Assembly (NCBI GenBank): GCA_938034905.1
Contig: CALHLF010000003.1
Coordinates: 1-64,000 of the forward strand
Length of the DNA: 64,000 bases
DNA from: an uncultured bacterium
Lineage (GTDB): Bacteria; Dictyoglomota; Dictyoglomia; Dictyoglomales; Dictyoglomaceae
Reading direction: 5' to 3'
Made by a program: the position numbers and the translations under genes. The notes beneath the pieces are model-generated. The model ran no database searches. It saw only the letters and a list, made by a program, of their open reading frames with translations, and was not told the origin of the DNA. The first letter of the stretch is position 1; the number at the start of each line of letters is the position of its first letter. Positions 1-64,000 of this stretch are shown piece by piece.

Positions 1-251
1 CGTGGTACCACCTTACTTAGGCAACATCGCCTCTCTCTTTTTGGGTACGGGAGATCTTCTTTGCTCCGATACCCTTTGCCTTGATAACGGTGGCAACATC
101 CGTTGGAGCCTACTCAAGGATTATTTCCTTTTTCGGTCCAAGGCTCCCGGGCCCATTCACCATCTGCAGGATAGCTGGCTCACACCTTTTCCCAGCCTCT
201 CTGAATCCTGCTTTATGATGGTTACTACTCCCGTTCCTTGCCTTTATCCTT
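1..251 (-). promoter_or_regulatory. T-box riboswitch leader, gene off the left edge
   Basis: Read on the minus strand, this stretch ends in AAGGTGGTACCACG (14 to 1), the T-box sequence that pairs with the tRNA acceptor end. It is preceded by a Stem I-like region with AGTA-type and AGAGAGGCTGGG elements (about 240-180) and a specifier-like loop GAATGGGCCC (about 158-149). If the usual GAA-NNN-NCC layout holds, the specifier codon is TGG (155-153), so tRNA-Trp would be sensed. The region is far richer in G and C than its surroundings, as expected for a structured RNA in a thermophile. The regulated gene (an aminoacyl-tRNA synthetase or amino-acid gene) and the antiterminator end lie beyond position 1. 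T-box identity is firm; the amino acid is inferred. Confidence 0.85.
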
Positions 252-258
252 TGCAAAA

Positions 259-287
259 ATTATATCCTAAAAAATTTTATATTGCAA
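259..287 (-). promoter_or_regulatory. Promoter of the T-box leader
   Basis: On the minus strand a -35 box TTGCAA (287-282) and a perfect -10 box TATAAT (264-259) are 17 bases apart. The predicted start is near 251, just before the first structured bases of the T-box leader. The promoter lies immediately after the stop of the GH2 gene on the same strand, so it gives the leader independent transcription. Confidence 0.75.
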
Positions 288-304
288 ATTGAAAGTATTT
301 TTAA

Positions 305-2740
305 TTAAATTACTTTAATTAAGACCTCATCTCCCAAAAGTTCTCCACTTACAACTCTTACTTTTGTCTCTCCCGATTTACCAATACTTTTCAGAATAGC
401 AAGGGCCTTCCCTTTATATAAAGAGCTAATGGGGTTTACAAAGGTTTCTATAGAACAAGGATTTGAATTACCTAAGGCAATAAGTTTTAAAACTCCTTCT
501 ACCTCTATCTTTATCTTATTATTAGCATGTGGGACTTCTCTTTCTTTTTCATCTAAAGTAATAATTTTTATATAGCATAGATCTCCATAGTTTGAAGAAA
601 GGATATTTTTTTCTGGTATTAATTTTAATTTATATGGCTTTTCTGTAGTTTCTAATTTATCTACTCCTATAATTTTTCCATCTTTATATGCTAATACTTC
701 TAAGATTCCAGGTTCATAAATAATATCATATATGGTCTTCAATTTAACCTTTTCTCCTGCTATTTTTCTTCCAAGACTTTTTCCATTCAAAAATAACTCT
801 ACTTCATCAGCATCAGCATATACAAAAACTTGTATTGGCTTTCCTTCATATCCCAAAAAAGTATAACTCCTTTCCACGGGTTCCCATGCCCAAAGCTTAA
901 TAAACATCTTTTTTCCATAATATTCAGGGGGTAATACAAAAATAATTGGATCTTTTCTTATTCCCCATAATATATCCCTATAATAAGATTGAGGTCTTTT
1001 ATCACCACATATATCTATATCACCACAATTGGAAATAAACCATGGAAATTTACCTAAAAAGTTTTGAAAGTCTTCTTCATCAAAACTAACTCTTCCAATT
1101 CCAGCTTCTCCCAAATAATCCATTGCAGTCCAAACAAAATCTCCTATAACATTGGGATATTTTAATGTTTCTTTCCAGCTATCAAATAGAGCGTAGGGAA
1201 AGGTTTCTGTACCACAGATAATCCTCTTTGAATAATTTTCATAATCATATTTATATCTTTCATGTTTGTAGTTGTATCCTATTATATCTAAAAACCTATA
1301 TAGTTTTTCAGTAATTCTTCCCCATCTATCGTCTTTACTATTTACCTCATTCTTTATCTTTCTATACACTAAATTCCCTTCTTCAAAAAGCTCTACATTA
1401 TCTTCATATTCAAAGGGAAAATGGCAGATAGCTTGTGTTATAAATCTAGTAGGATCTAATTCTTTTACCTTTTGGGATAATTTTTCGGTCCACTTATGAA
1501 TGCTTGAATAACTTTCCTCATCTTCAGGAATAACTCCAGCCCCCCAAGTTATTTCATTTCCTAAAGACCAGATAATAATTGAGGGATGATTAAAGTCTCT
1601 TTTAATAGTATTTTCAATATCTTCTTCCCAATATTTGTCAAAATATAAATGATAATCAAAGGTTCTTTTGCCACATGTCCATACATCAAAAAATTCTTCT
1701 ATTACAAGCATACCTAATCTATCACAGGCATCTAAAAAAGATGGAGAAAATGGGTTGTGAGCAGTTCTTATAGCATTAAATCCATTTTTCTTTAATATTT
1801 CAACTTTTCTCTCCTCTGCCTTATCATAACTTGCACTTCCAAGAAGTCCATTATCGTGGTGGATACAACCCCCTCTTAGCTTAATGATTTTTCCATTTAA
1901 TTTAAAACCTTCTTTAGGATTTAATTCAATTTTCCTTATTCCAAAATTCGTTGAAGTATTGTCTATTTCTCTTCCATCTAAAAAAATCTTTGCATTTAGT
2001 TTATATAAATAGGGATCCTCAATATCCCAATATCTAAATTTTTCCAGTTTAAATTCTGAATATACATATTTTTCATGAGTATTGTTAATATAATAATCCT
2101 CCCATTTTTCCTCTAAAATCTTCTCCTCCCTTGATAGAATTTGAAAACATATTTTTCCCTTCACATCCTTTTCTAAAGATTTCTTTAGGCATGCTTTTAC
2201 CTTTATTAAAGCCTTATTATCTTCCATAACTTCGGTTGTCACATGAAGTTCCCAGGGCTTAATATATAAAATATCTCCTACATGGAGCCATACATGTCTA
2301 TATATACCTGCTCCTAAATACCATCTTGAACTTGGTTTTATGGAAGTATCTACATGTAATAAAATTATATTTTTATCCTTAGGCTTTAGATATTTTGTAA
2401 TATCAATTAAAAAACTTGTATAATTGTTATAATGTTTATAAACTAAAATTTCATTTATAAAAACCTCAGTTAAACCCATTACACCTTCAAATTCAAGTAT
2501 CAAATTTTTATCTTTTATATCATCTTCTAAAATAAAATCTTTTTTATAAAAGAGACTTAAACCTGGAGTAAATCCTTCGTCTGCACCAGAAGGATTATTT
2601 TCCTTTCTCTCTTTTTCTACTACTACATCATGGGGAAGATCAATTTTTTGCCAGGGTATATTCGAGGTTAGAATTTGAGAGGGAGTTATGAGGGGACTTT
2701 CTGTAAATTCCCAATTCTCATCAAAATTAATCTTAAACAT
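305..2740 (-). CDS. GH2 family beta-galactosidase
   Basis: This 811-residue glycoside hydrolase family 2 enzyme probably removes terminal beta-linked galactose, or a related beta-glycoside, from oligosaccharides. An N-terminal jelly-roll sugar-binding domain (about 1-160) is followed by an immunoglobulin-like domain and a TIM barrel beginning near KLRGGCIHHDNG (about 287-298). The acid/base is E396 in WSLGNEITWG and the nucleophile E512 in CGTETFPYA. About 200 C-terminal residues form extra beta-sandwich domains. There is no signal peptide, so it is cytoplasmic. A strong AAGGAGG site precedes the ATG. It stands alone, divergent from the cupin gene. Beta-glucuronidase or beta-mannosidase activity cannot be excluded by sequence reading alone. 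Confidence 0.85.
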   Translation of the reverse strand: MFKINFDENWEFTESPLITPSQILTSNIPWQKIDLPHDVVVEKERKENNPSGADEGFTPGLSLFYKKDFILEDDIKDKNLILEFEGVMGLTEVFINEILVYKHYNNYTSFLIDITKYLKPKDKNIILLHVDTSIKPSSRWYLGAGIYRHVWLHVGDILYIKPWELHVTTEVMEDNKALIKVKACLKKSLEKDVKGKICFQILSREEKILEEKWEDYYINNTHEKYVYSEFKLEKFRYWDIEDPYLYKLNAKIFLDGREIDNTSTNFGIRKIELNPKEGFKLNGKIIKLRGGCIHHDNGLLGSASYDKAEERKVEILKKNGFNAIRTAHNPFSPSFLDACDRLGMLVIEEFFDVWTCGKRTFDYHLYFDKYWEEDIENTIKRDFNHPSIIIWSLGNEITWGAGVIPEDEESYSSIHKWTEKLSQKVKELDPTRFITQAICHFPFEYEDNVELFEEGNLVYRKIKNEVNSKDDRWGRITEKLYRFLDIIGYNYKHERYKYDYENYSKRIICGTETFPYALFDSWKETLKYPNVIGDFVWTAMDYLGEAGIGRVSFDEEDFQNFLGKFPWFISNCGDIDICGDKRPQSYYRDILWGIRKDPIIFVLPPEYYGKKMFIKLWAWEPVERSYTFLGYEGKPIQVFVYADADEVELFLNGKSLGRKIAGEKVKLKTIYDIIYEPGILEVLAYKDGKIIGVDKLETTEKPYKLKLIPEKNILSSNYGDLCYIKIITLDEKEREVPHANNKIKIEVEGVLKLIALGNSNPCSIETFVNPISSLYKGKALAILKSIGKSGETKVRVVSGELLGDEVLIKVI

Positions 2741-2844
2741 TGAACTAAAACCTCCTTGTATTTTTTTATTAAATTTTAGCAGGAGATTGATATTTTTTAA
2801 TCTTCTAGTTAGAATAAGATATAATTTAATCTGGGAGGATATAG

Positions 2845-3198
2845 ATGTTTTATCAAAAATATTCTATAGAAGATGTTTTTTTTAATGAATTTAGAAAAGG
2901 AAACTTTGTAATAAGAAAGGTTAAGTTTTCTGCTCCCTTTGAGGGAGAAATAGAGGTTCACAAATATTTTAGTGATATGTATGTGGTTTATTCTGGGAAG
3001 GCAAAGGTAATTTTAAGTAATGAATATTTTGGGGGAAAAGAAATAGATAGAGGGGAAATAAGAGAATGTGAAATTAAGAGTTATAAAGAAGAATTTATTT
3101 CTGAAGGGGATATTTTGATTATTCCTGCGGGTACAGCTCATAAGCTTTTAGTAGATGCAGGAGATTTTGTTCAATTAATAATAAAAATTCCTGAGTAA
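2845..3198 (+). CDS. Small cupin-domain protein
   Basis: The 117-residue single-domain protein has a cupin pattern: a first histidine region HKYFSDMYVVYSGKAKV (about 37-53) and a second motif EGDILIIPAGTAHKLL (about 90-105). Such proteins bind a metal or sugar in a beta-barrel. It lies 12 bases upstream of galU and shares its reading direction, so the pair is likely an operon and the substrate may be a sugar phosphate or nucleotide sugar; that is inference. GGGAGGA precedes the ATG, and a TATAAT at 2820-2825 would give a very short leader. The metal-binding set looks incomplete (only one clear His in the first motif). Confidence 0.7.
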   Translation: MFYQKYSIEDVFFNEFRKGNFVIRKVKFSAPFEGEIEVHKYFSDMYVVYSGKAKVILSNEYFGGKEIDRGEIRECEIKSYKEEFISEGDILIIPAGTAHKLLVDAGDFVQLIIKIPE

Positions 3199-3210
3199 AG
3201 GGAGGAAAAT

Positions 3211-4080
3211 ATGAGCATTAGAAAAGCAGTTTTTCCAGCTGCAGGGCTTGGTACTCGCTTTCTTCCTGCTACAAAAGCTCAACCTAAGGAGATGCTTCCT
3301 ATTGTAGATAAACCTATAATTCAATATGGTGTAGAAGAAGCGGTAAGTTCTGGATTAGATGAAATTATTATAGTAACGGGTAGAAATAAGAGGGCAATAG
3401 AGGATCATTTTGATATTTCCTTTGAATTGGAATATTTTCTACAGAAAAAAGGAGATATGGATTTATTAAAACAGGTAAGGGAAATATCAGAATTAGCAAC
3501 AGTTTATTATATTCGTCAGAAGGAGCCATTGGGATTAGGACATGCAGTTCTGGTTACAAAGGAGATTGTTAAGGATGAGCCCTTTGCAGTGGTTTTGAGT
3601 GATGACTTAATTGTTAGTGAAGTTCCCTGTTTAAAACAGATGATAAATATCTATGAAAGATATAAATGCTCTGTAATTGCTGTGGAAAGGGTCCCTAAAG
3701 AGGAGGTTAAAAACTATGGAATAATTGATGGAAAGGAGTTAGAAAATGGTTTATATCAGATTACTGATCTGATAGAAAAGCCAAGTTTAGAGGAAGCCCC
3801 ATCTAATCTTGCTATTGTTGGAAGATATATATTGACACCAGAAATTTTTAACATGTTGGAGAAGGTAAAGCCGGGAAGGGGAGGAGAGATTCAACTTACA
3901 GATGGTTTAAAACTTCTTTTAGATAAAGAGGCAATTTATGCTTATGAATTTAAAGGAAAGAGATACGATACTGGAAATAAATTAGGATTTCTTATTGCTT
4001 CAGTAGAATTAGCTTTAAGTAGAGAGGATATCGGAAAAATATTTAAAGAATATCTTAGAAATATTAATTTGGATAAATAA
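3211..4080 (+). CDS. galU: UTP-glucose-1-phosphate uridylyltransferase
   Basis: The enzyme makes UDP-glucose from UTP and glucose 1-phosphate for glycolipid and polysaccharide synthesis. The 289 residues have the usual GalU/GtaB length. The N-terminal nucleotide-binding motif GLGTRFLPATKAQPKEMLP (12-30), the LSDD metal site (about 129-132) and the IEKPS motif (about 190-194) are all present. A good ribosome site (GGGAGG) precedes the ATG. It follows the cupin gene and ends 4 bases from the convergent rad50 stop. Its product could feed the glycosyltransferases at 10522-11736 and 53385-54644. Confidence 0.93.
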   Translation: MSIRKAVFPAAGLGTRFLPATKAQPKEMLPIVDKPIIQYGVEEAVSSGLDEIIIVTGRNKRAIEDHFDISFELEYFLQKKGDMDLLKQVREISELATVYYIRQKEPLGLGHAVLVTKEIVKDEPFAVVLSDDLIVSEVPCLKQMINIYERYKCSVIAVERVPKEEVKNYGIIDGKELENGLYQITDLIEKPSLEEAPSNLAIVGRYILTPEIFNMLEKVKPGRGGEIQLTDGLKLLLDKEAIYAYEFKGKRYDTGNKLGFLIASVELALSREDIGKIFKEYLRNINLDK

Positions 4081-4084
4081 TTTT

Positions 4085-6598
4085 TTAAATATCTTTATAA
4101 ATTATTTTCCCGTTTTCAATATGTATGCAATAGTCGAAAAACTCTTCTCTAAGGAGCACATGGGTTATTACAAATATTTGGTCAAAATGTTCTGCAATTT
4201 CTCCATGGGTAAGGAGTTCTATTAAAGCGTGAGCCCTTTCTTCATCAAAGGATCCTAAGGGTTCATCTAAGAAAATAAATCCTGGATTTGTTCCCTTATC
4301 TTGAGGTAGGTTTGCTATTGCAAAAGCTAATCTTAAGGCTAAGGAAAATTGGTCTTGGGTTCCTCCACTTAGTATTTCTTTATCATAATATTTATTAGTT
4401 ATATTATCGTAGACCTTTAACCTGAATTTATCAGCATCAAGATGGACCACATGATATCTATCCATGGTAAGAATGGGAAGAATTTTTTGCATATATGCTA
4501 AAGTTCTAGGAGATACAGTATCTAATATTTTTTTAACACTACCATCTAAAATTTGTTGAGCATAAGACATTTTTATTTTTTCTTTTAGCATCTTATTAAT
4601 ATTTTCCTCTTCCTTATCAGGATCTAAATCTTCAATTTTTCTTCCAACATTTTTTTCGTATCTTTCCATGATGAATTTTATTCTTGATAACTCTTCGCTA
4701 ACTTCTCTTTCTCTCCTTTCTAAATCTTCCTTTACTTTATAGTCTATTTCTTTCTCAGATAACTCTTCCCAATTTTTTTCAGGATAATTGTCTTTAAATT
4801 CTCTAATAAACTCTTCTAAATTCTCTATTCTTGCTTTTTTCTCTCCATTTTTTTGATCAAGAAGTTTTCTATAATATTCAAATTTTTCTTCAACCTTTTC
4901 CTCTTTAAGATCTTTTATAATTTTTTCTAATTGTTCTTTATATTCTTTCGATGGTCCTTTCATGAGCATCTTTGAAAGATTTTCAGCTTCTTCTTGAATT
5001 ATTTTTACTTCATTTTCAATCTTTATAATTTCACCCTTATTTTTTTCTACCTCTAAGGAAAGATTTTTGAGATTTTCTACTCTTTCTTCTAATTTACTTT
5101 CTTCCCTATTTAAACTTTCTAAGTCCTTCTCAGGATATTTATCTAAAATTTTAAGTTTACCAAAAACACTTTTCCATTGAGTTTCTTTTTTCTTTTTAAA
5201 TTCTTCCAATTCAAATATTTTTTCCTGTATTTTTTTCAAATTTTCTTTTAGGGAGATTGGTGTTATTATTTTAACTTCTTTTTCAATATCTTCTTTTCTT
5301 ATGCTTAATCTTATCTTTTCTTCTTTTATCTTATTTCTTCTTAGGAAAAGAAGAATTGATGCCACTATAAATATGAAAGATAGAGGCAAAAAGAAGATTT
5401 CAATTAATAAGGAGGAAAGGAGAAAGATTATTGAAAATGATAAATAAGAAACAATTTTAATTGTGTAATTTTTCAATTTTATATTAATTTTTCCTATATC
5501 TTCTTCATATTTATTTAAATCTTCAAATTTTTGGAGAAGGAAAAGATAAGAATTCTTTTCATTTATAAGATTCTCTAAGTTTTCATCTATTCTCGCCAAT
5601 TTATCTCTAATCTTCATTATTTTCTCTATTCTTTTCTTTATCTTTATAAGATATTTCAAATTATTTATCTCTTCTTCTAATCTTGGAATTTCTCTTATTT
5701 TGGCAAGATCTTGATTTATCTTATTTTCAATCTTTTCTTTGGCTTCTATCTTTTCTAATATTCTTTTCTTAAGCTCAAAGATTTTTTCTAATTTATCAAG
5801 TTCTTCACGATTTTTTCGAAGAGTCTCTACCTTTTCTTTATATCCCTCAACAATTTTAAATAGTCTTTCTATTTCTTTATCTATATTGTCTATACCCTCT
5901 TTTTCTTCTTTTATCTTTTTAGCCTTCTCTATAGCTTCTATTTCCATCTTCTCTTTTCTAATTTTTGAGAATTCTTCATTAAGAATGGGATATCTTCTTT
6001 TTGCACTACAGGCTTCCCTTATTATCTCACCAAGTGATAATTCTTTTTCTAAAGCGTTCTCCTCTTCCTTCGCCCTTTTTGAAAGATCTGTTAAAGATTC
6101 AAGATTAAATAGGGAAGTAATAATTTTTTGTCTGTCTTTCTTATCACTTTCCTCTAGCCTTCCAATATTTTTCTGTGCCACAAAACATGTATTAATAAGG
6201 GTATTATAGTCTAATCCTAATTCTTTTTCTATTCTTTTATTGGCATCATTAATTTTTCTGATAATAACAGGTTTTTCAGGATTTTTCTTACTATATATTT
6301 TTAATAAACATTCCTGAGATGAATTTCTCTTTAAAGTTCTTTCTATATAAATTTCCTTATCTTCTAAATCTATATTTAGAATTATTCTTGCTTTATCTTG
6401 GGAGAAGCTAATAAGATTTTCGTTGCTCTTTATATAAACGGCTTTTCCAAAAAGTGCAAAGACTATAGCTTCAAATAGGCTACTTTTTCCTGCTTCATTT
6501 TTCCCCTTTATTAGGAATCTACCTTGAGGTGGAAATTCTAATTTTTCATGTTCATATCTTTTAAAATTGAAAACTTCTAAACTTTTTAACCGGATCAT
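4085..6598 (-). CDS. Rad50/SbcC-like ATPase with membrane hairpin
   Basis: An SMC-like ATPase of 837 residues, the partner of the Mre11-type nuclease encoded just upstream, with a role in DNA-end processing. Walker A is KGKNEAGKSS (31-40), the ABC signature LSGGTQDQ (743-750) and Walker B FIFLDEP (774-780). Two long coiled-coil arms (about 170-380 and 425-670) separate the ATPase halves. Where Rad50 normally carries a CXXC zinc hook there is none; instead residues about 380-419 are strongly hydrophobic, consistent with two membrane-spanning helices. This resembles the Bacillus YhaN type as I remember it. The ATG overlaps the mre11 stop (ATGA), showing translational coupling. Membrane anchoring is inferred. 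Confidence 0.88.
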   Translation of the reverse strand: MIRLKSLEVFNFKRYEHEKLEFPPQGRFLIKGKNEAGKSSLFEAIVFALFGKAVYIKSNENLISFSQDKARIILNIDLEDKEIYIERTLKRNSSQECLLKIYSKKNPEKPVIIRKINDANKRIEKELGLDYNTLINTCFVAQKNIGRLEESDKKDRQKIITSLFNLESLTDLSKRAKEEENALEKELSLGEIIREACSAKRRYPILNEEFSKIRKEKMEIEAIEKAKKIKEEKEGIDNIDKEIERLFKIVEGYKEKVETLRKNREELDKLEKIFELKKRILEKIEAKEKIENKINQDLAKIREIPRLEEEINNLKYLIKIKKRIEKIMKIRDKLARIDENLENLINEKNSYLFLLQKFEDLNKYEEDIGKINIKLKNYTIKIVSYLSFSIIFLLSSLLIEIFFLPLSFIFIVASILLFLRRNKIKEEKIRLSIRKEDIEKEVKIITPISLKENLKKIQEKIFELEEFKKKKETQWKSVFGKLKILDKYPEKDLESLNREESKLEERVENLKNLSLEVEKNKGEIIKIENEVKIIQEEAENLSKMLMKGPSKEYKEQLEKIIKDLKEEKVEEKFEYYRKLLDQKNGEKKARIENLEEFIREFKDNYPEKNWEELSEKEIDYKVKEDLERREREVSEELSRIKFIMERYEKNVGRKIEDLDPDKEEENINKMLKEKIKMSYAQQILDGSVKKILDTVSPRTLAYMQKILPILTMDRYHVVHLDADKFRLKVYDNITNKYYDKEILSGGTQDQFSLALRLAFAIANLPQDKGTNPGFIFLDEPLGSFDEERAHALIELLTHGEIAEHFDQIFVITHVLLREEFFDYCIHIENGKIIYKDI

Positions 6599-7764
6599 AA
6601 TAATCCTCTAAGATTTTCCTTTATCCAATCAAGGGCTTCCTTTATTATTTCTTTGTCTTTTTCTTCTTTTATACACAATTCCTCAGTAAAATTTTCCAAG
6701 ACTTTTCCTATACTCCAATTTTCAGGAATAGAAATAGTAGAAATTTCTTCTGCTGAGATTATTAGATTCTGAGTATCAAGATCGAAGAAGAAATTCCATT
6801 GGTTTCCTATCTCATTTATCTTATTAAAGCTTATTTTTTGATAAGTACTCATGGAAATAGGTCCAACAATCTTACATTTTAATAACTGATCTTTATGAGA
6901 TTCTTTTTCTATTATTGATAAAATACTTTCCATGGGATTCTCATAAGAAATTTCTCCTGTCCTAATCTCTATAGATTTCATAGGTTGGGAATTAACTTTT
7001 ATATATTCTGGAAAAACTTTTCTTCCTTCTAATCTAATAAAATAAAAACCTGTCTCATTTTTCTCTTCTCCAAAATTTACTTTTTCTGTAGCTCCCGGTA
7101 TAATTAACATTTTTTTTCCAAAGATAAAATCTTTATGCTCATGAAGATGACCGATGATGAAAAGATCAAAGGGAAGAGAATACAAAGTTTCCTCTAAGAT
7201 TTGAGGTTCTTGAGCTTTAGGATGGGCAAATTTTTCTACAGAATAATGAAGTAGAAAAATCTTAAGTAAACTATTTTCCTCGTTAATATTTATTTTTATG
7301 TTGAAGAGAGGATCTACTCTTCCCTTGATTCTTAGATCCGTTGATAGTCCTGAGATTAATAATTTTTCTCCATTATTTCCTTCCCAAATATAAGGTTCTA
7401 TCTCTCTTGTTTTTGTAAAAGCCTTTAAGATTCCAGCCTTTTCAAAAATTTTAATGGGAAAGGAGTCTTCATCGGGGGCAGTTATGGAATCGTGGGTTCC
7501 TGCTACTGCAAATATACTTATCCCTGCTTTTTTAAGATTTAAAAACTCTTCCATAATAAAGGCAAGCTCAGTATTTCTTGGATCAGGCATATCAAAAAGG
7601 TCTCCTACCTGTATAAATAGATCAATCTTTTCCTTAATGGAGAAATCTACAACCTCTTTAAAGGCTTTTCTTAAATTCTCTCTTCTTTTTCTTAATTGCT
7701 CTGGAAACATTTTTTTATAAAATCTATTTAAATGATTATCTGCAGTGGCAACAATCTTTATCAT
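6595..7764 (-). CDS. Mre11/SbcD-like DNA nuclease
   Basis: Metallophosphoesterase-fold nuclease of 389 residues expected to work with the Rad50-like ATPase on DNA ends. Motif I is TADNHL (D9, H11), motif II QVGDLFD (D55), motif III AGTHDS (H91, D92), followed by LLHYS and FIIGHLHEH. The usual GNHD of motif III reads GTHD, so a normally conserved metal-binding asparagine is threonine. The C-terminal part (about 260-389) is the capping and partner-binding region. The gene sits between herA and rad50 with no gap (herA stop adjoins the ATG, its own stop overlaps the rad50 ATG). It may be closer to YhaO than to classical SbcD. Confidence 0.87.
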   Translation of the reverse strand: MIKIVATADNHLNRFYKKMFPEQLRKRRENLRKAFKEVVDFSIKEKIDLFIQVGDLFDMPDPRNTELAFIMEEFLNLKKAGISIFAVAGTHDSITAPDEDSFPIKIFEKAGILKAFTKTREIEPYIWEGNNGEKLLISGLSTDLRIKGRVDPLFNIKININEENSLLKIFLLHYSVEKFAHPKAQEPQILEETLYSLPFDLFIIGHLHEHKDFIFGKKMLIIPGATEKVNFGEEKNETGFYFIRLEGRKVFPEYIKVNSQPMKSIEIRTGEISYENPMESILSIIEKESHKDQLLKCKIVGPISMSTYQKISFNKINEIGNQWNFFFDLDTQNLIISAEEISTISIPENWSIGKVLENFTEELCIKEEKDKEIIKEALDWIKENLRGLL

Positions 7765-9429
7765 TTAAATTTCACTCTCCATTTCCTCGGTAGGAATAAA
7801 GGGTTCGTCAGAAATTAGAGCATCTCTTCTTGCCTTCTCAAATTCCTTTTCTAAATCTATATCATATCCTCCTTCTGCTGTCTCTCTATTTCCGATTTTT
7901 ACAATCACAGGAACCCTTGTGAGATTTCCTACAATAATTGCTTCTCCTATATTTAATCCCGGAAGATCCCTAAAAAGGCTTTCAGATAAAGCCTCTGATG
8001 CTTCCTTTACTGCGTTTTGGTCATTGGGATTTGTAAGTTTCATTATTATTTGACTTCCGCATTGGGAAAGAGTATTACTACTGATCTTATATGGTCTCTG
8101 GGTGATAACAATGAGAAAAATCTTAAATTTTCTACCTTCCGAAGCTATTGTATTAATTAATTTTGCGCTTTTTCCCCTACTTTCTCTATCATTAGGGACA
8201 AAGTTATGGGCTTCCTCTAATACTATAAATAAAGGATATCTTAGGCCTTCCGACTTTGCCTTCATCCATATTTCATTTAGTAAATGACTTACAATAAGGT
8301 CCATCAAATTTTTTTCTAAACCTGCCAAATCTACAACGGTAATATGAGAGGGCTTTAAGATTTTTTCTAATTTAATATCTTCAAAACCCCAAATGGGATA
8401 GTCCTTAATCCATCTAACATATTTTAAGGCTTTTCTTGCGCCATTTACTAAATCTTCATTAATCTTTGTCCTTTTCTGATGTCTTTTTGCCGTTTCAATT
8501 TCATAATTTTCGAAGGGAATAGGCTTTTCTTCTTCATTTATATCTCCTGTAAATTGAGATAATTTTTCATATAAATCTTCTGGGGTAAAATCTCTTCCTT
8601 CCTTTTTCAATTCTTGTAGGGCATGTTCTATAGAATTTCTAATATTTGTCATTTTTTCATCAATCCCTAAAATTTCAAGAATCTGTTCATCTTCTAACTC
8701 GCTAAATTTTATAGAAAATTTTTCGATACCTCCTATCTCTACCTCTGAAAATCTTGTGGGAATTTCTGGAATTCTATATATAGTTACCATTTCTGCAATA
8801 GAAGAAAATCCCTTTAAATTACTGGTTCTTCTTAAAAGGACATAATCACTATTAGGATCAAAGACTAAGATTGTTGCACCTAATTTTACTAATTTTTCTA
8901 TTAGAAGTCCTGCTAAATAAGATTTTCCTGCTCCTGTTTGGGCAATAATTGCAAGATGCCTTCTTAAACCATTTGGATCTAAAGTAACTTTGACATTAGG
9001 TCTATAAAGAAGGGTGCCTATTTCAATGGAATTATTTTTTACATGGCCAAAGAATCTTTGAAGAAGGAAGTCAGAAGCCAAGAAAACCGGAGAGCCAGGA
9101 AGAGCTACAGATCTTGGAAATTGTATTTTATTATTTTTGTCTAAATATCCTAATACCCTTGCCTCTGCTATAAGATGAGTAGGTATAGCATAGTTTAAAC
9201 CTAAAATCTTGTTTGTTGCTTCATATTCTTGATCCTCGTTTAAAACCTCAGAGAAGGCTCTTAAGGATTCAACTTGAGCTAATACCTCTACTTCTTCCTC
9301 AGGGGTTGCTATTCCTTTTATTGTTACATACTCTAATCTTTTTGGAGCTAATTCCCTTGTAGTCACGAACTGAAATCTATCACAAAAACTTTCTCCTACC
9401 AAATATCCTACACATTTTTCTTCTTTCAT
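7765..9429 (-). CDS. herA: HerA-type DNA translocase/helicase
   Basis: A hexameric FtsK/HerA-superfamily ATPase that drives DNA through the NurA nuclease during end resection. The N-terminal HAS-barrel (about 1-130) is followed by Walker A AQTGAGKSY (163-171), Walker B FIVLEEAHNF (401-410), and the sensor-like ITQRP (442-446). Length 554 matches archaeal and Thermus HerA. Its ATG overlaps the nurA stop by one base, and mre11 starts directly after it. The four genes nurA, herA, mre11 and rad50 form the combination familiar from archaea, here in a bacterial genome. Confidence 0.92.
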   Translation of the reverse strand: MKEEKCVGYLVGESFCDRFQFVTTRELAPKRLEYVTIKGIATPEEEVEVLAQVESLRAFSEVLNEDQEYEATNKILGLNYAIPTHLIAEARVLGYLDKNNKIQFPRSVALPGSPVFLASDFLLQRFFGHVKNNSIEIGTLLYRPNVKVTLDPNGLRRHLAIIAQTGAGKSYLAGLLIEKLVKLGATILVFDPNSDYVLLRRTSNLKGFSSIAEMVTIYRIPEIPTRFSEVEIGGIEKFSIKFSELEDEQILEILGIDEKMTNIRNSIEHALQELKKEGRDFTPEDLYEKLSQFTGDINEEEKPIPFENYEIETAKRHQKRTKINEDLVNGARKALKYVRWIKDYPIWGFEDIKLEKILKPSHITVVDLAGLEKNLMDLIVSHLLNEIWMKAKSEGLRYPLFIVLEEAHNFVPNDRESRGKSAKLINTIASEGRKFKIFLIVITQRPYKISSNTLSQCGSQIIMKLTNPNDQNAVKEASEALSESLFRDLPGLNIGEAIIVGNLTRVPVIVKIGNRETAEGGYDIDLEKEFEKARRDALISDEPFIPTEEMESEI

Positions 9430-10529
9430 TAAAAGAACCTCCTCTGACTCCTATCTAAGGGCAGTACTTTTCCCAATTCCCTTTCTAAAATAAATCTGTA
9501 TCTTTCCAAGTCTGGTTCTCTTTTTATTCTTACCAATTTATCCACAAGATAAAGATGAGTCTGGTATACATTAATTCCCGCACAATTATTTCTTATTAAT
9601 GAAATTATACTTTTAAGTTGTACTTGGGGTAAAATTTGATAATCAAGAGAAAGGAAGGAATCTTCCCTTCCTATAAGATAACAAGGAAAGTCAATTCTAA
9701 GGGGAGAATCATTAGGAATAAGCCTTAAATATAGATTAACAAAGGCAGAAATATTTTCAAGTTGTTCTTTTATTTGGGTTTTGGTCTCTATGATTTCCAT
9801 TTGTTTTTTTCCAAGGCTTCTTTTTCCTCCTAAAAGGATGGGAGTAGAAAATCCTGTTTTATGAGGGATGATGAGAGATATTAATTCTGTATCTGTAGGA
9901 TAATATTTAGATTTAATAATTGTTCCCTTAGATTCTGAAATTATTTGGGATAAAAATGTATCTCTACTTATCTTTGAAATTGAGATAAGATAAATTCCTT
10001 TCTCCTTAGATAAATTAATTAATCTTAAAGTTTTTTCAAGAACTTCAAGGGTAAGAGAATTATAATCTCCAAGATCCATTGATAGGAGATAAATTATATG
10101 AGAAATTCTTGAAGAAAGGGAACCATCTATAAAAAGAACGTAAGGAGGTTTCCCTTTTTCAAGAACCTTTAGAGCAAGATCCATCTCAACATTTTGAAGA
10201 ATTATATCTGAAATGTTTTCTAATTGATTTTGTGAGATAGAGCCTGGTAGAGCTTCTATGTTTACTTTCGCATCTTCATAGTTATCTCTTCCCAAGACTA
10301 AACCTTGGGAGATAATAATATAAGAACCAAAGGCAAGGGAAAGAATTCTTTGGGATGCATCTACCGCATAACTTGGGAGATTAAATTCTTCATCAGAGAA
10401 AGGATGCCAGTGGCTTTCAAAAAATCTTTCAAAGGATTCTTCTTTAATATAATCCCAGTTGAGAGAGGCTAACAATTTATCCTTTTTTCTCTTTATTTCC
10501 TCTAAAAATAATGAGATAAAGTCAGGCAT
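9429..10529 (-). CDS. nurA: NurA-family 5'-3' nuclease
   Basis: The 366-residue protein has NurA-domain motifs: SYAVDASQRIL near residues 53-63 with the first catalytic aspartate, and LFIDGSLSSR near 130-140 with the second. NurA degrades DNA ends in complex with HerA. Position immediately before herA, with overlapping stop and start codons, strongly supports the call. The C-terminal part contains the conserved aspartate region around YQTHLYLVDKLVRIK. Its start overlaps the end of the glycosyltransferase gene by 8 bases. Sequence similarity in this family is low, so context carries much of the weight. Confidence 0.85.
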   Translation of the reverse strand: MPDFISLFLEEIKRKKDKLLASLNWDYIKEESFERFFESHWHPFSDEEFNLPSYAVDASQRILSLAFGSYIIISQGLVLGRDNYEDAKVNIEALPGSISQNQLENISDIILQNVEMDLALKVLEKGKPPYVLFIDGSLSSRISHIIYLLSMDLGDYNSLTLEVLEKTLRLINLSKEKGIYLISISKISRDTFLSQIISESKGTIIKSKYYPTDTELISLIIPHKTGFSTPILLGGKRSLGKKQMEIIETKTQIKEQLENISAFVNLYLRLIPNDSPLRIDFPCYLIGREDSFLSLDYQILPQVQLKSIISLIRNNCAGINVYQTHLYLVDKLVRIKREPDLERYRFILERELGKVLPLDRSQRRFF

Positions 10530-11736
10530 ATTTCTTTTCTTTCTTAAAATCCAATATTAATTTCTCATATATTTCCAATAATTTTTTATTTAATTTTTCA
10601 GAATTTAAATTTTCTGCGCTTTTTTTAGCATTTTGAGAAATAGCATTATAAAGATCTTTGTTTTCTGTGAGAAGAATTATTTTTCTTCCAAATTCTTCAA
10701 GGCTATGGATATTATTTGGTATCAAAAATCCATTTTCCCCATTTTTTATAAAATCTCCAATAGCAAGATCTTCTAAGGCAATTACAGGAACTCCTGAAAC
10801 TAATGCTTCTCCAACTACCATTCCTTGTGTTTCTGTTAAAGAGGAAAATACAAAAATATCAGAAGAATAATAACATTCAATTACTTGAGGATAATCTAAA
10901 TAGCCGGTAAATATAACTCTATCCTCTATTTTATACTTTTCTGCTTCTCTTTTTAATCCCTCCTTTACACGTTTATCAGGATTATCACCAACTATCACAA
11001 GATAATAAGGATATTTTGAATTATTTTTAAGCCATCTTGTTACCTTTAAGAGAAAAGTAATATTTTTTTCCTTTCCTAATCTTCCTACAAATAATAGAAT
11101 TATACCTTCAAGGGGTAAACCTCTCCTCTCTCGGGCAGTTTTTTTATCTATGGGTTTAAAATCTTTTAAATCTAAGCCATTGGGAAGAACTTCAATGGGC
11201 TTTTCTACCCCGTAATTTTCTAAAAGTTTTTTAACTTTTGTTGAAGGAGCAATTATTAAATCACAAAGTTCACAATAGGTTTTACTTATCCATGTTGCAA
11301 TATCTCTTGCTCTTTTTTCCTTAATTATCTTTCTTTTAATTATATTAGGGAAATGATCCCATATATAATATGCATATTCCTCAAATATTGTGTGAAAGGT
11401 ATGTATTAATGGTAGATTTCTTTTCTTTGCCTGACTCCATCCAAAGATTCCTAAGGAAAATGGGGTGTGGGTATGAACTAGATCGATTTTTAGTTTTTTA
11501 AACAAAAGGTCATATTTTACAGAATAAGGTGATGCTAATCTATGCTCCCTTTGAAAGGGAAAAACAATGGAGGGTAATTTGTATACGTTTTCTTCTAAAG
11601 GAGAATTGGGAATATATGGGATAAAAAGATAAACTTTATTTTTATAATTTTCTAAAAATTTTTTTTGTGATTTAATTGCAGTAACTACCCCATTCTTTTG
11701 GGGCTCATAGGTATCACTAAAGAAGGCTATATTCAT
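10522..11736 (-). CDS. GT4-family glycosyltransferase
   Basis: A retaining GT-B glycosyltransferase of 404 residues. The N-terminal acceptor domain opens MNIAFFSDTYEPQKNGV and contains HTHTPFSLGIFG and HTFHTIFEEY. The C-terminal nucleotide-sugar domain has LLFVGRLGKEKN and the E-x7-E motif in ETQGMVVGE. This pattern matches bacterial diacylglycerol glucosyltransferases that build membrane glycolipids, so lipid glucosylation with UDP-glucose (made by GalU) is a reasonable inference. It lies between a PAP2-like membrane protein and nurA, overlapping both (ATGA with the former). Confidence 0.83.
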   Translation of the reverse strand: MNIAFFSDTYEPQKNGVVTAIKSQKKFLENYKNKVYLFIPYIPNSPLEENVYKLPSIVFPFQREHRLASPYSVKYDLLFKKLKIDLVHTHTPFSLGIFGWSQAKKRNLPLIHTFHTIFEEYAYYIWDHFPNIIKRKIIKEKRARDIATWISKTYCELCDLIIAPSTKVKKLLENYGVEKPIEVLPNGLDLKDFKPIDKKTARERRGLPLEGIILLFVGRLGKEKNITFLLKVTRWLKNNSKYPYYLVIVGDNPDKRVKEGLKREAEKYKIEDRVIFTGYLDYPQVIECYYSSDIFVFSSLTETQGMVVGEALVSGVPVIALEDLAIGDFIKNGENGFLIPNNIHSLEEFGRKIILLTENKDLYNAISQNAKKSAENLNSEKLNKKLLEIYEKLILDFKKEKKYA

Positions 11737-12191
11737 TTATTTATCACTCCTACATAATATATTAATGCAACTATAAATCCCAATATACCTCCTATTATTG
11801 CTTCAAAGGGTGTATGTCCAATAGATTCTTTTAAAATTATATCACACTTTTCATTTATAGGATATTTTTGGAGAATTTTATTTATTACCTTTGCTTGTTC
11901 TTCTGTTGCTAATCTAACACCAATAGCATCTGCTATTACAATTGCCGCAAAAAAAAGAGAAAGGATAAATAATGGAGAAGAAAATCCTTCCTTTAAACCT
12001 AAAATGGTGGAGAGAGAAACTACTAATGCAGAGTGGGAACTGGGCATACCCCCCCATTCAAAGAAAGCTCTCCAGAGTAATTTTTTCTCCTGAATGCTTC
12101 TTATTACTCCCTTTAACCCTTGAGTAATTATTGCAGAGATTAATGGAATTGTAAAAATAGGATTTTTAGAGAGTTGAAATATTTCAAGCAT
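11733..12191 (-). CDS. Divergent PAP2 family membrane protein
   Basis: A 152-residue integral membrane protein of the divergent PAP2 (DUF212) family. The active-site-like segment GGMPSSHSALVVSLST (about 47-62) corresponds to the SGH-type motif of lipid phosphatases, and a second motif surrounds IGHTPFEAIIGGILG near the C-terminus. Four hydrophobic segments are visible. Its likely role is phosphatase action on a lipid phosphate, fitting its place next to a lipid-type glycosyltransferase; the exact substrate is unknown. It is two bases downstream of the SIS gene and overlaps the next gene by four. Confidence 0.82.
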   Translation of the reverse strand: MLEIFQLSKNPIFTIPLISAIITQGLKGVIRSIQEKKLLWRAFFEWGGMPSSHSALVVSLSTILGLKEGFSSPLFILSLFFAAIVIADAIGVRLATEEQAKVINKILQKYPINEKCDIILKESIGHTPFEAIIGGILGFIVALIYYVGVINK

Positions 12192-12192
12192 T

Positions 12193-13224
12193 TTATTTTG
12201 TTATGGTAATTTTTTTCAGAAATCTTGGTTGGTCTGGATCTAAATTTTTTAAAATCGTTAGAAAATAAGCAAAGAATTGTGCTGGTAATATAAAGAGTAA
12301 TGGAGATATTTCTTCAGGAATATCTGATTTAATAAAGAATCCATTGTAATTATTGAAAAGAGATTCCTCGTTTGAAAAGATAAATAAATCTACATTCTTT
12401 TCTTCTAAAATCTTAATAACTTCCTTAGAATGGGCAAGACTTTCTCCTTTTGGAACAAATAGGAATATAGGAAATCCATGAGAGACAAGGGCTAATGGGC
12501 CATGTAGGAAATCAGCAGAGGAATAAGGTTCTGCAAGGATATATGATGTCTCTTTTAACTTTAAGGCCATTTCTAAAGCAGTAGCTAAATTATATCCTCT
12601 TCCTAGGACAGCACAGTGTTCCATAAATTTATATGGATTTGTCTTCTCTTTAATTTCTTCATCTCTTTCTAAAATTTCTCTTAAAGATATGATAAGTTTT
12701 TCGAATTCTTTTGAATTATCTCTGTTTATCCAATGATTCACTAAAAAATACAAAGCTCCTAATTCTGCTAAATAGGTTTTTGTTGCTGCAATACTTTTTT
12801 CTTCCCCAGCATCTAAAAATAGAACCTTTTTAGAAATTTCTGCTAATTTACTATTCAAATTATTAGTTATTCCCAAGGTAAAAGCATTTTGATTATTTGC
12901 CTCTCTTATTACCTCACATATATCTTCGCTTTCTCCTGATTGGGAGATAGCAATAACTAGGGAATCTTTAAGAATTGGAGGATTATGGTAAATAGTATAC
13001 AATGATGGGGCACAAAGAGATACAGGAATTTTAATATAGGATTCAATGTAATATTTTCCCCACACTCCTGCATTGTCCGATGTACCTCGGGCAACTAATA
13101 TTATATTCTTGGGATTATATTCTTTTATTTCCTCAACTATGCTCTTAATCTTATCTTTATTTTCTTTAATTTTTTCTAAAACTTTCACTCCTTCTTTTAT
13201 TTCTTTATACATATATTTCTCCAT
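12193..13224 (-). CDS. SIS-domain sugar isomerase (GlmS C-half-like)
   Basis: The 343-residue protein has two SIS domains and lacks the glutaminase domain of GlmS. VARGTSDNAGVWGKYYIES (about 43-61), ISQSGESEDIC (about 94-104) and the second-domain AVLGRGYNLATALEMALKLKE region match the isomerase half of GlmS and AgaS/FrlB-type deglycases. It therefore probably interconverts or deaminates an amino-sugar phosphate. It is the first gene of the long minus-strand operon leading to rad50, with a promoter at 13264-13293. Confidence 0.83.
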   Translation of the reverse strand: MEKYMYKEIKEGVKVLEKIKENKDKIKSIVEEIKEYNPKNIILVARGTSDNAGVWGKYYIESYIKIPVSLCAPSLYTIYHNPPILKDSLVIAISQSGESEDICEVIREANNQNAFTLGITNNLNSKLAEISKKVLFLDAGEEKSIAATKTYLAELGALYFLVNHWINRDNSKEFEKLIISLREILERDEEIKEKTNPYKFMEHCAVLGRGYNLATALEMALKLKETSYILAEPYSSADFLHGPLALVSHGFPIFLFVPKGESLAHSKEVIKILEEKNVDLFIFSNEESLFNNYNGFFIKSDIPEEISPLLFILPAQFFAYFLTILKNLDPDQPRFLKKITITK

Positions 13225-13263
13225 TTATAATCCTCCGTAAATTCTCTAAAATTGTGTAAAGAG

Positions 13264-13293
13264 AGTTTATCATCTAATAAAAGATAATGTCAA
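13264..13293 (-). promoter_or_regulatory. Promoter of the SIS-to-rad50 operon
   Basis: On the minus strand TTGACA (13293-13288) and TAAACT (13269-13264) are separated by 18 bases. A GGAGG site precedes the SIS gene ATG. No other convincing promoter is seen inside the seven genes that follow, so DNA-repair and envelope genes probably share this transcript. Confidence 0.65.
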
Positions 13294-13322
13294 GAAATTT
13301 ACCTTTTTGAGGGTTTATAATA

Positions 13323-13328
13323 TATAAT
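13323..13328 (+). promoter_or_regulatory. -10 box of polyprenyl synthase gene
   Basis: TATAAT ends 9 bases before the ATG at 13338, and no Shine-Dalgarno sequence is present (AAAATTGCT precedes the ATG). A leaderless or nearly leaderless transcript is suggested. The -35 match is weak. Confidence 0.45.
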
Positions 13329-13337
13329 AAAATTGCT

Positions 13338-14360
13338 ATGGATAGTCTTCAAAAATATTTATTATTGATAGAAAGAAGGCTACAGGAGAATTGGGAAAGA
13401 TTTTCAAATCCCCTTCCTTTATATTTATTTTCTGCATATCATATGGGGTGGGTTGATGAATCTGGTAATCCCCTTTCAGAGTTTAAGGGAGGAAAGAGAT
13501 TAAGGCCCCTTTTATGTGTATTAATAAATCAAGCTTTTAATGGATCTTTAGATGATGCTTTAAATTTAGCTTCTTCTTTAGAATTTCTCCATAATTTTTC
13601 TTTAGTTCATGACGATATTCAAGATGGTGATGAAAAAAGGCATAATAGATGGACAGTTTGGAGATTGTGGGGAGTTCCTCAGGCTATTAATGTGGGGGAT
13701 TCCTTATTTAATCTATGTTTTCAAGTATTAACTCAGCTTTCTTCTCCTCTTCTTCAAAGGATAAGTCTTAAAGAGATTACTAATACAATTCAAGAGCTTA
13801 TTGAGGGCCAATATTTAGATATAAGTTTTGAAAAAAGAAATGATGTATATTTGAAAGAGTATATGACAATGATAGAAAAAAAGACCGCAAGGCTTTTTGC
13901 AACTTCTTTATTTTTAGGTTCTTTTTCTGCAAATTATAAGGAGGATATTTCAAGAAAATTTTTTGAGATGGGAAAGAATTTTGGAATGTTTTTCCAAATT
14001 GCAGATGATATTATGGGTATATGGGGAGATTCAAGAAAAACAGGTAAAACTCCCTTAGGAGATTTATGGAAAAAGAAAAAGACTTTTCCAATAATTTGCC
14101 TCCTTCACGAAGCATCAGATAAGGAAAGACAGAAAATATATGAGATTTGGAATAAAAGTAATTTATTGGAACAAGATATTTCATATATTTTACAAGCTTT
14201 AGAGAGGAAAAGGGTGAAGGAGATCTCCTTTAATACTGCTAAAAAGTTTTTTGAGAAAAGTTATAAAATTATAGAAGAATATGAAGAGTTAGTTGATTTA
14301 AGCTTAATAAAGGAATTATTTAAAAATTATTACAATTTAATATTTTCTTCCCAAAGTTGA
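13338..14360 (+). CDS. Polyprenyl diphosphate synthase
   Basis: Trans-isoprenyl diphosphate synthase of 340 residues that condenses isopentenyl diphosphate with an allylic primer. The first Asp-rich motif reads HDDIQDGD (about 91-98) followed by RHNRWTVWRLWG, and the second QIADDIMG (about 219-226). GGKRLRP (51-57) is the substrate-binding motif. Product length cannot be read reliably; geranylgeranyl or farnesyl diphosphate are both possible. The gene lacks a ribosome site and its 3' end overlaps the convergent YaaC-like gene by 31 bases. Confidence 0.87.
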   Translation: MDSLQKYLLLIERRLQENWERFSNPLPLYLFSAYHMGWVDESGNPLSEFKGGKRLRPLLCVLINQAFNGSLDDALNLASSLEFLHNFSLVHDDIQDGDEKRHNRWTVWRLWGVPQAINVGDSLFNLCFQVLTQLSSPLLQRISLKEITNTIQELIEGQYLDISFEKRNDVYLKEYMTMIEKKTARLFATSLFLGSFSANYKEDISRKFFEMGKNFGMFFQIADDIMGIWGDSRKTGKTPLGDLWKKKKTFPIICLLHEASDKERQKIYEIWNKSNLLEQDISYILQALERKRVKEISFNTAKKFFEKSYKIIEEYEELVDLSLIKELFKNYYNLIFSSQS

Positions 14361-14962
14361 ATTATTCTTGAATCTGAATCTCTTAGATAATTCTTAATTT
14401 TAGGAGCCATACTACTTTTATCAATAGCCCATCCCCACTTTTGGGGTTCATATCTTGATAGCATGCTTAAAAGAAAAAGAATTAGATAGTGAATTGCCAG
14501 AGGATGAAGGGAAGTATTTATTTTTAAATATTCGAAAAGTTCCTCTAAGGTAAATTTTTCTCCTTCTGGAACTTGAAAGGGAGATATACATTTTAAGAAT
14601 GTTGGAAATAAACCCTTCTCCTTTATTAAAATTGTTTCTTTTCCAGGATCATAGTTCTTATCCCAATCTATAGATTTTTCTCCCGCTACTCTTACTGTTA
14701 ATCCATGTAATACTTCCCTCGGAATCTCATGAGTTTTTAAAAATATTGTGATTTTTGATAAAGCGACTAAACCATAAAATAAAAGAAGAGGAGAAAGATA
14801 TAAATCTAATTTTTTCTTTGCCTCAAAGGATAATTTTGCCTGTTTTATAGTATAATGAAGAAAAAGTCTTTCTCCTTCTTCTAAGGAATTTGATAATTTG
14901 TTCTCTATTTCATTAAAAATTTCATAATAAGAATATTTAAATAACTTTTTAAAAATTTGCAT
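14330..14962 (-). CDS. YaaC-like protein
   Basis: The 210-residue protein resembles the YaaC family of unknown function, recognisable by the [18 protein letters not shown] segment (about 53-70) and the C-terminal [21 protein letters not shown] region. It has no catalytic motif that I can identify. It overlaps the end of gltX by 14 bases on the same strand and is probably translated from the same message. It is shorter than Bacillus YaaC as I recall it. Confidence 0.6.
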
Positions 14963-16385
14963 CTAAATATTTGATAAAATTTTCTATCCTCTTTAATGTT
15001 TTTTCTTTTCCTAACACCTCTATTAATTCATAAAGACTTGGTCCTATTGTTTTATTGGTTAAGGCAACCCTTACTGGATGAATTAAAGTTCCTGTAGATA
15101 TATTCAATTTTTCTGATAATTCCTTTAAACTTTTCTCTAATTCATGGGCGGAGAAATCTTTTAAATCTTCCCATTCTTCTTTTAACATTCTTAAGAATTT
15201 TGAAATCTCAGGATGTTTAATTACCTTTTTAACAGTTTCCTTTTCATAATCTAATTCTTCTAAAAAGAAGTAATCTCCATAATCTTTAATTTGAGAAAGG
15301 AGTTTCAACCTCTCCTGTAGAAGGGATATTACTTTCAGATAATACTCCCAGTTTAGGGAGTCTTCTTTTATTAATTTAGCTTCCTTAAGATAGGGTAAAG
15401 TTAAATCTGCTAATTTTTCACGAGATAGACTTCTAATATGTTGAGTATTGATCCACTCTAATTTTGTTATATCAAAAATTCCAGGATTTTTGGTTACTTT
15501 TCTTAAATCAAAAAGTTCTATTAGTTCCTCTCTGGTATATACTTCTTTACCTTCCTGGGGAGTCCATCCTAAGAGAGCAAGATAATTTACAAGAGCATCA
15601 GGGAGATAACCCATCTTTTTATATTCTGATACCGATGTTACGCCATGTCTTTTGCTTAATTTTGATCGGTCAGGACCTAAAAGTAAGGGTAAATGGGCAA
15701 ACTCTGGCGGTGTCCAGGAGAGAGCATTATATATAAATATTTGTTTTGGGGTATTGGAGATGTGATCTTCTCCTCTTATTACATGAGATATCCCCATAGT
15801 ATAATCATCAATTACTACTGCGAAATTATAAGTAGGAATTCCGTCGGATTTCATTATTACAAAATCTCCAATATCTTCGTTATTAAACTCAATATCTCCT
15901 CTGATTATATCCTTAAACACTGTTTTTCCTTTTGGAACTAATAGTCTTATTGCAGGCTTTCTTCCTTCTCTTTCATATTTTGCTCTTTCTTCCGAAGTTA
16001 AATTTAGACATTTCCTATCATACTTCGGTGCTCTTTTCTCTTGAAGAGCAATTTTTCTTCTTTCCTCTAATTCTTCTGGGGTACAATAACAATAATAGGC
16101 AAGACCTAAATCTATAAGTTTTTGGGAATATTTTTTATATAATTCCAATCTTTGGGTTTGATAATAGGGCCCTTCATCCCAATTTAATCCAAGCCAATTT
16201 AACCCTTCTAATATATTTTCTTCATATTCCTTTGAAGATCTTTCTATATCAGTATCTTCGATTCTTAGAATAAAAGTACCTTTATTATGTTTTGCAAAAA
16301 GCCAATTAAAGAGGGCGGTATGGGCAGTTCCCACATGAAGATATCCTGTAGGGCTGGGAGCAATTCTTACTCTAATATCCTTCAT
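14949..16385 (-). CDS. gltX: Glutamyl-tRNA synthetase
   Basis: Class I synthetase of 478 residues charging tRNA-Glu. The HIGH-type motif is [13 protein letters not shown] near the N-terminus, and the KMSKS-type loop is KLSKRHG (about 240-246). The anticodon-binding helical domain fills the last 150 residues. A TTG nine bases upstream (16394) is in frame, but the AGAGG ribosome site directly abuts it, whereas it is nine bases from the ATG at 16385; I therefore chose the ATG. OsmC lies just upstream on the same strand. Confidence 0.95.
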
Positions 16386-16400
16386 GCTGATCAACCTCTT

Positions 16401-16811
16401 CTATAAAATTTTCCAAGAATATGTAACCTCTGCTGTTCCCTTTAAAATTGCAGAGACAGAACAGTATTTTGTTTGGGATAATTCAATTGCTTTCTTTATA
16501 TTTTCTTCTTTTAAATTTTCTCCTTTAAAAATATATTCTAAATGCACTTTCTTATATACCTTTGGATGTTCCTCAGCTCTTTCCGCAGAAATTTTTATCT
16601 CAAAATTTTCCACTTTTTCCTTCATCTTTTGAAGGATAGAGATAACATCCATCCCTGTACATCCTCCAAGGGCAACCAAGACAAGCTCCATAGGTCTTGG
16701 ACCTTGGTCTTCTCCCCCATGATCTAAAGAAGCATCCATTACGATAGAAAAATTAGATGGAGTATTTCCAGTAAATTTCATTTTTCCGTTCCAAACTACT
16801 TTTGTTTCCAT
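16401..16811 (-). CDS. OsmC family peroxiredoxin-like protein
   Basis: OsmC/Ohr-fold proteins of this size (136 residues) reduce organic hydroperoxides with a pair of cysteines. Here one cysteine is in VALGGCTGMDVISIL (about 46-60) and the other in QTKYCSVSAIL (about 114-124), the expected positions. The motif DQGPRPMELVL marks the YhfA/OsmC group. A strong promoter (TTGACA-16-TATACT) and a GGAGG site precede it, and gltX follows 15 bases downstream, so both may be on one transcript. Confidence 0.85.
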   Translation of the reverse strand: METKVVWNGKMKFTGNTPSNFSIVMDASLDHGGEDQGPRPMELVLVALGGCTGMDVISILQKMKEKVENFEIKISAERAEEHPKVYKKVHLEYIFKGENLKEENIKKAIELSQTKYCSVSAILKGTAEVTYSWKIL

Positions 16812-16839
16812 TGTTACCTCCTTATATAAATTCTTTTTC

Positions 16840-16890
16840 AGTATACAAATAGTTAGTATGTTGTCAATAATTAAGGTTATAAGTTAAAAT
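16840..16890. promoter_or_regulatory. Divergent promoters with overlapping -35 boxes
   Basis: Minus-strand promoter for osmC: TTGACA (16867-16862), 16-base spacer, TATACT (16845-16840). Plus-strand promoter for the PGI/PMI operon: TTGTCA (16861-16866), 18-base spacer, TAAAAT (16885-16890). The two -35 boxes occupy the same six to seven bases, so RNA polymerase probably cannot occupy both at once. Confidence 0.7.
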
Positions 16891-16922
16891 AAGCAAAAAT
16901 CGAAAGGATGGGAGGAATACAT

Positions 16923-17990
16923 ATGGAAAAATTAGATCAAATAAATGAGCTTAAAAAACTTGATCCTCAAGATATGTTAGGTTCAGTATATAGACTCCCT
17001 GAACAAATAGAGGAAGCAAGTAAAATATCCTACGATACAGAATTAAGATTGGATAGAAGAAGTATAAATAAGGTTTTAATTTTAGGTATGGGAGGTTCTG
17101 CAATAGGAGGTGATATATTAAAGGCTATTGCCTTTGATAGTGCAAGAATTCCTATATTAGTAAATAGGGATTATTCTCTTCCCAATTATATTGATGAAAA
17201 TACCTTGGTTTTTGCGGTAAGTTATTCTGGAAATACTGTTGAGACTGTGAATTCTGCAGTAAAATCTTATGAGAAGGGAGCAATAGTGGTTTCTATAACC
17301 AGTGGCGGTAAATTAGCGGAATTTGCTAAGGAAAAAAACCTTCCATTAATCCAAATTCCTAAGGGATTGGCCCCACGAGCTGCAATAGGATATGTAACTA
17401 TTCCCCCTCTGGTGGTATTAGATCAGTTGGAAATAGTTCCTTCTCAAAAGGAGGCAATAAGGGAAACTATAGATTATCTTAGAAAAAAGAGAGAAGAGTT
17501 TAAAGTCGAAAATCCTACTGATGTAAACCCTGCTAAAAAATTAGCTAAAATGCTTTATGGGAGAATTCCCTTAATATATTCTGTAGAGGAAAGATGGGCG
17601 GTTGCAGGGTATAGATGGAAATGCCAATTTAACGAGAATTCTAAATATCCTGCCTTTACCCATTTCTTCCCAGAGTTGAATCATAATGAGATAATGTCTT
17701 GGGAAGCAGATTCCCAAATTATAAATGATCTTTCTCTTATTTTCCTTTACATATCCTTAGAAGGAGAAATGAAAATAAGGGTTGATTTTATGAAGGAAAA
17801 AATAGAGGCTCGAGGAATACCAGTCTTTTTATGGCAGGGAGAAGGAAAATACTCATTAACTAAATTTTTCTCTCTTACATATCTTGGAGATTTTACTACT
17901 GTTTATCTTGCATATCTTGCCGGAAAGGATCCCTTTGCTATTGGTTTTATAAATGAACTTAAGTTAAGAATAGGTCAAAGTTTATCTTGA
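16923..17990 (+). CDS. Bifunctional phosphoglucose/phosphomannose isomerase
   Basis: This archaeal/thermophile-type isomerase interconverts fructose 6-phosphate with glucose 6-phosphate and mannose 6-phosphate. It has two SIS domains: LGMGGSAIGGDIL (about 50-62) and VSYSGNTVETV (about 99-109) bind the phosphate, and FPELNHNEIMSWE (about 245-257) carries catalytic residues. I place the start at 16923, not the ATG at 16908, because GGAGGAA lies between them at ideal distance from the second; the protein is then 355 residues. Its stop overlaps the TTG start of the phosphoesterase gene. Confidence 0.87.
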   Translation: MEKLDQINELKKLDPQDMLGSVYRLPEQIEEASKISYDTELRLDRRSINKVLILGMGGSAIGGDILKAIAFDSARIPILVNRDYSLPNYIDENTLVFAVSYSGNTVETVNSAVKSYEKGAIVVSITSGGKLAEFAKEKNLPLIQIPKGLAPRAAIGYVTIPPLVVLDQLEIVPSQKEAIRETIDYLRKKREEFKVENPTDVNPAKKLAKMLYGRIPLIYSVEERWAVAGYRWKCQFNENSKYPAFTHFFPELNHNEIMSWEADSQIINDLSLIFLYISLEGEMKIRVDFMKEKIEARGIPVFLWQGEGKYSLTKFFSLTYLGDFTTVYLAYLAGKDPFAIGFINELKLRIGQSLS

Positions 17991-18571
17991 AAATATTAGC
18001 TTTAGCAGATTTTGAATCACCTATTCTTTATGAAAGATTTGATGCTACCCCATACAAGGGAGTAGAAGCAGTAATATCCTGTGGAGATGTTTTGCCAGAA
18101 TTATTAGTTTATCTTACAACTATTCTTAATGTTCCTGTGTTTTATATCTTAGGAAATCATGATGAGAGGTATATTAAGGAGCCTCCTGAAGGATGTGATA
18201 ATATTGATGGAAAAATAATAAAATTTAAAGATAAAAAAATCTTAGGCTTAGGAGGCTCCATTAGATATAGTGGGGGACCTCTTCAGTATACAGAAAAAGA
18301 AATGAGTTGGAGGATAAGAAAATTATATTTTCAATTGAGAAAAGGAATTGATATTATAGTAACCCATGCTCCTCCCTTTGGAATTCATGAGGGAGATGAT
18401 TTCTCTCATAAAGGCTTTAAGAGTTTTCTCTTTCTGATTGAGAGGTATAGACCAGCCTATTTTCTCCATGGACATACCCATATGAATTATAAATTTAGAA
18501 GTTCAAGGATAACAGAATATAAAGGTACTAAAATTATTAATTGTTCTGGAATTATAGTTTTAGATCTATGA
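17987..18571 (+). CDS. Calcineurin-like metallophosphoesterase
   Basis: The 194-residue phosphoesterase has SCGDVLP (GD motif, about 31-37), LGNHDERY (about 55-62), THAPPFGIHEG and HGHTHMNY. The first-motif DxH is altered: ADFESP replaces the usual D-x-H, so one metal ligand may differ. Substrate is unknown. It starts at a TTG overlapping the PGI/PMI stop (TTGA) and ends overlapping the next ATG (ATGA), so three genes are translationally coupled. Confidence 0.8.
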   Translation: MKILALADFESPILYERFDATPYKGVEAVISCGDVLPELLVYLTTILNVPVFYILGNHDERYIKEPPEGCDNIDGKIIKFKDKKILGLGGSIRYSGGPLQYTEKEMSWRIRKLYFQLRKGIDIIVTHAPPFGIHEGDDFSHKGFKSFLFLIERYRPAYFLHGHTHMNYKFRSSRITEYKGTKIINCSGIIVLDL

Positions 18572-19362
18572 AGAACTTTTTTACAAGATTTTTTAAAAGA
18601 AGAAGACATCTTAAAAGCTTTCAGGAAAAAATTAAAGAGGAAAAATTTGTTCTCTGGAGAGACATAGGTTATCAAACTATAGAAGTGGAGAAGATAGTAG
18701 GAAGTGTAGGAAGATATAGGGATTTTGATGAGGAGTTTAGACCATTAAAAGGAAGCTCTCTACAAAGATTAAAAGAATTAGAGGATGCCATACTAAGGGG
18801 TAAAATCCTTCCTCCAATAGAAGTTTATAAGATAAAAGATGAATACTACGTAATAGATGGTAATCATCGAGTTTCAATAGCAAGGAAATTGGGACAAAAG
18901 GAGATAGATGCCCACGTAATAGAATATTTACCTTCAGAAGATTCTATAGAAAATATTCTGTATAGAGAAAAAGCAGATTTTGAACTTGCTACAGGGCTTA
19001 AAGATATTAATCTTACGGAAATAGGACAATATAAAAAGCTCCTAAATCAAATTCTTGAACATAAATATTATATGAGTGAAAAAAGAAGAAAAGAGGTAAG
19101 TATAAAGGAAGCTGCAAGAGATTGGTATAAAAATATTTATCTCCCTATTATTAAGATTATAGAGAAGGAAAGAATTTTAGATGCTTTTCCGGGAAGAACT
19201 CTTTCAGATTTATATGTCTACATTTCCGATCATAAATGGCTTGAGAGTCAAAAAAGGGGATATGATATAGGATTTCATAAAGCAATTGAGGATTTTAAGA
19301 ATCTTATTCCTGGCACATCTCTTAAGGATAAAATTTTAGACCTCTTTAAATTACCCTTTTAA
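18568..19362 (+). CDS. ParB/Srx-fold domain protein
   Basis: A 264-residue protein with a ParB N-terminal-type domain: EVEKIVGSVGRYRDFDEEF (about 41-59), ILPPIEVYKI and VIDGNHRVSIARKLGQ (about 99-114). The GNHRVSIA segment corresponds to the GxxRxxAA nucleotide-binding box of ParB. No parA is nearby and the helix-turn-helix of partitioning ParB is not evident, so a chromosome-segregation role is unlikely; I recall similar stand-alone proteins in Chloroflexi and actinobacteria without known function. The basic N-terminus (KNFFTRFFKRRRH) may bind nucleic acid. The ATG overlaps the preceding stop. Confidence 0.7.
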   Translation: MKNFFTRFFKRRRHLKSFQEKIKEEKFVLWRDIGYQTIEVEKIVGSVGRYRDFDEEFRPLKGSSLQRLKELEDAILRGKILPPIEVYKIKDEYYVIDGNHRVSIARKLGQKEIDAHVIEYLPSEDSIENILYREKADFELATGLKDINLTEIGQYKKLLNQILEHKYYMSEKRRKEVSIKEAARDWYKNIYLPIIKIIEKERILDAFPGRTLSDLYVYISDHKWLESQKRGYDIGFHKAIEDFKNLIPGTSLKDKILDLFKLPF

Positions 19363-20582
19363 AATAAAGAAAGTTGTCCCTTTTCTTCAGGAGGAAGTAT
19401 CTTAATTTTTCCATATACCCCATCATATCCAGGTTCTACTTGAATTTTCCCTTCTCTCATAAGCTTTATTCCTTCTACAATTTTTTCCGATGTAAACCTT
19501 TTGATTTCTTCTAATGGAGTTTCTATTAAAATATTTAATTCATTATCTAAAGTGGATACTAATTTTAAATATTCATTTTGAACAAATGGGGAGGATACAT
19601 CTCTATTTAGAGCTTGTGCAATAATTTCTTCTAAGGGTATTAAATTTTTATATGGTATTTTATTTTTAGGAATAAAACCCTCCTCTCTATCTGCCAATTC
19701 TTCTACCCTATGAGCAACCCCAATAGTTAGAGGTTTTCCACAAGAGGGACACAAGTTGTTCAATCTTATGCTTTCTTTAGGAGATAATACTATATTGCAG
19801 TTTCTATGTCCATCAAAATGGTATTTTCCTTCCTCTGGAAAAAACTCAATGGTATATAAAAATTTATCTTTATCTTGATTTTTTATTGCATTAAAGATTT
19901 CTCTATATTCTATATTGCAATTAAAGACATTTGCTTCTCTTCCCAATCTATTGGGAGAATGGGCGTCAGAATTTGAAATGAGGCAAATATTATCGAGCTT
20001 ACTTAATCTCCAATTCATAGGAGGATCACTACTTAATCCTGTTTCTATAGCAAAAATTCTATTAACATATTCACCAAAGGCTTCCTCTAAGGAATCAAAC
20101 CCAGAATTGGATCCAAAAATGGAAAACCATGGTGTCCATGCATGGGCAGGTATAATATGAATCTCTTCAGATATTTCCCAGAGAAGGGGAAGAAGTTCTT
20201 TTAAATTTCTTCCGAGGGTGGGTCTTCCATCGGAACTTAGATTTCCAATCTTTCCTAAAAGGGTGTTAATTTTGTAGCAAATTTCTAAAGAAGGGGAGAA
20301 TATAATGGAATGGATTCTTCTTACTTTTCCATCTTGATTATAGATATTACTGATTTCCGTGGTTAAAATAAAATTTATATCATTAAACTTATATATCCCA
20401 TAATTGTCTTCTTTAAGCTTATCTCTTAACTCCGCAAACCAAAGAGGATGAGTGAAATCTCCTGTTCCAACTAAATTTATCCCTTTCAATTTTGCCCACC
20501 TGCTAATATTTTCCAAGTTCATATCAGAGCTTGTTGCTCTACTATATTTTGAATGGATATGAAAATCTGCAACAAACTTCAT
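19359..20582 (-). CDS. Endonuclease Q (PHP-domain DNA repair nuclease)
   Basis: EndoQ cuts DNA 5' to deaminated bases (uracil, hypoxanthine, xanthine), damage that is frequent at high temperature. The PHP domain begins ADFHIH (D6, H8, H10) and continues with GTGDFTHP (39-46), HAWTPWF (147-153) and NSDAH (204-208). A zinc site follows (H259, C262, C278, C281; CPSCGKPLTIGVAHRVEELA), typical of EndoQ. Length is 407. The extreme C-terminus is QLSLF (403-407), which matches the bacterial beta-clamp-binding consensus, analogous to PCNA binding by archaeal EndoQ. AGAGGTG precedes the ATG. Older annotations may call this a PHP or UvrD-associated protein. Confidence 0.87.
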   Translation of the reverse strand: MKFVADFHIHSKYSRATSSDMNLENISRWAKLKGINLVGTGDFTHPLWFAELRDKLKEDNYGIYKFNDINFILTTEISNIYNQDGKVRRIHSIIFSPSLEICYKINTLLGKIGNLSSDGRPTLGRNLKELLPLLWEISEEIHIIPAHAWTPWFSIFGSNSGFDSLEEAFGEYVNRIFAIETGLSSDPPMNWRLSKLDNICLISNSDAHSPNRLGREANVFNCNIEYREIFNAIKNQDKDKFLYTIEFFPEEGKYHFDGHRNCNIVLSPKESIRLNNLCPSCGKPLTIGVAHRVEELADREEGFIPKNKIPYKNLIPLEEIIAQALNRDVSSPFVQNEYLKLVSTLDNELNILIETPLEEIKRFTSEKIVEGIKLMREGKIQVEPGYDGVYGKIKILPPEEKGQLSLF

Positions 20583-20688
20583 GTTTCACCTCTTAATGTA
20601 GTAATCTCTTTAATTATTTTAGTTTAAGATAATGGAATTGTTAATAGTATTTTTCTAATTCAAGACTGGAATCTTATTAGAGATTTGT

Positions 20689-20694
20689 TATAAT
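20689..20694 (+). promoter_or_regulatory. -10 box of the ADH remnant/cupin unit
   Basis: TATAAT ends 8 bases before the ATG at 20703, with no ribosome site between. Transcription should begin at or next to the ATG. The remnant therefore now acts as a leader for the cupin gene at 20873. Confidence 0.5.
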
Positions 20695-20702
20695 TATTAC
20701 AA

Positions 20703-20939
20703 ATGAAGGCAATGCTATTAAAAGAAATGTATAATATTTTATCATTTAAAGAACCCTTTATCCTTGAAGAGGTAAATACCCCTATTCCTAAAGATAATGA
20801 AATCTTAGTAAAAATTTCTGCCTGTGGAGTTTGTAGAACAAATCTTGGTATTATAGAAGGAGGAAGAAATCTATGGAGAAGGTTAATGAGAAAGATAAAG
20901 AATTTAGATTTGGAGATTGGGGCCCTAAGTATCTTATGA
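20703..20939 (+). pseudogene. N-terminal remnant of a zinc alcohol dehydrogenase
   Basis: The first 53 codons encode a typical MDR-family start, with PFILEEVNTPIPKDNEILVK (18-37) and SACGVCRTNLGIIEG (39-53) including the catalytic-zinc cysteine C44 region. Homology then stops abruptly: the frame runs into the ribosome site and first codons of the following cupin gene, in a different frame, and ends at 20939. All other parts of the enzyme are gone, so this is a deletion remnant; it is not a gene by itself. Confidence 0.7.
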
Positions 20940-21208
20940 GGGGACCAAAGATAGAGTGGGGTATTTTAAAGATAACACCAGGAAAAGAATTAGGAGCCCA
21001 TTATCATAAAGAAGTTGAAGAGATATTTTATGTTCTCTCAGGAAAAGCAGAAATGATTGTCGAGGATAAAATTTTTGAGATTAATATTGGTGATGGAGTA
21101 AGAGTGGAACCTAATGAAGAACATAATATTGTGAATCCATCAGAGGACTTTTTAGCAGTATTTATAAAAGTACCATATTTACCTGAGGATAAATATAGTA
21201 AAACTTAA
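20873..21208 (+). CDS. Cupin-domain protein
   Basis: Single cupin domain of 111 residues with both motifs: GAHYHKEVEEIFYVLSGKAE (about 42-61; two His and one Glu as metal ligands) and VRVEPNEEHNIVNPS (about 80-94; third His). It likely binds a metal and a small organic ligand. GAAGGAGGAAG precedes the ATG, inside the alcohol dehydrogenase remnant. Three bases separate it from the PCC gene, and with the RraA-like gene it forms a three-gene set. Confidence 0.8.
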   Translation: MEKVNEKDKEFRFGDWGPKYLMRGPKIEWGILKITPGKELGAHYHKEVEEIFYVLSGKAEMIVEDKIFEINIGDGVRVEPNEEHNIVNPSEDFLAVFIKVPYLPEDKYSKT

Positions 21209-21211
21209 AAA

Positions 21212-21655
21212 ATGCGAGCTTTTAAAAGCTTTCTTGAAGATGAGAGAATAATAATAGTAAATCTAGAACCAAAGGAACTTTTGATAGAAAGTTTAATAGC
21301 TTATCTTAAAGAAAATAACATAAAAAGTGCCTGTATTTTAAGTGGTATAGGAACTTTAAGAATATTAAACTATCATAGAATACTTACAACAGAATATATT
21401 CCTCAAAATGAATTTATAACTGTGGAGGGGCCTATAGAGCTTTCTTCTCTCCAAGGATTAATTCTTAATTTCGAACCCCATCTTCATTTTGTTGCCTCAG
21501 ATTTAAAGAATGTTTATTCAGGCCATTTAGAATATAATTCTGAGGTATTGTATCTTGCTGAGATTTCCCTTATTCCCTTAGAGGGATTTAAATTGAAAAG
21601 ATTTATTAATGAAAGAAAAGTTTCCTATATAAAGGAGGATAAAGATGAACTTTAG
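21212..21655 (+). CDS. PCC/DUF296-domain protein
   Basis: The 147-residue protein matches the PCC (DUF296) domain: SACILSGIGTLRI (about 40-52), then PHLHFVASDLKN--VYSGHL (about 91-110), where histidines in LHF and GHL are the usual metal ligands. In plants this domain is joined to AT-hooks; bacterial single-domain forms have no settled function. No AT-hook is present. It lies between the cupin and the RraA-like gene, overlapping the latter by 11 bases. Confidence 0.77.
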   Translation: MRAFKSFLEDERIIIVNLEPKELLIESLIAYLKENNIKSACILSGIGTLRILNYHRILTTEYIPQNEFITVEGPIELSSLQGLILNFEPHLHFVASDLKNVYSGHLEYNSEVLYLAEISLIPLEGFKLKRFINERKVSYIKEDKDEL

Positions 21656-22343
21656 CGAATTTGAAAACAAGGAATTATTAGAACTTTATGAAGGTTTAAG
21701 AGTTGCAGATGTAAGAGATGGTCTTGATTATTGTCTTTTACATCATTATTATTCTCTACCATATACTATTAGACCTCTTTTTAGGGTAAGGGTTATTGGA
21801 ATTGCTAAAACTGTAAGGTATCTGCCTTATTCTGGAGAAATTCCGAAACTTACCCCTAAGGAATATGAAGAGTGGATGGGATACTATTACCAGAATATTT
21901 GTCCCTATCCTTGGTTGGAAGAGATTAAAAAAGGAGATTTTATAGTGATTGATCAAAGCAATGTAGATGCAGGACTTATGGGCTCTAATAATTCCTTAGT
22001 GGGATATCAAAGGGGAGCTGTGGGTTATCTTACAAATGGTGGCCCAAGGGATACTGATGAATTAATAATTCAAAAAATTCCCTTTTGGTTTAAATTCATA
22101 TCTCAGAAAACTGTTATTGGAAGGCTTCAATTTGATAATATGAATGTTCCTGTAAGTATAGAAGGGGTCTTAATAAAGCCAGGAGATATAATAGTTGCTG
22201 ATGGAGATGGGATAGTGGTAGTTCCAAGAGAAAAAGCTTATGAAGTTGCTACCTATGCCCGAAAAGAATTGGAAAATGATAAATTGGCAAGAAGAAAATT
22301 ATATGATTTATTAGGTTGGGAATATGATGAAACTTTAAGATAG
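21645..22343 (+). CDS. RraA-like / HMG aldolase family protein
   Basis: The RraA/HMG-aldolase fold is indicated by VADVRDGLDYCLL (about 20-32), the central GLMGSNNSLVGYQRGAVGYL (107-126), NGGPRDTDEL (about 128-137, Arg-Asp ligand pair) and a C-terminal VKPGDIIVADGDGIVVVP-type segment. Members are aldolases or decarboxylases of small keto acids, or RNase E regulators in enterics; with metabolic neighbours the enzymatic role is likelier. Length is 232. GGAGG precedes the ATG and the start overlaps the previous gene. Confidence 0.8.
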   Translation: MNFSEFENKELLELYEGLRVADVRDGLDYCLLHHYYSLPYTIRPLFRVRVIGIAKTVRYLPYSGEIPKLTPKEYEEWMGYYYQNICPYPWLEEIKKGDFIVIDQSNVDAGLMGSNNSLVGYQRGAVGYLTNGGPRDTDELIIQKIPFWFKFISQKTVIGRLQFDNMNVPVSIEGVLIKPGDIIVADGDGIVVVPREKAYEVATYARKELENDKLARRKLYDLLGWEYDETLR

Positions 22344-22363
22344 TTTTGAAATAGATATTGTTA

Positions 22364-22369
22364 TATAAT
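22364..22369 (+). promoter_or_regulatory. -10 box of the moxR operon, leaderless layout
   Basis: TATAAT ends 6 bases before the ATG at 22376, exactly the distance expected if transcription starts on the A of the start codon. No Shine-Dalgarno motif is present. The -35 region (TAGTTT at a 17-base spacing) is a poor match. Confidence 0.5.
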
Positions 22370-22375
22370 TGATGT

Positions 22376-23341
22376 ATGAAGGAAAATATTTTAAAAGAAA
22401 AAATTTTTGATAAAGTAGAAAGATTAAAGGAAAATATAAAAAAGGTAATTATCGGAAAAGATAAAGTTATTGACTATGTAATATGTGCCCTTCTAAGTCA
22501 AGGAAATATTCTTATTGAAGATGTTCCTGGAGTTGGTAAGACAGTTCTTGCAAAGGCTTTAGCAGAAAGTATAAATCTTTCCTTTAAGAGAATTCAATTT
22601 ACTCCTGATATGATGCCCTCTGATATCTTAGGAACAAATGTCTTTAATCCTAAGACCTTAGAATTTGAATTTAAGAAGGGACCTATTTTTACAAATATTC
22701 TTCTTGCAGATGAGATAAATAGAACATCTCCAAGAACTCAATCGGGACTTTTAGAGGCCATGGATGAAGGTGGCGTAACTATTGACGGGGTTTATTATCC
22801 CCTCCCCAAACCCTTCTTAGTCATAGCAACTCAAAATCCCAGGGAGCATTTTGGGACATATCCTCTTCCTGAATCTCAATTGGATAGATTTTTTATATCT
22901 ATAACTATAGGGTATTTATCCTTACAGGAAGAATTAGATATGTTAGAAAAACAAAAGATTTTTCATCCCTTAGAGAAGTTGGAACCTGTTCTTGATAAAG
23001 ATGATGTATTAACTATGCAAGATTTTACTAAGAAAGTATATATCCATAGGGATATTTTAGAATATATAACTCAAATTGTTAGAAATACGAGAGAGAATCC
23101 TAAAATTTCCCTTGGTGCTGGCCCCCGCGGTTCTATTTCATTAATGAGGGCAAGCCAAGCTATGGCAATAATTAGGGGAAGAGATTATGTTATTCCCGAT
23201 GATGTTTTAGACTGTTCTGTTCCCGTTTTAGTTCATAGAGTAGTTCTTAAGGAACAAGTTGAAAGTCCAAGACAAAAAAGAGAAGAAGTTGTCAAAGAAA
23301 TATTAGAGAGAACAAAAATTCCAAGGATAAAGCTTCCTTGA
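22376..23341 (+). CDS. MoxR family AAA+ ATPase
   Basis: A 321-residue AAA+ ATPase with Walker A EDVPGVGKTVLAK (about 58-70), Walker B LLADEINRT (about 109-117) and sensor IATQNPREHFGTYPLPESQ. MoxR proteins act as chaperones that mature partner complexes, usually VWA, DUF58 or transglutaminase proteins. Here the DUF58 and transglutaminase genes follow directly, with the stop overlapping the next TTG start (TTGA). Confidence 0.92.
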   Translation: MKENILKEKIFDKVERLKENIKKVIIGKDKVIDYVICALLSQGNILIEDVPGVGKTVLAKALAESINLSFKRIQFTPDMMPSDILGTNVFNPKTLEFEFKKGPIFTNILLADEINRTSPRTQSGLLEAMDEGGVTIDGVYYPLPKPFLVIATQNPREHFGTYPLPESQLDRFFISITIGYLSLQEELDMLEKQKIFHPLEKLEPVLDKDDVLTMQDFTKKVYIHRDILEYITQIVRNTRENPKISLGAGPRGSISLMRASQAMAIIRGRDYVIPDDVLDCSVPVLVHRVVLKEQVESPRQKREEVVKEILERTKIPRIKLP

Positions 23342-24435
23342 AGATAAGAATAAATTTTACTCTTCTTGGTTTTTTCCTTTTTATAGGAAATCTTCTTATT
23401 ACCTTTATCGGAATTAATGTGGGGTCAGTTCCATTAATTCTTATGTCCTCTTTTATTTATGGGGTATTTATCTTTAGTTTTTTAGAATTAATTCTTCAAC
23501 CCTTCCTTTTGAAATTAGAACTTATGGTTCCTTCCTTAGTTGAGGAAAATAAAGAGGAGGTAATTTTTTTAAAAGTAAAAAATGATTTCTCTTTTTCAAA
23601 GGGAAAATTTTTTATTTTTTTAAAAGATATATTTATTCCTTGTAATATAGGGGGAAGAGAGGAAAAATATTATAACTTTACATATTTATTTAAGAAACGA
23701 GGAATTGAGGAGTTTAAAGAGATATGGATAAAATTTACGGGAACTTTTGGCCTTTTTTATATTAAAAAACATTTTCCAATAAATGCAAAAACTTTAGTTT
23801 ATCCTACCTATTATCAAATTCATAGAGAATTAGCTATCCCTGGAGATTCAGGCTATAAAACTTCTATTTCAAGTTTTACTCGATTTGGAGAGGAAATTCA
23901 TACTTTAAGAAAATACAGTCCAGGAGATCCTTTAAGAATAATTGCATGGAAAACCTCTGCCAAAAAGGGAGAACTTATATCGAAACAATTTGAGAAATTA
24001 TCTATTTTTGAGGCTATTTTCTTATTAGATAATTGTTTAGAATCAGAAGTGGATGATATTTCTTTAAAAGAATTTGATCAACTTCTTCGATTTCTCCATT
24101 CTATTGCTCTTTCCTTTTTAAGGCGAGGCTTAAAGGTAAAGATACAAACTCTTTATCCAAAGAAGATGTTTATACCCCAAAATTGGGATGATTTAAAGAT
24201 CTTTTTGGCAAAATTGGAAATTAAAAGAATAAAAGATAAAAGTTTAAATCTTGATGAAAATTTTAGTTTAGTATTTTCCTTGGATTATAGTTTTTGGGAG
24301 AGTAAGAGTCATTTACAGAAGAAGTTTATTGGGGTAGAATTTCACAAGAAAGATGTTGAAAGTTCATTATATATATTTAAAAAGGAAGAAAATCCATATG
24401 ATTTTCTAAATCTATGGAGTATAAATTATGAATAA
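23338..24435 (+). CDS. DUF58 domain protein
   Basis: Two hydrophobic segments in the first 55 residues anchor this 365-residue protein, followed by a beta-rich section and the DUF58 motif YSPGDPLRIIAWKTSAKKG (about 198-216). DUF58 proteins are VWA-like and are encoded with MoxR ATPases. The exact role is unknown; involvement in envelope assembly or stress response is the usual proposal. The TTG start overlaps the moxR stop, and the gene overlaps the next by 8 bases. Confidence 0.87.
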   Translation: MKIRINFTLLGFFLFIGNLLITFIGINVGSVPLILMSSFIYGVFIFSFLELILQPFLLKLELMVPSLVEENKEEVIFLKVKNDFSFSKGKFFIFLKDIFIPCNIGGREEKYYNFTYLFKKRGIEEFKEIWIKFTGTFGLFYIKKHFPINAKTLVYPTYYQIHRELAIPGDSGYKTSISSFTRFGEEIHTLRKYSPGDPLRIIAWKTSAKKGELISKQFEKLSIFEAIFLLDNCLESEVDDISLKEFDQLLRFLHSIALSFLRRGLKVKIQTLYPKKMFIPQNWDDLKIFLAKLEIKRIKDKSLNLDENFSLVFSLDYSFWESKSHLQKKFIGVEFHKKDVESSLYIFKKEENPYDFLNLWSINYE

Positions 24436-26491
24436 AACGAAAAAGATAAATATAAAGGTGGAAAATTCTAAGATTCTGAGGGGAAGTATTTTTTACCTTA
24501 ACTTTGTAGCAATATTTTCTGTATGGTATTTCTTGGAGTTGCCTATTAATTATATTTTAGGAATTATTTTTATAACTTTAATTGGATATATTTATAGTTA
24601 TAAAAATAGGTATAATGTTAATCTTCTTCTCAAGATATTTATGACCCTCTTTATGTTTTATCTTCTTAGAGAATTTTTCAGAAATCTCCTTTTACAGCCC
24701 TATGATCCCAGAATTCCTTTAGCTACTTTTCTGATAAACCTAAATGCCCTTCATAGTTTTGATCTTCCAACAAAATTGGATCTTAGTTTTTCTTTTTTCA
24801 TTTCTTTAATTCTCATGGTAATATCAGGGGTTTTTGCAAGGGAATCAATATTTTTAGTATTCTTGCTCTTTTATATTATAGGATTAATAATTTCCTTATC
24901 TCTTATGAATGATTATAAGCCATCTACTAAATATCTTTCAGGTGCAATACTTTCTATATCTTTAATAGGATTTCTCCTATTTCCTTTTATTCCAAGATCT
25001 CTCCCCTTTACCTTTAGACAGGATATAATGTCTCAAGTTATTCAAAGAATTACTGCAGTGAGGGGAGAGATAAAAACTCCAAATATTCAAAATGTTAATT
25101 ACTATTTGTATCGTCTTCCAGAAGGAAGAAAAATTAACCCTCTTCCCTATGATCCTGAGAATTACTTTGGTTTTGCTCCCTTTGTTGATTTGAGACAAAG
25201 GGGAATTCCTTCCTCTTCCTTAGTTTTTCGAGTTCTTTCATCTTTTCCTACTTATCATAGAGGATTAGCCTTTGATACTTATAATGGTTTTGGCTGGTAT
25301 CAAAGTTTTGAAGAGAAAGTAGATACTATAACTACAGATCTTCAGCCCTTTCATATTGTAAAAAATCCATTACCTGAGGAAAGATTATTTAGATCTACAT
25401 ATTTTATAGAAAAAGATACAGGAAATGTAATATTTGTTCCCCAAGGGACCCAGAGATTATATTTTCCTGCTCCTTTTATTTATAAAGATATGGAAAATGG
25501 AATAAGAAGTCCCTTTGAAATGCCTAAAAATTTGATATATACTTCCTTCTATTCTGATACCTTTATAAGATCTGCAAAATTGTTATTAAAGGCCCAAATA
25601 CCTGATAAAAAGAAGTTTGAAAGATATTTACAGATCCCAAATATCTCTAAAAAAGTTGAAAGGTTAGTATTAGAAATAACTAAAAATTATGAAACTCCTT
25701 GGGAGAAGGTTTTAGCCATTGAAAAATATTTAGAAGAAAATTATCCCTATTCCTTAGATATACCACCATTAAAGGAAAATGTGGATGCAGTTGAGGACTT
25801 TTTATTTATTACTAAAAAAGGATATTGCGAACAATTTGCAACTGCTTTTGCTATTATGTTAAGAATTATCGGAGTCCCCTCAAGATTTGTAACAGGTTTT
25901 TCACCTGGAGAACTAAATCCATGGACAGGTATGTATGAGGTAAGAGTGAAAAACGCCCATGCTTGGGTTGAGATTTATTTAGAACCTGTGGGCTGGATTC
26001 CTATAGATCCTACACCATCAGGAGACTTTATGGAAGAAATAAGAATAAAAGAAGAATATAATATTTTGGGCTTAATTTTTGATTCTCTTTCTAGGTTTAT
26101 AAATGAGATAATTTACTTTCTTTATAATTTATCTACCCTCTATCTTTCTGCTTTTATTATCCTTTTCTCTTCCTTAATAATATATTTTACTGTAAGAGTA
26201 ATTAGGAGATTCCAGCAGAGTAGAGAAGATAGGATATTTTTAAAAGTTATAGGAATGCTAAAAAAGAAAAATTTAATAAGCTATGGAAATTCTCCCTATG
26301 AGATGGTAAAAAACTTGGGTGATGAGATAAAAGAGTTTGTAAGTATTTATTATGCCTTAAAGTTTGCACCTTTAAAGGAAAATGAGAGAAGAGAATACAG
26401 AGAAAAACTTATTAAAAAAGGAAAAAAGATATTAAAGACTAAATCCTTCGACCTGTTCCCAACAAATGGTCAAGGATTAAATAAAGATTAG
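24428..26491 (+). CDS. TgpA-like membrane transglutaminase
   Basis: The 687-residue membrane protein has several N-terminal transmembrane helices (about 20-195, DUF3488-like), an extracytoplasmic transglutaminase-like domain and a further helix near 570 before a cytoplasmic DUF4129-like tail. The catalytic triad is visible: C467 in KKGYCEQFATA, H511 in NAHAWVEIY and D527 in PIDPTPSG. It may process or cross-link peptides at the cell surface. It completes the MoxR-DUF58-TgpA operon, a common bacterial trio. Its 3' end overlaps the convergent gene by 53 bases. Confidence 0.9.
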   Translation: MNKTKKINIKVENSKILRGSIFYLNFVAIFSVWYFLELPINYILGIIFITLIGYIYSYKNRYNVNLLLKIFMTLFMFYLLREFFRNLLLQPYDPRIPLATFLINLNALHSFDLPTKLDLSFSFFISLILMVISGVFARESIFLVFLLFYIIGLIISLSLMNDYKPSTKYLSGAILSISLIGFLLFPFIPRSLPFTFRQDIMSQVIQRITAVRGEIKTPNIQNVNYYLYRLPEGRKINPLPYDPENYFGFAPFVDLRQRGIPSSSLVFRVLSSFPTYHRGLAFDTYNGFGWYQSFEEKVDTITTDLQPFHIVKNPLPEERLFRSTYFIEKDTGNVIFVPQGTQRLYFPAPFIYKDMENGIRSPFEMPKNLIYTSFYSDTFIRSAKLLLKAQIPDKKKFERYLQIPNISKKVERLVLEITKNYETPWEKVLAIEKYLEENYPYSLDIPPLKENVDAVEDFLFITKKGYCEQFATAFAIMLRIIGVPSRFVTGFSPGELNPWTGMYEVRVKNAHAWVEIYLEPVGWIPIDPTPSGDFMEEIRIKEEYNILGLIFDSLSRFINEIIYFLYNLSTLYLSAFIILFSSLIIYFTVRVIRRFQQSREDRIFLKVIGMLKKKNLISYGNSPYEMVKNLGDEIKEFVSIYYALKFAPLKENERREYREKLIKKGKKILKTKSFDLFPTNGQGLNKD

Positions 26492-26876
26492 AGGTAGATA
26501 TATTACCTTTCATATAATCATAGCTTTCTATTAGTTCTTTAAGGTGGTTTTGGTGATTTTTCCATATGTCAATTAATTTATTCCAATCCTCTTCCCTCAA
26601 TTTATCTTTTACTTTTTTAAGATGATAAAGACAAAGTTTATAATAATCTTTAAATCTTTCTAAAAATTCCTTCTCTATGTTTTTTTCTAAGGAACATATG
26701 TAACAATCTCCAATCTTGTATATATTCCAGTTTATAAAAGATAAGTCCTTTATTTTGGATAATTCATAAAAGTGTTCCTTACAAAGAGGAGGAATAAAAT
26801 TTTCTGAGATAGAATTGTAGACGGCTAATTTTTCCATTCTTATTTTTTGGCATAAGGGACATTTTTCAAAATTCAT
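26439..26876 (-). CDS. Cys/His-rich metal-binding protein (DUF6062-like)
   Basis: The 145-residue protein has two metal-binding-type units: CPLCQKIR with CKEHF, and CYICSLEK with CLYHL. The C-x2-C then C-x2-H layout occurs twice. It is a shorter paralogue of the gene directly upstream (26866-27483), which it overlaps by 11 bases. I would place it with DUF6062-type proteins of unknown function. The last 53 bases lie over the end of the transglutaminase gene on the other strand. Confidence 0.65.
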   Translation of the reverse strand: MNFEKCPLCQKIRMEKLAVYNSISENFIPPLCKEHFYELSKIKDLSFINWNIYKIGDCYICSLEKNIEKEFLERFKDYYKLCLYHLKKVKDKLREEDWNKLIDIWKNHQNHLKELIESYDYMKGNISTSNLYLILDHLLGTGRRI

Positions 26877-27483
26877 TTTTTCCTCTTATTCTAATCTTTT
26901 TTAAGAAGAGTATAGAATAATCCTTATCCCATAAGGGGCTTCCAAATAAATATTCTGGGTATTTTTTCTTCTTATCTTTTGCTTCAATGAATTTTAGGAG
27001 ATTTTCTGGTAATTTTTTCTTAATAATTTCCCAGTGGGGAAGACAAAAACTATATGCTTTTTCTTTCCATAGGAGAGAACTTTCCTCATCTATAAAAATA
27101 TCAGGTAAGGTAGATAAATAAAGATTTAATATTTCCTTTTCCTTTTCGCAAAAAATACAATTTATTCCTTCAGGAAGATTCTTCTTTAAAAGTGAAGGAA
27201 CAATTACATTTTTAATAAGATCTTCAAAAATTATAGAAATTCCAAGAGTATCTTTGAAATTTAGTAGCTGAATAGCATGCTCAGGACAAAAACCATTGCC
27301 TTTTCTTATTCTTTCCCTTGTTTTGGGGTCATTAACCAGCTCATATAGAAAATTATCCTCTGTCTTCCAAAGAGTTTTATTAATAAGGAAACATAAGGGA
27401 CAACCCTCCCAAAGGAAGGCTTCTTCCCAAGCAATGTGGGCAAAATTTTTTCTTATATGTTTATTATTTTTTGAATTTTCCAT
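26866..27483 (-). CDS. Cys/His-rich metal-binding protein (DUF6062-like)
   Basis: The 205-residue protein repeats the same design as its neighbour: CPLCFLINK with CPEHA, then CIFCEKEK with CLPHW. Two zinc or iron sites are likely. The helical N-terminal start HIAWEEAFLWEGCPLC is typical of the family. No enzyme motif is visible. The two paralogues overlap, and the pair is unlinked to any better-known pathway gene on its strand; the opposite-strand MoxR operon is the nearest context. Confidence 0.68.
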   Translation of the reverse strand: MENSKNNKHIRKNFAHIAWEEAFLWEGCPLCFLINKTLWKTEDNFLYELVNDPKTRERIRKGNGFCPEHAIQLLNFKDTLGISIIFEDLIKNVIVPSLLKKNLPEGINCIFCEKEKEILNLYLSTLPDIFIDEESSLLWKEKAYSFCLPHWEIIKKKLPENLLKFIEAKDKKKKYPEYLFGSPLWDKDYSILFLKKIRIRGKNEF

Positions 27484-27503
27484 TATATCCTATTAATATA
27501 ACC

Positions 27504-28535
27504 TTAAAAATCTTCCTTTACAACTTTTTCTACAATTTCGCAGGCTTTATCTATATCTTCAAAGGATACATCTTTATGGGTTACAAATCTTAGAGTAGTC
27601 TCATCGAAACTTGTAGCAAGAAGTCCATATTTCTTGAATTTCTCAAGAAGAATTGTAGAATTGTAATTATTCTTTAGCTTAACCTTTAAAATATTTGTTT
27701 CGGGTTCCTTCAAATCAAATATAGGCATTCCTTTTAGGAAATTATATAAATTTTTGGCTTTAATATGATCTTCTTCAAGTCTATTAATCATCTTCTCTAA
27801 AGCGATGAGGCCACAGGAAGCTACTACCCCAGCTTGTCTTAAACCTCCCCCTAATCTTTGCCTATTTTTCCTTGCTTTTTCAATAAATTCCCTTGAGCCT
27901 ACAAGAACTGAACCCATAGGGCATGAAAGTCCCTTAGATAAACAGAACATTATAGAGTCTGCATATTTTGCTATTTCTTTTACAGGGGTTTTTAAATAAA
28001 TAGAAGCATTAAATATTCTTGCTCCATCAAGATGAATTGGAATATCATATTTTCTACTTAAGTTATAAACCTCTCTCATATAATCTAAGGACAGGACTTT
28101 TCCTCCCGCTCTATTATGGGTATTTTCTAAGACAATTAAAGAGGTTTTAGGGAAAACTCTTCCCTTCTTTCTAATTGCCTTTTCTATTTTTTCAATAGGC
28201 ATTATTCCATCTTCTCCAGGGATAAGATATGGTTGCACACCGCCATTTGCAGAAATTCCTCCTGCTTCGTAATAAAACATGTGGGATTCTGCTTCTAAGA
28301 TTACTTCTTCTCCTGGAGAAGTCCAAGAAAGGAGTGCTACTTGATTCCCCATAGTTCCTGAGACTAAAAAAAGTCCTGCCTCTTTTCCCAGAATTTCTGC
28401 GGATTTTTGTTCCAATAAATTTACAGTAGGGTCTTCACCATATCCGTCATCTCCTACTTCTGCCTCATACATGGCTCTTCTCATCTCCTCGGTGGGTTTA
28501 GTTACTGTATCACTTCTTAAATCAATATATTTCAT
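27504..28535 (-). CDS. ltaE: Low-specificity L-threonine aldolase
   Basis: PLP enzyme of 343 residues that splits threonine or allo-threonine into glycine and acetaldehyde. The start YIDLRSDTVTKPTEEMR and GDDGYGEDPTVN (28-39) are family signatures. H85 stacks on the cofactor, HLDGARIFN (168-176) holds the Asp and Arg that contact PLP, and K201 in FCLSKGLSCPMGSV is the Schiff-base lysine. A GGGTGA-type ribosome site precedes the ATG. The gene is transcribed alone, divergent from the DUF89 gene. Confidence 0.92.
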   Translation of the reverse strand: MKYIDLRSDTVTKPTEEMRRAMYEAEVGDDGYGEDPTVNLLEQKSAEILGKEAGLFLVSGTMGNQVALLSWTSPGEEVILEAESHMFYYEAGGISANGGVQPYLIPGEDGIMPIEKIEKAIRKKGRVFPKTSLIVLENTHNRAGGKVLSLDYMREVYNLSRKYDIPIHLDGARIFNASIYLKTPVKEIAKYADSIMFCLSKGLSCPMGSVLVGSREFIEKARKNRQRLGGGLRQAGVVASCGLIALEKMINRLEEDHIKAKNLYNFLKGMPIFDLKEPETNILKVKLKNNYNSTILLEKFKKYGLLATSFDETTLRFVTHKDVSFEDIDKACEIVEKVVKEDF

Positions 28536-28588
28536 AAAAATAATTCACCCTTTCTTTTTTTATTTATTATAGATTAAAATTTAAACTA

Positions 28589-28618
28589 TTGACATACTTA
28601 AAGGAATTTTGCTATAAA
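28589..28618 (+). promoter_or_regulatory. Promoter of the DUF89 gene, leaderless layout
   Basis: TTGACA (28589-28594), 18-base spacer, TATAAA (28613-28618). The expected start (about 28625) is within two bases of the ATG at 28627 and no ribosome site is present, so the message should be leaderless. Confidence 0.7.
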
Positions 28619-28626
28619 TTGAGCAT

Positions 28627-29517
28627 ATGAAAACAAAAGTGGAATGTTTCCCTTGTTTTCTGAATCAAGTAATATCAGCAGCAAGGCGGGTATATATTGA
28701 GGAAGAGAAGAAGATTTTTGTTGTTAAGGAGATTGCAAAAATCTTGCCTGAATTATCCTCTGAGGACAGTCCTGCATATAATACTTATCTTGTTTTAAAA
28801 AGGGCGTATGAAATTTTAGGAAATTCTGATCCATATTACCAGGAGAAAAGAAGATATAATAAAATAGCTTTAAGCCTTTATCCAATATTAAAAGAGATAG
28901 TAAAGTCCTCAAATAATCCCTTATATACTGCTACAAAGATAGCAATTTCAGGTAATATTATTGATCTTGGAATATTGGATATATCAAAATTAGATTTAAG
29001 GGATTACATTAAAGAAATTTTAGAAATTCCCTTAGCCTTAGATCATTTTGAGTATTTAAAGGAAGAAATAAAAAAAGCAAAAAACATAGTATACCTCTTA
29101 GATAATGCAGGAGAGATTGTATTTGATAAAGTATTTATTGAGGAATTAAAGGATAAAAATATCTTTGGAGTTGTTAATACTTATCCAATAATTAATGATG
29201 CTTTAATGGAAGATGCAGAAGAGATAGGACTAAATAAAGTTTGTAAAATAATAGAGTCAGGAACTCAGATTGTTGGTAAAATTCCTGAATTAGGTTCTAC
29301 TGAATTTAAGGATATTTTTGCGCGCGCGGATCTTATTATTGCAAAGGGGCAAGGAAATTATGAAAATTTAAATGAAAGAGATCTTAACATATTTTTCCTT
29401 TTAAAGGCAAAATGTGAAATTATAGCAAGAAGCTTTGGTGTCAATTATGGGGATTTGATTCTGGCATATGGACCAATTTTAAAGAAGATGGTAGAATTAA
29501 GACAAATTCAAAGTTAA
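28627..29517 (+). CDS. DUF89 / ARMT1-like metal phosphatase
   Basis: The 296-residue protein matches the DUF89 damage-control phosphatase family. KVECFPCFLNQVISAAR (4-20) is the conserved N-terminal CxxC region of the bacterial/archaeal subgroup I type. YLLDNAGEIVFDK (about 157-169) has the Asp-Asn metal site, and a later Asp region is IFARADLIIAKGQGNYENL (236-254). These enzymes hydrolyse unwanted phosphometabolites; the substrate here is unknown. The 3' end overlaps the convergent hydrolase gene by 21 bases. Confidence 0.87.
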   Translation: MKTKVECFPCFLNQVISAARRVYIEEEKKIFVVKEIAKILPELSSEDSPAYNTYLVLKRAYEILGNSDPYYQEKRRYNKIALSLYPILKEIVKSSNNPLYTATKIAISGNIIDLGILDISKLDLRDYIKEILEIPLALDHFEYLKEEIKKAKNIVYLLDNAGEIVFDKVFIEELKDKNIFGVVNTYPIINDALMEDAEEIGLNKVCKIIESGTQIVGKIPELGSTEFKDIFARADLIIAKGQGNYENLNERDLNIFFLLKAKCEIIARSFGVNYGDLILAYGPILKKMVELRQIQS

Positions 29518-30261
29518 AAAGTTATAGATTTGTTCGTAGAAATATTCAGAATGTTCCTTATCTTCAAATAACTCATGATATCCTCCAGCAAATTCCACAA
29601 GATATTTATTGGATATCTCGATATTTTCAAAGAAATCCATTGAACCTTTTGGTGGGACAATTTTATCTTCTAATGGAATAAGAAAAAGAGTGGGAACAGA
29701 AATTTCCTTTGCCTTTTTGTGAGCTATCTCAACATTTTTTACCATGCTAATTCCAAGCCTAAGGGAGATTCTTCTATGTACTAAGGGATCTTTTACATAT
29801 TTTTCTACTGCTTCTTTATTTCTTGAGAGATAATCTAAATTAATTCTGTTATCTATGGTTAATGAAGGGAAGATTCTTACAAAAATATTAGAAAAGATCT
29901 TTGTTATTGGATCTACGTTTAAATATAAAACTGGAGCAGAAACAATAAGAGCTTTTACTCTTTCTGGATTTTCTTGGGTATATCTTATGGCTATGAGTCC
30001 TCCAAGACTATGCCCAAATACAAAGAATTTTTCTATATTTTCCGTTAAATTGTTTATTAAACTAATTACCTCTTCTATAGAAGTATCTCCCCTTTTCCCA
30101 CCACTCCTTCCATGACCAGGAAGATCAAATCCTATAACCCCAAATCCCTTTTTTAAAAGATCATTAATAAATGTTTCATACCTTCCAATATGCTCTCCAA
30201 GTCCATGAACCAAAAGAATCCATCCTTTTTCAGGTATCCCTTTCTTAAAAGAATAAATCAT
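29497..30261 (-). CDS. Alpha/beta hydrolase, monoacylglycerol lipase-like
   Basis: Serine hydrolase of 254 residues. The oxyanion region LVHGLGEHIGRYE (17-29), FDLPGHGRSGGKRG (45-58), nucleophile S85 in FGHSLGG, D199 in PLEDKIVPP and H229 in GGYHELFED make a complete triad. The opening pattern is that of monoacylglycerol lipases and lysophospholipases, but esterase activity on another substrate is possible. It has no signal peptide. Confidence 0.85.
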   Translation of the reverse strand: MIYSFKKGIPEKGWILLVHGLGEHIGRYETFINDLLKKGFGVIGFDLPGHGRSGGKRGDTSIEEVISLINNLTENIEKFFVFGHSLGGLIAIRYTQENPERVKALIVSAPVLYLNVDPITKIFSNIFVRIFPSLTIDNRINLDYLSRNKEAVEKYVKDPLVHRRISLRLGISMVKNVEIAHKKAKEISVPTLFLIPLEDKIVPPKGSMDFFENIEISNKYLVEFAGGYHELFEDKEHSEYFYEQIYNFLTLNLS

Positions 30262-30314
30262 AATTGTTCCTCCTAATTAGAGCAATTTTTCAATTATTAT
30301 ATACTAATTTTGTT

Positions 30315-30752
30315 ATGATTTTTAGTATTAGAAACTTTAATTTAGGGGATTTAGATGAAGTTTTAGAGATAGAGAAGCTTTCCTTTCCAAAAGATGCTTA
30401 TACTAAATCTCTTTTTAAAGAATTTTATAAGTTTTTTTCTGAGGGCTTTTTTGTTGCCGAGATCAAAGGAAAAATTGTAGGCTATATTTTTGGGTATATT
30501 TATAGAGATGAAGGAGAAATTGTTTCTATTTCTGTTCATCCTGATTATAGAGGGTTAGGAATCGGAAACAAACTAATGGAAACTTTTATTTCTCTTCTTA
30601 AGAATAAAGGAGGAAAGAGATGTTTCTTACAGGTGAGAGTATCAAATATAACTGCTATTGAATTTTATAAAAAATTAGGATTTAAAATTTTAAAAAGGGA
30701 AAAAAGGTATTATTTAGATGAGGACGCATATTTAATGAAAAAAGATTTATAA
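30315..30752 (+). CDS. GNAT family N-acetyltransferase, RimI-like
   Basis: GNAT acetyltransferase of about 145 residues. SIRNFNLGDLDEVLEIEKLSF opens the fold, ISVHPDYRGLGIGNKLME carries the acetyl-CoA R/Q-x-x-G-x-G/A loop (RGLGIG), and LQVRVSNITAIEFYKKLGF is the final motif typical of RimI, which acetylates ribosomal protein S18. An in-frame TTG at 30264 gives 17 more residues but no homology or ribosome site. I chose the ATG at 30315; a TATACT box 10 bases upstream suggests a leaderless transcript. Confidence 0.8.
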   Translation: MIFSIRNFNLGDLDEVLEIEKLSFPKDAYTKSLFKEFYKFFSEGFFVAEIKGKIVGYIFGYIYRDEGEIVSISVHPDYRGLGIGNKLMETFISLLKNKGGKRCFLQVRVSNITAIEFYKKLGFKILKREKRYYLDEDAYLMKKDL

Positions 30753-30797
30753 GAAGTTTTCTCTTATATCTGTAATTAATCGGCAATCATTTGCCTA

Positions 30798-30826
30798 TTG
30801 ACATATATTTTAACTTTAAATAAAAT
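30798..30826 (+). promoter_or_regulatory. Strong promoter of the GltB-type gene
   Basis: Consensus TTGACA (30798-30803), 17-base spacer and TAAAAT (30821-30826), followed by AAGGAGGTG before the ATG at 30864. A short inverted repeat, GGCAA-TCAT-TTGCC, lies just upstream (30782-30795) and may be an operator or the end of the rimI transcript. Confidence 0.75.
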
Positions 30827-30863
30827 TGGATCAAATATTCATTAATAAGGAGGTGTTTTTTTA

Positions 30864-32435
30864 ATGTCCTTTTCAAGACCAAATTTCTCAGAAGCTACTA
30901 ATACAAGACTTCGCCTTAAAGATTATTCTCCTTTTAGTGGAATGTGTGTTACATGTTTGGATGGATGTTTAGGTTACTGTGAAATTGCTAAATCTGCGAT
31001 AAGAGGAAGAGAATTTATCTATCCTCAGCCTTATGGAAAAATAACCTCTGGTTCTCAAAAGGATTATCCAGTGGATTTTTCTCATCTAAATATCAATGGA
31101 ACATGTGTTGGTGCCTTTGGAGTTGAACCTGATCCTGATAAAGCAACCTTTCCAGCAGTAAATATTGAGACAAAAATAGGAGATATAAAACTTAGAGGTC
31201 CATGGTTTACCACGGGATTAGGTTCTACTTTTATTGCAAGGGACAACTGGGAAGGTGTTGCTATTGGATCTGCAATCTTTGGGACGATGGTAGGAATTGG
31301 AGAAAATGTTTGTGGTGTAGATCCTCAAGCAGAGTTTAAAAATGGAAAAATAATAAGATCTCCTGAGATGGAGAGAAGAGTAAGATTATTTCGGGATTGG
31401 CAGAGGGATGGATATGGAGGAATAATCGTTCAGGAAAATGTAGAGGACAATAGATTAGGCACTTTAGAATATGTAATTGAAAAATTGGGAGTTCAGTTTG
31501 TTGAAATTAAATGGGGACAAGGAGCAAAGGATATTGGTGGAGAAATTAAGATTCCCTCCTTAGAAAAAGCAAAGCAATTGAAGGATAGAGGGTATATTGT
31601 TCATCCTGATCCTGATGATCCTATAATTCAGGATATAGCTAAAAAGGGTGGAATTAAAGAGTTTGAGAGACATTCTCGTCTTGGAATGGCTTCTCTTGAA
31701 GGATTTTTAAAAAGAGTTGAAGAATTAAGGAAAATTGGAGCAAAATATATATCTCTTAAGACGGGAGCATATAGACCAAGAGATTTAGCATTAGCATTAA
31801 GAGCTGCATCAGAAGGAAGAATAGATCTATTAATTGTTGATGGTGCAGGTGGTGGAACGGGTATGAGCCCCTGGAGAATGATGAATGAGTGGGGAATTCC
31901 TACAGTTTATTTGGAAGCTTTAACCTATAAATATGCAAAACTTCTTGCAGAGAAAGGGAAATATGTACCTAATATAGCTATAGCAGGGGGCTTTACTATG
32001 GAGGACCATATCTTTAAAGGATTAGCTCTTGGAGCTCCATATGTAAAATTGGTGGCAATGGGAAGGGCTACCCTTACTGCTGCGATGGTGGGAAAAACTA
32101 TTGGAGAATTAGTAAAAAGTGGTAAAATCCCTGCAGAATATAAAAATTATGGTGAAGATATAGAGGAAATTTTCACAGCAGTTGCGGAGATTAAGAAGAT
32201 TTATGGAAATGAGGAATGGAAGAAGATTCCCCCATCTGCATTAGGGGTCTATGGATATTTCGATAGACTTGCGGTAGGATTAAAACAATTTATGGCAGGA
32301 GCAAGAAAGTTCAAGTTAGAATATATATCAAGGGATGATTTAGTATCTTTAACTGAAGAAGCAGCTAAGGTTACTGGTATCCCATATGTTATGGATTTAG
32401 ATCATGAAGAAAGCATGAAGATACTGTTTGAGTAA
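30864..32435 (+). CDS. FMN-binding glutamate synthase-like protein
   Basis: A 523-residue protein equivalent to the central FMN-binding domain of glutamate synthase, of the archaeal-type stand-alone kind. Cys residues in SGMCVTCLDGCLGYCEIAK (27-45) are in the N-terminal region. A TIM barrel follows, with GVDPQAEF, KWGQGAKDIGGEIK (FMN/2-oxoglutarate site) and VDGAGGGTGMSPW (about 331-343), then IAGGFTMEDH. It probably reduces 2-oxoglutarate plus ammonia to glutamate with other subunits supplied elsewhere; no glutaminase gene is adjacent. It has the best promoter and ribosome site in its area. Confidence 0.85.
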   Translation: MSFSRPNFSEATNTRLRLKDYSPFSGMCVTCLDGCLGYCEIAKSAIRGREFIYPQPYGKITSGSQKDYPVDFSHLNINGTCVGAFGVEPDPDKATFPAVNIETKIGDIKLRGPWFTTGLGSTFIARDNWEGVAIGSAIFGTMVGIGENVCGVDPQAEFKNGKIIRSPEMERRVRLFRDWQRDGYGGIIVQENVEDNRLGTLEYVIEKLGVQFVEIKWGQGAKDIGGEIKIPSLEKAKQLKDRGYIVHPDPDDPIIQDIAKKGGIKEFERHSRLGMASLEGFLKRVEELRKIGAKYISLKTGAYRPRDLALALRAASEGRIDLLIVDGAGGGTGMSPWRMMNEWGIPTVYLEALTYKYAKLLAEKGKYVPNIAIAGGFTMEDHIFKGLALGAPYVKLVAMGRATLTAAMVGKTIGELVKSGKIPAEYKNYGEDIEEIFTAVAEIKKIYGNEEWKKIPPSALGVYGYFDRLAVGLKQFMAGARKFKLEYISRDDLVSLTEEAAKVTGIPYVMDLDHEESMKILFE

Positions 32436-32442
32436 ATTAAAG

Positions 32443-32463
32443 GGGGAGAGAAAATCTCTCCCC
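32443..32463. terminator. Hairpin between convergent genes
   Basis: GGGGAGAGA (32443-32451), loop AAA, TCTCTCCCC (32455-32463). The perfect 9-base stem sits 8 bases after the GltB-type stop. No long T run follows on either strand, so efficiency is uncertain, but position suggests it ends transcription from both sides. Confidence 0.6.
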
Positions 32464-32474
32464 TCCTCCCAATT

Positions 32475-32690
32475 TTAAGTTGTTTCTTCTTTTTTTTCCT
32501 TTCTTTCCGCTAATAGACTCTTTAATTCCGAGTATCCAAATATTATTAAAATAACTCCTAATAAGATTAAAAAGGCAGGAACTGCTGCCATAAGTGCCTT
32601 GATAAAGTAACTCCACCATAAAACTATTCCCCAGATTCCTAGAACAAAACATGCTAACCCAATAATAATGATTAAAATTTTACTTGTCAC
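32475..32690 (-). CDS. Small two-helix membrane protein
   Basis: A 71-residue protein with two predicted transmembrane segments (about 5-27 and 33-52) and a charged C-terminal tail (SLLAERKEKKEET). The start is GTG, supported by GGAGG seven bases upstream. Function is unknown; the family was not recognised. It is separated from its neighbours and reads toward the hairpin at 32443-32463. Confidence 0.6.
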   Translation of the reverse strand: MTSKILIIIIGLACFVLGIWGIVLWWSYFIKALMAAVPAFLILLGVILIIFGYSELKSLLAERKEKKEETT

Positions 32691-32734
32691 CTTATCACCT
32701 CCACTATAAATATAATCTAATTATAAACTATAAT

Positions 32735-33448
32735 TTACTTTTTGGATAGCAAAGGAAGTAGATTTATTAATTCCTCTAATGGAGCTTTAAAATCAGGAAT
32801 TTTTTCATTATCATGATAATATTTTAATGGTTCTTGGGTAACAAGATAAGTATTTACTAAAATTTTCCTTGCAACCATATCTTCTTCAATATCATTACCA
32901 ACCATTAAACAATTTTCAGGCTCTTCTTTGACAATTTCTAGAATCTCTTTATAGTACTCTAAAGAAGGTTTACAAGAATGCATTATCTCCATAGATGTTA
33001 TCAAGTAATAGGGAAAATCATCTATCCCAGCCCAAGAGAGTCTTTCCTTAATTGCAATCAGGGGGAAAACGGCATTTGTTGCGATAACAACTTTTAATTC
33101 TAAATCGAAAGATAATTTTATTACCTCTCTTGCATAAGGATGAGGTTTTGTGAAGATTCTTAGTTTCGGAAAATCTTCTCTATAAAATTTATTAAAAAAA
33201 TCATAAAGTTCTTCTCTTTTAAGATTTGTTAGAGGAAGAAGGGAATCCCAAAAAACTTGTTCATTGGTTTTTGGTCCTTTATTTTGCATCATTTGATGAA
33301 CAGCCTTTTGAAGTTTAATTAAGAAATCTACTCCATCTTCCAAAGGATGAATTTTTTGGGCAATTAGTTTAAAGTATTCCTTAGTAAAAATTTCTATATC
33401 ATTAAATAGAAGAGTTCCATCAAGATCAAACCAAATACTTTTTATCAT
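32735..33448 (-). CDS. HAD-superfamily hydrolase
   Basis: The 237-residue phosphatase-like protein has motif I WFDLDGTLLF (about 6-15; nucleophile and acid/base Asp), motif II VVIATNA (about 125-131), motif III Lys in HSCKPSLEYYK, and motif IV MVGNDIEEDMV. The large cap between motifs I and II places it with YjjG-type or haloacid dehalogenase-like enzymes. Substrate is not predictable. It lies 11 bases downstream of prsW and is probably co-transcribed with it. Confidence 0.83.
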   Translation of the reverse strand: MIKSIWFDLDGTLLFNDIEIFTKEYFKLIAQKIHPLEDGVDFLIKLQKAVHQMMQNKGPKTNEQVFWDSLLPLTNLKREELYDFFNKFYREDFPKLRIFTKPHPYAREVIKLSFDLELKVVIATNAVFPLIAIKERLSWAGIDDFPYYLITSMEIMHSCKPSLEYYKEILEIVKEEPENCLMVGNDIEEDMVARKILVNTYLVTQEPLKYYHDNEKIPDFKAPLEELINLLPLLSKK

Positions 33449-33459
33449 CCTTTTCCTCC

Positions 33460-34107
33460 CTATAATAGTTTCTTACTTTGTTTCCAGTATTTTCTAATAA
33501 GAATATATACTAAAGGTATTATAAGAATGGTAAGCCACCATATTTGTGAGAGGATAAGAAAATCATAGAGGGCATGAATGATTGAGGGGTACAAAAGAGC
33601 ATTAAAAATGTGAGTTGAGAAATTAGATGTAAATTTTGCTAAACCCAAGGAATATCCCATTATTAAGGAAAAAAGAAAATGGGCAGGAACAGCTAAGAAA
33701 GCTCTTAAAATTGCAGTTTTTATTCCTCCAATTAGCACATATCCTATGTTTTCTAAGGTAGCAAATCCTAAACCTACCATAACAGAATATACTATTCCGT
33801 CAAAGGGTGTATTAAATTCATCTCTGGGATAAAGATATTTATATATTACAAAAAATTTTGTTCCCTCTTCTATTAATCCTATTCCTAAAAAAGAGTATAA
33901 TGCAAGAGAGATTAAATCTTTTCTATCAAAAACTCCTAATATTTCAATTATTCCTTCAATTACTCCTGCAGGAAAAACAGATAAAGTTCCAAGACCAAAA
34001 GATAATAATAAGAGTCTTAAGGGCTCTTTTTCTACTTTATCTTTATTGTAGACATACCATGCTAAAGCTAAGCCTGGTGCTATTGCTAATACTAAAAAGT
34101 ACAACAT
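33460..34107 (-). CDS. PrsW-family intramembrane protease
   Basis: A 215-residue multi-pass membrane protein with the PrsW signatures: GLIEEGTKFF (E80, E81), FDGIVYSVMVGLGFATLENI (102-121, including E119) and the membrane histidines H143 and H178. PrsW cleaves anti-sigma factors in Bacillus; no anti-sigma gene is adjacent here, so the target is unknown. No ribosome site is visible; a promoter with its -10 only 5 bases from the ATG suggests a leaderless mRNA. Confidence 0.87.
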   Translation of the reverse strand: MLYFLVLAIAPGLALAWYVYNKDKVEKEPLRLLLLSFGLGTLSVFPAGVIEGIIEILGVFDRKDLISLALYSFLGIGLIEEGTKFFVIYKYLYPRDEFNTPFDGIVYSVMVGLGFATLENIGYVLIGGIKTAILRAFLAVPAHFLFSLIMGYSLGLAKFTSNFSTHIFNALLYPSIIHALYDFLILSQIWWLTILIIPLVYILIRKYWKQSKKLL

Positions 34108-34112
34108 GTCTA

Positions 34113-34141
34113 ATTATATATTAATTTCAATGATTTGTCAG
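34113..34141 (-). promoter_or_regulatory. Promoter of prsW, leaderless layout
   Basis: On the minus strand CTGACA (34141-34136), 17-base spacer, TATAAT (34118-34113), then five bases to the ATG at 34107. The start of transcription should coincide with the start codon. Confidence 0.65.
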
Positions 34142-34178
34142 GTAAGAATATTGTAGAAATTATAGATACATTTAGTTT

Positions 34179-37100
34179 TTACCTATTTTCTCTAAGTTCG
34201 TCTCTTAAATTTCTCAAGATTTCTTGATAATCTGCCTCATTTTTTTCTACCATATCCATTAATTTTTCTAATTCTCTTGTAAAATCCTCTTTTACAAACC
34301 TAAATCTCTCTTCATTTTTATTTAAATATTGATAGACTTTTTCTCCTAATGGAGTTGGGATTAGATATCCATTTCTCTCAATCACATATCCTCTTTCAAG
34401 TAATCTACTTACAATAGTTGCATAAGTAGATGGTCTTCCCAATCCTCTTCTTTTCATCTCTTCTACTAAAGAACCTTGAGTAAATAGAGGTGCTTTAGGT
34501 ATATTATAAAAAAACTTATTATTACTTACATCTATATTACCTTCTTCTACTTTTATAAGTTTTATTGGGAATATTTTATTAAACCCCTCTTGTATTATCT
34601 CTTCAAATAACTCTAATTTTAACTCTATGTCTAATGCTTTGACTAATGTATCATATCCTTTAAGTACCACATTCCTCATTTGAGAAGATATAAATCTTTT
34701 AAATATCAAGTCATAGATTAATAAATGCTCTTTTCTAAATCCTTCTAATTCTCCAGAGTATAGCATAGATTTAATATCCTCTACATCTAGAACTCTTGTA
34801 GGTCTTATACATTCATGGGCTCCACCTTCACCCCATGTCCTCGGTTTAAAAAATTCCTCTCCAAATTGTTCAATAATATATTCTCTTGCAATATTTATAC
34901 CACTTTCTGATACTCTTGTGGAATCAGTACGATGATAAGTTATAAAACCTCTTTCAAAAAGATCTTGTAGTATTTCCATAACTTTTGAAACAGGAATCTT
35001 ATATTTATCTGATGCATCTTTTAAGATAATATCAGTAGTATATGGGGATAATGGTGATTTTTCCACGATTTTTTCTCTTTCTTTTATCAACTGAATGCTT
35101 TTAAGATTATCAAAAAAATCTTTCCCTTGACTTTTATTTTCAAATTCAAATCTAAGCTCCAAACCGTTTTTTCTAATGAATATAAGAAAAATACGTTTAT
35201 TATGCTCTTTTGCTCTCTCAATTACCCAGCCTAAAACTGGAGTTTGTACCCTACCCGCAGAGAGATAATATTTTGAGAATATTCTTTGAATAAGTTGAGA
35301 AAGCTCAAATCCTACCCATCTATCAGATATCTTTCTTACAATTTGTGCTTTTACCAAATTATCATTTACATCTCTAAACTCTTTGAGGGAGTTTAATATG
35401 GCTTTCCTTGTTACTTCGTGAAATTCCATACGCTTAATTTCCTTTGTAAATGGAGCACAAATATTCTTTAAGTCCCAAGAAATTTTTTCACCCTCTGTAT
35501 CAGGATCAGTTGCTATAAGTATCTGTTCAAATTCCTTACTGGCATCTCTTATGGCAGAAACAATATTTTCTTTACCCTCTATTATTTCGTATACTGGAAT
35601 ATATTCTCCATCCTCTAAAACTCCAAAATAACCTATTTTTTTGTCCAAGTCTAAAATATGTCCAAAGGAAGCTGTAATTACAAGATATTTATCTTCGGTA
35701 ATAATTTCGTAAAATTCTTGTCCATTGATATATCTTGATATAGGTTTTCCAAAGAAATTAGCAATTGTTCTTGCTTTGTGAGGGGATTCTACTATAACAA
35801 GAACAGGTTTTAAAAACTCATCCTTTTTTCCTTCTTTTCTTTTAATTTTTTCTCTGTCTATATCAATTTCTTCTAGAATTTTATATATATCCACATCTTT
35901 AATATTTTTGAAAACGATATCTGAACTAAGCCACCATCTAGATTTTCTGATAAGATTATTAAATACTATCTTATCATCAACCAGAACATAACTTAGGCCC
36001 TTTGAAATACCTCCTACATAAAGTCTTGATGTTCTACCTGAAGCCTGGAGATATCCTGTGATATCTGAAACAACTAATGTCCACTTTCCATTTTCTTCTC
36101 TTATGCTAATATCGTTTGAAGCTTTTATTTTTTCATAAATCTCTGGAGAAAGAATAAAGTTTTTAATTGTATTTCTTAATTCCTCAAATCTTTCCTTTTG
36201 GTGATTAGTAGTTGATGAAAATTTATTTAAAATTTTAAGCCATTTATCTATATTATTTACATATTTTTCTAAACTTTTATCTCTTGCGATAACAACTCTT
36301 ATAGATGATAAAGCGATTAAAAGATGTTTAACATTGCTTTCTAAATCTAAATTTATTATGATTTTGGGCACACCGTAAAATATTGCATATCTAATTGTTT
36401 CTGGAAGATCAATCCCTCGTGCCAGGGGATTTCTATAAGATGATATGCCAATAAGTACATCTATTTTACCCTTCTTATAATCCTCTAATACCTCCTCAGT
36501 AAGATTAGAATAAGATTCTGCTAAAATTCCATTGGAGTTTAATAAATTTTTGATATACTCTACATGGTCTTTTCCAAAATCAGATGATAAAAATACAAGT
36601 CCACCCTTTCCAAATTTTCTAATCTTATCAACTAAAGAATTATCTAAGTTTGTTACTTCCTCGTAAACATCCTCTACATTTCTTAAGTAAAACACTGGTC
36701 TTCCTACATCAAAAGAGAGTAGTTCTTTAAATAAACGAATTCTTTCTGATTTAGGATCACTTGTTGCAGATGAGACTATCATAATTCCCTTTGCTTTTTT
36801 AGCTATATTTCTAATTTCTTCCTGCATTTTTCGAAAGTCATCAATACTATTCTCTGAAGAATTTCTTCTTTTTCTTATATATTTTAATGTAGTTTCAATA
36901 TCTTCCTGGGTGAATCCAAGAAGTAATAAGGCTTTATCAATATTTTTTGCAGTTTTTAGAAAGGAGTCTACATCATCTACAAATATAAAAGAAAAATCCC
37001 TTGGAATAATATCCACATTCTTGTAAAGAAACATAGAGGAAGTAATTAGTATCTTAAACTCACCATTTTTAAGCCTTTCTCTTTTTAACTCTTTTTCCTT

Positions 37101-37538
37101 TTTTGTCTCATCAAGTCCAAAGACTAAAAGATCATCCTCTTTTATTGCATCTTTAAGCTTTTCATAGCTTTGGAAAATTAACAACTTTGTTGGAAGAATA
37201 ATATAAGTTCTTTTATTTTCTTTCAAAAAATAAATAGCAGAAGCTAAACCAAAGGACGTTTTTCCTATGCCTGTTGGGGCAAGAAGAGCAAAAGATCTTC
37301 CCAATAAGAGCTTTCTTGCCCAAAATTTTTGTAATTCCCATGGCTCAAAACCAACAAAGTCCTTGAAGATTTTTTCCCATTCATGATATTTTCTTTTTAA
37401 AATATAAAATTCTTCTAATTCTTTTTGTAGAATTTTCTCTTCCGTACATCTTTCACAAGGAAGTCCTACAAGTAATCGTTCAGAAGATATTTCTCTACCA
37501 CAGTTAGGACATAAATCCTTAAAAATAGCTTTTATCAA
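34179..37538 (-). CDS. rgy: Reverse gyrase
   Basis: Reverse gyrase adds positive supercoils to DNA and is the hallmark enzyme of life at high temperature. The 1119 residues join a helicase-like half and a topoisomerase IA half. An N-terminal zinc finger (C10, C13, C28, C31) is followed by Walker A APTGIGKTS (87-95), the DDVD box (188-191) and helicase domain 2. The Toprim domain starts at VIVESPHKARTIANFFGKP (about 569-587) with DPDTEGE, and the catalytic tyrosine is Y868 in TYHRTDST. The second zinc finger found in many homologues is absent. Translation starts at TTG with GGAGGG upstream. It is a single-gene unit. Confidence 0.96.
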   Translation of the reverse strand: MIKAIFKDLCPNCGREISSERLLVGLPCERCTEEKILQKELEEFYILKRKYHEWEKIFKDFVGFEPWELQKFWARKLLLGRSFALLAPTGIGKTSFGLASAIYFLKENKRTYIILPTKLLIFQSYEKLKDAIKEDDLLVFGLDETKKEKELKRERLKNGEFKILITSSMFLYKNVDIIPRDFSFIFVDDVDSFLKTAKNIDKALLLLGFTQEDIETTLKYIRKRRNSSENSIDDFRKMQEEIRNIAKKAKGIMIVSSATSDPKSERIRLFKELLSFDVGRPVFYLRNVEDVYEEVTNLDNSLVDKIRKFGKGGLVFLSSDFGKDHVEYIKNLLNSNGILAESYSNLTEEVLEDYKKGKIDVLIGISSYRNPLARGIDLPETIRYAIFYGVPKIIINLDLESNVKHLLIALSSIRVVIARDKSLEKYVNNIDKWLKILNKFSSTTNHQKERFEELRNTIKNFILSPEIYEKIKASNDISIREENGKWTLVVSDITGYLQASGRTSRLYVGGISKGLSYVLVDDKIVFNNLIRKSRWWLSSDIVFKNIKDVDIYKILEEIDIDREKIKRKEGKKDEFLKPVLVIVESPHKARTIANFFGKPISRYINGQEFYEIITEDKYLVITASFGHILDLDKKIGYFGVLEDGEYIPVYEIIEGKENIVSAIRDASKEFEQILIATDPDTEGEKISWDLKNICAPFTKEIKRMEFHEVTRKAILNSLKEFRDVNDNLVKAQIVRKISDRWVGFELSQLIQRIFSKYYLSAGRVQTPVLGWVIERAKEHNKRIFLIFIRKNGLELRFEFENKSQGKDFFDNLKSIQLIKEREKIVEKSPLSPYTTDIILKDASDKYKIPVSKVMEILQDLFERGFITYHRTDSTRVSESGINIAREYIIEQFGEEFFKPRTWGEGGAHECIRPTRVLDVEDIKSMLYSGELEGFRKEHLLIYDLIFKRFISSQMRNVVLKGYDTLVKALDIELKLELFEEIIQEGFNKIFPIKLIKVEEGNIDVSNNKFFYNIPKAPLFTQGSLVEEMKRRGLGRPSTYATIVSRLLERGYVIERNGYLIPTPLGEKVYQYLNKNEERFRFVKEDFTRELEKLMDMVEKNEADYQEILRNLRDELRENR

Positions 37539-37659
37539 GACTTATCCCTCCGTGTTCAAATTATATAATAAAATTTTAACACAAAATTGCTTAGAGGATT
37601 TCTCAAAAAGTCTTAGGTAGTGTAAAATAATATTAAACTATTAAGTGTGAGGTATAGGA

Positions 37660-38120
37660 ATGAAACTGAAATTTCTATTATATATTATATTTTTTCTCTT
37701 ATTTCTTTTACCTCTTTATTCTCAATTTGAAAATTATATAGTTATAACGTCCCTAAAGGGAGAAGTATTCGTAAAAAGAGAAAAGGGTGAAATTTTCATT
37801 CCTGCCAAGATCAATATGATACTTTATGAAGGGGATAGGCTCTGGGTGAAGGATAATTCCTTTGTAATTCTAACCTTTTCTGATAAATCAGTTTTAAAGG
37901 TATTTCCAAATTCTCAACTGGATATAGTAAAATTACTGAAAGAAAGAGAGATCTCTATTTATTGTGGATAACTGTAGAAAGATTTTTAAATATTTGGAAG
38001 AAGGTGGAGGTACAGACGTCTATGGTTGTAGCAGGAGTTAGAGGGACTTCTTGGGTTATGGAAGTTAAAGCAGATGGTAAGACTATTGTTAGCGTATTAG
38101 AATCAACCTCAAAATATTGA
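37660..38120 (+). pseudogene. FecR-domain protein with frameshift
   Basis: A signal peptide (about 1-21) leads into a FecR-type start: ITSLKGEVFVKREKGE, LYEGDRLWVKDNSFVILTFSD. The frame stops at 37971 after about 103 residues. In another frame the family continues at once: LWITVERFLNIWKKVEV, then MVVAGVRGTSWVMEVKADGK and TIVSVLES, ending at the TGA at 38118-38120. The break lies close to 37960. Even the joined protein ends early for the family, so it seems to be a decayed gene. It directly precedes the unknown gene at 38145. Confidence 0.72.
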
Positions 38121-38144
38121 AGAGATCAAAGAGGGAGGATAAAA

Positions 38145-39566
38145 ATGAATAATAAAAATTGGTGGGACAGAAATCCAAGCCTTGTTGTATATCCTAATAT
38201 TAACATTATAAATCAACAAATTGATAAAAAAGAGATATTACTTGTAAAGGAGTTTTTTGAAAATTTTTATTTAGAGCTTTCCAACTATTTTAGTAAGCAT
38301 GGAAATAAAGTTTATATATATAAAGAAGATTCCCCAGAATTTAAGAATAAACTGGAAATTCCCTTTGGAGTTATCTTAAATCCTGTATTATTAGGTGAGA
38401 TTTCTGAAGAGATTTTGGATTCCTTGAAAACAAATGATGAAATGTTTTATAAACTTCTAAGAGAAAAACTTATAGAAGTTTATCCTCCCCTTGGAATTTC
38501 TATTGGGAGAGATTTACTAAAGATTTCTCCATCTCCACATCCTAACTTTATTAATGTTATTTTTATTAGAGATGAAAAAGACTTTATCCTAAATTTAGAC
38601 TATCAACGGAGGGTATCTCTTTTTAGAATGTTCATGGCCAAAATAGGTGCTTTTAAAAACATTGTTGTTCCCTACAAATTATTGGAAGACAATATTAAAA
38701 TTTCAGGTTTCATTCTTTCCACAATGGAAGGTGGATGTCCTTTGCTAAAGAATATAGAGGAATTAGGAAAAAGATTAAGAGTTTTTGGTTCATGTAAAGA
38801 GGTTGGGGGATATGTAAAGAAAGAGGATAAGATAATATCCTATGAAAAATGGATTAATTCTCCTGTAGTTAATTCTTTAATAAATTTAGGAAGATTTTTG
38901 GGGAAATTGAATCTTCTCTCTCCTCCTGTGAAAATAAATTCTCTTGTGAAGGATGAAAGACTTGGAAAATTTATTTCAGCTATTCTCTCATATTCAAGGC
39001 AGGCAGAAGGAGCTTTTATGGCATACGAACCTTATATGGATTTATTTCTTGTAACAGCTTCAGGAAAATACAATGTAGATAAGGCAAATCTCTCTTTTTC
39101 TGATTTAGTTCCTGTTAAACCTATTCTTGAGGGAAAGGTTGAAATTTTTCCAATAGAAAACATAGAAGTAAAGGGACCATCGGTAGAAGCTGAGGAATTT
39201 ACATTGCCTTTTGTAGAATTTTCTTCAAAGATTCCTCCCATTATTGGTATAGTTCATCTCCATAGGGGATTGGAGTATTATGATTCTTCATTAATAGTTG
39301 AGATCCCGCAAGATTTAGAGACTTACCCTCCTGTAGGTTGTGGTGTTGACTTGATGCATGCCATGAGCAAGTATGCAATTTTTTATGCTATAGAGAAAAA
39401 AAATCAAAATCCAGATTATAAATTAGCAGTTTTTCAGGTTCCTAATCATGGCACAAATATATACTGTTTTTATGAAGAAAAGATAATAGAAAACCCCTTT
39501 TATTATTTTATAGACTTTATTAACGAAGGGAAATTAAAATTTAAATTTGAGGTTAATCAAATATAA
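38145..39566 (+). CDS. Protein of unknown function, 473 residues
   Basis: I do not recognise this family. It has no signal peptide and no clear membrane segment. Visible landmarks are SPSPHPNFINVIFIRDEKDF in the first third, a C-x-G-C-containing segment TMEGGCPLLKN (about 190-200), and GIVHLHRGLEYYDSSLIVEI followed by YPPVGCGVDLMHAMSKY near 365-410, which could hold a metal or substrate site (His, Cys, Asp). GGGAGGA precedes the ATG. Codon use and A+T content match neighbours. Its end overlaps the convergent dehydrogenase gene by 14 bases. Confidence 0.65.
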   Translation: MNNKNWWDRNPSLVVYPNINIINQQIDKKEILLVKEFFENFYLELSNYFSKHGNKVYIYKEDSPEFKNKLEIPFGVILNPVLLGEISEEILDSLKTNDEMFYKLLREKLIEVYPPLGISIGRDLLKISPSPHPNFINVIFIRDEKDFILNLDYQRRVSLFRMFMAKIGAFKNIVVPYKLLEDNIKISGFILSTMEGGCPLLKNIEELGKRLRVFGSCKEVGGYVKKEDKIISYEKWINSPVVNSLINLGRFLGKLNLLSPPVKINSLVKDERLGKFISAILSYSRQAEGAFMAYEPYMDLFLVTASGKYNVDKANLSFSDLVPVKPILEGKVEIFPIENIEVKGPSVEAEEFTLPFVEFSSKIPPIIGIVHLHRGLEYYDSSLIVEIPQDLETYPPVGCGVDLMHAMSKYAIFYAIEKKNQNPDYKLAVFQVPNHGTNIYCFYEEKIIENPFYYFIDFINEGKLKFKFEVNQI

Positions 39567-40782
39567 AAGCAGACTTTATTAATCTATATCGACTTTTATT
39601 AAAGTTCATTTCTATGGCCTTTCTATATTCTTTTAAACGGAAGGTATGGGTAAGAAGAGGAGATAAATCTAAGCCATTTTTCATAAACTCTAAGGCAATC
39701 TCGTATCCTCTTTTTCTTTCCCCTTTATAAATTTCTCCACTACTACTATTGGTTCCAGACACCTTTAATTCCTTAAACCAAAGGGGGGTCCAATCTACCT
39801 TTTTAGTTTCTCCTATCAACCCTACAAGAACTAACTTTCCTCCTGCCTTTGTGAGTTTTAAAGCATCATCTACACTATCGTCGCTTCCCACACATTCAAA
39901 AACTACATCTCCTCCACCTACAAAATTTGGTTTCCCTAAGATAGTTTTTAGAACCTCCCCATCAGTTAATTCAGCTACTTTTTTATACAAAGAATAGGTA
40001 TCAAGATTTTTTGTATATATAATCTCATCAGCTCCATAATATTTTGCTATTTCACCTTGAAATTTATATCTTGCTAAGACAATAATTCTTGCCTTACTTC
40101 CTAAGGCCCTGAGAGAAGAAACTACATTTATTCCAACACTTCCAGCTCCAATAACTATAACTGTATCATCATCCTCAGGATAATTTCTCATTACTGCATG
40201 AAGCCCATCGCAAAATGGTTGAATTTGTACTGCAGTTTCATTCTTAACATTTTCTGGAACTTTAAACAATTGGAATTCATGGGCAACATAGTATTCTCCC
40301 CAACTTCCTCCAGTATCTTTACAAGATCCGATGATAAGTCCAGGAGATATATTACCCTTCGTAAAATTTTTACATTGGGAAAATTCCCACCTCTGACAAT
40401 ACTCACAGGGTGGATAAATATCTCTTGCATTGCAGGATAAGACAGGATCTGCCACTACTCTATCACCTATATCAAAATTCTTTACCTCTTCCCCCTTTTC
40501 TACAATTATTCCTACATTTTCATGTCCTATTACAAAGGGAAAGGATGCATATGAAGAAGTAGAAGGACTATCATGAAGACGAATAAGGTTTATATCACTT
40601 CCACATATCCCCCCCATTAAAGTTTTTATTTTTACCCATTTTTTCCCAGGGAGTTTTGGCTCAGGAATATCTCCATATCTTATACAAGAAAAAACATTGT
40701 AATAAAAGGAAGAATTAATATGCCCTAAAAGCTTACTTGTAATATATCTTGGGATGCTTTCCTCAAAATAAATAGCTTTCAT
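39553..40782 (-). CDS. Zinc-dependent MDR alcohol dehydrogenase
   Basis: Medium-chain dehydrogenase of 409 residues. Catalytic-zinc ligands appear in GGICGSDINLIRLH and GHENVGIIVEKG; the structural-zinc loop has CEYCQRWEFSQC with an earlier Cys. The NAD(P) fold shows VIGAGSVGINVVSSLRALG (about 211-229). The alcohol or polyol substrate is unknown. It is the last of three genes in the tetR-SDR-ADH operon (51 bases after the SDR gene; AGGAGG upstream). Confidence 0.87.
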   Translation of the reverse strand: MKAIYFEESIPRYITSKLLGHINSSFYYNVFSCIRYGDIPEPKLPGKKWVKIKTLMGGICGSDINLIRLHDSPSTSSYASFPFVIGHENVGIIVEKGEEVKNFDIGDRVVADPVLSCNARDIYPPCEYCQRWEFSQCKNFTKGNISPGLIIGSCKDTGGSWGEYYVAHEFQLFKVPENVKNETAVQIQPFCDGLHAVMRNYPEDDDTVIVIGAGSVGINVVSSLRALGSKARIIVLARYKFQGEIAKYYGADEIIYTKNLDTYSLYKKVAELTDGEVLKTILGKPNFVGGGDVVFECVGSDDSVDDALKLTKAGGKLVLVGLIGETKKVDWTPLWFKELKVSGTNSSSGEIYKGERKRGYEIALEFMKNGLDLSPLLTHTFRLKEYRKAIEMNFNKSRYRLIKSAFIFD

Positions 40783-40833
40783 AGAAGCCTCCTCCTAAAA
40801 CTTTTTTTAATATTTTATCCTTTATTTGGACAT

Positions 40834-41847
40834 TTACAATCTATATCCTTCTAAAAGTACCTTTAAAGGAATATACTTCCTTTTATAATAAGGCGATTTT
40901 TTTAAGAGTAAATATCTTATCGTAGGACTGAAAAGTCGAATAAAAAATATTTTATATCCTAAGTTTCTCTTCACGTCTTTTACATAATCCTCTATGGTCC
41001 TTCTTTGATAATGCAATATTTCTTCGCTTTCCTTTGTATCCATCCAATCAGTAGCAAAGGGTTTATCAGAAAATGCTTCTTCAGGTAGCATTCCTATACC
41101 TATTCCTTCTAAAACTTTCTTAACTATATCTTTATAATAATATTGACATCTTTCTCCTCCACCTATAAGAAGAACTTTTCTCCAAATTTTATCGCTTCTT
41201 ATCCCTTTTGCTATAGCATATCCTACATCCTTCGTATGAACATATTCCATTCTGTTATTAAGAGGAACATCAAACATGCCTCTATCGAGTTTTAGATTTA
41301 TTGGTAAGGATGCAGCAAGACGATATATACTCCAAGTAAGATTTGAACTTTTTATTATATTTTCGCATTCTAATTTGTGTTTTGAATAATGTTCATGAGG
41401 ATTTAGGGGATCATCGGATCTTCTTGGAGGCTTAAGATGCTGAGTAAGCCCATAAACATGAACCGAAGAAGTAAATATTATTTTTTTTGGTTTTATAAGA
41501 GCCTCCATAATGGAAACAAGATTTTTTGTTCCTATAACATTAATTTTATAAGCAATATTAGGAACTTCTTCCGATTCAAGTCCAGTAGAAGAAAGTTTGG
41601 GAATTATAAAGGCAAGGTGAATAACAACATCTTGTTCTTCTAAAGCTTTCCTAACATCATCTATTCTAGTTATATCTCCCCAATATACTTCAATTCTGTT
41701 CTTATAAATTTTCTTTAATTTTTTGAATATTCTTTCATTCTTCTTATTTTTGAGATCAAAACATCTTACGTAATCTCCTTGCTTTATGACTTCTTCAATA
41801 GTACTTAATCCTATATTCCCAAAAGCCCCTGTAATTAGAACCTTCAT
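40834..41847 (-). CDS. NAD-dependent epimerase/dehydratase (SDR)
   Basis: Extended short-chain dehydrogenase of 337 residues. The Rossmann motif is ITGAFGNIGLS (5-15), VIHLAF follows, and the catalytic Tyr/Lys pair is YSKHK with upstream FTSSVHVYG as the Ser region. It likely acts on a nucleotide sugar or a hydroxy-steroid-like substrate. One base separates it from the tetR gene and 51 from the dehydrogenase, so all three are co-regulated. Confidence 0.83.
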   Translation of the reverse strand: MKVLITGAFGNIGLSTIEEVIKQGDYVRCFDLKNKKNERIFKKLKKIYKNRIEVYWGDITRIDDVRKALEEQDVVIHLAFIIPKLSSTGLESEEVPNIAYKINVIGTKNLVSIMEALIKPKKIIFTSSVHVYGLTQHLKPPRRSDDPLNPHEHYSKHKLECENIIKSSNLTWSIYRLAASLPINLKLDRGMFDVPLNNRMEYVHTKDVGYAIAKGIRSDKIWRKVLLIGGGERCQYYYKDIVKKVLEGIGIGMLPEEAFSDKPFATDWMDTKESEEILHYQRRTIEDYVKDVKRNLGYKIFFIRLFSPTIRYLLLKKSPYYKRKYIPLKVLLEGYRL

Positions 41848-41848
41848 A

Positions 41849-42436
41849 TTAATTTTCCTCCTTTTTAATATTTGAGATGATAAATTGAATTCCCTCTAAG
41901 CTAAATTTTTCCCAATCTTCTGAGGTATCAAATATTTCTTGAAAAATAGTTCCCAGGGAAAAAGAGATTAATATTTTAGATATCATATTAGAATCAACAT
42001 TTTTAAAACTTCCTTCTCTTATCCCCTCTTCAATAATTAAAGAAAAATAATCTTTAAATTTTTTAAATTGAGATTCAATTTTTTTTAATATTTTTTCATC
42101 TTTTATACCGACTCTTAAAAATTCTAAAAAAAGATATAGTCTTTCCTTGGATTCTCGAAAAATATCCTCAAAAATTTCAGTCATTTTTAATATTCCATCT
42201 AAAATTCGAGGAGAGCTTAATCTACATCTCTCAAGCTTATAAGAAAGCTGTAATAGCCATCTATCAAGAATTTCTAAGAAAAAATCTTCTTTTGTTGAAA
42301 AGTAATGGAAAAAAGCTCCTTTACTAAATCCTACTTCATTACATATATCTGAAATACTGGTTTTTTCATATCCCTTCTTTGAGAACAATTTTTCTCCTGC
42401 TAAAAGGAATTTCTCCTTTGTATTTATATTTTTCAT
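41849..42436 (-). CDS. TetR/AcrR family transcriptional regulator
   Basis: A 195-residue one-component repressor. The N-terminal helix-turn-helix is ISDICNEVGFSKGAFFHYFS (23-42) followed by TKEDFFLEIL; the remainder is a helical ligand-binding domain. It heads the operon with the SDR and dehydrogenase genes. A palindromic operator overlaps its own promoter at 42451-42470, so autoregulation and control of the two enzymes by their substrate or product is likely. Confidence 0.9.
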   Translation of the reverse strand: MKNINTKEKFLLAGEKLFSKKGYEKTSISDICNEVGFSKGAFFHYFSTKEDFFLEILDRWLLQLSYKLERCRLSSPRILDGILKMTEIFEDIFRESKERLYLFLEFLRVGIKDEKILKKIESQFKKFKDYFSLIIEEGIREGSFKNVDSNMISKILISFSLGTIFQEIFDTSEDWEKFSLEGIQFIISNIKKEEN

Positions 42437-42450
42437 TATATACCTCCCTT

Positions 42451-42470
42451 TATACCGACTGGTCAGTATA
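42451..42470 (-). promoter_or_regulatory. TetR operator palindrome
   Basis: TATACTGACCAGTCGGTATA on the minus strand; eight of ten positions are symmetric between the halves. It lies directly downstream of the -10 box and just before the ribosome site of the tetR gene, where a repressor would block transcription. The ACTGACCAGTCGGT core is typical of TetR-family sites. Confidence 0.8.
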
Positions 42471-42471
42471 T

Positions 42472-42499
42472 ATTATACAATAAAAAGCTTTTTTGTAAA
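42472..42499 (-). promoter_or_regulatory. Promoter of the tetR-SDR-ADH operon
   Basis: On the minus strand TTTACA (42499-42494), 16-base spacer, TATAAT (42477-42472). The start site falls within the TetR operator at 42451-42470. Confidence 0.7.
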
Positions 42500-42533
42500 A
42501 GAAATCAATATTAAGTTTTAAAAGTTAAATCAA

Positions 42534-43969
42534 CTAATCAAGAGCATTCCTTATCTTTGGATGTAAGCCTTCTCCAACCTTCTCGATGGCTTCTCTTCTT
42601 AATCTTTTTAGCTCTTTTAATTTTTCTTCAAATTCCATAGTAGAATATAATTTTTCAGGATGAACATATATTTCATCTACCATTCTAATAGCTTAAGGAA
42701 GATTTCTAAGTATTTCGTAAAATATATTTGCATGTTCTGCTCTATTCCCTGCTACAAATGGATCATAAAAAAACTCACTTTTTATTTTTCCTGCCTGAGT
42801 TGGATCTCCTGCAGAAGATTCCATTGCCTGTCCAACAACCATTAAAGCTACAGCCTCTTCTAAGGTTAACTTTGATATTGCGGGAATTATAGGTCCTCTT
42901 GTTATTAATATAATGTTGTCAATTCTATCTACATCAATATAAGAAGTATGCATTATATCTTTTCTTAAAACTACAGCTCTACCATTTGAAGTTCTTTCAA
43001 GGTTATAAAAATCAAAATCTCCATCGTAATTTACATGTACATTTTCGCACATAGTGTCAGGTCTTAAAAGACCATAATAAATTTCTCTCTGTTCTCCAGG
43101 GTTTACACTCTCTGTTTTTACATAAACACCTCCTGCTTCAAAGCCATAAAAGGCCCCATCATAAGTAAAAGTGCCTCCATCATCCTGAATTAAGAAAGAT
43201 CTTTCTCTCCCTTTTCTTGCTAAGATTTTACAGGTTGTGGAAGTCTTTCCATTAGCACTTAAAGCTAATAGAAGAGTCCTTGTTTTTTTATACTCACCAT
43301 GGTAGGCTTGGAGATAATCCTCTCTACAACCCGCATGTAAAAATATTCCTCTTTTTTTAACTTTCGCAAACCAATCTTCTGCTGCAAAAACTCCCTTCTT
43401 ATATTCTCCTATATAAACTATTCCTTATTATTTTTATTACTTTTCCATCATCAAACATAGCTAATCTGATGGTTATATCCTTTTGGGGAAGCGGTTTTGA
43501 TTTATTAGACTCAAATTTCTCATCAGTAAAATATATAATTTGATATGTAGGTTCTTCAACCTTTCCCTTTACAGGTAGAAAAAGATTTCCTCCTCCATAT
43601 GCAATATGAGCAAATCTTTCTGGAACTATCAGTCTTACAACAGTATCACTGTTTTCATTTCCTACTATTCTATCTATATATATTAATCTTTCCTTAGATA
43701 AAGCTTCCTCACACTGTCTTAGCAATTGAATTTCTTCTTCTCCAAAGGGATGATCAACACTATTTTTAGTAAACATTGCAGATCTCGATGTAGGTTCACT
43801 TTCAGCAACGAAATTTTCATAAATGGTTTTTTTTAATTTCTTTTTCCTTTTCTACCATTTTTCTTAACTCATCCTTTGTAGGATTTTCTACTAATCTTTT
43901 CTCTATTTTTGCTCTTTCTAAAATTCTTCTTGCAGTATTTGAAAACTCTTCCAAAATTAATTTTGACAT
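42534..43969 (-). pseudogene. Broken PEP carboxykinase (ATP)-like gene
   Basis: The start is ATG at 43969 (GGGAGGA upstream), opening SKLILEEFSNTARRILERAK. The frame breaks at a run of eight A (43834-43827) and again near 43810, where VAESEPTSRSAM resumes. It breaks a third time near 43430 and then stays open through FAAEDWFAKVKKRGIFLHAG, the P-loop-like LSANGKTSTTCK, LIQDDGGTFTYDGAF, YGFEAGGVYVKTESVNPGEQ and GLLRPDTMCENVHV, which follow kinase-1a, kinase-2 and later motifs of ATP-type PEP carboxykinases. An in-frame TAA at about 42693 is followed by 50 more family-like codons ending at 42534. With at least three frameshifts and a stop, the gene is almost surely dead. Confidence 0.75.
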
Positions 43970-44257
43970 AAAATATTCCTCCCGCTTATAGTAGATTTCC
44001 ATCTTTGGATAAAAAAGGATCATCCTTAAAATTTAGTTATATTATATAATTTTTTCGTATTTGTGAATACCTTAATTCCTCTAATTTTCTCTCTATAACT
44101 TTCAGAGTTAATGAGATTTATTATTCTGTTATGGATTTAAATTTTATATAAAAAAATTAATATGTAAAAATTGTTTATTTATATGTATAATTTCATTTTA
44201 TAATTATGAAAAACCCTCAAAATAAGATTTTAAAATTTTTATAAGAGGAAGACACTA

Positions 44258-45260
44258 ATGAATAAAAAGCTTTTTAATCTTTTTCTAATTGTGATTTTTA
44301 TATGTTTCATTTCAGGTTCCACAGCAGCCCCTAAAAGATTTAATCTAAGATTTTCTACTGTTAGCGATCCTGGAGATGCTCATACTGAAGCTTTATATGT
44401 TCTCAAGGATACCGTAGAAAAAAATAACAAGTAAACAAATAACTATAGATGTTTTCCATTCTGGTGCATTATATGGACAAGGAGAAGATTGTGAAGCTGT
44501 AATGAGAGGGGATTTGGAGATGTGTTATATGTCCGTAGCATGGATTGCAGACAAAGTTCCTGAAGCATCTATGTTTACTGCAGGATATATATTTAAAGAT
44601 TATGCTCATATGACAAGGGTTTTAAATGGCGAAATAGGTAAGAAATTGTTTGATACTGTAGCTAAAAAAATAAATGCAAGACCCCTTGCAGCCTTTTATC
44701 TTGGAACAAGACACTTAAATTTAAGAGATATCGGAAGGATAGTAAGAAGACCTGAGGATTTAAAAGGTGTAAAGTTAAGAATGCCCAATACTCCCGCATG
44801 GTTATTCTTAGGAAAAGCCTTAGGAGCTAATCCTCCCCCTCTTGCTTTTGGTGAAGTATATCTTGCATTAAAAACAGGAACCATTGATGGACAGGAGAAT
44901 CCACTACCAACGAATTACAATGCTAAATTCTATGAAGTAACTAAATATATAATACTTACAGGACATTTAGTAAATTCTGTATGGCCCACTATTAATGAAA
45001 GAAAATGGCAAGAATTGGGACCAGATTTACAAAATAAATTACTTTATGCCGTTGGAGCTGCTAAAAGATATTGTGATACTACTAATCTAAAGAGAGAGAA
45101 AGATTTGATTGACTTTTTCAAGAAACAAGGATTGATAATTATTAGACCAGATGTAAATGCCTTTAAAGAAGCAGTATTGAAAGCATATCTTGAAAATAAA
45201 GATATATCTGGGAAATGGGATATGAATTTATACAAGGAAGTTCAATCCCTTGCAAAGTAA
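44258..45260 (+). pseudogene. TRAP transporter substrate-binding protein, frameshifted
   Basis: The ATG at 44258 starts a signal peptide (NKKLFNLFLIVIFICFISG) and the DctP opening RFNLRFSTVSDPGDAHTEAL. The frame stops at 44432-44434 just after a run of seven A in GTAGAAAAAAATAAC. Removing one A gives VEKITSKQITIDVFHSGALY and joins the rest of the protein, which is complete: GDLEMCYMSVAWIADKVPEA, RDIGRIVRRPEDLKGVKLRM, GTIDGQENPLPTNYN. It would bind an organic acid for the DctQM permease. Transcriptional slippage on the A7 run could rescue it, but the permease genes are also broken. Confidence 0.78.
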
Positions 45261-45266
45261 CTAATT

Positions 45267-45298
45267 AAGAGCCCCCTATTTGGGGGCTCTTAGTTTTT
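45267..45298 (+). terminator. Terminator/attenuator between dctP and dctQ remnants
   Basis: AAGAGCCCCC (45267-45276), loop TATTT, GGGGGCTCTT (45282-45291), then AGTTTTTT. A perfect 10-base stem with a T run. Placed after the binding-protein gene, it would reduce expression of the membrane subunits, a common arrangement in binding-protein transporters. Confidence 0.87.
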
Positions 45299-45315
45299 TA
45301 AGGGGGAATTTATTT

Positions 45316-45658
45316 ATGAAAAAGAGAAGAAATTTTTGGAGATTATTATTAGATATAATAGAAATTTATATACCAATGACTACATTTACAATTATGTTTT
45401 TAGTCTTTGTAATTGAAATATTTTCAAGATATTTTTTAAATCATCCTATTAGTTGGTCCTATGAGATCAGTCAATTAACATATGTTTGGACTGCAATATT
45501 AGGAGCTTGTTATACAACAAGAAAATAAGGAACACGTTACTTTTACCCTTTTATATGATAAGTTTTCTCCAAAATGGAAATTAATTACCAACTGTTTAGG
45601 TAATTTACTTATAATATCTGCATTTATTATTGCTCTTTATCCCTCTTATAAATATATT
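45316..45658 (+). pseudogene. TRAP transporter small permease (DctQ) remnant
   Basis: Starts at ATG 45316 (AAGGGGG upstream) with KKRRNFWRLLLDIIEIYIPM and the DctQ signature ISWSYEISQLTYVWTAILGA. The frame ends at TAA 45526-45528; in another frame the protein continues KEHVTFTLLYDKFSPKWKL, then a hydrophobic helix, and runs without a stop into the DctM remnant. The last part of DctQ is deleted. Confidence 0.75.
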
Positions 45659-46688
45659 TTGGGATATCGCTATTCTTTTACTCCAGTACTTTTAATAACT
45701 TTAAATAAAGGAGGATTAGGACATGTAAATGTATTAGCTTCTCTTATATTTTCAGGCATGAAAGGTTCTGCTGTCGCAGATGCTTCGGGGCTTGGAATAA
45801 TGGAAATTGAAACTATGAGAAGAGATGGATATGATGATGGATTTAGTTGTGCTATAACTGCCTCATCAGCTGTAATTGGACCAACCTTTCCTCCAAGTAT
45901 ACCAATGTTAATATATTCATTATTATCAGGTGCTTCAGTGGGTGCATTATTTTTAGGTGGTGTTATTCCAGGAGTTTTATTAGCATTCATACTTATGTTA
46001 TATGTTGCATATATTGCTAATAAAAGGAATTATCCAAAAGGTCCCAAATATTCTTTAAAGGAATTTATTAAAATTTCTATTAATGCTTTTCCCGCTCTTT
46101 TAACACCTGTTATTCTTTTGACCTGCATTTATACTGGAGTAGTTACTCCTACGGAGACAGCTGCTATTGCTGCGTTTTATTCCTTAGTAGTATCTCTTGT
46201 TGTTTATAGATCTATGGGAATAAAAGAACTATTAAATGTTATAAAAGATACTATTAAAACTACAGGAAATCTGGGATTAATTGTTGGTTCTGCTTTTGCT
46301 TTTTCTTTTATTGCAGCAAATGAACATATTCCTGAAACAGTTGCAGGTTTTGCTTTAAGACTTACAACTAATTTTAATCTTAGGAATGTTTTTAGATACC
46401 TCTACCATTCAATTGGTCTTCTTACCTATGGTTCTTCCTATAGTTAAAGCCTTTGGAATTGATCTGGTACATTTTGGAGTAGTTATATGTTTTAACATGA
46501 TGATAGGCCTTTTAACTCCTCCCTTTGGTATGTTACTTTTTATAACCTCAGGAATTTCTGGGACCCCCCTAAAAGAAATTATTAAGGAGACTCTTCCTAT
46601 GGTAGTAGTTATGATTTTATTTTTATTCCTAATGACCTATATCCCAGATATTGTAATGTTTATACCCAATCATATGTTAAGGAGGTAA
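45659..46688 (+). pseudogene. TRAP transporter large permease (DctM) remnant
   Basis: The DctM core is plain: KGGLGHVNVLASLIFSGMKG, SAVADASGLGIMEIETMRRD, SSAVIGPTFPPSIPMLIYS, then TGVVTPTETAAIAAFYSL. The usual first ~110 residues are missing; the frame continues directly from the DctQ remnant. Near 46386 the frame shifts and about a dozen residues seem lost before MFLDTSTIQLVFLPMVLPIV and GLLTPPFGMLLFITSG, which end at 46688. The permease cannot be functional as it stands. Confidence 0.78.
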
Positions 46689-46694
46689 ATATAC

Positions 46695-47801
46695 GTGCCT
46701 GATTATAGATTAAGGAATCATATTCCCATAAGTGCACCTGCCACAAGGGAGCCTTTTTTGGGAGATGAGCCTGATTTACGAATTTCTATGGGTTTTATTC
46801 CAAGATGGTTTCATAAAAGATTAGGAATTGATTTTTCAGAGAGGTGGCATCTTGATCCTATATATAGATATGAAACCCTTGTAGTTATGAAAGAATATTT
46901 ACATAAATTATTTCCTATGATACCTTATTTTGTTCCTAAATATGAAGATGGAATTGAAGTGACATGTGCTACAATTTCTGGGATTCATGGAGCAATGCTT
47001 ATCTCTCTTATTTATGGTCTTAAGGTGGTATATTTTAAAGATGGATGGCCTGATCTTTATCCTGGTAGTCATTTGAGTAGAGAAGAAATTGGAAGATTGG
47101 AGACATTTGATTTATACAGTAATCCTGTGATTATTCAACTTCTTGAGCAAATGGATATTATTGAAAAAAAATATGGTAAAATCTATGGCTACTTAAATTA
47201 TCAAGGAATATTAAATAATGCTTTTAGAATAAGAGGTTATGAGATCTTTTTAGATATGTATGATGATCCAGATTTTGTTCATCATTTGTTTAGTCACATT
47301 GCCCAAACTATGCTTAATACAGCAAAAATTATTCAGGAGAGACAAAGAAAATCAGGTTTTTATGTAAATTTATTTTCTGTAAGTAATTGTGTAGTAAATA
47401 TGATATCTCCTGAACATTATGAGAAATACATACTTCCTTATGATATTATGCTATCTCAAGAATTTGAAAGATTTGGTGTACATACATGTAATTGGGATGT
47501 TACCCCATATATAAATTCTCTGAGAAAGATTAAAAAGATGGGATATATAGATATGGGGATAATGTCTGATATGAAAAAGGCAAGAGAAGTATTTCCAGAT
47601 GCAAGAAGAGCTGTGATGTATAGTCCCGTTGATCTGAAAAATAAATCACTTGATGAAATTAAGAAGGATGTAGAAAAAATATATAATGAATTAGCTCCAT
47701 GTGATATCGTTTTAGCAGATATTGATGATGAGACCCCTGATGAAAAAGTACTTTCATTTATAAAAATTGTAGATAATGTTTTAAAAGGAAGTGAAATTTA
47801 G
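46695..47801 (+). CDS. Uroporphyrinogen decarboxylase-fold protein A
   Basis: The 368-residue protein belongs to the URO-D/corrinoid methyltransferase superfamily. Features include LGYLN-like YGYLNYQGILNNAF (about 160-173), DMYDDPDFVHHLFSHIAQT (183-201), and VHTCNWDVTPYINSLRKI in place of the H-x-C-G zinc box of methyltransferases. Such divergent members occur in catabolic operons and are unlikely to make heme. The GTG start has an AAGGAGG site and lies 6 bases after the TRAP remnant. It is followed by a second member of the same superfamily. Confidence 0.75.
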   Translation: MPDYRLRNHIPISAPATREPFLGDEPDLRISMGFIPRWFHKRLGIDFSERWHLDPIYRYETLVVMKEYLHKLFPMIPYFVPKYEDGIEVTCATISGIHGAMLISLIYGLKVVYFKDGWPDLYPGSHLSREEIGRLETFDLYSNPVIIQLLEQMDIIEKKYGKIYGYLNYQGILNNAFRIRGYEIFLDMYDDPDFVHHLFSHIAQTMLNTAKIIQERQRKSGFYVNLFSVSNCVVNMISPEHYEKYILPYDIMLSQEFERFGVHTCNWDVTPYINSLRKIKKMGYIDMGIMSDMKKAREVFPDARRAVMYSPVDLKNKSLDEIKKDVEKIYNELAPCDIVLADIDDETPDEKVLSFIKIVDNVLKGSEI

Positions 47802-47802
47802 A

Positions 47803-48924
47803 ATGTATTTTGATGAGATTCTTGAAAGAATAGAAGAAAAGTGGAAAAGAATACCAGATGGAGAAGAAAGAATTGCAAAAGCTATTAGCGGAGAATATGT
47901 AGATTACTTACCTTTGATTTTTTGGAGACCCCAAAATGTGAGGGTAATTGGAAAAAGCTTTAACATGAAGGAACAGTTTTATAGTAAGGAAAAAATGTTA
48001 TATGCTCATTTAGAAGAGATTGAGGATTGCGCATCTTGTGCTTTCGATGCACCTCTTTGTATTCGTCCTAATTTTGGAACAATATTTATGCCTACTATAT
48101 TTAATCTTAAATATCAAGTTTTTGAAGATAAATTTCCTTGGTTAACATCTCACTTAACTAAAGAAGATATTATGAAATTAAAAATGCCTGATTTAGAGAA
48201 TATAGAAATAATTAAAAGAGCGATTGAATATATGGTTTATTTTAAAAATAAACTACCTAATTGGATACATGTTTATTTGCCAGATACTCAAGGTCCCTTT
48301 GACATTGCCCACTTGGTTTATGGCGATAATATTTTCTTAGAGATATATGATGATCCTGATTTTGTTCATTATCTTCTTGATTTATGTACTGAATTATATA
48401 TACAAGTATCTAAGTTATTAAAGAATGTTATTAATGAACCTATAGATCAATGTTATCATGGACATGCATTGGTAAGAGGTATTTATGTGAAAAAGGGAGG
48501 AGTAAGGATTTCTGAGGATAGTGCAACTTTAATATCCCCTAAACATATTGAAGAATTCGTTATTCCATATATGAAAAGAGCTTTTGAGCCATTTAATGGT
48601 GGATTTGTCCATTTTTGTGGTAAGCATAATTATTTTTTATCCTCCTTATTGGATTTAGAAAAAGTATATGCAATAAATTTAGGAAATCCAGAGATGTACG
48701 ATTTTAATGAAGTTATGAAAAAGATCTTAGAACATAAGAAATGCTATTTTGGATTATGGCCCAAATATAATGGGGAAAAGCTAATAGATTATATAAGAAG
48801 AATGATAAATGCAACAGAAGGCGGGAAGAGAGGATTAGTTCTTCTCTTTGATGAATCAATGTATCCTGAATATACTTGTGAACAAATATATGGAATTTGG
48901 AGGGATGAGATTGCTAAATCTTGA
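47803..48924 (+). CDS. Uroporphyrinogen decarboxylase-fold protein B
   Basis: The second URO-D-fold protein (373 residues from this ATG) keeps the GGFVHFCGKHNYFLSSLL segment, with the H-x-C-G motif used by corrinoid methyltransferases to hold zinc. LPDTQGPFDIAHLVYG and EIYDDPDFVHYLLDLCTELY match protein A, so the two are paralogues and may form a heterodimer. An in-frame GTG at 47791 is possible, but AAGGAAG lies too close to it. The stop overlaps the start region of the aldolase gene. Confidence 0.77.
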   Translation: MYFDEILERIEEKWKRIPDGEERIAKAISGEYVDYLPLIFWRPQNVRVIGKSFNMKEQFYSKEKMLYAHLEEIEDCASCAFDAPLCIRPNFGTIFMPTIFNLKYQVFEDKFPWLTSHLTKEDIMKLKMPDLENIEIIKRAIEYMVYFKNKLPNWIHVYLPDTQGPFDIAHLVYGDNIFLEIYDDPDFVHYLLDLCTELYIQVSKLLKNVINEPIDQCYHGHALVRGIYVKKGGVRISEDSATLISPKHIEEFVIPYMKRAFEPFNGGFVHFCGKHNYFLSSLLDLEKVYAINLGNPEMYDFNEVMKKILEHKKCYFGLWPKYNGEKLIDYIRRMINATEGGKRGLVLLFDESMYPEYTCEQIYGIWRDEIAKS

Positions 48925-49783
48925 AATTAAAGGTCCAATTGTTCCCATGTTAACCCCCTTTGATGAGTATGGAAATATAGATTTAGAAACTCTTGAATTT
49001 TTTGTTGATTGGCTTATAGATCAAAAGGTTTCTGTAATCTTTCCTATAGGAGGAAGTGGAGAAAGAATTACATTATCTTTTAATGAGAAAAAATTGATAA
49101 TTAAAAAGGTATTAGAAAGGGTAAATAAAAGGATTTTAGTATGGCCGGGGACAGGAGGAACTTCATTAAAAGAGACATTGGAGCTTTCAGAATATGCACT
49201 TAGTTATGATGCTGATGCAGTAGTTATAGTTATACCTAAGGAATTAAATCCCTCAGAAGAAGAATTATTTTTTTATTTCAAAGAGATAGATAGATGTTTA
49301 AGAAAACCCTTCTTAATTTATGAGCCTGGGGGATATGAGCCATACTCTATAACTCCTAAATTATTTAAGAAACTTTTGGAGCTACAAAATTTTATTGGCA
49401 TGAAGGATTCTTCAAATAACATGATTAAAATTGTAAAAAATTCTATGGAAATTAAAGATAAAGATATCCATATTATTCAAGGGAATGAAATTCTTTATCT
49501 CTCCTCTTTACCTTTAGGGATAAGGGCTGTTATTGGGGGAGGCTGTAATATTTATCCTCAGCTTATTATGGATATTTATAATGAATTTTCTAATAAAAAT
49601 ATAGATAAAGCACGAAAATTACAATGGGAAGTTATAAGGAAATGGAATATATTGGAAAAAGGATGGCCCCTTTCTGGTAAAATTGTATTAGCTATGAAGG
49701 GAATTTCATTTAAGCCAATTTGTAGGATAAAAGTACAAGAATTAACTCAAGAAGATTTTGAAATTTTGAAAAATTCTTTTTAG
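48911..49783 (+). CDS. DapA-family aldolase/synthase
   Basis: Class I aldolase of the dihydrodipicolinate synthase/N-acetylneuraminate lyase family. IKGPIVPMLTPFDEYGNID opens the barrel, GGSGERITLS is the keto-acid binding loop, Y in FLIYEPGGY and Schiff-base K in FIGMKDSSNN are the catalytic pair. The gene is in a catabolic cluster, so sugar-acid or keto-acid cleavage is likelier than lysine synthesis. I chose the TTG at 48911, seven bases after GGAGG; an ATG at 48905 directly abuts the ribosome site. It overlaps the URO-D gene by 14 bases. Confidence 0.85.
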   Translation: MLNLEIKGPIVPMLTPFDEYGNIDLETLEFFVDWLIDQKVSVIFPIGGSGERITLSFNEKKLIIKKVLERVNKRILVWPGTGGTSLKETLELSEYALSYDADAVVIVIPKELNPSEEELFFYFKEIDRCLRKPFLIYEPGGYEPYSITPKLFKKLLELQNFIGMKDSSNNMIKIVKNSMEIKDKDIHIIQGNEILYLSSLPLGIRAVIGGGCNIYPQLIMDIYNEFSNKNIDKARKLQWEVIRKWNILEKGWPLSGKIVLAMKGISFKPICRIKVQELTQEDFEILKNSF

Positions 49784-49816
49784 AGTTGATAAAGTTTATA
49801 CCTGGGAGGGAGAAAA

Positions 49817-50818
49817 TTGAAAAAAGTAACTATAAAAGATATAGCTAAGGAAGCAGGAGTCTCTATTGCTACAGTCTCAAGAGCTTTATCAGGGTCTGAC
49901 TACGTTAGAGAAGAGACTAAAATAAAAATCTTAGATCTCTGTAATAAGCTTGGATATAAATTAGAAGAGAAAAAAACTAAACGAACATGTACCAAAGTAG
50001 TTGGCCTAATAGTTACTGATGTAACAAATCCATTTTTCACAGAAGTGGTTAGAGGAATAGAAGATACTTTAAGTTCTATGGAATATAGCCTTATTTTATG
50101 TAATAGTGATGAGAATATTGAAAAAGAAAAGGAGTATTTTAGAGTTTTAGAAAGTAAGAAGGTTGATGGAATTATTTTAACTCCTGCAGGAGGAAGTCAT
50201 AAATATATATTTAGATACTTAAAAAAGAATATTCCTATAGTACTTTTAGATAGATTAATAGAGGAAGTAGAATTAGATGCAGTAATTATTGATAATGTTT
50301 ATGGTGCCTATGAGGGAGTAAAGCATTTAATTGAGCAAGGTTATAGAAATATTGGAATGATAACTGGGCCTTTAAGTGTAATGACATCTAAAGAAAGATT
50401 AGAAGGATACAAAAAGGCGTTAGAAGAAGCAGGAATTCCTGTAAAAGATAATTTCATAGAAAATGGAGAGTATACTCAAGAAGGAGGATATAAAGCCACT
50501 AAAAAGCTTCTTTTAAAAAAAGAGATTGATGCTCTTTTTATTGCTAATAATGTAATGACCAAAGGAGCATTGCATGCTATTTCAGAATTAAATATAGATG
50601 TTCCAAAAGATTTAGGAATTGTAGGATTTGATGAAATTGATTTAGCACCTCTTTTAAAATGTCCTTTAACTACTATTGCTCAGCCTACATATTTAATTGG
50701 AGTAAATGCTGCTCAACTTTTATTAAGAAGGTTGCAAGGGAAAGGGAAAAAAGATAAAGAAATTGTAATTTTAAAACCTCAGATAATCTTGAGAGAATCT
50801 AGTAGAAAGACTAAATAA
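49817..50818 (+). CDS. LacI family transcriptional regulator
   Basis: A 333-residue LacI/GalR repressor. The helix-turn-helix is TIKDIAKEAGVSIATVSRAL (4-23), followed by the hinge and a periplasmic-binding-protein-like domain (GLIVTDVTNPFFTEVVRGIE, PVVLLDR-type IPIVLLDRL, GFDEIDLAPLLKCPLTTI). Translation starts at TTG with GGGAGGGAG upstream. It follows the aldolase by 33 bases and probably controls the URO-D/aldolase set and, formerly, the TRAP transporter. Confidence 0.92.
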   Translation: MKKVTIKDIAKEAGVSIATVSRALSGSDYVREETKIKILDLCNKLGYKLEEKKTKRTCTKVVGLIVTDVTNPFFTEVVRGIEDTLSSMEYSLILCNSDENIEKEKEYFRVLESKKVDGIILTPAGGSHKYIFRYLKKNIPIVLLDRLIEEVELDAVIIDNVYGAYEGVKHLIEQGYRNIGMITGPLSVMTSKERLEGYKKALEEAGIPVKDNFIENGEYTQEGGYKATKKLLLKKEIDALFIANNVMTKGALHAISELNIDVPKDLGIVGFDEIDLAPLLKCPLTTIAQPTYLIGVNAAQLLLRRLQGKGKKDKEIVILKPQIILRESSRKTK

Positions 50819-50914
50819 TTAGTTTTTTAGAGAGAAGAAAGAACCTCTTGATTTATTTTAAGAAGCGAAAAATATCGCAGGATGAAAAGAAATTTAATAA
50901 ATAAAAAGAGGCTT

Positions 50915-50931
50915 TATAATCTCAGAGATTA
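50915..50931 (+). promoter_or_regulatory. Palindrome overlapping a TATAAT upstream of the ydaK-like gene
   Basis: TAATCTCAGAGATTA (50917-50931) is a perfect palindrome of 7-base arms around one base, and TATAAT (50915-50920) overlaps its left end. It could be an operator on a promoter for the operon at 51090. A second TATAAT is at 50969-50974. Neither has a good -35. The 271-base gap (50819-51089) shows no open frame. Confidence 0.35.
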
Positions 50932-51089
50932 AAAGGATTAAAAAATAAAATATATCTCAAATATATGTTATAATCTATCAATAAAGAATAAAAAATATGA
51001 AAATCGAATTGGATTATCAAAGGAAGAAAGTTTTTATGCTTTTGCCCAGTTAGAATTTTATTAACCTTAGTTTTAACAAGAGGTGATTT

Positions 51090-51941
51090 ATGAGAATTAA
51101 AGTTAGCAATATAAGAGATATATTAATTTTTAATCTCTTTATGATTTTTTGGGTTATACTATTAATTTTTTTATTCTCTACAAGTTTTAATGTGAATTTT
51201 GAAAATTTCATTCTAATATCGCTTCTAATTATTAATATGCTAGTAGCTTATAACATAGGGCTAATTGAAGGACTAATTTTTTCAGTTTTTATGATTTTGG
51301 GATATGGTACATATATCTTATATAACATATTGGTCACCGCTTCTATAGTAGATTTTGAATTGAAATATGCTTTTTGGTTCTTTGTATTTCCTATTGGAGC
51401 ATATTTAGTAGGAAGTTTGGAAAGAGAATATGGAAGATTAAAGGAGCAAGTAGAAAAAATTAGAGAAAAGGAAAAACTCATACTTTTAGATGAGATAACA
51501 GGATTTCTGAATATTAATGGTTTTTTTCATCGACTTAAGGAAGAAGTGACGAGAGCAAATAGAACCAATTTATCTCTTTCAGTTCTTTATGTTTTTATCT
51601 CTGATGCAAGAGAATTGAAGAATATTTATGGAAGGGAAGGTTATGAGAAAATTTTGGAGAAAATCTCTGAAGAGATAAATAAAAATACAAGAGAAATAGA
51701 TATAAAAGGAATAATTGATGAATCTACTATTGGCATTATACTTACTAATACAGATTTAGACTCTGCTAATATAGTGAGAGAAAAATTACATAAATTCTTG
51801 GATAGAATTTTAGTGGAAATTGATGGGAAAAGAAGACCTATCAGTTTAAAGGTTAGAATAGGAGTAGCCCAATATAACACAGGAGAAGATTTTATACTTT
51901 TGTGGGAAAGGGCTAAAGAAAATAGTAGCTATGACGTATAG
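51090..51941 (+). CDS. Membrane protein with degenerate GGDEF domain, YdaK-like
   Basis: Several transmembrane helices fill residues 10-110, followed by a short coiled coil (110-130) and a GGDEF-fold domain starting LLDEITGFLNINGFFHRL (132-149). The catalytic GGDEF box is replaced (DESTI, 210-214), so it should not make c-di-GMP, but an inhibitory-site motif R-x-x-D (REID, 201-204) is kept exactly five residues before it. This is the design of Bacillus YdaK, a c-di-GMP receptor. The three following genes match ydaL, ydaM and ydaN in order. GAGGTG precedes the ATG. I infer that it activates the neighbouring polysaccharide synthase on binding c-di-GMP. Confidence 0.8.
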   Translation: MRIKVSNIRDILIFNLFMIFWVILLIFLFSTSFNVNFENFILISLLIINMLVAYNIGLIEGLIFSVFMILGYGTYILYNILVTASIVDFELKYAFWFFVFPIGAYLVGSLEREYGRLKEQVEKIREKEKLILLDEITGFLNINGFFHRLKEEVTRANRTNLSLSVLYVFISDARELKNIYGREGYEKILEKISEEINKNTREIDIKGIIDESTIGIILTNTDLDSANIVREKLHKFLDRILVEIDGKRRPISLKVRIGVAQYNTGEDFILLWERAKENSSYDV

Positions 51942-53388
51942 AGTTTTAGGGGTTTTTTTAATCTTTTTGTTAATAATTTCCTTAGGATTGGCTCAAAATA
52001 AGAAGAAAATCTTAGTTGTTTATGATCATTTAACAAGGATTGGAGAGGATTACTTTTTAGAGAATTTACTTAAAAATTATTTAAGCCATTATGATGCTGA
52101 AGTAGGTAGCATTTCTTCAGATATTATTAGTAACGTAGAAAACTATGATGCTGTTATATATTTAGGTTTTGAAGAGAAATTTTTAAGGGAAAATTTTTTG
52201 AAAGAGATTTCAAAAGCCAAAAGACTTATATGGGTGGAGGCAAATATTGAGGATTATGCAAAATATATTAAGTGTAAATATTTTAAAATAGAAGGTAAAA
52301 GGGCAGGTTTTGGGAAATTAATCTATAAAAATAAAGAGATTTATTTTAATCCTGAAATACCTGTTTATATTGTTCATCCCAAGGAAGCTAAAGTGTTAGC
52401 TTACATAAGTGATGGAGTAAATAAGCTTCCTTGGGTATTTAATAGGGAAAACCTGTATTATTTTGGAAGGTTAGATTTTAGAGACAATACTGGAATTGTT
52501 TTTCTTGATATATTGCATGATATTTTGGGAGTAAGACATAAGGAATACAAAAAGGCAATGATTATTATTGATGATGTAAATCCCTTAACTTCTGCAAAAT
52601 TTTTGAGGGAAAAGTTAGAGACATATTGTTGTCGTGATGTTCCTCATCTTCTTGTGGTTTATCCTACGATTAGAAAAGAGGGTAAAGTTTTTTATTTAAG
52701 TGACAATGAAAATTTACTTTCTTTGCTAAGAAAAGTAGAGGAAAATGGAGGATTTATTATTCAGGGTTCTTATTTTGAAAATAATTATGATAATAAAATT
52801 AATAATGATTTGAATTTGCTTGCAAGTTATGGTTTATACCCTGTTGCCTTTAAATTGTATGATATACCTTATAAGGAGAGATATGTAGATGCAGGAAAAT
52901 TTTTTAAAATAGTCTTAGATGATAGTCTAATCCTTACAAAAAAACTTTACACATATATTTATCCTTTAAATTTGGGAATATATAATCCTAAGGATCCTAT
53001 AAATAGAATAAAAATACTTAATAAGGCAAAGGATCTTTTAACTTTAAGAGATGTGATTATTGGTATATCGATTCCTTCATATGTTACATCAAAGGATATA
53101 GAAGAGTTAATATCTGATTTAAGAGAGATAGGTTATGATTTTATTGATTTTTCCCAAGAACCATATCAGGTAGCAAATGAAAATCTAATAATAAGTAATA
53201 GAAATGGAAAAAAGTGGATTATGAGTAAAGTTCCAATATATGAGAAGAGACCCATAGAAAGATTTTTTGAAAGATTTATCATCTATCTTAGGTTTATTTT
53301 AATTTTTGTAGTAACAAGTTTTATTTTAATAATTACATGGTCATTAACAAATAAAAGGAAGCTTTATGAAAGAGAATTAAGAAAATGA
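51931..53388 (+). CDS. DUF2334 (YdaL-like) exported protein
   Basis: A 485-residue protein with an N-terminal signal segment (about 1-21), a long extracytoplasmic domain and a C-terminal transmembrane helix (about 448-470) followed by a basic tail. KKAMIIIDDVNPLTSAKFL (about 205-223) and the downstream IGISIPSYVTSKDIEELISD fit DUF2334, a polysaccharide-deacetylase-like fold. It likely modifies the exported polymer. It overlaps the YdaK-like gene by 11 bases and the glycosyltransferase start by 4 (ATGA). Confidence 0.72.
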   Translation: MTYRVLGVFLIFLLIISLGLAQNKKKILVVYDHLTRIGEDYFLENLLKNYLSHYDAEVGSISSDIISNVENYDAVIYLGFEEKFLRENFLKEISKAKRLIWVEANIEDYAKYIKCKYFKIEGKRAGFGKLIYKNKEIYFNPEIPVYIVHPKEAKVLAYISDGVNKLPWVFNRENLYYFGRLDFRDNTGIVFLDILHDILGVRHKEYKKAMIIIDDVNPLTSAKFLREKLETYCCRDVPHLLVVYPTIRKEGKVFYLSDNENLLSLLRKVEENGGFIIQGSYFENNYDNKINNDLNLLASYGLYPVAFKLYDIPYKERYVDAGKFFKIVLDDSLILTKKLYTYIYPLNLGIYNPKDPINRIKILNKAKDLLTLRDVIIGISIPSYVTSKDIEELISDLREIGYDFIDFSQEPYQVANENLIISNRNGKKWIMSKVPIYEKRPIERFFERFIIYLRFILIFVVTSFILIITWSLTNKRKLYERELRK

Positions 53389-54644
53389 GAATTTTAACTT
53401 TTTGGGATTACGCTTTTATTGTTTCAATGATACTTGTATGGTTAATTCTTCTTTACCATGTTATTCTTACCTATTTTGGTTATAGATATTTTTTGAAAAG
53501 TTTAGCTTTTGAAGAGGAAAATGATGAATTACAAGAATATCCAAAAATATCTGTTCTTGTTCCAGCCCATAACGAAGAAAAAGTTATAGGTAATACTGTG
53601 GATGCAATAGCCCGTTCCATCTATCCCAAGGATAGATTAGAGATTATAGTTATAAATGATAGTTCTACTGATAAAACAGGAGAGGTTCTGAAAGAAAAGC
53701 AAAAGATATATTCTAATTTAAAAGTTTTAGAAATAAAACCTCCTCTTGGAGCAAAGGGAAAGTCTAATGCATTAAATCAAGGTTTAAAAATAGCTACAGG
53801 CGAATATATTGTAGTATATGATGCGGATAATACTCCAGAAAGAAGAGCTATATTAAACTTAGTAAGATTTATTATTAAAGATCCAAATCTTGGTGCTGTT
53901 GTGGGAAAGTTCAGAACAAGAAATAAAAATAGAACTCTTCTAACAAAATTTATTAATATTGAAACCTTGAGTTTCCAATGGCTTGTTCAGGCAGCAAGAA
54001 ATTATTTCTTAGGTCTCACTACTATTCCCGGAACAAATTTTATAATTAGAAAGGATCTTTTGGAAAAAATAGGTGGTTGGAATATTCATGCTCTTACCGA
54101 AGATACAGAATTGACCATAAGGATATATCAAGAAGGTTATGGTATAATGTGGCTTCCTTCTGCTGTCACCTGGGAACAGGAGCCAGAAAGATTGAAAATC
54201 TGGATAAAACAAAGGACACGTTGGGCTAGAGGAAATATATCAGTAATATCTACCTATCTAAGGAATATATTTTCTTTAAAAAGTAAGATAGCTTTTGATT
54301 TAATATATTTTACCTATATTTACATTATAGGTTTTTCAAGTATATTGATCTCAGATTTTATTTTCTTATTGGGACTTTTTAGGGTGATAAAGTTGAGTGT
54401 AGGTGGGCCTTTGTTAGTAATATGGATATTAGCTTATGCTTTGTTTATTACAGAAACTTTTATATCCTTAAGTTTGGAAAGGGGAGAAGGCAATTTTGAA
54501 AATTTCTTACTCATATGTCTTATGTATTTCACTTACTGTCAATTATGGTTATATGTAGTCTTGAGAGCTTTTTATTTTACTATTAGAGATAGATTAACGG
54601 GTAAGACAATGAAATGGTATAAAACAGAAAGGAGTTCAGCATGA
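53385..54644 (+). CDS. BcsA-like processive glycosyltransferase (GT2), YdaM-like
   Basis: Family 2 glycosyltransferase of 419 residues with one N-terminal and several C-terminal membrane helices. The catalytic core shows VLVPAHNEEKVIGNTV, IVINDSSTDKTGEVL, VYDADNTPE (D-x-D type), TEDTELTIRI (TED base) and KQRTRWARG (the Q-x-x-R-W motif of processive synthases). It therefore probably polymerises a sugar and extrudes the chain. The PilZ domain of true BcsA is missing, consistent with c-di-GMP sensing by the separate YdaK-like protein. It overlaps both neighbours by 4 bases. Confidence 0.88.
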   Translation: MRILTFWDYAFIVSMILVWLILLYHVILTYFGYRYFLKSLAFEEENDELQEYPKISVLVPAHNEEKVIGNTVDAIARSIYPKDRLEIIVINDSSTDKTGEVLKEKQKIYSNLKVLEIKPPLGAKGKSNALNQGLKIATGEYIVVYDADNTPERRAILNLVRFIIKDPNLGAVVGKFRTRNKNRTLLTKFINIETLSFQWLVQAARNYFLGLTTIPGTNFIIRKDLLEKIGGWNIHALTEDTELTIRIYQEGYGIMWLPSAVTWEQEPERLKIWIKQRTRWARGNISVISTYLRNIFSLKSKIAFDLIYFTYIYIIGFSSILISDFIFLLGLFRVIKLSVGGPLLVIWILAYALFITETFISLSLERGEGNFENFLLICLMYFTYCQLWLYVVLRAFYFTIRDRLTGKTMKWYKTERSSA

Positions 54645-56638
54645 TGAATAATAGTATTTTTTTGATAATTTTTTTATTAATTTTTATTCCCATGCCTACA
54701 TATGCTGTGATTCAAAATAATAGGATAAATGTTTATAATATGTCTATATGTAGAGAGGATGTTTTGCTAAATCTTCCTTTAAACAGGTTTTCTTATTGGT
54801 TCTATATATCAGAAGGGGTAAATTTAACTAATAACTGTTATTTAAATCTAATTTATTCCTACTCTAAGACTTTAATCTCGGACTTATCCTTAATAACTAT
54901 CTATTTGAATGGATATCCTATAATGTCTAAAAATGTGGTAGAGCCAAATAAAAATTTAGTTAATATAAAATTGAAGCTTCCTATTTCAAAAATTAAAAAA
55001 GGATATAATGAAATAACTATATCTACAAGGCAAAGAAGTATTGAAGGAATGTGTAAAGATTTAGATAATGATTCTAATTGGATTCTTCTACATAATAACT
55101 CTATTTTACATCTTGAGACTATTGATAAACCTTATAAAATTTCATATTTTCCTTATCCCTTTATTGATCCCTTAAAAAGCGAAAATATATGTAATTTTGT
55201 ATTTTATCTTCCTAAAAGTTTTGATAATGATGAGCTTGAAGTCTTGTTTTACTTAGCAAATAATCTTGCTCTAATAGAAAGATATAAAAATTTATCCTAT
55301 AATGTATCCTTTGATAATCCTTTTGAGAGAAAGAACGAAAACCAAATCTTAATTGGAAGGATCAATAAGTGGGAATCCCTAAAAAAAGAAGATTTTATTA
55401 GGAGTCTGGAAGAGAATGATGGTTTAGTTTATATATCTAATAAAGACAGTTTAAGATTATATGTAACAGGAAAAGGGGAGGGTATATGGAAGGCAGCAGA
55501 ATATATTATCAATGAAAAACAAATAAAATTATCTGAGAAAAATCCTGTTATTATTAAAACTTTAAAAGAAAAGAAATATTTAAAAGATAGTAAGAATACA
55601 ATAAAATTAATTGATTTAGGTTTTAAAAATTTAGTTATCACGGGATCATATCATCAAAGTAGTTCCTTTCTTGTTAAGTCTCCTATGGGATTTGATAAAA
55701 TCGATAAGGGTTCTTTTATAGAACTTCATTTTAGTCATTCTCCAGCATTAGATGAAAAGTCAATACTTACTGTTTATATTAATGGTGTGCCTGTAAAAAG
55801 TGAGTCTTTAAATGGTAAAAATTTAGAAAATGGAAGATTAAAAGTATTTTTTCCAGAGAGCGAATTCGATAAAAAAGAATGGCTTATTGATATAAAAGTT
55901 TATCATAACCTTAGAAATGTAGATTGTGATAAGAGATTTGATGAAGTTGCATGGACTAAAATTGATGGATCTTCTTTAATCCATTTTGTTAAAAATAATG
56001 AGGAGGAATATCCCAATCTAAAAAATTTATTTAGAGGAAATCCTAAAGATATTTATATATGGCTGGGTGAAAAAATAAACTCTTATGAGATTACTTCTTT
56101 AGCAACTTTAATTGGTAAAATAGGGCAAAATATGGGAGAAAGGTATAGTTTCAGGGTTTTAAATGGGAAAAATATAGACGAAAACTTGGTTTCTAAGAAA
56201 GATATTATTTTTATTGGTAAATTTAATGACAATAGAATAGAAGATATAGAAAACTATCTTTGGATTATCCCTTACGAAGAAAGATTTAGATTGAAAAAAG
56301 AACTAAATATTTATATTGATGGTTTCAATACTGATATAATATTTCAATCAAATTATTCTCCCTTTAAAGGTAAATTATATTCCATATTCTATGCAGAGAA
56401 AGATTCATTATTAAGGTTGAATAGCTTTTTAAATAGAGTTGAAAATATAAATAAAATAAATGGACAGATTACTTTAATAACAAAATTAGGAAATATTTAT
56501 TCAGAAATTTTAGCTGAGCAAAAAGCCACATTTAAATTTTTACCCAAAATAACTCCCTTAATTTTATATTTATTAATTTTATTAGTTATAATTATATTAA
56601 GTATAGTTTTGGTGATCTGGAATAGAAGGAAGTTATAG
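54641..56638 (+). CDS. BcsB-like polysaccharide synthase subunit, YdaN-like
   Basis: A 665-residue exported protein with a signal peptide (about 1-22), two beta-rich carbohydrate-binding-type repeats and a C-terminal transmembrane anchor (about 640-660). LSLITIYLNGYPIMSK and later SILTVYINGVPVKSES are the repeated CBM-like strands typical of BcsB, and DSNWILLHNNSILHLE is a further match. In cellulose-type systems this subunit guides the polymer out of the membrane synthase. It overlaps the GT2 gene by 4 bases. Confidence 0.8.
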   Translation: MMNNSIFLIIFLLIFIPMPTYAVIQNNRINVYNMSICREDVLLNLPLNRFSYWFYISEGVNLTNNCYLNLIYSYSKTLISDLSLITIYLNGYPIMSKNVVEPNKNLVNIKLKLPISKIKKGYNEITISTRQRSIEGMCKDLDNDSNWILLHNNSILHLETIDKPYKISYFPYPFIDPLKSENICNFVFYLPKSFDNDELEVLFYLANNLALIERYKNLSYNVSFDNPFERKNENQILIGRINKWESLKKEDFIRSLEENDGLVYISNKDSLRLYVTGKGEGIWKAAEYIINEKQIKLSEKNPVIIKTLKEKKYLKDSKNTIKLIDLGFKNLVITGSYHQSSSFLVKSPMGFDKIDKGSFIELHFSHSPALDEKSILTVYINGVPVKSESLNGKNLENGRLKVFFPESEFDKKEWLIDIKVYHNLRNVDCDKRFDEVAWTKIDGSSLIHFVKNNEEEYPNLKNLFRGNPKDIYIWLGEKINSYEITSLATLIGKIGQNMGERYSFRVLNGKNIDENLVSKKDIIFIGKFNDNRIEDIENYLWIIPYEERFRLKKELNIYIDGFNTDIIFQSNYSPFKGKLYSIFYAEKDSLLRLNSFLNRVENINKINGQITLITKLGNIYSEILAEQKATFKFLPKITPLILYLLILLVIIILSIVLVIWNRRKL

Positions 56639-56666
56639 TTAATAATTATAGAGAGGAGGTAAAATC

Positions 56667-57047
56667 TTGAAGGATAGAGAGACTGGTGCAAAACTTTGGT
56701 TTATTCCTGACGCATATCTTCCATCCGTAGGAGATTCTAAGCTTCCCAGTCATGAGTCTACTTGTATTTTGAATGTCAATAAAAAACCAGCTAAGGTAAA
56801 ATTTACCTTTTACTTTGAAGATAAAGATCCTGTAGAGTCTAATGAAATTGTTGTTCCTGCTGAGAGGACTTGGCATGTTCGTTTAGATAGATCAGAAGAG
56901 ATTTTAGGTGTTAAGTTAGAAAGAAAAATCCCCTTTGCTATAAAGGTAGAAAGTGATGTGAAAATTATAGTTCAACATTCAAGATTAGATACAAGACAGG
57001 CTAATTTAGCTTATATGACAGCTATTCCCTGGGCCGAGGGTGAATGA
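56667..57047 (+). CDS. ASRT-family (sensory rhodopsin transducer-like) protein
   Basis: A 126-residue protein of the family of Anabaena sensory rhodopsin transducer: GAKLWFIPDAYLPS (6-19), LPSHESTCILNVNKKPAKV, RTWHVRLDR and KIIVQHSRLDTRQANLAYMT (about 98-117). No rhodopsin is nearby. The family folds as a beta-sandwich tetramer and has been proposed to bind carbohydrates. It starts at TTG behind GAGGAGG, 28 bases after the BcsB-like gene, and is probably part of the operon; a polymer-related or sugar-sensing role is inferred. Confidence 0.8.
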   Translation: MKDRETGAKLWFIPDAYLPSVGDSKLPSHESTCILNVNKKPAKVKFTFYFEDKDPVESNEIVVPAERTWHVRLDRSEEILGVKLERKIPFAIKVESDVKIIVQHSRLDTRQANLAYMTAIPWAEGE

Positions 57048-57073
57048 TAAATTGAAAAGGAATTTTATCATTC
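57042..57073. terminator. AT-rich inverted repeat between convergent genes
   Basis: GAATGATAA (57042-57050) pairs with TTATCATTC (57065-57073), loop of 14 bases that can pair further. It covers the stop codons of both the ASRT gene and the convergent phosphoesterase gene. A bidirectional terminator is plausible, though the stem is AT-rich. Confidence 0.4.
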
Positions 57074-57830
57074 ATTTCTCAATAATAATTTTTTTATCTA
57101 TAATTCCATTTTTTGAGAGGTTTATTAATATAAAGTGAGGTTTCCCCGCTTCGATTTCTGGAGATACATAAGGGGTAGCTCCTCCTATTCCAGAAATTAT
57201 ATAAATTACACCATTTATCTTTCTTCTGTAATACATATGTATATGCCCTGAAAAAACATAATTTACCTGATATTTCTCAAAAACCTCCATAAGTTTTTTG
57301 GATTCTATAAGGTCCGCCTTATGGAATAAAAAGAAAAAACTTGGAGAGATTACCGGTTGATGCATAAAAACAAATTTATATTTTGCTTTTGTATCTTCTA
57401 AAATACTGATTAACCATTCCATTTGTTTTTCTCCGATTCTTCCTGAGGAATTATTTAGAATAATGAATCTTGCATTTTCATAATCAAAATAGTAATATAG
57501 CGGTTTTCCTGTGAATTCCTGAAATTTTTCCCCATTGGGATCACCTTTTAAATCATGGTTTCCTGGAACAAGATAAATGGGAATTTTTAAATTCTTAAGA
57601 AGATTTTGAATATAATTATATTGCTCAGGACTGCTATCTTCTAAAATATCTCCCAGTTGAATAATAAATTTTACATCAGTTTTTAAAATTTCCAAAAGAT
57701 TTTTCTCAAAAACTCCTTTCATAGGTCTTCCTGTTCTATCTCCAATAACTGCAAAGGTAAAGGAATAAGAGATGGAGAATATTGAAAGAAGTAATAAAAA
57801 TAAACTTAGAGTTCCTTTAATCCTTCTCAT
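57072..57830 (-). CDS. Exported calcineurin-like phosphoesterase
   Basis: A metallophosphoesterase of 252 residues with a signal peptide (RRIKGTLSLFLLLLSIFSIS). FAVIGDRTGRP (first motif, with D but altered H), IQLGDILED, VPGNHDLKG, FMHQPVISP and FSGHIHMYYR give the full set of later metal ligands. The substrate could be a nucleotide, phospholipid or phosphoprotein outside the cell. I chose the ATG at 57830, seven bases after AGAGG; frames upstream to 57950 are open but have no ribosome site. It faces away from the GH36 gene. Confidence 0.82.
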   Translation of the reverse strand: MRRIKGTLSLFLLLLSIFSISYSFTFAVIGDRTGRPMKGVFEKNLLEILKTDVKFIIQLGDILEDSSPEQYNYIQNLLKNLKIPIYLVPGNHDLKGDPNGEKFQEFTGKPLYYYFDYENARFIILNNSSGRIGEKQMEWLISILEDTKAKYKFVFMHQPVISPSFFFLFHKADLIESKKLMEVFEKYQVNYVFSGHIHMYYRRKINGVIYIISGIGGATPYVSPEIEAGKPHFILINLSKNGIIDKKIIIEK

Positions 57831-57911
57831 TTTCATTCCTCTTAGTAGAAATTTGTACTTTTTAATTGTATATTCTAATATATAAATTTTTACTATGAAA
57901 GAGGTGGTATA

Positions 57912-60092
57912 ATGCCTATTATTTTTGATGATAATAATAAAATATTTCATCTAATCGCTAAGGATTCGAGTTATATTATGAAAATTTTTAAGAATAAGTA
58001 CTTAGTGCATCTTTATTGGGGAAGAAGGTTAAATCATTCAGATTTTTCCGAAGTATTGATAACATCTCCTTTTGGAGCAAATCCAGATCCTATGGATAAA
58101 ACTTATACTCTTGATAGAATGCCTTTAGAGTATCCTTCCTATGGAACATCTGATTTTAGACATCCTGCTTATCAGGTGGAACAAGAGGATGGCTCAAGAA
58201 TTACCCACTTGAGATTTAAAACTTTTAAAATTTATAAAGGAAAACCAAAACTTAATGGACTTCCTGCCACCTATGTGGAAGATGAGAATGAAGCTGAAAC
58301 CTTAGAAATTGAATTGTTCGATGAATTAATAAAACTAAAGGTAATATTAATCTATACTGCATATAGAGATTTTAATGTGATAACTCGAAGTGTGAAATTT
58401 ATAAATGAAGGTAAAGAGAAATTAAAAATATTAAGAGCCTCAAGCGTCTCTGTTGATTTTTATCATTCTGATTTTGATCTTTTACATTTATGGGGATCTT
58501 GGGCAAGAGAAAGATATGTAGAAAGGAGACCTCTTACTCATGGGATTCAAATAATTGAAAGTTCAAGAGGAGAAAGCTCCCATCAACATAATCCCTTCAT
58601 AGCCCTCCTTTCAAAGAATGCAGATGAAAAAGTTGGAGATGTTTATGGATTTAACCTTGTATATAGTGGAAATTTTTCTGCCTTTATAGAAGTAGATCAA
58701 TATAATACCACAAGAGTTTCTATGGGGATAAATCCCTTTGAATTCACATGGATCCTTGAAAGTGGAGAAAGTTTTCAAACACCTGAGGTAGTTATGGTTT
58801 ATTCCCCTCAAGGATTAGGAGAGATGTCTAGAACATATCATAAGCTTTACAGAAAAAGGCTTTGTAGAGGGATTTATAGGGATAAGAGAAGACCAATTTT
58901 AATCAATACTTGGGAGGCGGTTTATTTTGATGTAAATGAGAAGAAATTATTAGAATTGGCAAGGGAAGCAAAGGAGATTGGAATAGAGCTATTTGTTATT
59001 GATGATGGATGGTTTGGGAAGAGAGATGATGATACAAGTTCCTTGGGAGACTGGTATGTAGATAGAAGAAAATTACCCAATGGCCTTGATGGTCTTGGGA
59101 AAAAATTGAATGAGATGGGACTTAAATTAGGACTTTGGTTTGAACCAGAGATGATTTCTCCAGATAGTGAACTTTATAGAAAACATCCTGATTGGTGTAT
59201 ACAAGTAAAAGGAAGAACTATATCTCCATGTAGAAATCAATATGTGTTGGATATCACTAGAGAAGAGGTAAGAAGAGAAGTGTTAAGAATGATGAAAGAG
59301 ATAATAAGAAACGCACCAATAGAATATATAAAGTGGGATATGAACAGACCTTTAACAGAAGTGGGATCTCTTGCACTACCTCCTGAAAAACAAAAGGAAG
59401 TATTTCATAGATATGTTCTCGCCTTATATGATATGATGGAAGAATTGGTTTCAGAATTTCCATATATATTATTTGAAGGATGTTCTGGTGGGGGAGGAAG
59501 ATATGATCCAGGCATTTTATATTATATGCCTCAAATATGGACCAGTGATGATACTGATGCTATAGAAAGATTAAAAATTCAGTGGGGAACAAGTATAGTT
59601 TATCCTGCAAGTAGCATGAGTGCTCATGTCTCTGAAGTGCCAAATCACCAAGTAGGAAGAATTACCTCCCTTAAGACAAGGGGATATGTAGCAATGTCAG
59701 GAGTATTTGGATACGAAATGGATCTTACAAAACTTTCAAAAGAAGAAAAGGAGTTAATTAAAAAACAGATAGAAATGTATAAAAGGATATGGCATATAGT
59801 TTTTGAAGGAGATCTTTATAGACTTATTAGTCCCTTCGAAGAAAATTCTGCTTCTTGGATGTATGTGACTCCAGATAAAAAAGAGGCCTTTGTAGTTTAT
59901 GTAAATATATTAGCAGAGCCTAATCCATCCTTTAAAAAATTAAAATTAGATGGTCTTGATCCTAACAAAAAATATATCGTGGAAGAGACAGATAAAGAGT
60001 ATTTTGGAGATGAACTTATGTATATAGGAATTAATATCCCTTCTCTTAGAGATTTTGAGGCTTTTGCATTGATATTAAAAGAAAAGAAATAG
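57912..60092 (+). CDS. GH36 alpha-galactosidase
   Basis: Alpha-galactosidase of 726 residues, the length of AgaA/RafA-type enzymes, acting on raffinose, melibiose or galactomannan side chains. N-terminal beta-sandwich (about 1-320), then the catalytic barrel: NTWEAVYFDVNEKKL, FVIDDGWFGKRDDD, nucleophile D476 in KWDMNRPL and acid/base D546 in WTSDDTD. A C-terminal beta domain completes it. There is no signal peptide. GAGGTGG precedes the ATG. With the GH4 gene at 62571 the window carries two unrelated alpha-galactosidase-type enzymes. Confidence 0.93.
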   Translation: MPIIFDDNNKIFHLIAKDSSYIMKIFKNKYLVHLYWGRRLNHSDFSEVLITSPFGANPDPMDKTYTLDRMPLEYPSYGTSDFRHPAYQVEQEDGSRITHLRFKTFKIYKGKPKLNGLPATYVEDENEAETLEIELFDELIKLKVILIYTAYRDFNVITRSVKFINEGKEKLKILRASSVSVDFYHSDFDLLHLWGSWARERYVERRPLTHGIQIIESSRGESSHQHNPFIALLSKNADEKVGDVYGFNLVYSGNFSAFIEVDQYNTTRVSMGINPFEFTWILESGESFQTPEVVMVYSPQGLGEMSRTYHKLYRKRLCRGIYRDKRRPILINTWEAVYFDVNEKKLLELAREAKEIGIELFVIDDGWFGKRDDDTSSLGDWYVDRRKLPNGLDGLGKKLNEMGLKLGLWFEPEMISPDSELYRKHPDWCIQVKGRTISPCRNQYVLDITREEVRREVLRMMKEIIRNAPIEYIKWDMNRPLTEVGSLALPPEKQKEVFHRYVLALYDMMEELVSEFPYILFEGCSGGGGRYDPGILYYMPQIWTSDDTDAIERLKIQWGTSIVYPASSMSAHVSEVPNHQVGRITSLKTRGYVAMSGVFGYEMDLTKLSKEEKELIKKQIEMYKRIWHIVFEGDLYRLISPFEENSASWMYVTPDKKEAFVVYVNILAEPNPSFKKLKLDGLDPNKKYIVEETDKEYFGDELMYIGINIPSLRDFEAFALILKEKK

Positions 60093-60509
60093 AAATATCC
60101 ATAGGGAGAGCTCTATGTCAAGGTTGGAATAGGATATTCTACTAAGTTTTTTCCTTCAAATACAGGATTTGAAACTTGGATATGCCATATCGATTTTCTT
60201 TTTATACTTTTGTACTATTAATTTATCCTTGAATCCAGTCTACTATTTCTTGGAGTTAAATTTAAATCCAAAGATCTAATCTCAAGGAAGGAATAATGCA
60301 AAGAAATCTTTTTCTCTTCTTATATTGAAGAGAGTGAAAGGTGATTGCAGATTATATATTTTTTTTCTTGATTTGGAGTTAACTCTAAGATTTATAATTT
60401 AAAAAGAAAGGAAGGTGATTTAATATCGAAGAAAAATATTTTTATTGTATATTACAGCTTATTACTTATTTAAAATTTAAAAAATAATTTTAGAAAGGGA
60501 GGTATATAG
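60093..60509. other. 417-base gap, possible gene remnant
   Basis: No intact gene is present. A short open stretch from about 60108 on the plus strand reads GELYVKVGIGYSTKFFPSNT, then GFETWICHIDFLF, and stops near 60221; it looks like coding sequence but has no start codon or partner, so a fragment of a lost gene is possible. A ribosome-site-like GGAAGGTGATTTAAT (60409-60423) leads to no usable frame. AT-rich DNA with TATATT-type boxes precedes the aldo/keto reductase gene. No convincing RNA structure was found. Confidence 0.35.
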
Positions 60510-61664
60510 ATGAAATATAGAAAATTTGGAAAAACAGATGTTCAAGTTTCTATTTTAGGTTTTGGAGCCATGAGATTACCGACTATTGGAGGGGATGATT
60601 CAAAAATTGATGAACCTAAAGCAATTGAAATGATAAGATATGCTATTGATCATGGAGTAAACTATGTGGATACTGCTTATGGATATCATGGAGGAAAGAG
60701 TGAGATTTTAGTGGGGAAAGCACTAAAAGAAGGGTATAGAGAAAAGACATATCTTGCTACTAAATTACCCGTGTGGTTAGTAAATTCTAAGGATGACTTT
60801 GATAGATTATTAAACGAACAGTTAAAAAAATTAGATACAGATTACATAGACTTTTATCTTTTACACTCTCTTTCCAAAGGAACCTGGCAAAATGTATATA
60901 ATTTAGGTGTTTTAGAATGGGCAGAGAAAAAGATAAAAGAAGGAAAGATCAGATATTTAGGATTTTCTTTTCATGATGATTTGGAAACTTTTAAAAAGAT
61001 AGTAGATGCTTACAATTGGACTTTTTGTCAAGTTCAATACAATTACATGGATATAAATTATCAGGCAGGAAAGGAAGGCTTGAAATATGCAGGAAGTAAA
61101 GGAATAGCTGTAATTGTTATGGAACCTTTAAGGGGAGGAAGATTAGTTAATCCACCTGAGGAAGCGAAAAAACTTTTTGAGAATTATAAAATAAAAAGAT
61201 CCCCTGTAGAATGGGCTCTTCTTTGGGTTTGGAATCATCCGGAAGTTTCTATGCTTCTTTCTGGAATGAGCACCTTAGAGCAGGTAAGAGAGAATATTGA
61301 AATTGCTGATAAAGCTGAAATTGGATTGTTAACCCAAGAGGAGCTTCAGATTATTGAGAGGGTTAGAGATATTTATTTAGGGATAAAAGCTATCGACTGT
61401 ACCCAATGTCAATACTGTATGCCTTGCCCCTATGGGGTAAATATTCCTCTAAATTTTCATCTTTACAATGAAGGGGTAAGATATAATAGTTGGGGAGCAC
61501 CATGGTGGCAATATAATTATGGGATGAATCCTGAAGAAAGAGCTGAAAATTGCCAGAAGTGTGGCGAATGCGAACCAAAATGTCCTCAAAACCTTCCTAT
61601 AAGGGAATTATTAGAGAAAGTTGCAGATGCTTTAACTTCTAAGAAAACGTTAGAAGAACAGTAA
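60510..61664 (+). CDS. Aldo/keto reductase with 4Fe-4S domain
   Basis: The first 290 residues are an aldo/keto reductase: YRKFGKTDVQVSILGFGAMR, VDTAYGYHGGKSE (catalytic Asp and Tyr), ATKLP (Lys) and LLHS. The C-terminal 90 residues carry ferredoxin-like clusters, CTQCQYCMPCPYGV and CQKCGECEPKCPQN, for two iron-sulfur centres. Such fusions are common in anaerobes and may take electrons from ferredoxin. Substrate unknown. GGGAGG precedes the ATG and a strong terminator follows, so it is monocistronic. Confidence 0.88.
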   Translation: MKYRKFGKTDVQVSILGFGAMRLPTIGGDDSKIDEPKAIEMIRYAIDHGVNYVDTAYGYHGGKSEILVGKALKEGYREKTYLATKLPVWLVNSKDDFDRLLNEQLKKLDTDYIDFYLLHSLSKGTWQNVYNLGVLEWAEKKIKEGKIRYLGFSFHDDLETFKKIVDAYNWTFCQVQYNYMDINYQAGKEGLKYAGSKGIAVIVMEPLRGGRLVNPPEEAKKLFENYKIKRSPVEWALLWVWNHPEVSMLLSGMSTLEQVRENIEIADKAEIGLLTQEELQIIERVRDIYLGIKAIDCTQCQYCMPCPYGVNIPLNFHLYNEGVRYNSWGAPWWQYNYGMNPEERAENCQKCGECEPKCPQNLPIRELLEKVADALTSKKTLEEQ

Positions 61665-61696
61665 AGGATATACATTTAAAATTTATTTGGAAATTG

Positions 61697-61727
61697 GAGG
61701 GAGAAAGTTATCTTTCTCCCTCTTTTT
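61697..61727 (+). terminator. Rho-independent terminator after aldo/keto reductase
   Basis: GAGGGAGAAAG (61697-61707), loop TTAT, CTTTCTCCCTC (61712-61722), then TTTTT. The 11-base stem is perfect. Confidence 0.92.
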
Positions 61728-61806
61728 AAATAATTTTGCTACATTCTATGTATCTTATTATTTTCTTCTTAGATACTTAAAAACTTTTATAGATTTTATT
61801 TAAAAA

Positions 61807-61835
61807 TTGACAATTAAAAATTTTTTAATTATAAT
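61807..61835 (+). promoter_or_regulatory. Consensus promoter of the CBM9-protein gene
   Basis: TTGACA (61807-61812), 17-base spacer, TATAAT (61830-61835): both boxes match the sigma70 consensus at every position. GAGGGAGGG precedes the ATG at 61869. High expression is expected. Confidence 0.87.
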
Positions 61836-61868
61836 TTTCTAAAAATTTTAAAGAGAGGGAGGGTTATC

Positions 61869-62522
61869 ATGAAAAAGTCAAAATTTATTACCCTCTTGAT
61901 TCTTTTTGTTTTCTTAATCTCTATTTTTGCTAATGCTCAAGAAGTTAAAGGTAAATTGGCAACAGCTAAATATGGAAAGCCTAAAATAGATGGAGAATTA
62001 GATGAAATTTGGAAAGATACTGAAGAATATTTAACTGACAGTTATGTTCAGGGGACAAAAGGGAAAGTAGCTTATGCAAAATTCAGAGTATTATGGGATG
62101 AAGATAGCATCTATGTTTTAGCAGAAGTTTATGACTCACTATTGAACAAAGATAATACTAATCCGTGGGAACAAGACTCTATAGAATTCTTTATAGATGA
62201 GGATAATGCTAAGAAAACATCTTATGATTCCAATGACGCTCAATACAGAGTAAGTTTTGATAATCGTCAAAGCTTTGGAACTGGAGGATCTAAAGATTAT
62301 TTTGTGACTTTTACAAAGAGAACAGATTTTGGATATATAGTAGAAGCACAGATAAAGATGAAGAGTAAGAAACTTAATGAAGGAGACATTATAGGATTTG
62401 ATGTACAGGTAAATGATGCCGATATATTTGGGAGTAGAGTAGGAATAATAGCATGGAATGAAGTAGAAAATATAAATTGGCAGAATCCATCAAGTTTTGG
62501 TAATTTAAAGTTAGTCAAGTAA
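61869..62522 (+). CDS. Secreted CBM9-like carbohydrate-binding protein
   Basis: The 217-residue protein has a signal peptide (1-23, KKSKFITLLILFVFLISIFA) and a single CBM9/DOMON-type domain: KPKIDGELDEIWKDTE (about 37-52), FRVLWDEDSIYVLAEVYD, WEQDSIEFFIDEDN and a final WNEVENINWQNPSSFGNLKL. In xylanases this module binds the ends of glucan or xylan chains. Here no catalytic domain is attached, so it may capture sugars at the surface or act with other exported enzymes. Consensus promoter and perfect terminator flank it. Confidence 0.87.
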   Translation: MKKSKFITLLILFVFLISIFANAQEVKGKLATAKYGKPKIDGELDEIWKDTEEYLTDSYVQGTKGKVAYAKFRVLWDEDSIYVLAEVYDSLLNKDNTNPWEQDSIEFFIDEDNAKKTSYDSNDAQYRVSFDNRQSFGTGGSKDYFVTFTKRTDFGYIVEAQIKMKSKKLNEGDIIGFDVQVNDADIFGSRVGIIAWNEVENINWQNPSSFGNLKLVK

Positions 62523-62536
62523 ATTTTACTAAAGGT

Positions 62537-62567
62537 AGCCTGCCATCTTAAGATGGCAGGCTTTTTA
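62537..62567 (+). terminator. Rho-independent terminator after CBM9 gene
   Basis: AGCCTGCCATCTT (62537-62549) and AAGATGGCAGGCT (62550-62562) form a perfect 26-base palindrome followed by TTTTAT. The T run is on the plus strand only, so it serves the CBM9 gene; the convergent GH4 gene ends at 62571. Confidence 0.92.
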
Positions 62568-62570
62568 TCT

Positions 62571-63902
62571 TTAAAAATCAGAATTTCTAAATTGAGATAA
62601 ATAATTCTTGTTAATTTCAAGCATTTCTCTAAACATTTCTTTTATCTCAGAAAGAGAAAGAACTGCGGAGGTAAGAGGATCATAACAAATAGCATAATAA
62701 ATTTTGTTAGGATCTCCCTCAAGGATACCCTCGACAGCAAGTTCCTCACATGAGGAATTTATATAGTTTAAGATTGCAAGTTGAGGAGGCAAAGATCCTA
62801 CTTTTAAGGGATCTAATCCTCTCTTGGAAGCTATCATAGGAACTTCTACACAGGCTCCGTAGGGAAGGTTATCTATAAGTCCAAAATTTCTTATATTTCC
62901 GTTAAACTCAAAGGGAGTTCCATCTCCAAGACACGCATTAAGTATATATGCTGCATATTCATGTCCTCTTTTAAGATTTACAGGTTCTTTCTCAATCCAA
63001 CTTTTTATTTCGTCTTTCCATGTATTTTCTCTTCTAAGATATTCCTTTAGAATAAATCCCCATTCTCCTGGATTCCAGCCTGTTCCATGTATACAATATT
63101 TCTCTATAAGATCTGGTCTCTTTCTGAACCATGCATTGTATTCAGAATTATGACCACTAGACTCTGTTACGTAATAGCCAAGATGTAAAAACATTTCGTT
63201 TCTTACAATTTCCTCATTATAAATTTCAGGTCTTGTTAAAATAGCATCTTTAATTAAAGGATATGCATCTTTGCCTCTCCATTCAAACTTTAAAAACCAT
63301 GCCTGATGATTTATACCTGCACAGAAATATGTTATTTCCTCTATAGGAGCTCCAATCCATCTTGCAAGCATTATAGCTGTTCCCTGAACACTATGGCAGA
63401 GCCCAACGATTTTAATTTTTGAGACTGTTTGCACTGCTCTAATAAGCATTGCCATTGGATTCGTATAATTTAATACTATTGCATTGGGACAATATTTTTC
63501 AATATCCTTTGCTATTTCAATCATAACAGGAATAGTTCTTAGGGCTCTAAAGATTCCAGCGGGACCTCTTGTATCTCCTACATTTATGTCTACCCCATAT
63601 TTTTTAGGAATCTCAATATCATGTCTCCAAACTTGAACTCCCCCTACAAGTATTGTAATTATAACTGCATCTGCTCCATCCAAAGCTTCTTTTCTATCTA
63701 ACGTGGCTAAAACCCTTGCTGAATATTTTCCAGCGGATATTATCTTTTCCACTGCAGTTTTTGAGAAATTGAGTCTTTCCTCATCGATATCCATTAGGGC
63801 AATAGTAGCGTCTTGAAAAGAAGGAAAAGTTAAAAGATCTCTGACAAGATTTCTTGTAAACTCAAAACTTCCAGCTCCAATAAATGCAATTTTTTTAGAC
63901 AT
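62571..63902 (-). CDS. melA: GH4 family alpha-galactosidase (MelA-like)
   Basis: NAD- and metal-dependent glycosidase of 443 residues. The cofactor site is [15 protein letters not shown] (6-20); C169-H170 in GLCHSVQGT and N198-H199 in AGINHQAWF hold the metal. The C-H-S-V-Q form of the motif is that of MelA-type alpha-galactosidases; alpha-glucosidases and glucuronidases of the family differ here. It should act on melibiose-like sugars inside the cell. AAGGAGGG precedes the ATG; a TATAAT at 63945-63940 is a likely -10. No transporter gene is in view. Confidence 0.87.
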
Positions 63903-64000
63903 TTTATGCGCCCTCCTTAAAATTTATCCTTTTGAGATAATTATACATCATAAGCTATTGGAGAATTTTGAGAAGATTTCAGAAATAATTCTTGAATTTG

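Follow-up and report, generated by a model that had tools for sequence, protein, structure and literature searches.

The locus and its genes

The window, i.e., the whole stretch of 64,000 nucleotides that was analyzed, contains a block of four co-oriented genes, nurA, herA, mre11 and rad50, whose ends overlap or abut (9429/9429, 7765/7764 and 6595/6598). The genes of this block and the features recognized in their products are as follows, all on the minus strand.

4085..6598, minus: Rad50/SbcC-like ATPase of the predicted membrane-apex (YhaN-like) type, no CxxC, 837 aa, ATG start
4262..4279, minus: Walker B motif FIFLDE, residues 774-779 (FIFLDEP, 774-780)
4355..4369, minus: ABC signature SGGTQ, residues 744-748
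5336..5461, minus: apex hydrophobic hairpin at the zinc-hook position, residues about 380-421 (hydropathy and AlphaFold2)
5390..5404, minus: apex turn, residues 399-403 (AlphaFold2)
6482..6505, minus: Walker A motif GKNEAGKS, residues 32-39, near-invariant in the A1 alignment
6595..7764, minus: Mre11/SbcD-like nuclease subunit, 389 aa, 4-bp overlap with rad50
7489..7500, minus: Mre11 motif III, GTHD where GNHD is expected, residues 89-92
7765..9429, minus: HerA hexameric translocase, 554 aa (Pfam DUF87, 3e-39; NCBIfam HerA, 5e-65)
9429..10529, minus: NurA nuclease, 366 aa (Pfam NurA, 1.2e-9)

The rad50 gene, whose co-oriented neighbors comprise a glycosyltransferase gene in addition to those of Mre11, HerA and NurA, encodes a protein with intact ABC head motifs (Walker A, signature and Walker B) distributed over its two ends, in agreement with an initial sequence-only reading that had proposed a Rad50 homologue with normal ATPase motifs at 4085-6598. 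The protein matches the Pfam families AAA_23 (6e-16), AAA_27 (4e-8, above cut-off) and SbcC_Walker_B (5.6e-6), together with the NCBIfam Rad50 models, of which the best reaches 4e-24 and all stay far under their equivalog cut-offs. The nearest solved chain by sequence is that of Thermotoga maritima Rad50 (7e-19), and a Foldseek search with the predicted model retrieved SMC, Rad50, MukB and Jet proteins. When the protein was used as the query against the named genomes, a single match was obtained, at locus L036, to a hook-type protein; as for phages, the best matches span about 20% of the query and fall in the N-terminal head.

The four-gene block also occurs at L021, L022, L023 and L025, which represent the genus of the window and its sister genus. 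A search of the window's genome with the SbcC model found no second full-length Rad50, only head matches in SMC- or RecN-like frames. AddA matches in the window's family were confined to frames of roughly 630-660 aa, all below the cut-off, and RecJ is present. The promoter and terminator scans gave sites no more frequent than those in shuffles. The GTHD form of Mre11 motif III is found in all three species of the window's genus, and GNHD in the sister genus; the same N-to-T replacement at this metal-ligand position recurs at L067, L076, L078 and L142. Elsewhere in the window, a reverse gyrase gene (34179-37538, minus strand, 1119 aa, TTG start, 1270 bits with TIGR01054) points to a strong thermophile.

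The apex of the coiled coil

The zinc hook joins two Rad50 arms; it is commonly taken to define Rad50 and to be required for this joining. The CxxC motif was sought over the whole window protein and is absent, and Kyte-Doolittle analysis with 19-residue windows marks two segments, 382-400 (2.0) and 401-419 (2.83), so that the range first suggested for a hydrophobic double segment without CXXC, about residues 380-419, was accurate. The best sum at the apex is -18.2 kcal/mol on the Wimley-White octanol scale and -3.0 on the Hessa scale, and charged residues account for 9% of the stretch 379-421 versus about 50% of each coiled-coil arm. The AlphaFold2 model of the protein (mean pLDDT of 82.5) consists at this point of a helix (304-398), a turn (399-403) and a second helix (404-442), with a pLDDT of 80-89 over the block; structure prediction, which had been proposed as a check of the sequence-only reading, thus returns a helix-turn-helix at the coiled-coil tip. 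On the basis of the three hydropathy scales (Kyte-Doolittle, octanol and Hessa) and of the charge of the flanks, the apex is predicted to insert into the cytoplasmic membrane. Compared with a protein of the same genus (L021, 6232-9027), the window Rad50 is 94 aa shorter, with deletions in both coiled-coil arms that leave the hairpin still at the apex.

Hairpin and zinc hook among the relatives

Two other species of the genus have the window rad50 gene as well, and the sister genus has full copies in two species along with two partial copies that run into contig ends. All the full copies of the two genera, which range from 837 to 983 aa, encode a hydrophobic apex and no CxxC. Further relatives, read together with their neighboring genes, came from a sample of 386 genomes that was searched both with a head profile and with AAA_27. 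The 45 near-complete proteins divide into 26 with a mid-length hydrophobic segment but no CxxC there, 15 with a mid-length CxxC but without such a segment, and four with neither; none combines the two. In the enlarged set, 29 Rad50-like proteins (600-1363 aa) encoded beside Mre11-like genes carry a mid-length hydrophobic segment or hairpin and no CxxC there, and 17 other proteins carry a mid-length CxxC and no hydrophobic segment. The zinc hook and the hydrophobic apex are therefore mutually exclusive across the sampled proteins. Realignment of the window protein with its true relatives brings out no hook motif, and it is at this mid-point that the real hook proteins have their CxxC.

As a fraction of the protein length, the position of the hydrophobic apex is 0.48 +/- 0.026 (26 proteins, 600-1245 aa) and that of the hook, in the proteins that have one, is 0.501 +/- 0.005, while the lengths of the two arms covary in the 26 membrane-apex proteins (r = 0.89, a value whose independence is overstated, since it comes from related sequences). 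The matching mid-length positions and the covarying arms indicate that the hairpin occupies the place of the hook. Furthermore, the 15-residue flanks of the apex have a K+R to D+E ratio of 160:90 versus 3779:4174 for the whole proteins (Fisher p = 1e-7, with independence again overstated for the same reason, as it is for the counts above and the trees below); such K/R-rich flanks agree with the positive-inside rule for a hairpin whose two ends are cytoplasmic. In several relatives, e.g., at L025, L027, L064, L066, L132 and L133, only one segment rises above the Kyte-Doolittle threshold.

An Mre11-like gene adjoins the membrane-apex rad50 in 26 cases out of 26, and some membrane-apex pairs are plasmid-borne. 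The Mre11 partners of four membrane-apex Rad50s (L069, 4372-5550; L077, 7988-9124; L132, 6906-8237; L138, 4324-5667) have degenerate active sites, in which several catalytic residues are lost, and to judge from their sequences these four may be pseudonucleases. Nuclease function would then not be universal in the membrane-apex class.

Phylogeny of the membrane-apex proteins

An unrooted tree was compatible with either direction of the apex swap, and a tree of the heads rooted with SMC proteins was used instead. Here, the 29 membrane-apex proteins and five proteins with neither feature form one clade of 34 rows (99/95), apart from the hook proteins, which were sampled partly by similarity to the window Rad50; what the SMC outgroup resolves is the membrane clade, not how the hook lineages branch at the root. 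The window protein belongs to an early branch of this clade, made of 11 rows (98/89), with members of f16 (a phylum), f86, f206 and f120, and the named members of the clade include Listeria monocytogenes, Deinococcus actinosclerus and the haloarchaeon Natrinema zhouii. The tree of the Mre11 partners parallels that of Rad50, as the partner from the window groups with those of f86 and f16 (100/100). The simplest reading of these trees would be one change between the hook and the membrane apex, followed by two losses of the hairpin.

One group of YhaN proteins of about 1150-1185 aa (L122, 2692-6183; L123, 2634-6185; L125, 5522-9019; L195, 2751-6215) has neither a hook nor a hydrophobic apex, and the hairpin was probably lost in this group because it is nested inside the membrane clade. 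One of its members is from Methylomonas, and the gene at L195 is located on a plasmid, near the BREX gene brxL.

Comparison with known systems

SbcEF/YhaNO is a known pair whose role in break repair is poorly characterized.PMC6452273 YhaN/SbcE, which is accompanied by YhaO/SbcF in Bacillales and corresponds to AAA_27, resembles the window Rad50 in having a hydrophobic hairpin in the middle of the protein instead of the hook and an Mre11-like gene directly upstream, and the two belong to the same clade. The likeness to Bacillus YhaN that had been proposed at the outset was borne out in Listeria monocytogenes, whose YhaN-type protein (L192, 4138-6861, 907 aa) has a hairpin at 431-470, no CxxC and a YhaO-like exonuclease gene just upstream; membership of the YhaN clade was judged through this protein, the B. 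subtilis genome being represented here by its AAA_27 match only. The window Rad50 differs from YhaN/SbcE in its deeply separate branch, in its head, which scores better with AAA_23 and the Rad50 models than with AAA_27, and in its status as the sole detected Rad50 of the genome, encoded in an operon with HerA and NurA.

With the zinc-hook Rad50/SbcC proteins of archaea and bacteria, the window protein shares the ATPase heads, the coiled-coil arms and an Mre11 partner encoded alongside, whereas it lacks the CxxC and has a hydrophobic hairpin in the same place. Its four-gene operon is that of the NurA-HerA-Mre11-Rad50 operons of thermophilic archaea, in which Mre11 interacts with both Rad50 and HerA.PMC2288612 The same four genes occur in the bacterial families f95 and f98, where a NurA match lies close to HerA-Mre11-Rad50; unlike that of the window, the Rad50s of these operons have a CxxC and no hydrophobic segment. 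NurA is borne by 35 of the 386 genomes, and the loci outside the window's family that were read with NurA and HerA-Mre11-Rad50 encode hook Rad50s (L168, L169 and L171); a check of membrane-apex genomes from other families detected no NurA. At L182 (4694-7795), a 1033-aa Rad50-like protein encoded near a NurA gene has neither a CxxC nor a hydrophobic segment.

Proposed function and alternative explanations

The window protein is probably the ATPase subunit of a membrane-apex Mre11-Rad50 complex of the YhaN/SbcE-like clade, anchored in the membrane by its apex and processing DNA ends together with HerA and NurA. The two antiparallel coiled-coil arms would end, in the stead of the hook, in a transmembrane helical hairpin with both termini in the cytoplasm and a very short outside turn, and this hairpin would anchor the apex in the cytoplasmic membrane. 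The hairpins of two protomers, side by side, would probably also hold both arms together, as the hook does. With arms of 192 helical residues, at 0.148 nm each, the heads and Mre11 would reach about 28 nm into the cytoplasm and clamp DNA ends there, and these ends would then be passed on for resection to HerA and NurA, the products of the neighboring operon genes. We infer membrane insertion, dimerization through the hairpins, physical coupling to HerA-NurA and resection of ends near the membrane; joint action of HerA-NurA with this Mre11-Rad50 is suggested by the operon structure and by the archaeal precedent.

A membrane position would also fit an envelope guard that acts against entering DNA, from phages or transformation, in the manner of SMC-type defense ATPases rather than in general repair. 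In a PADLOC search, the window Rad50 matches the models of LmuB (1.2e-23), the Lamassu protein with which it shares an SMC/Rad50-like head, and HerA matches defense HerA models, while neither Mre11 nor NurA has a match; the plasmid location of some membrane-apex pairs points the same way as the LmuB and HerA matches. However, the locus differs from Lamassu in that the partners are Mre11, HerA and NurA, no LmuA or LmuC gene was recognized beside the ATPase and no other defense genes were recognized nearby. The conservation of the four-gene block across two genera, in a genome with no other detected Rad50, argues for a core function and makes a guard role unlikely.

The hairpin could instead be a soluble dimerization element, with those of two protomers forming a four-helix bundle that replaces zinc and does not enter the membrane. 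The exact location of the apex at the point where Rad50 dimerizes by its zinc hook speaks for such a bundle, as does the shortness of the almost loopless hairpin. Against this stand the octanol sum of -18 kcal/mol for the two runs, each about 19 residues long, the K/R-enriched flanks and the fact that the relatives conserve hydrophobicity and length at the apex rather than a visible packing pattern. In addition, the best 38-residue segment of the window Rad50 (2.42) ranks first among all the retained ORFs of the window, above any segment of its multi-pass membrane proteins, the runner-up (2.30) being from a protein with six such segments; a soluble bundle is accordingly considered improbable. 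An artefact of gene prediction or assembly, i.e., a soluble Rad50 in which a hydrophobic stretch arose by chance, is effectively ruled out by the open frame, by the presence of a hydrophobic apex in all close relatives whose sequence extends over the region and by the protein shuffles, none of which, out of 2000, equals the best 40-mer (2.31; shuffle maximum, 1.90).

Significance of the apex swap

A tethering of this kind had been held to be notable from the outset, and this stands for the pairing with HerA-NurA and for the status of the protein as the only detected Rad50, while the hairpin itself turns out to be widespread in bacteria. What is special here is therefore this pairing in a genome with a sole detected Rad50, along with a swap of the apex that is clade-wide. 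In the open-access literature, no paper was found on a membrane hairpin or a membrane apex in Rad50, SbcC or YhaN. It is conceivable, as a more tentative proposal, that a major clade of Mre11-Rad50 swapped the zinc hook for a transmembrane hairpin once, making end processing membrane-tethered in many bacteria, and that in the lineage described here the tethered form fully replaced the soluble one and was coupled to HerA-NurA to serve as the main resection machinery.

The clade-wide and mutually exclusive swap represents a natural experiment on the purpose of the apex, be it tethering, clamping or localization. The exchange for a membrane hairpin predicts that DNA ends would be processed at the membrane in many bacteria, and the topology of the apex offers a direct and testable handle on the role of SbcEF in break repair.
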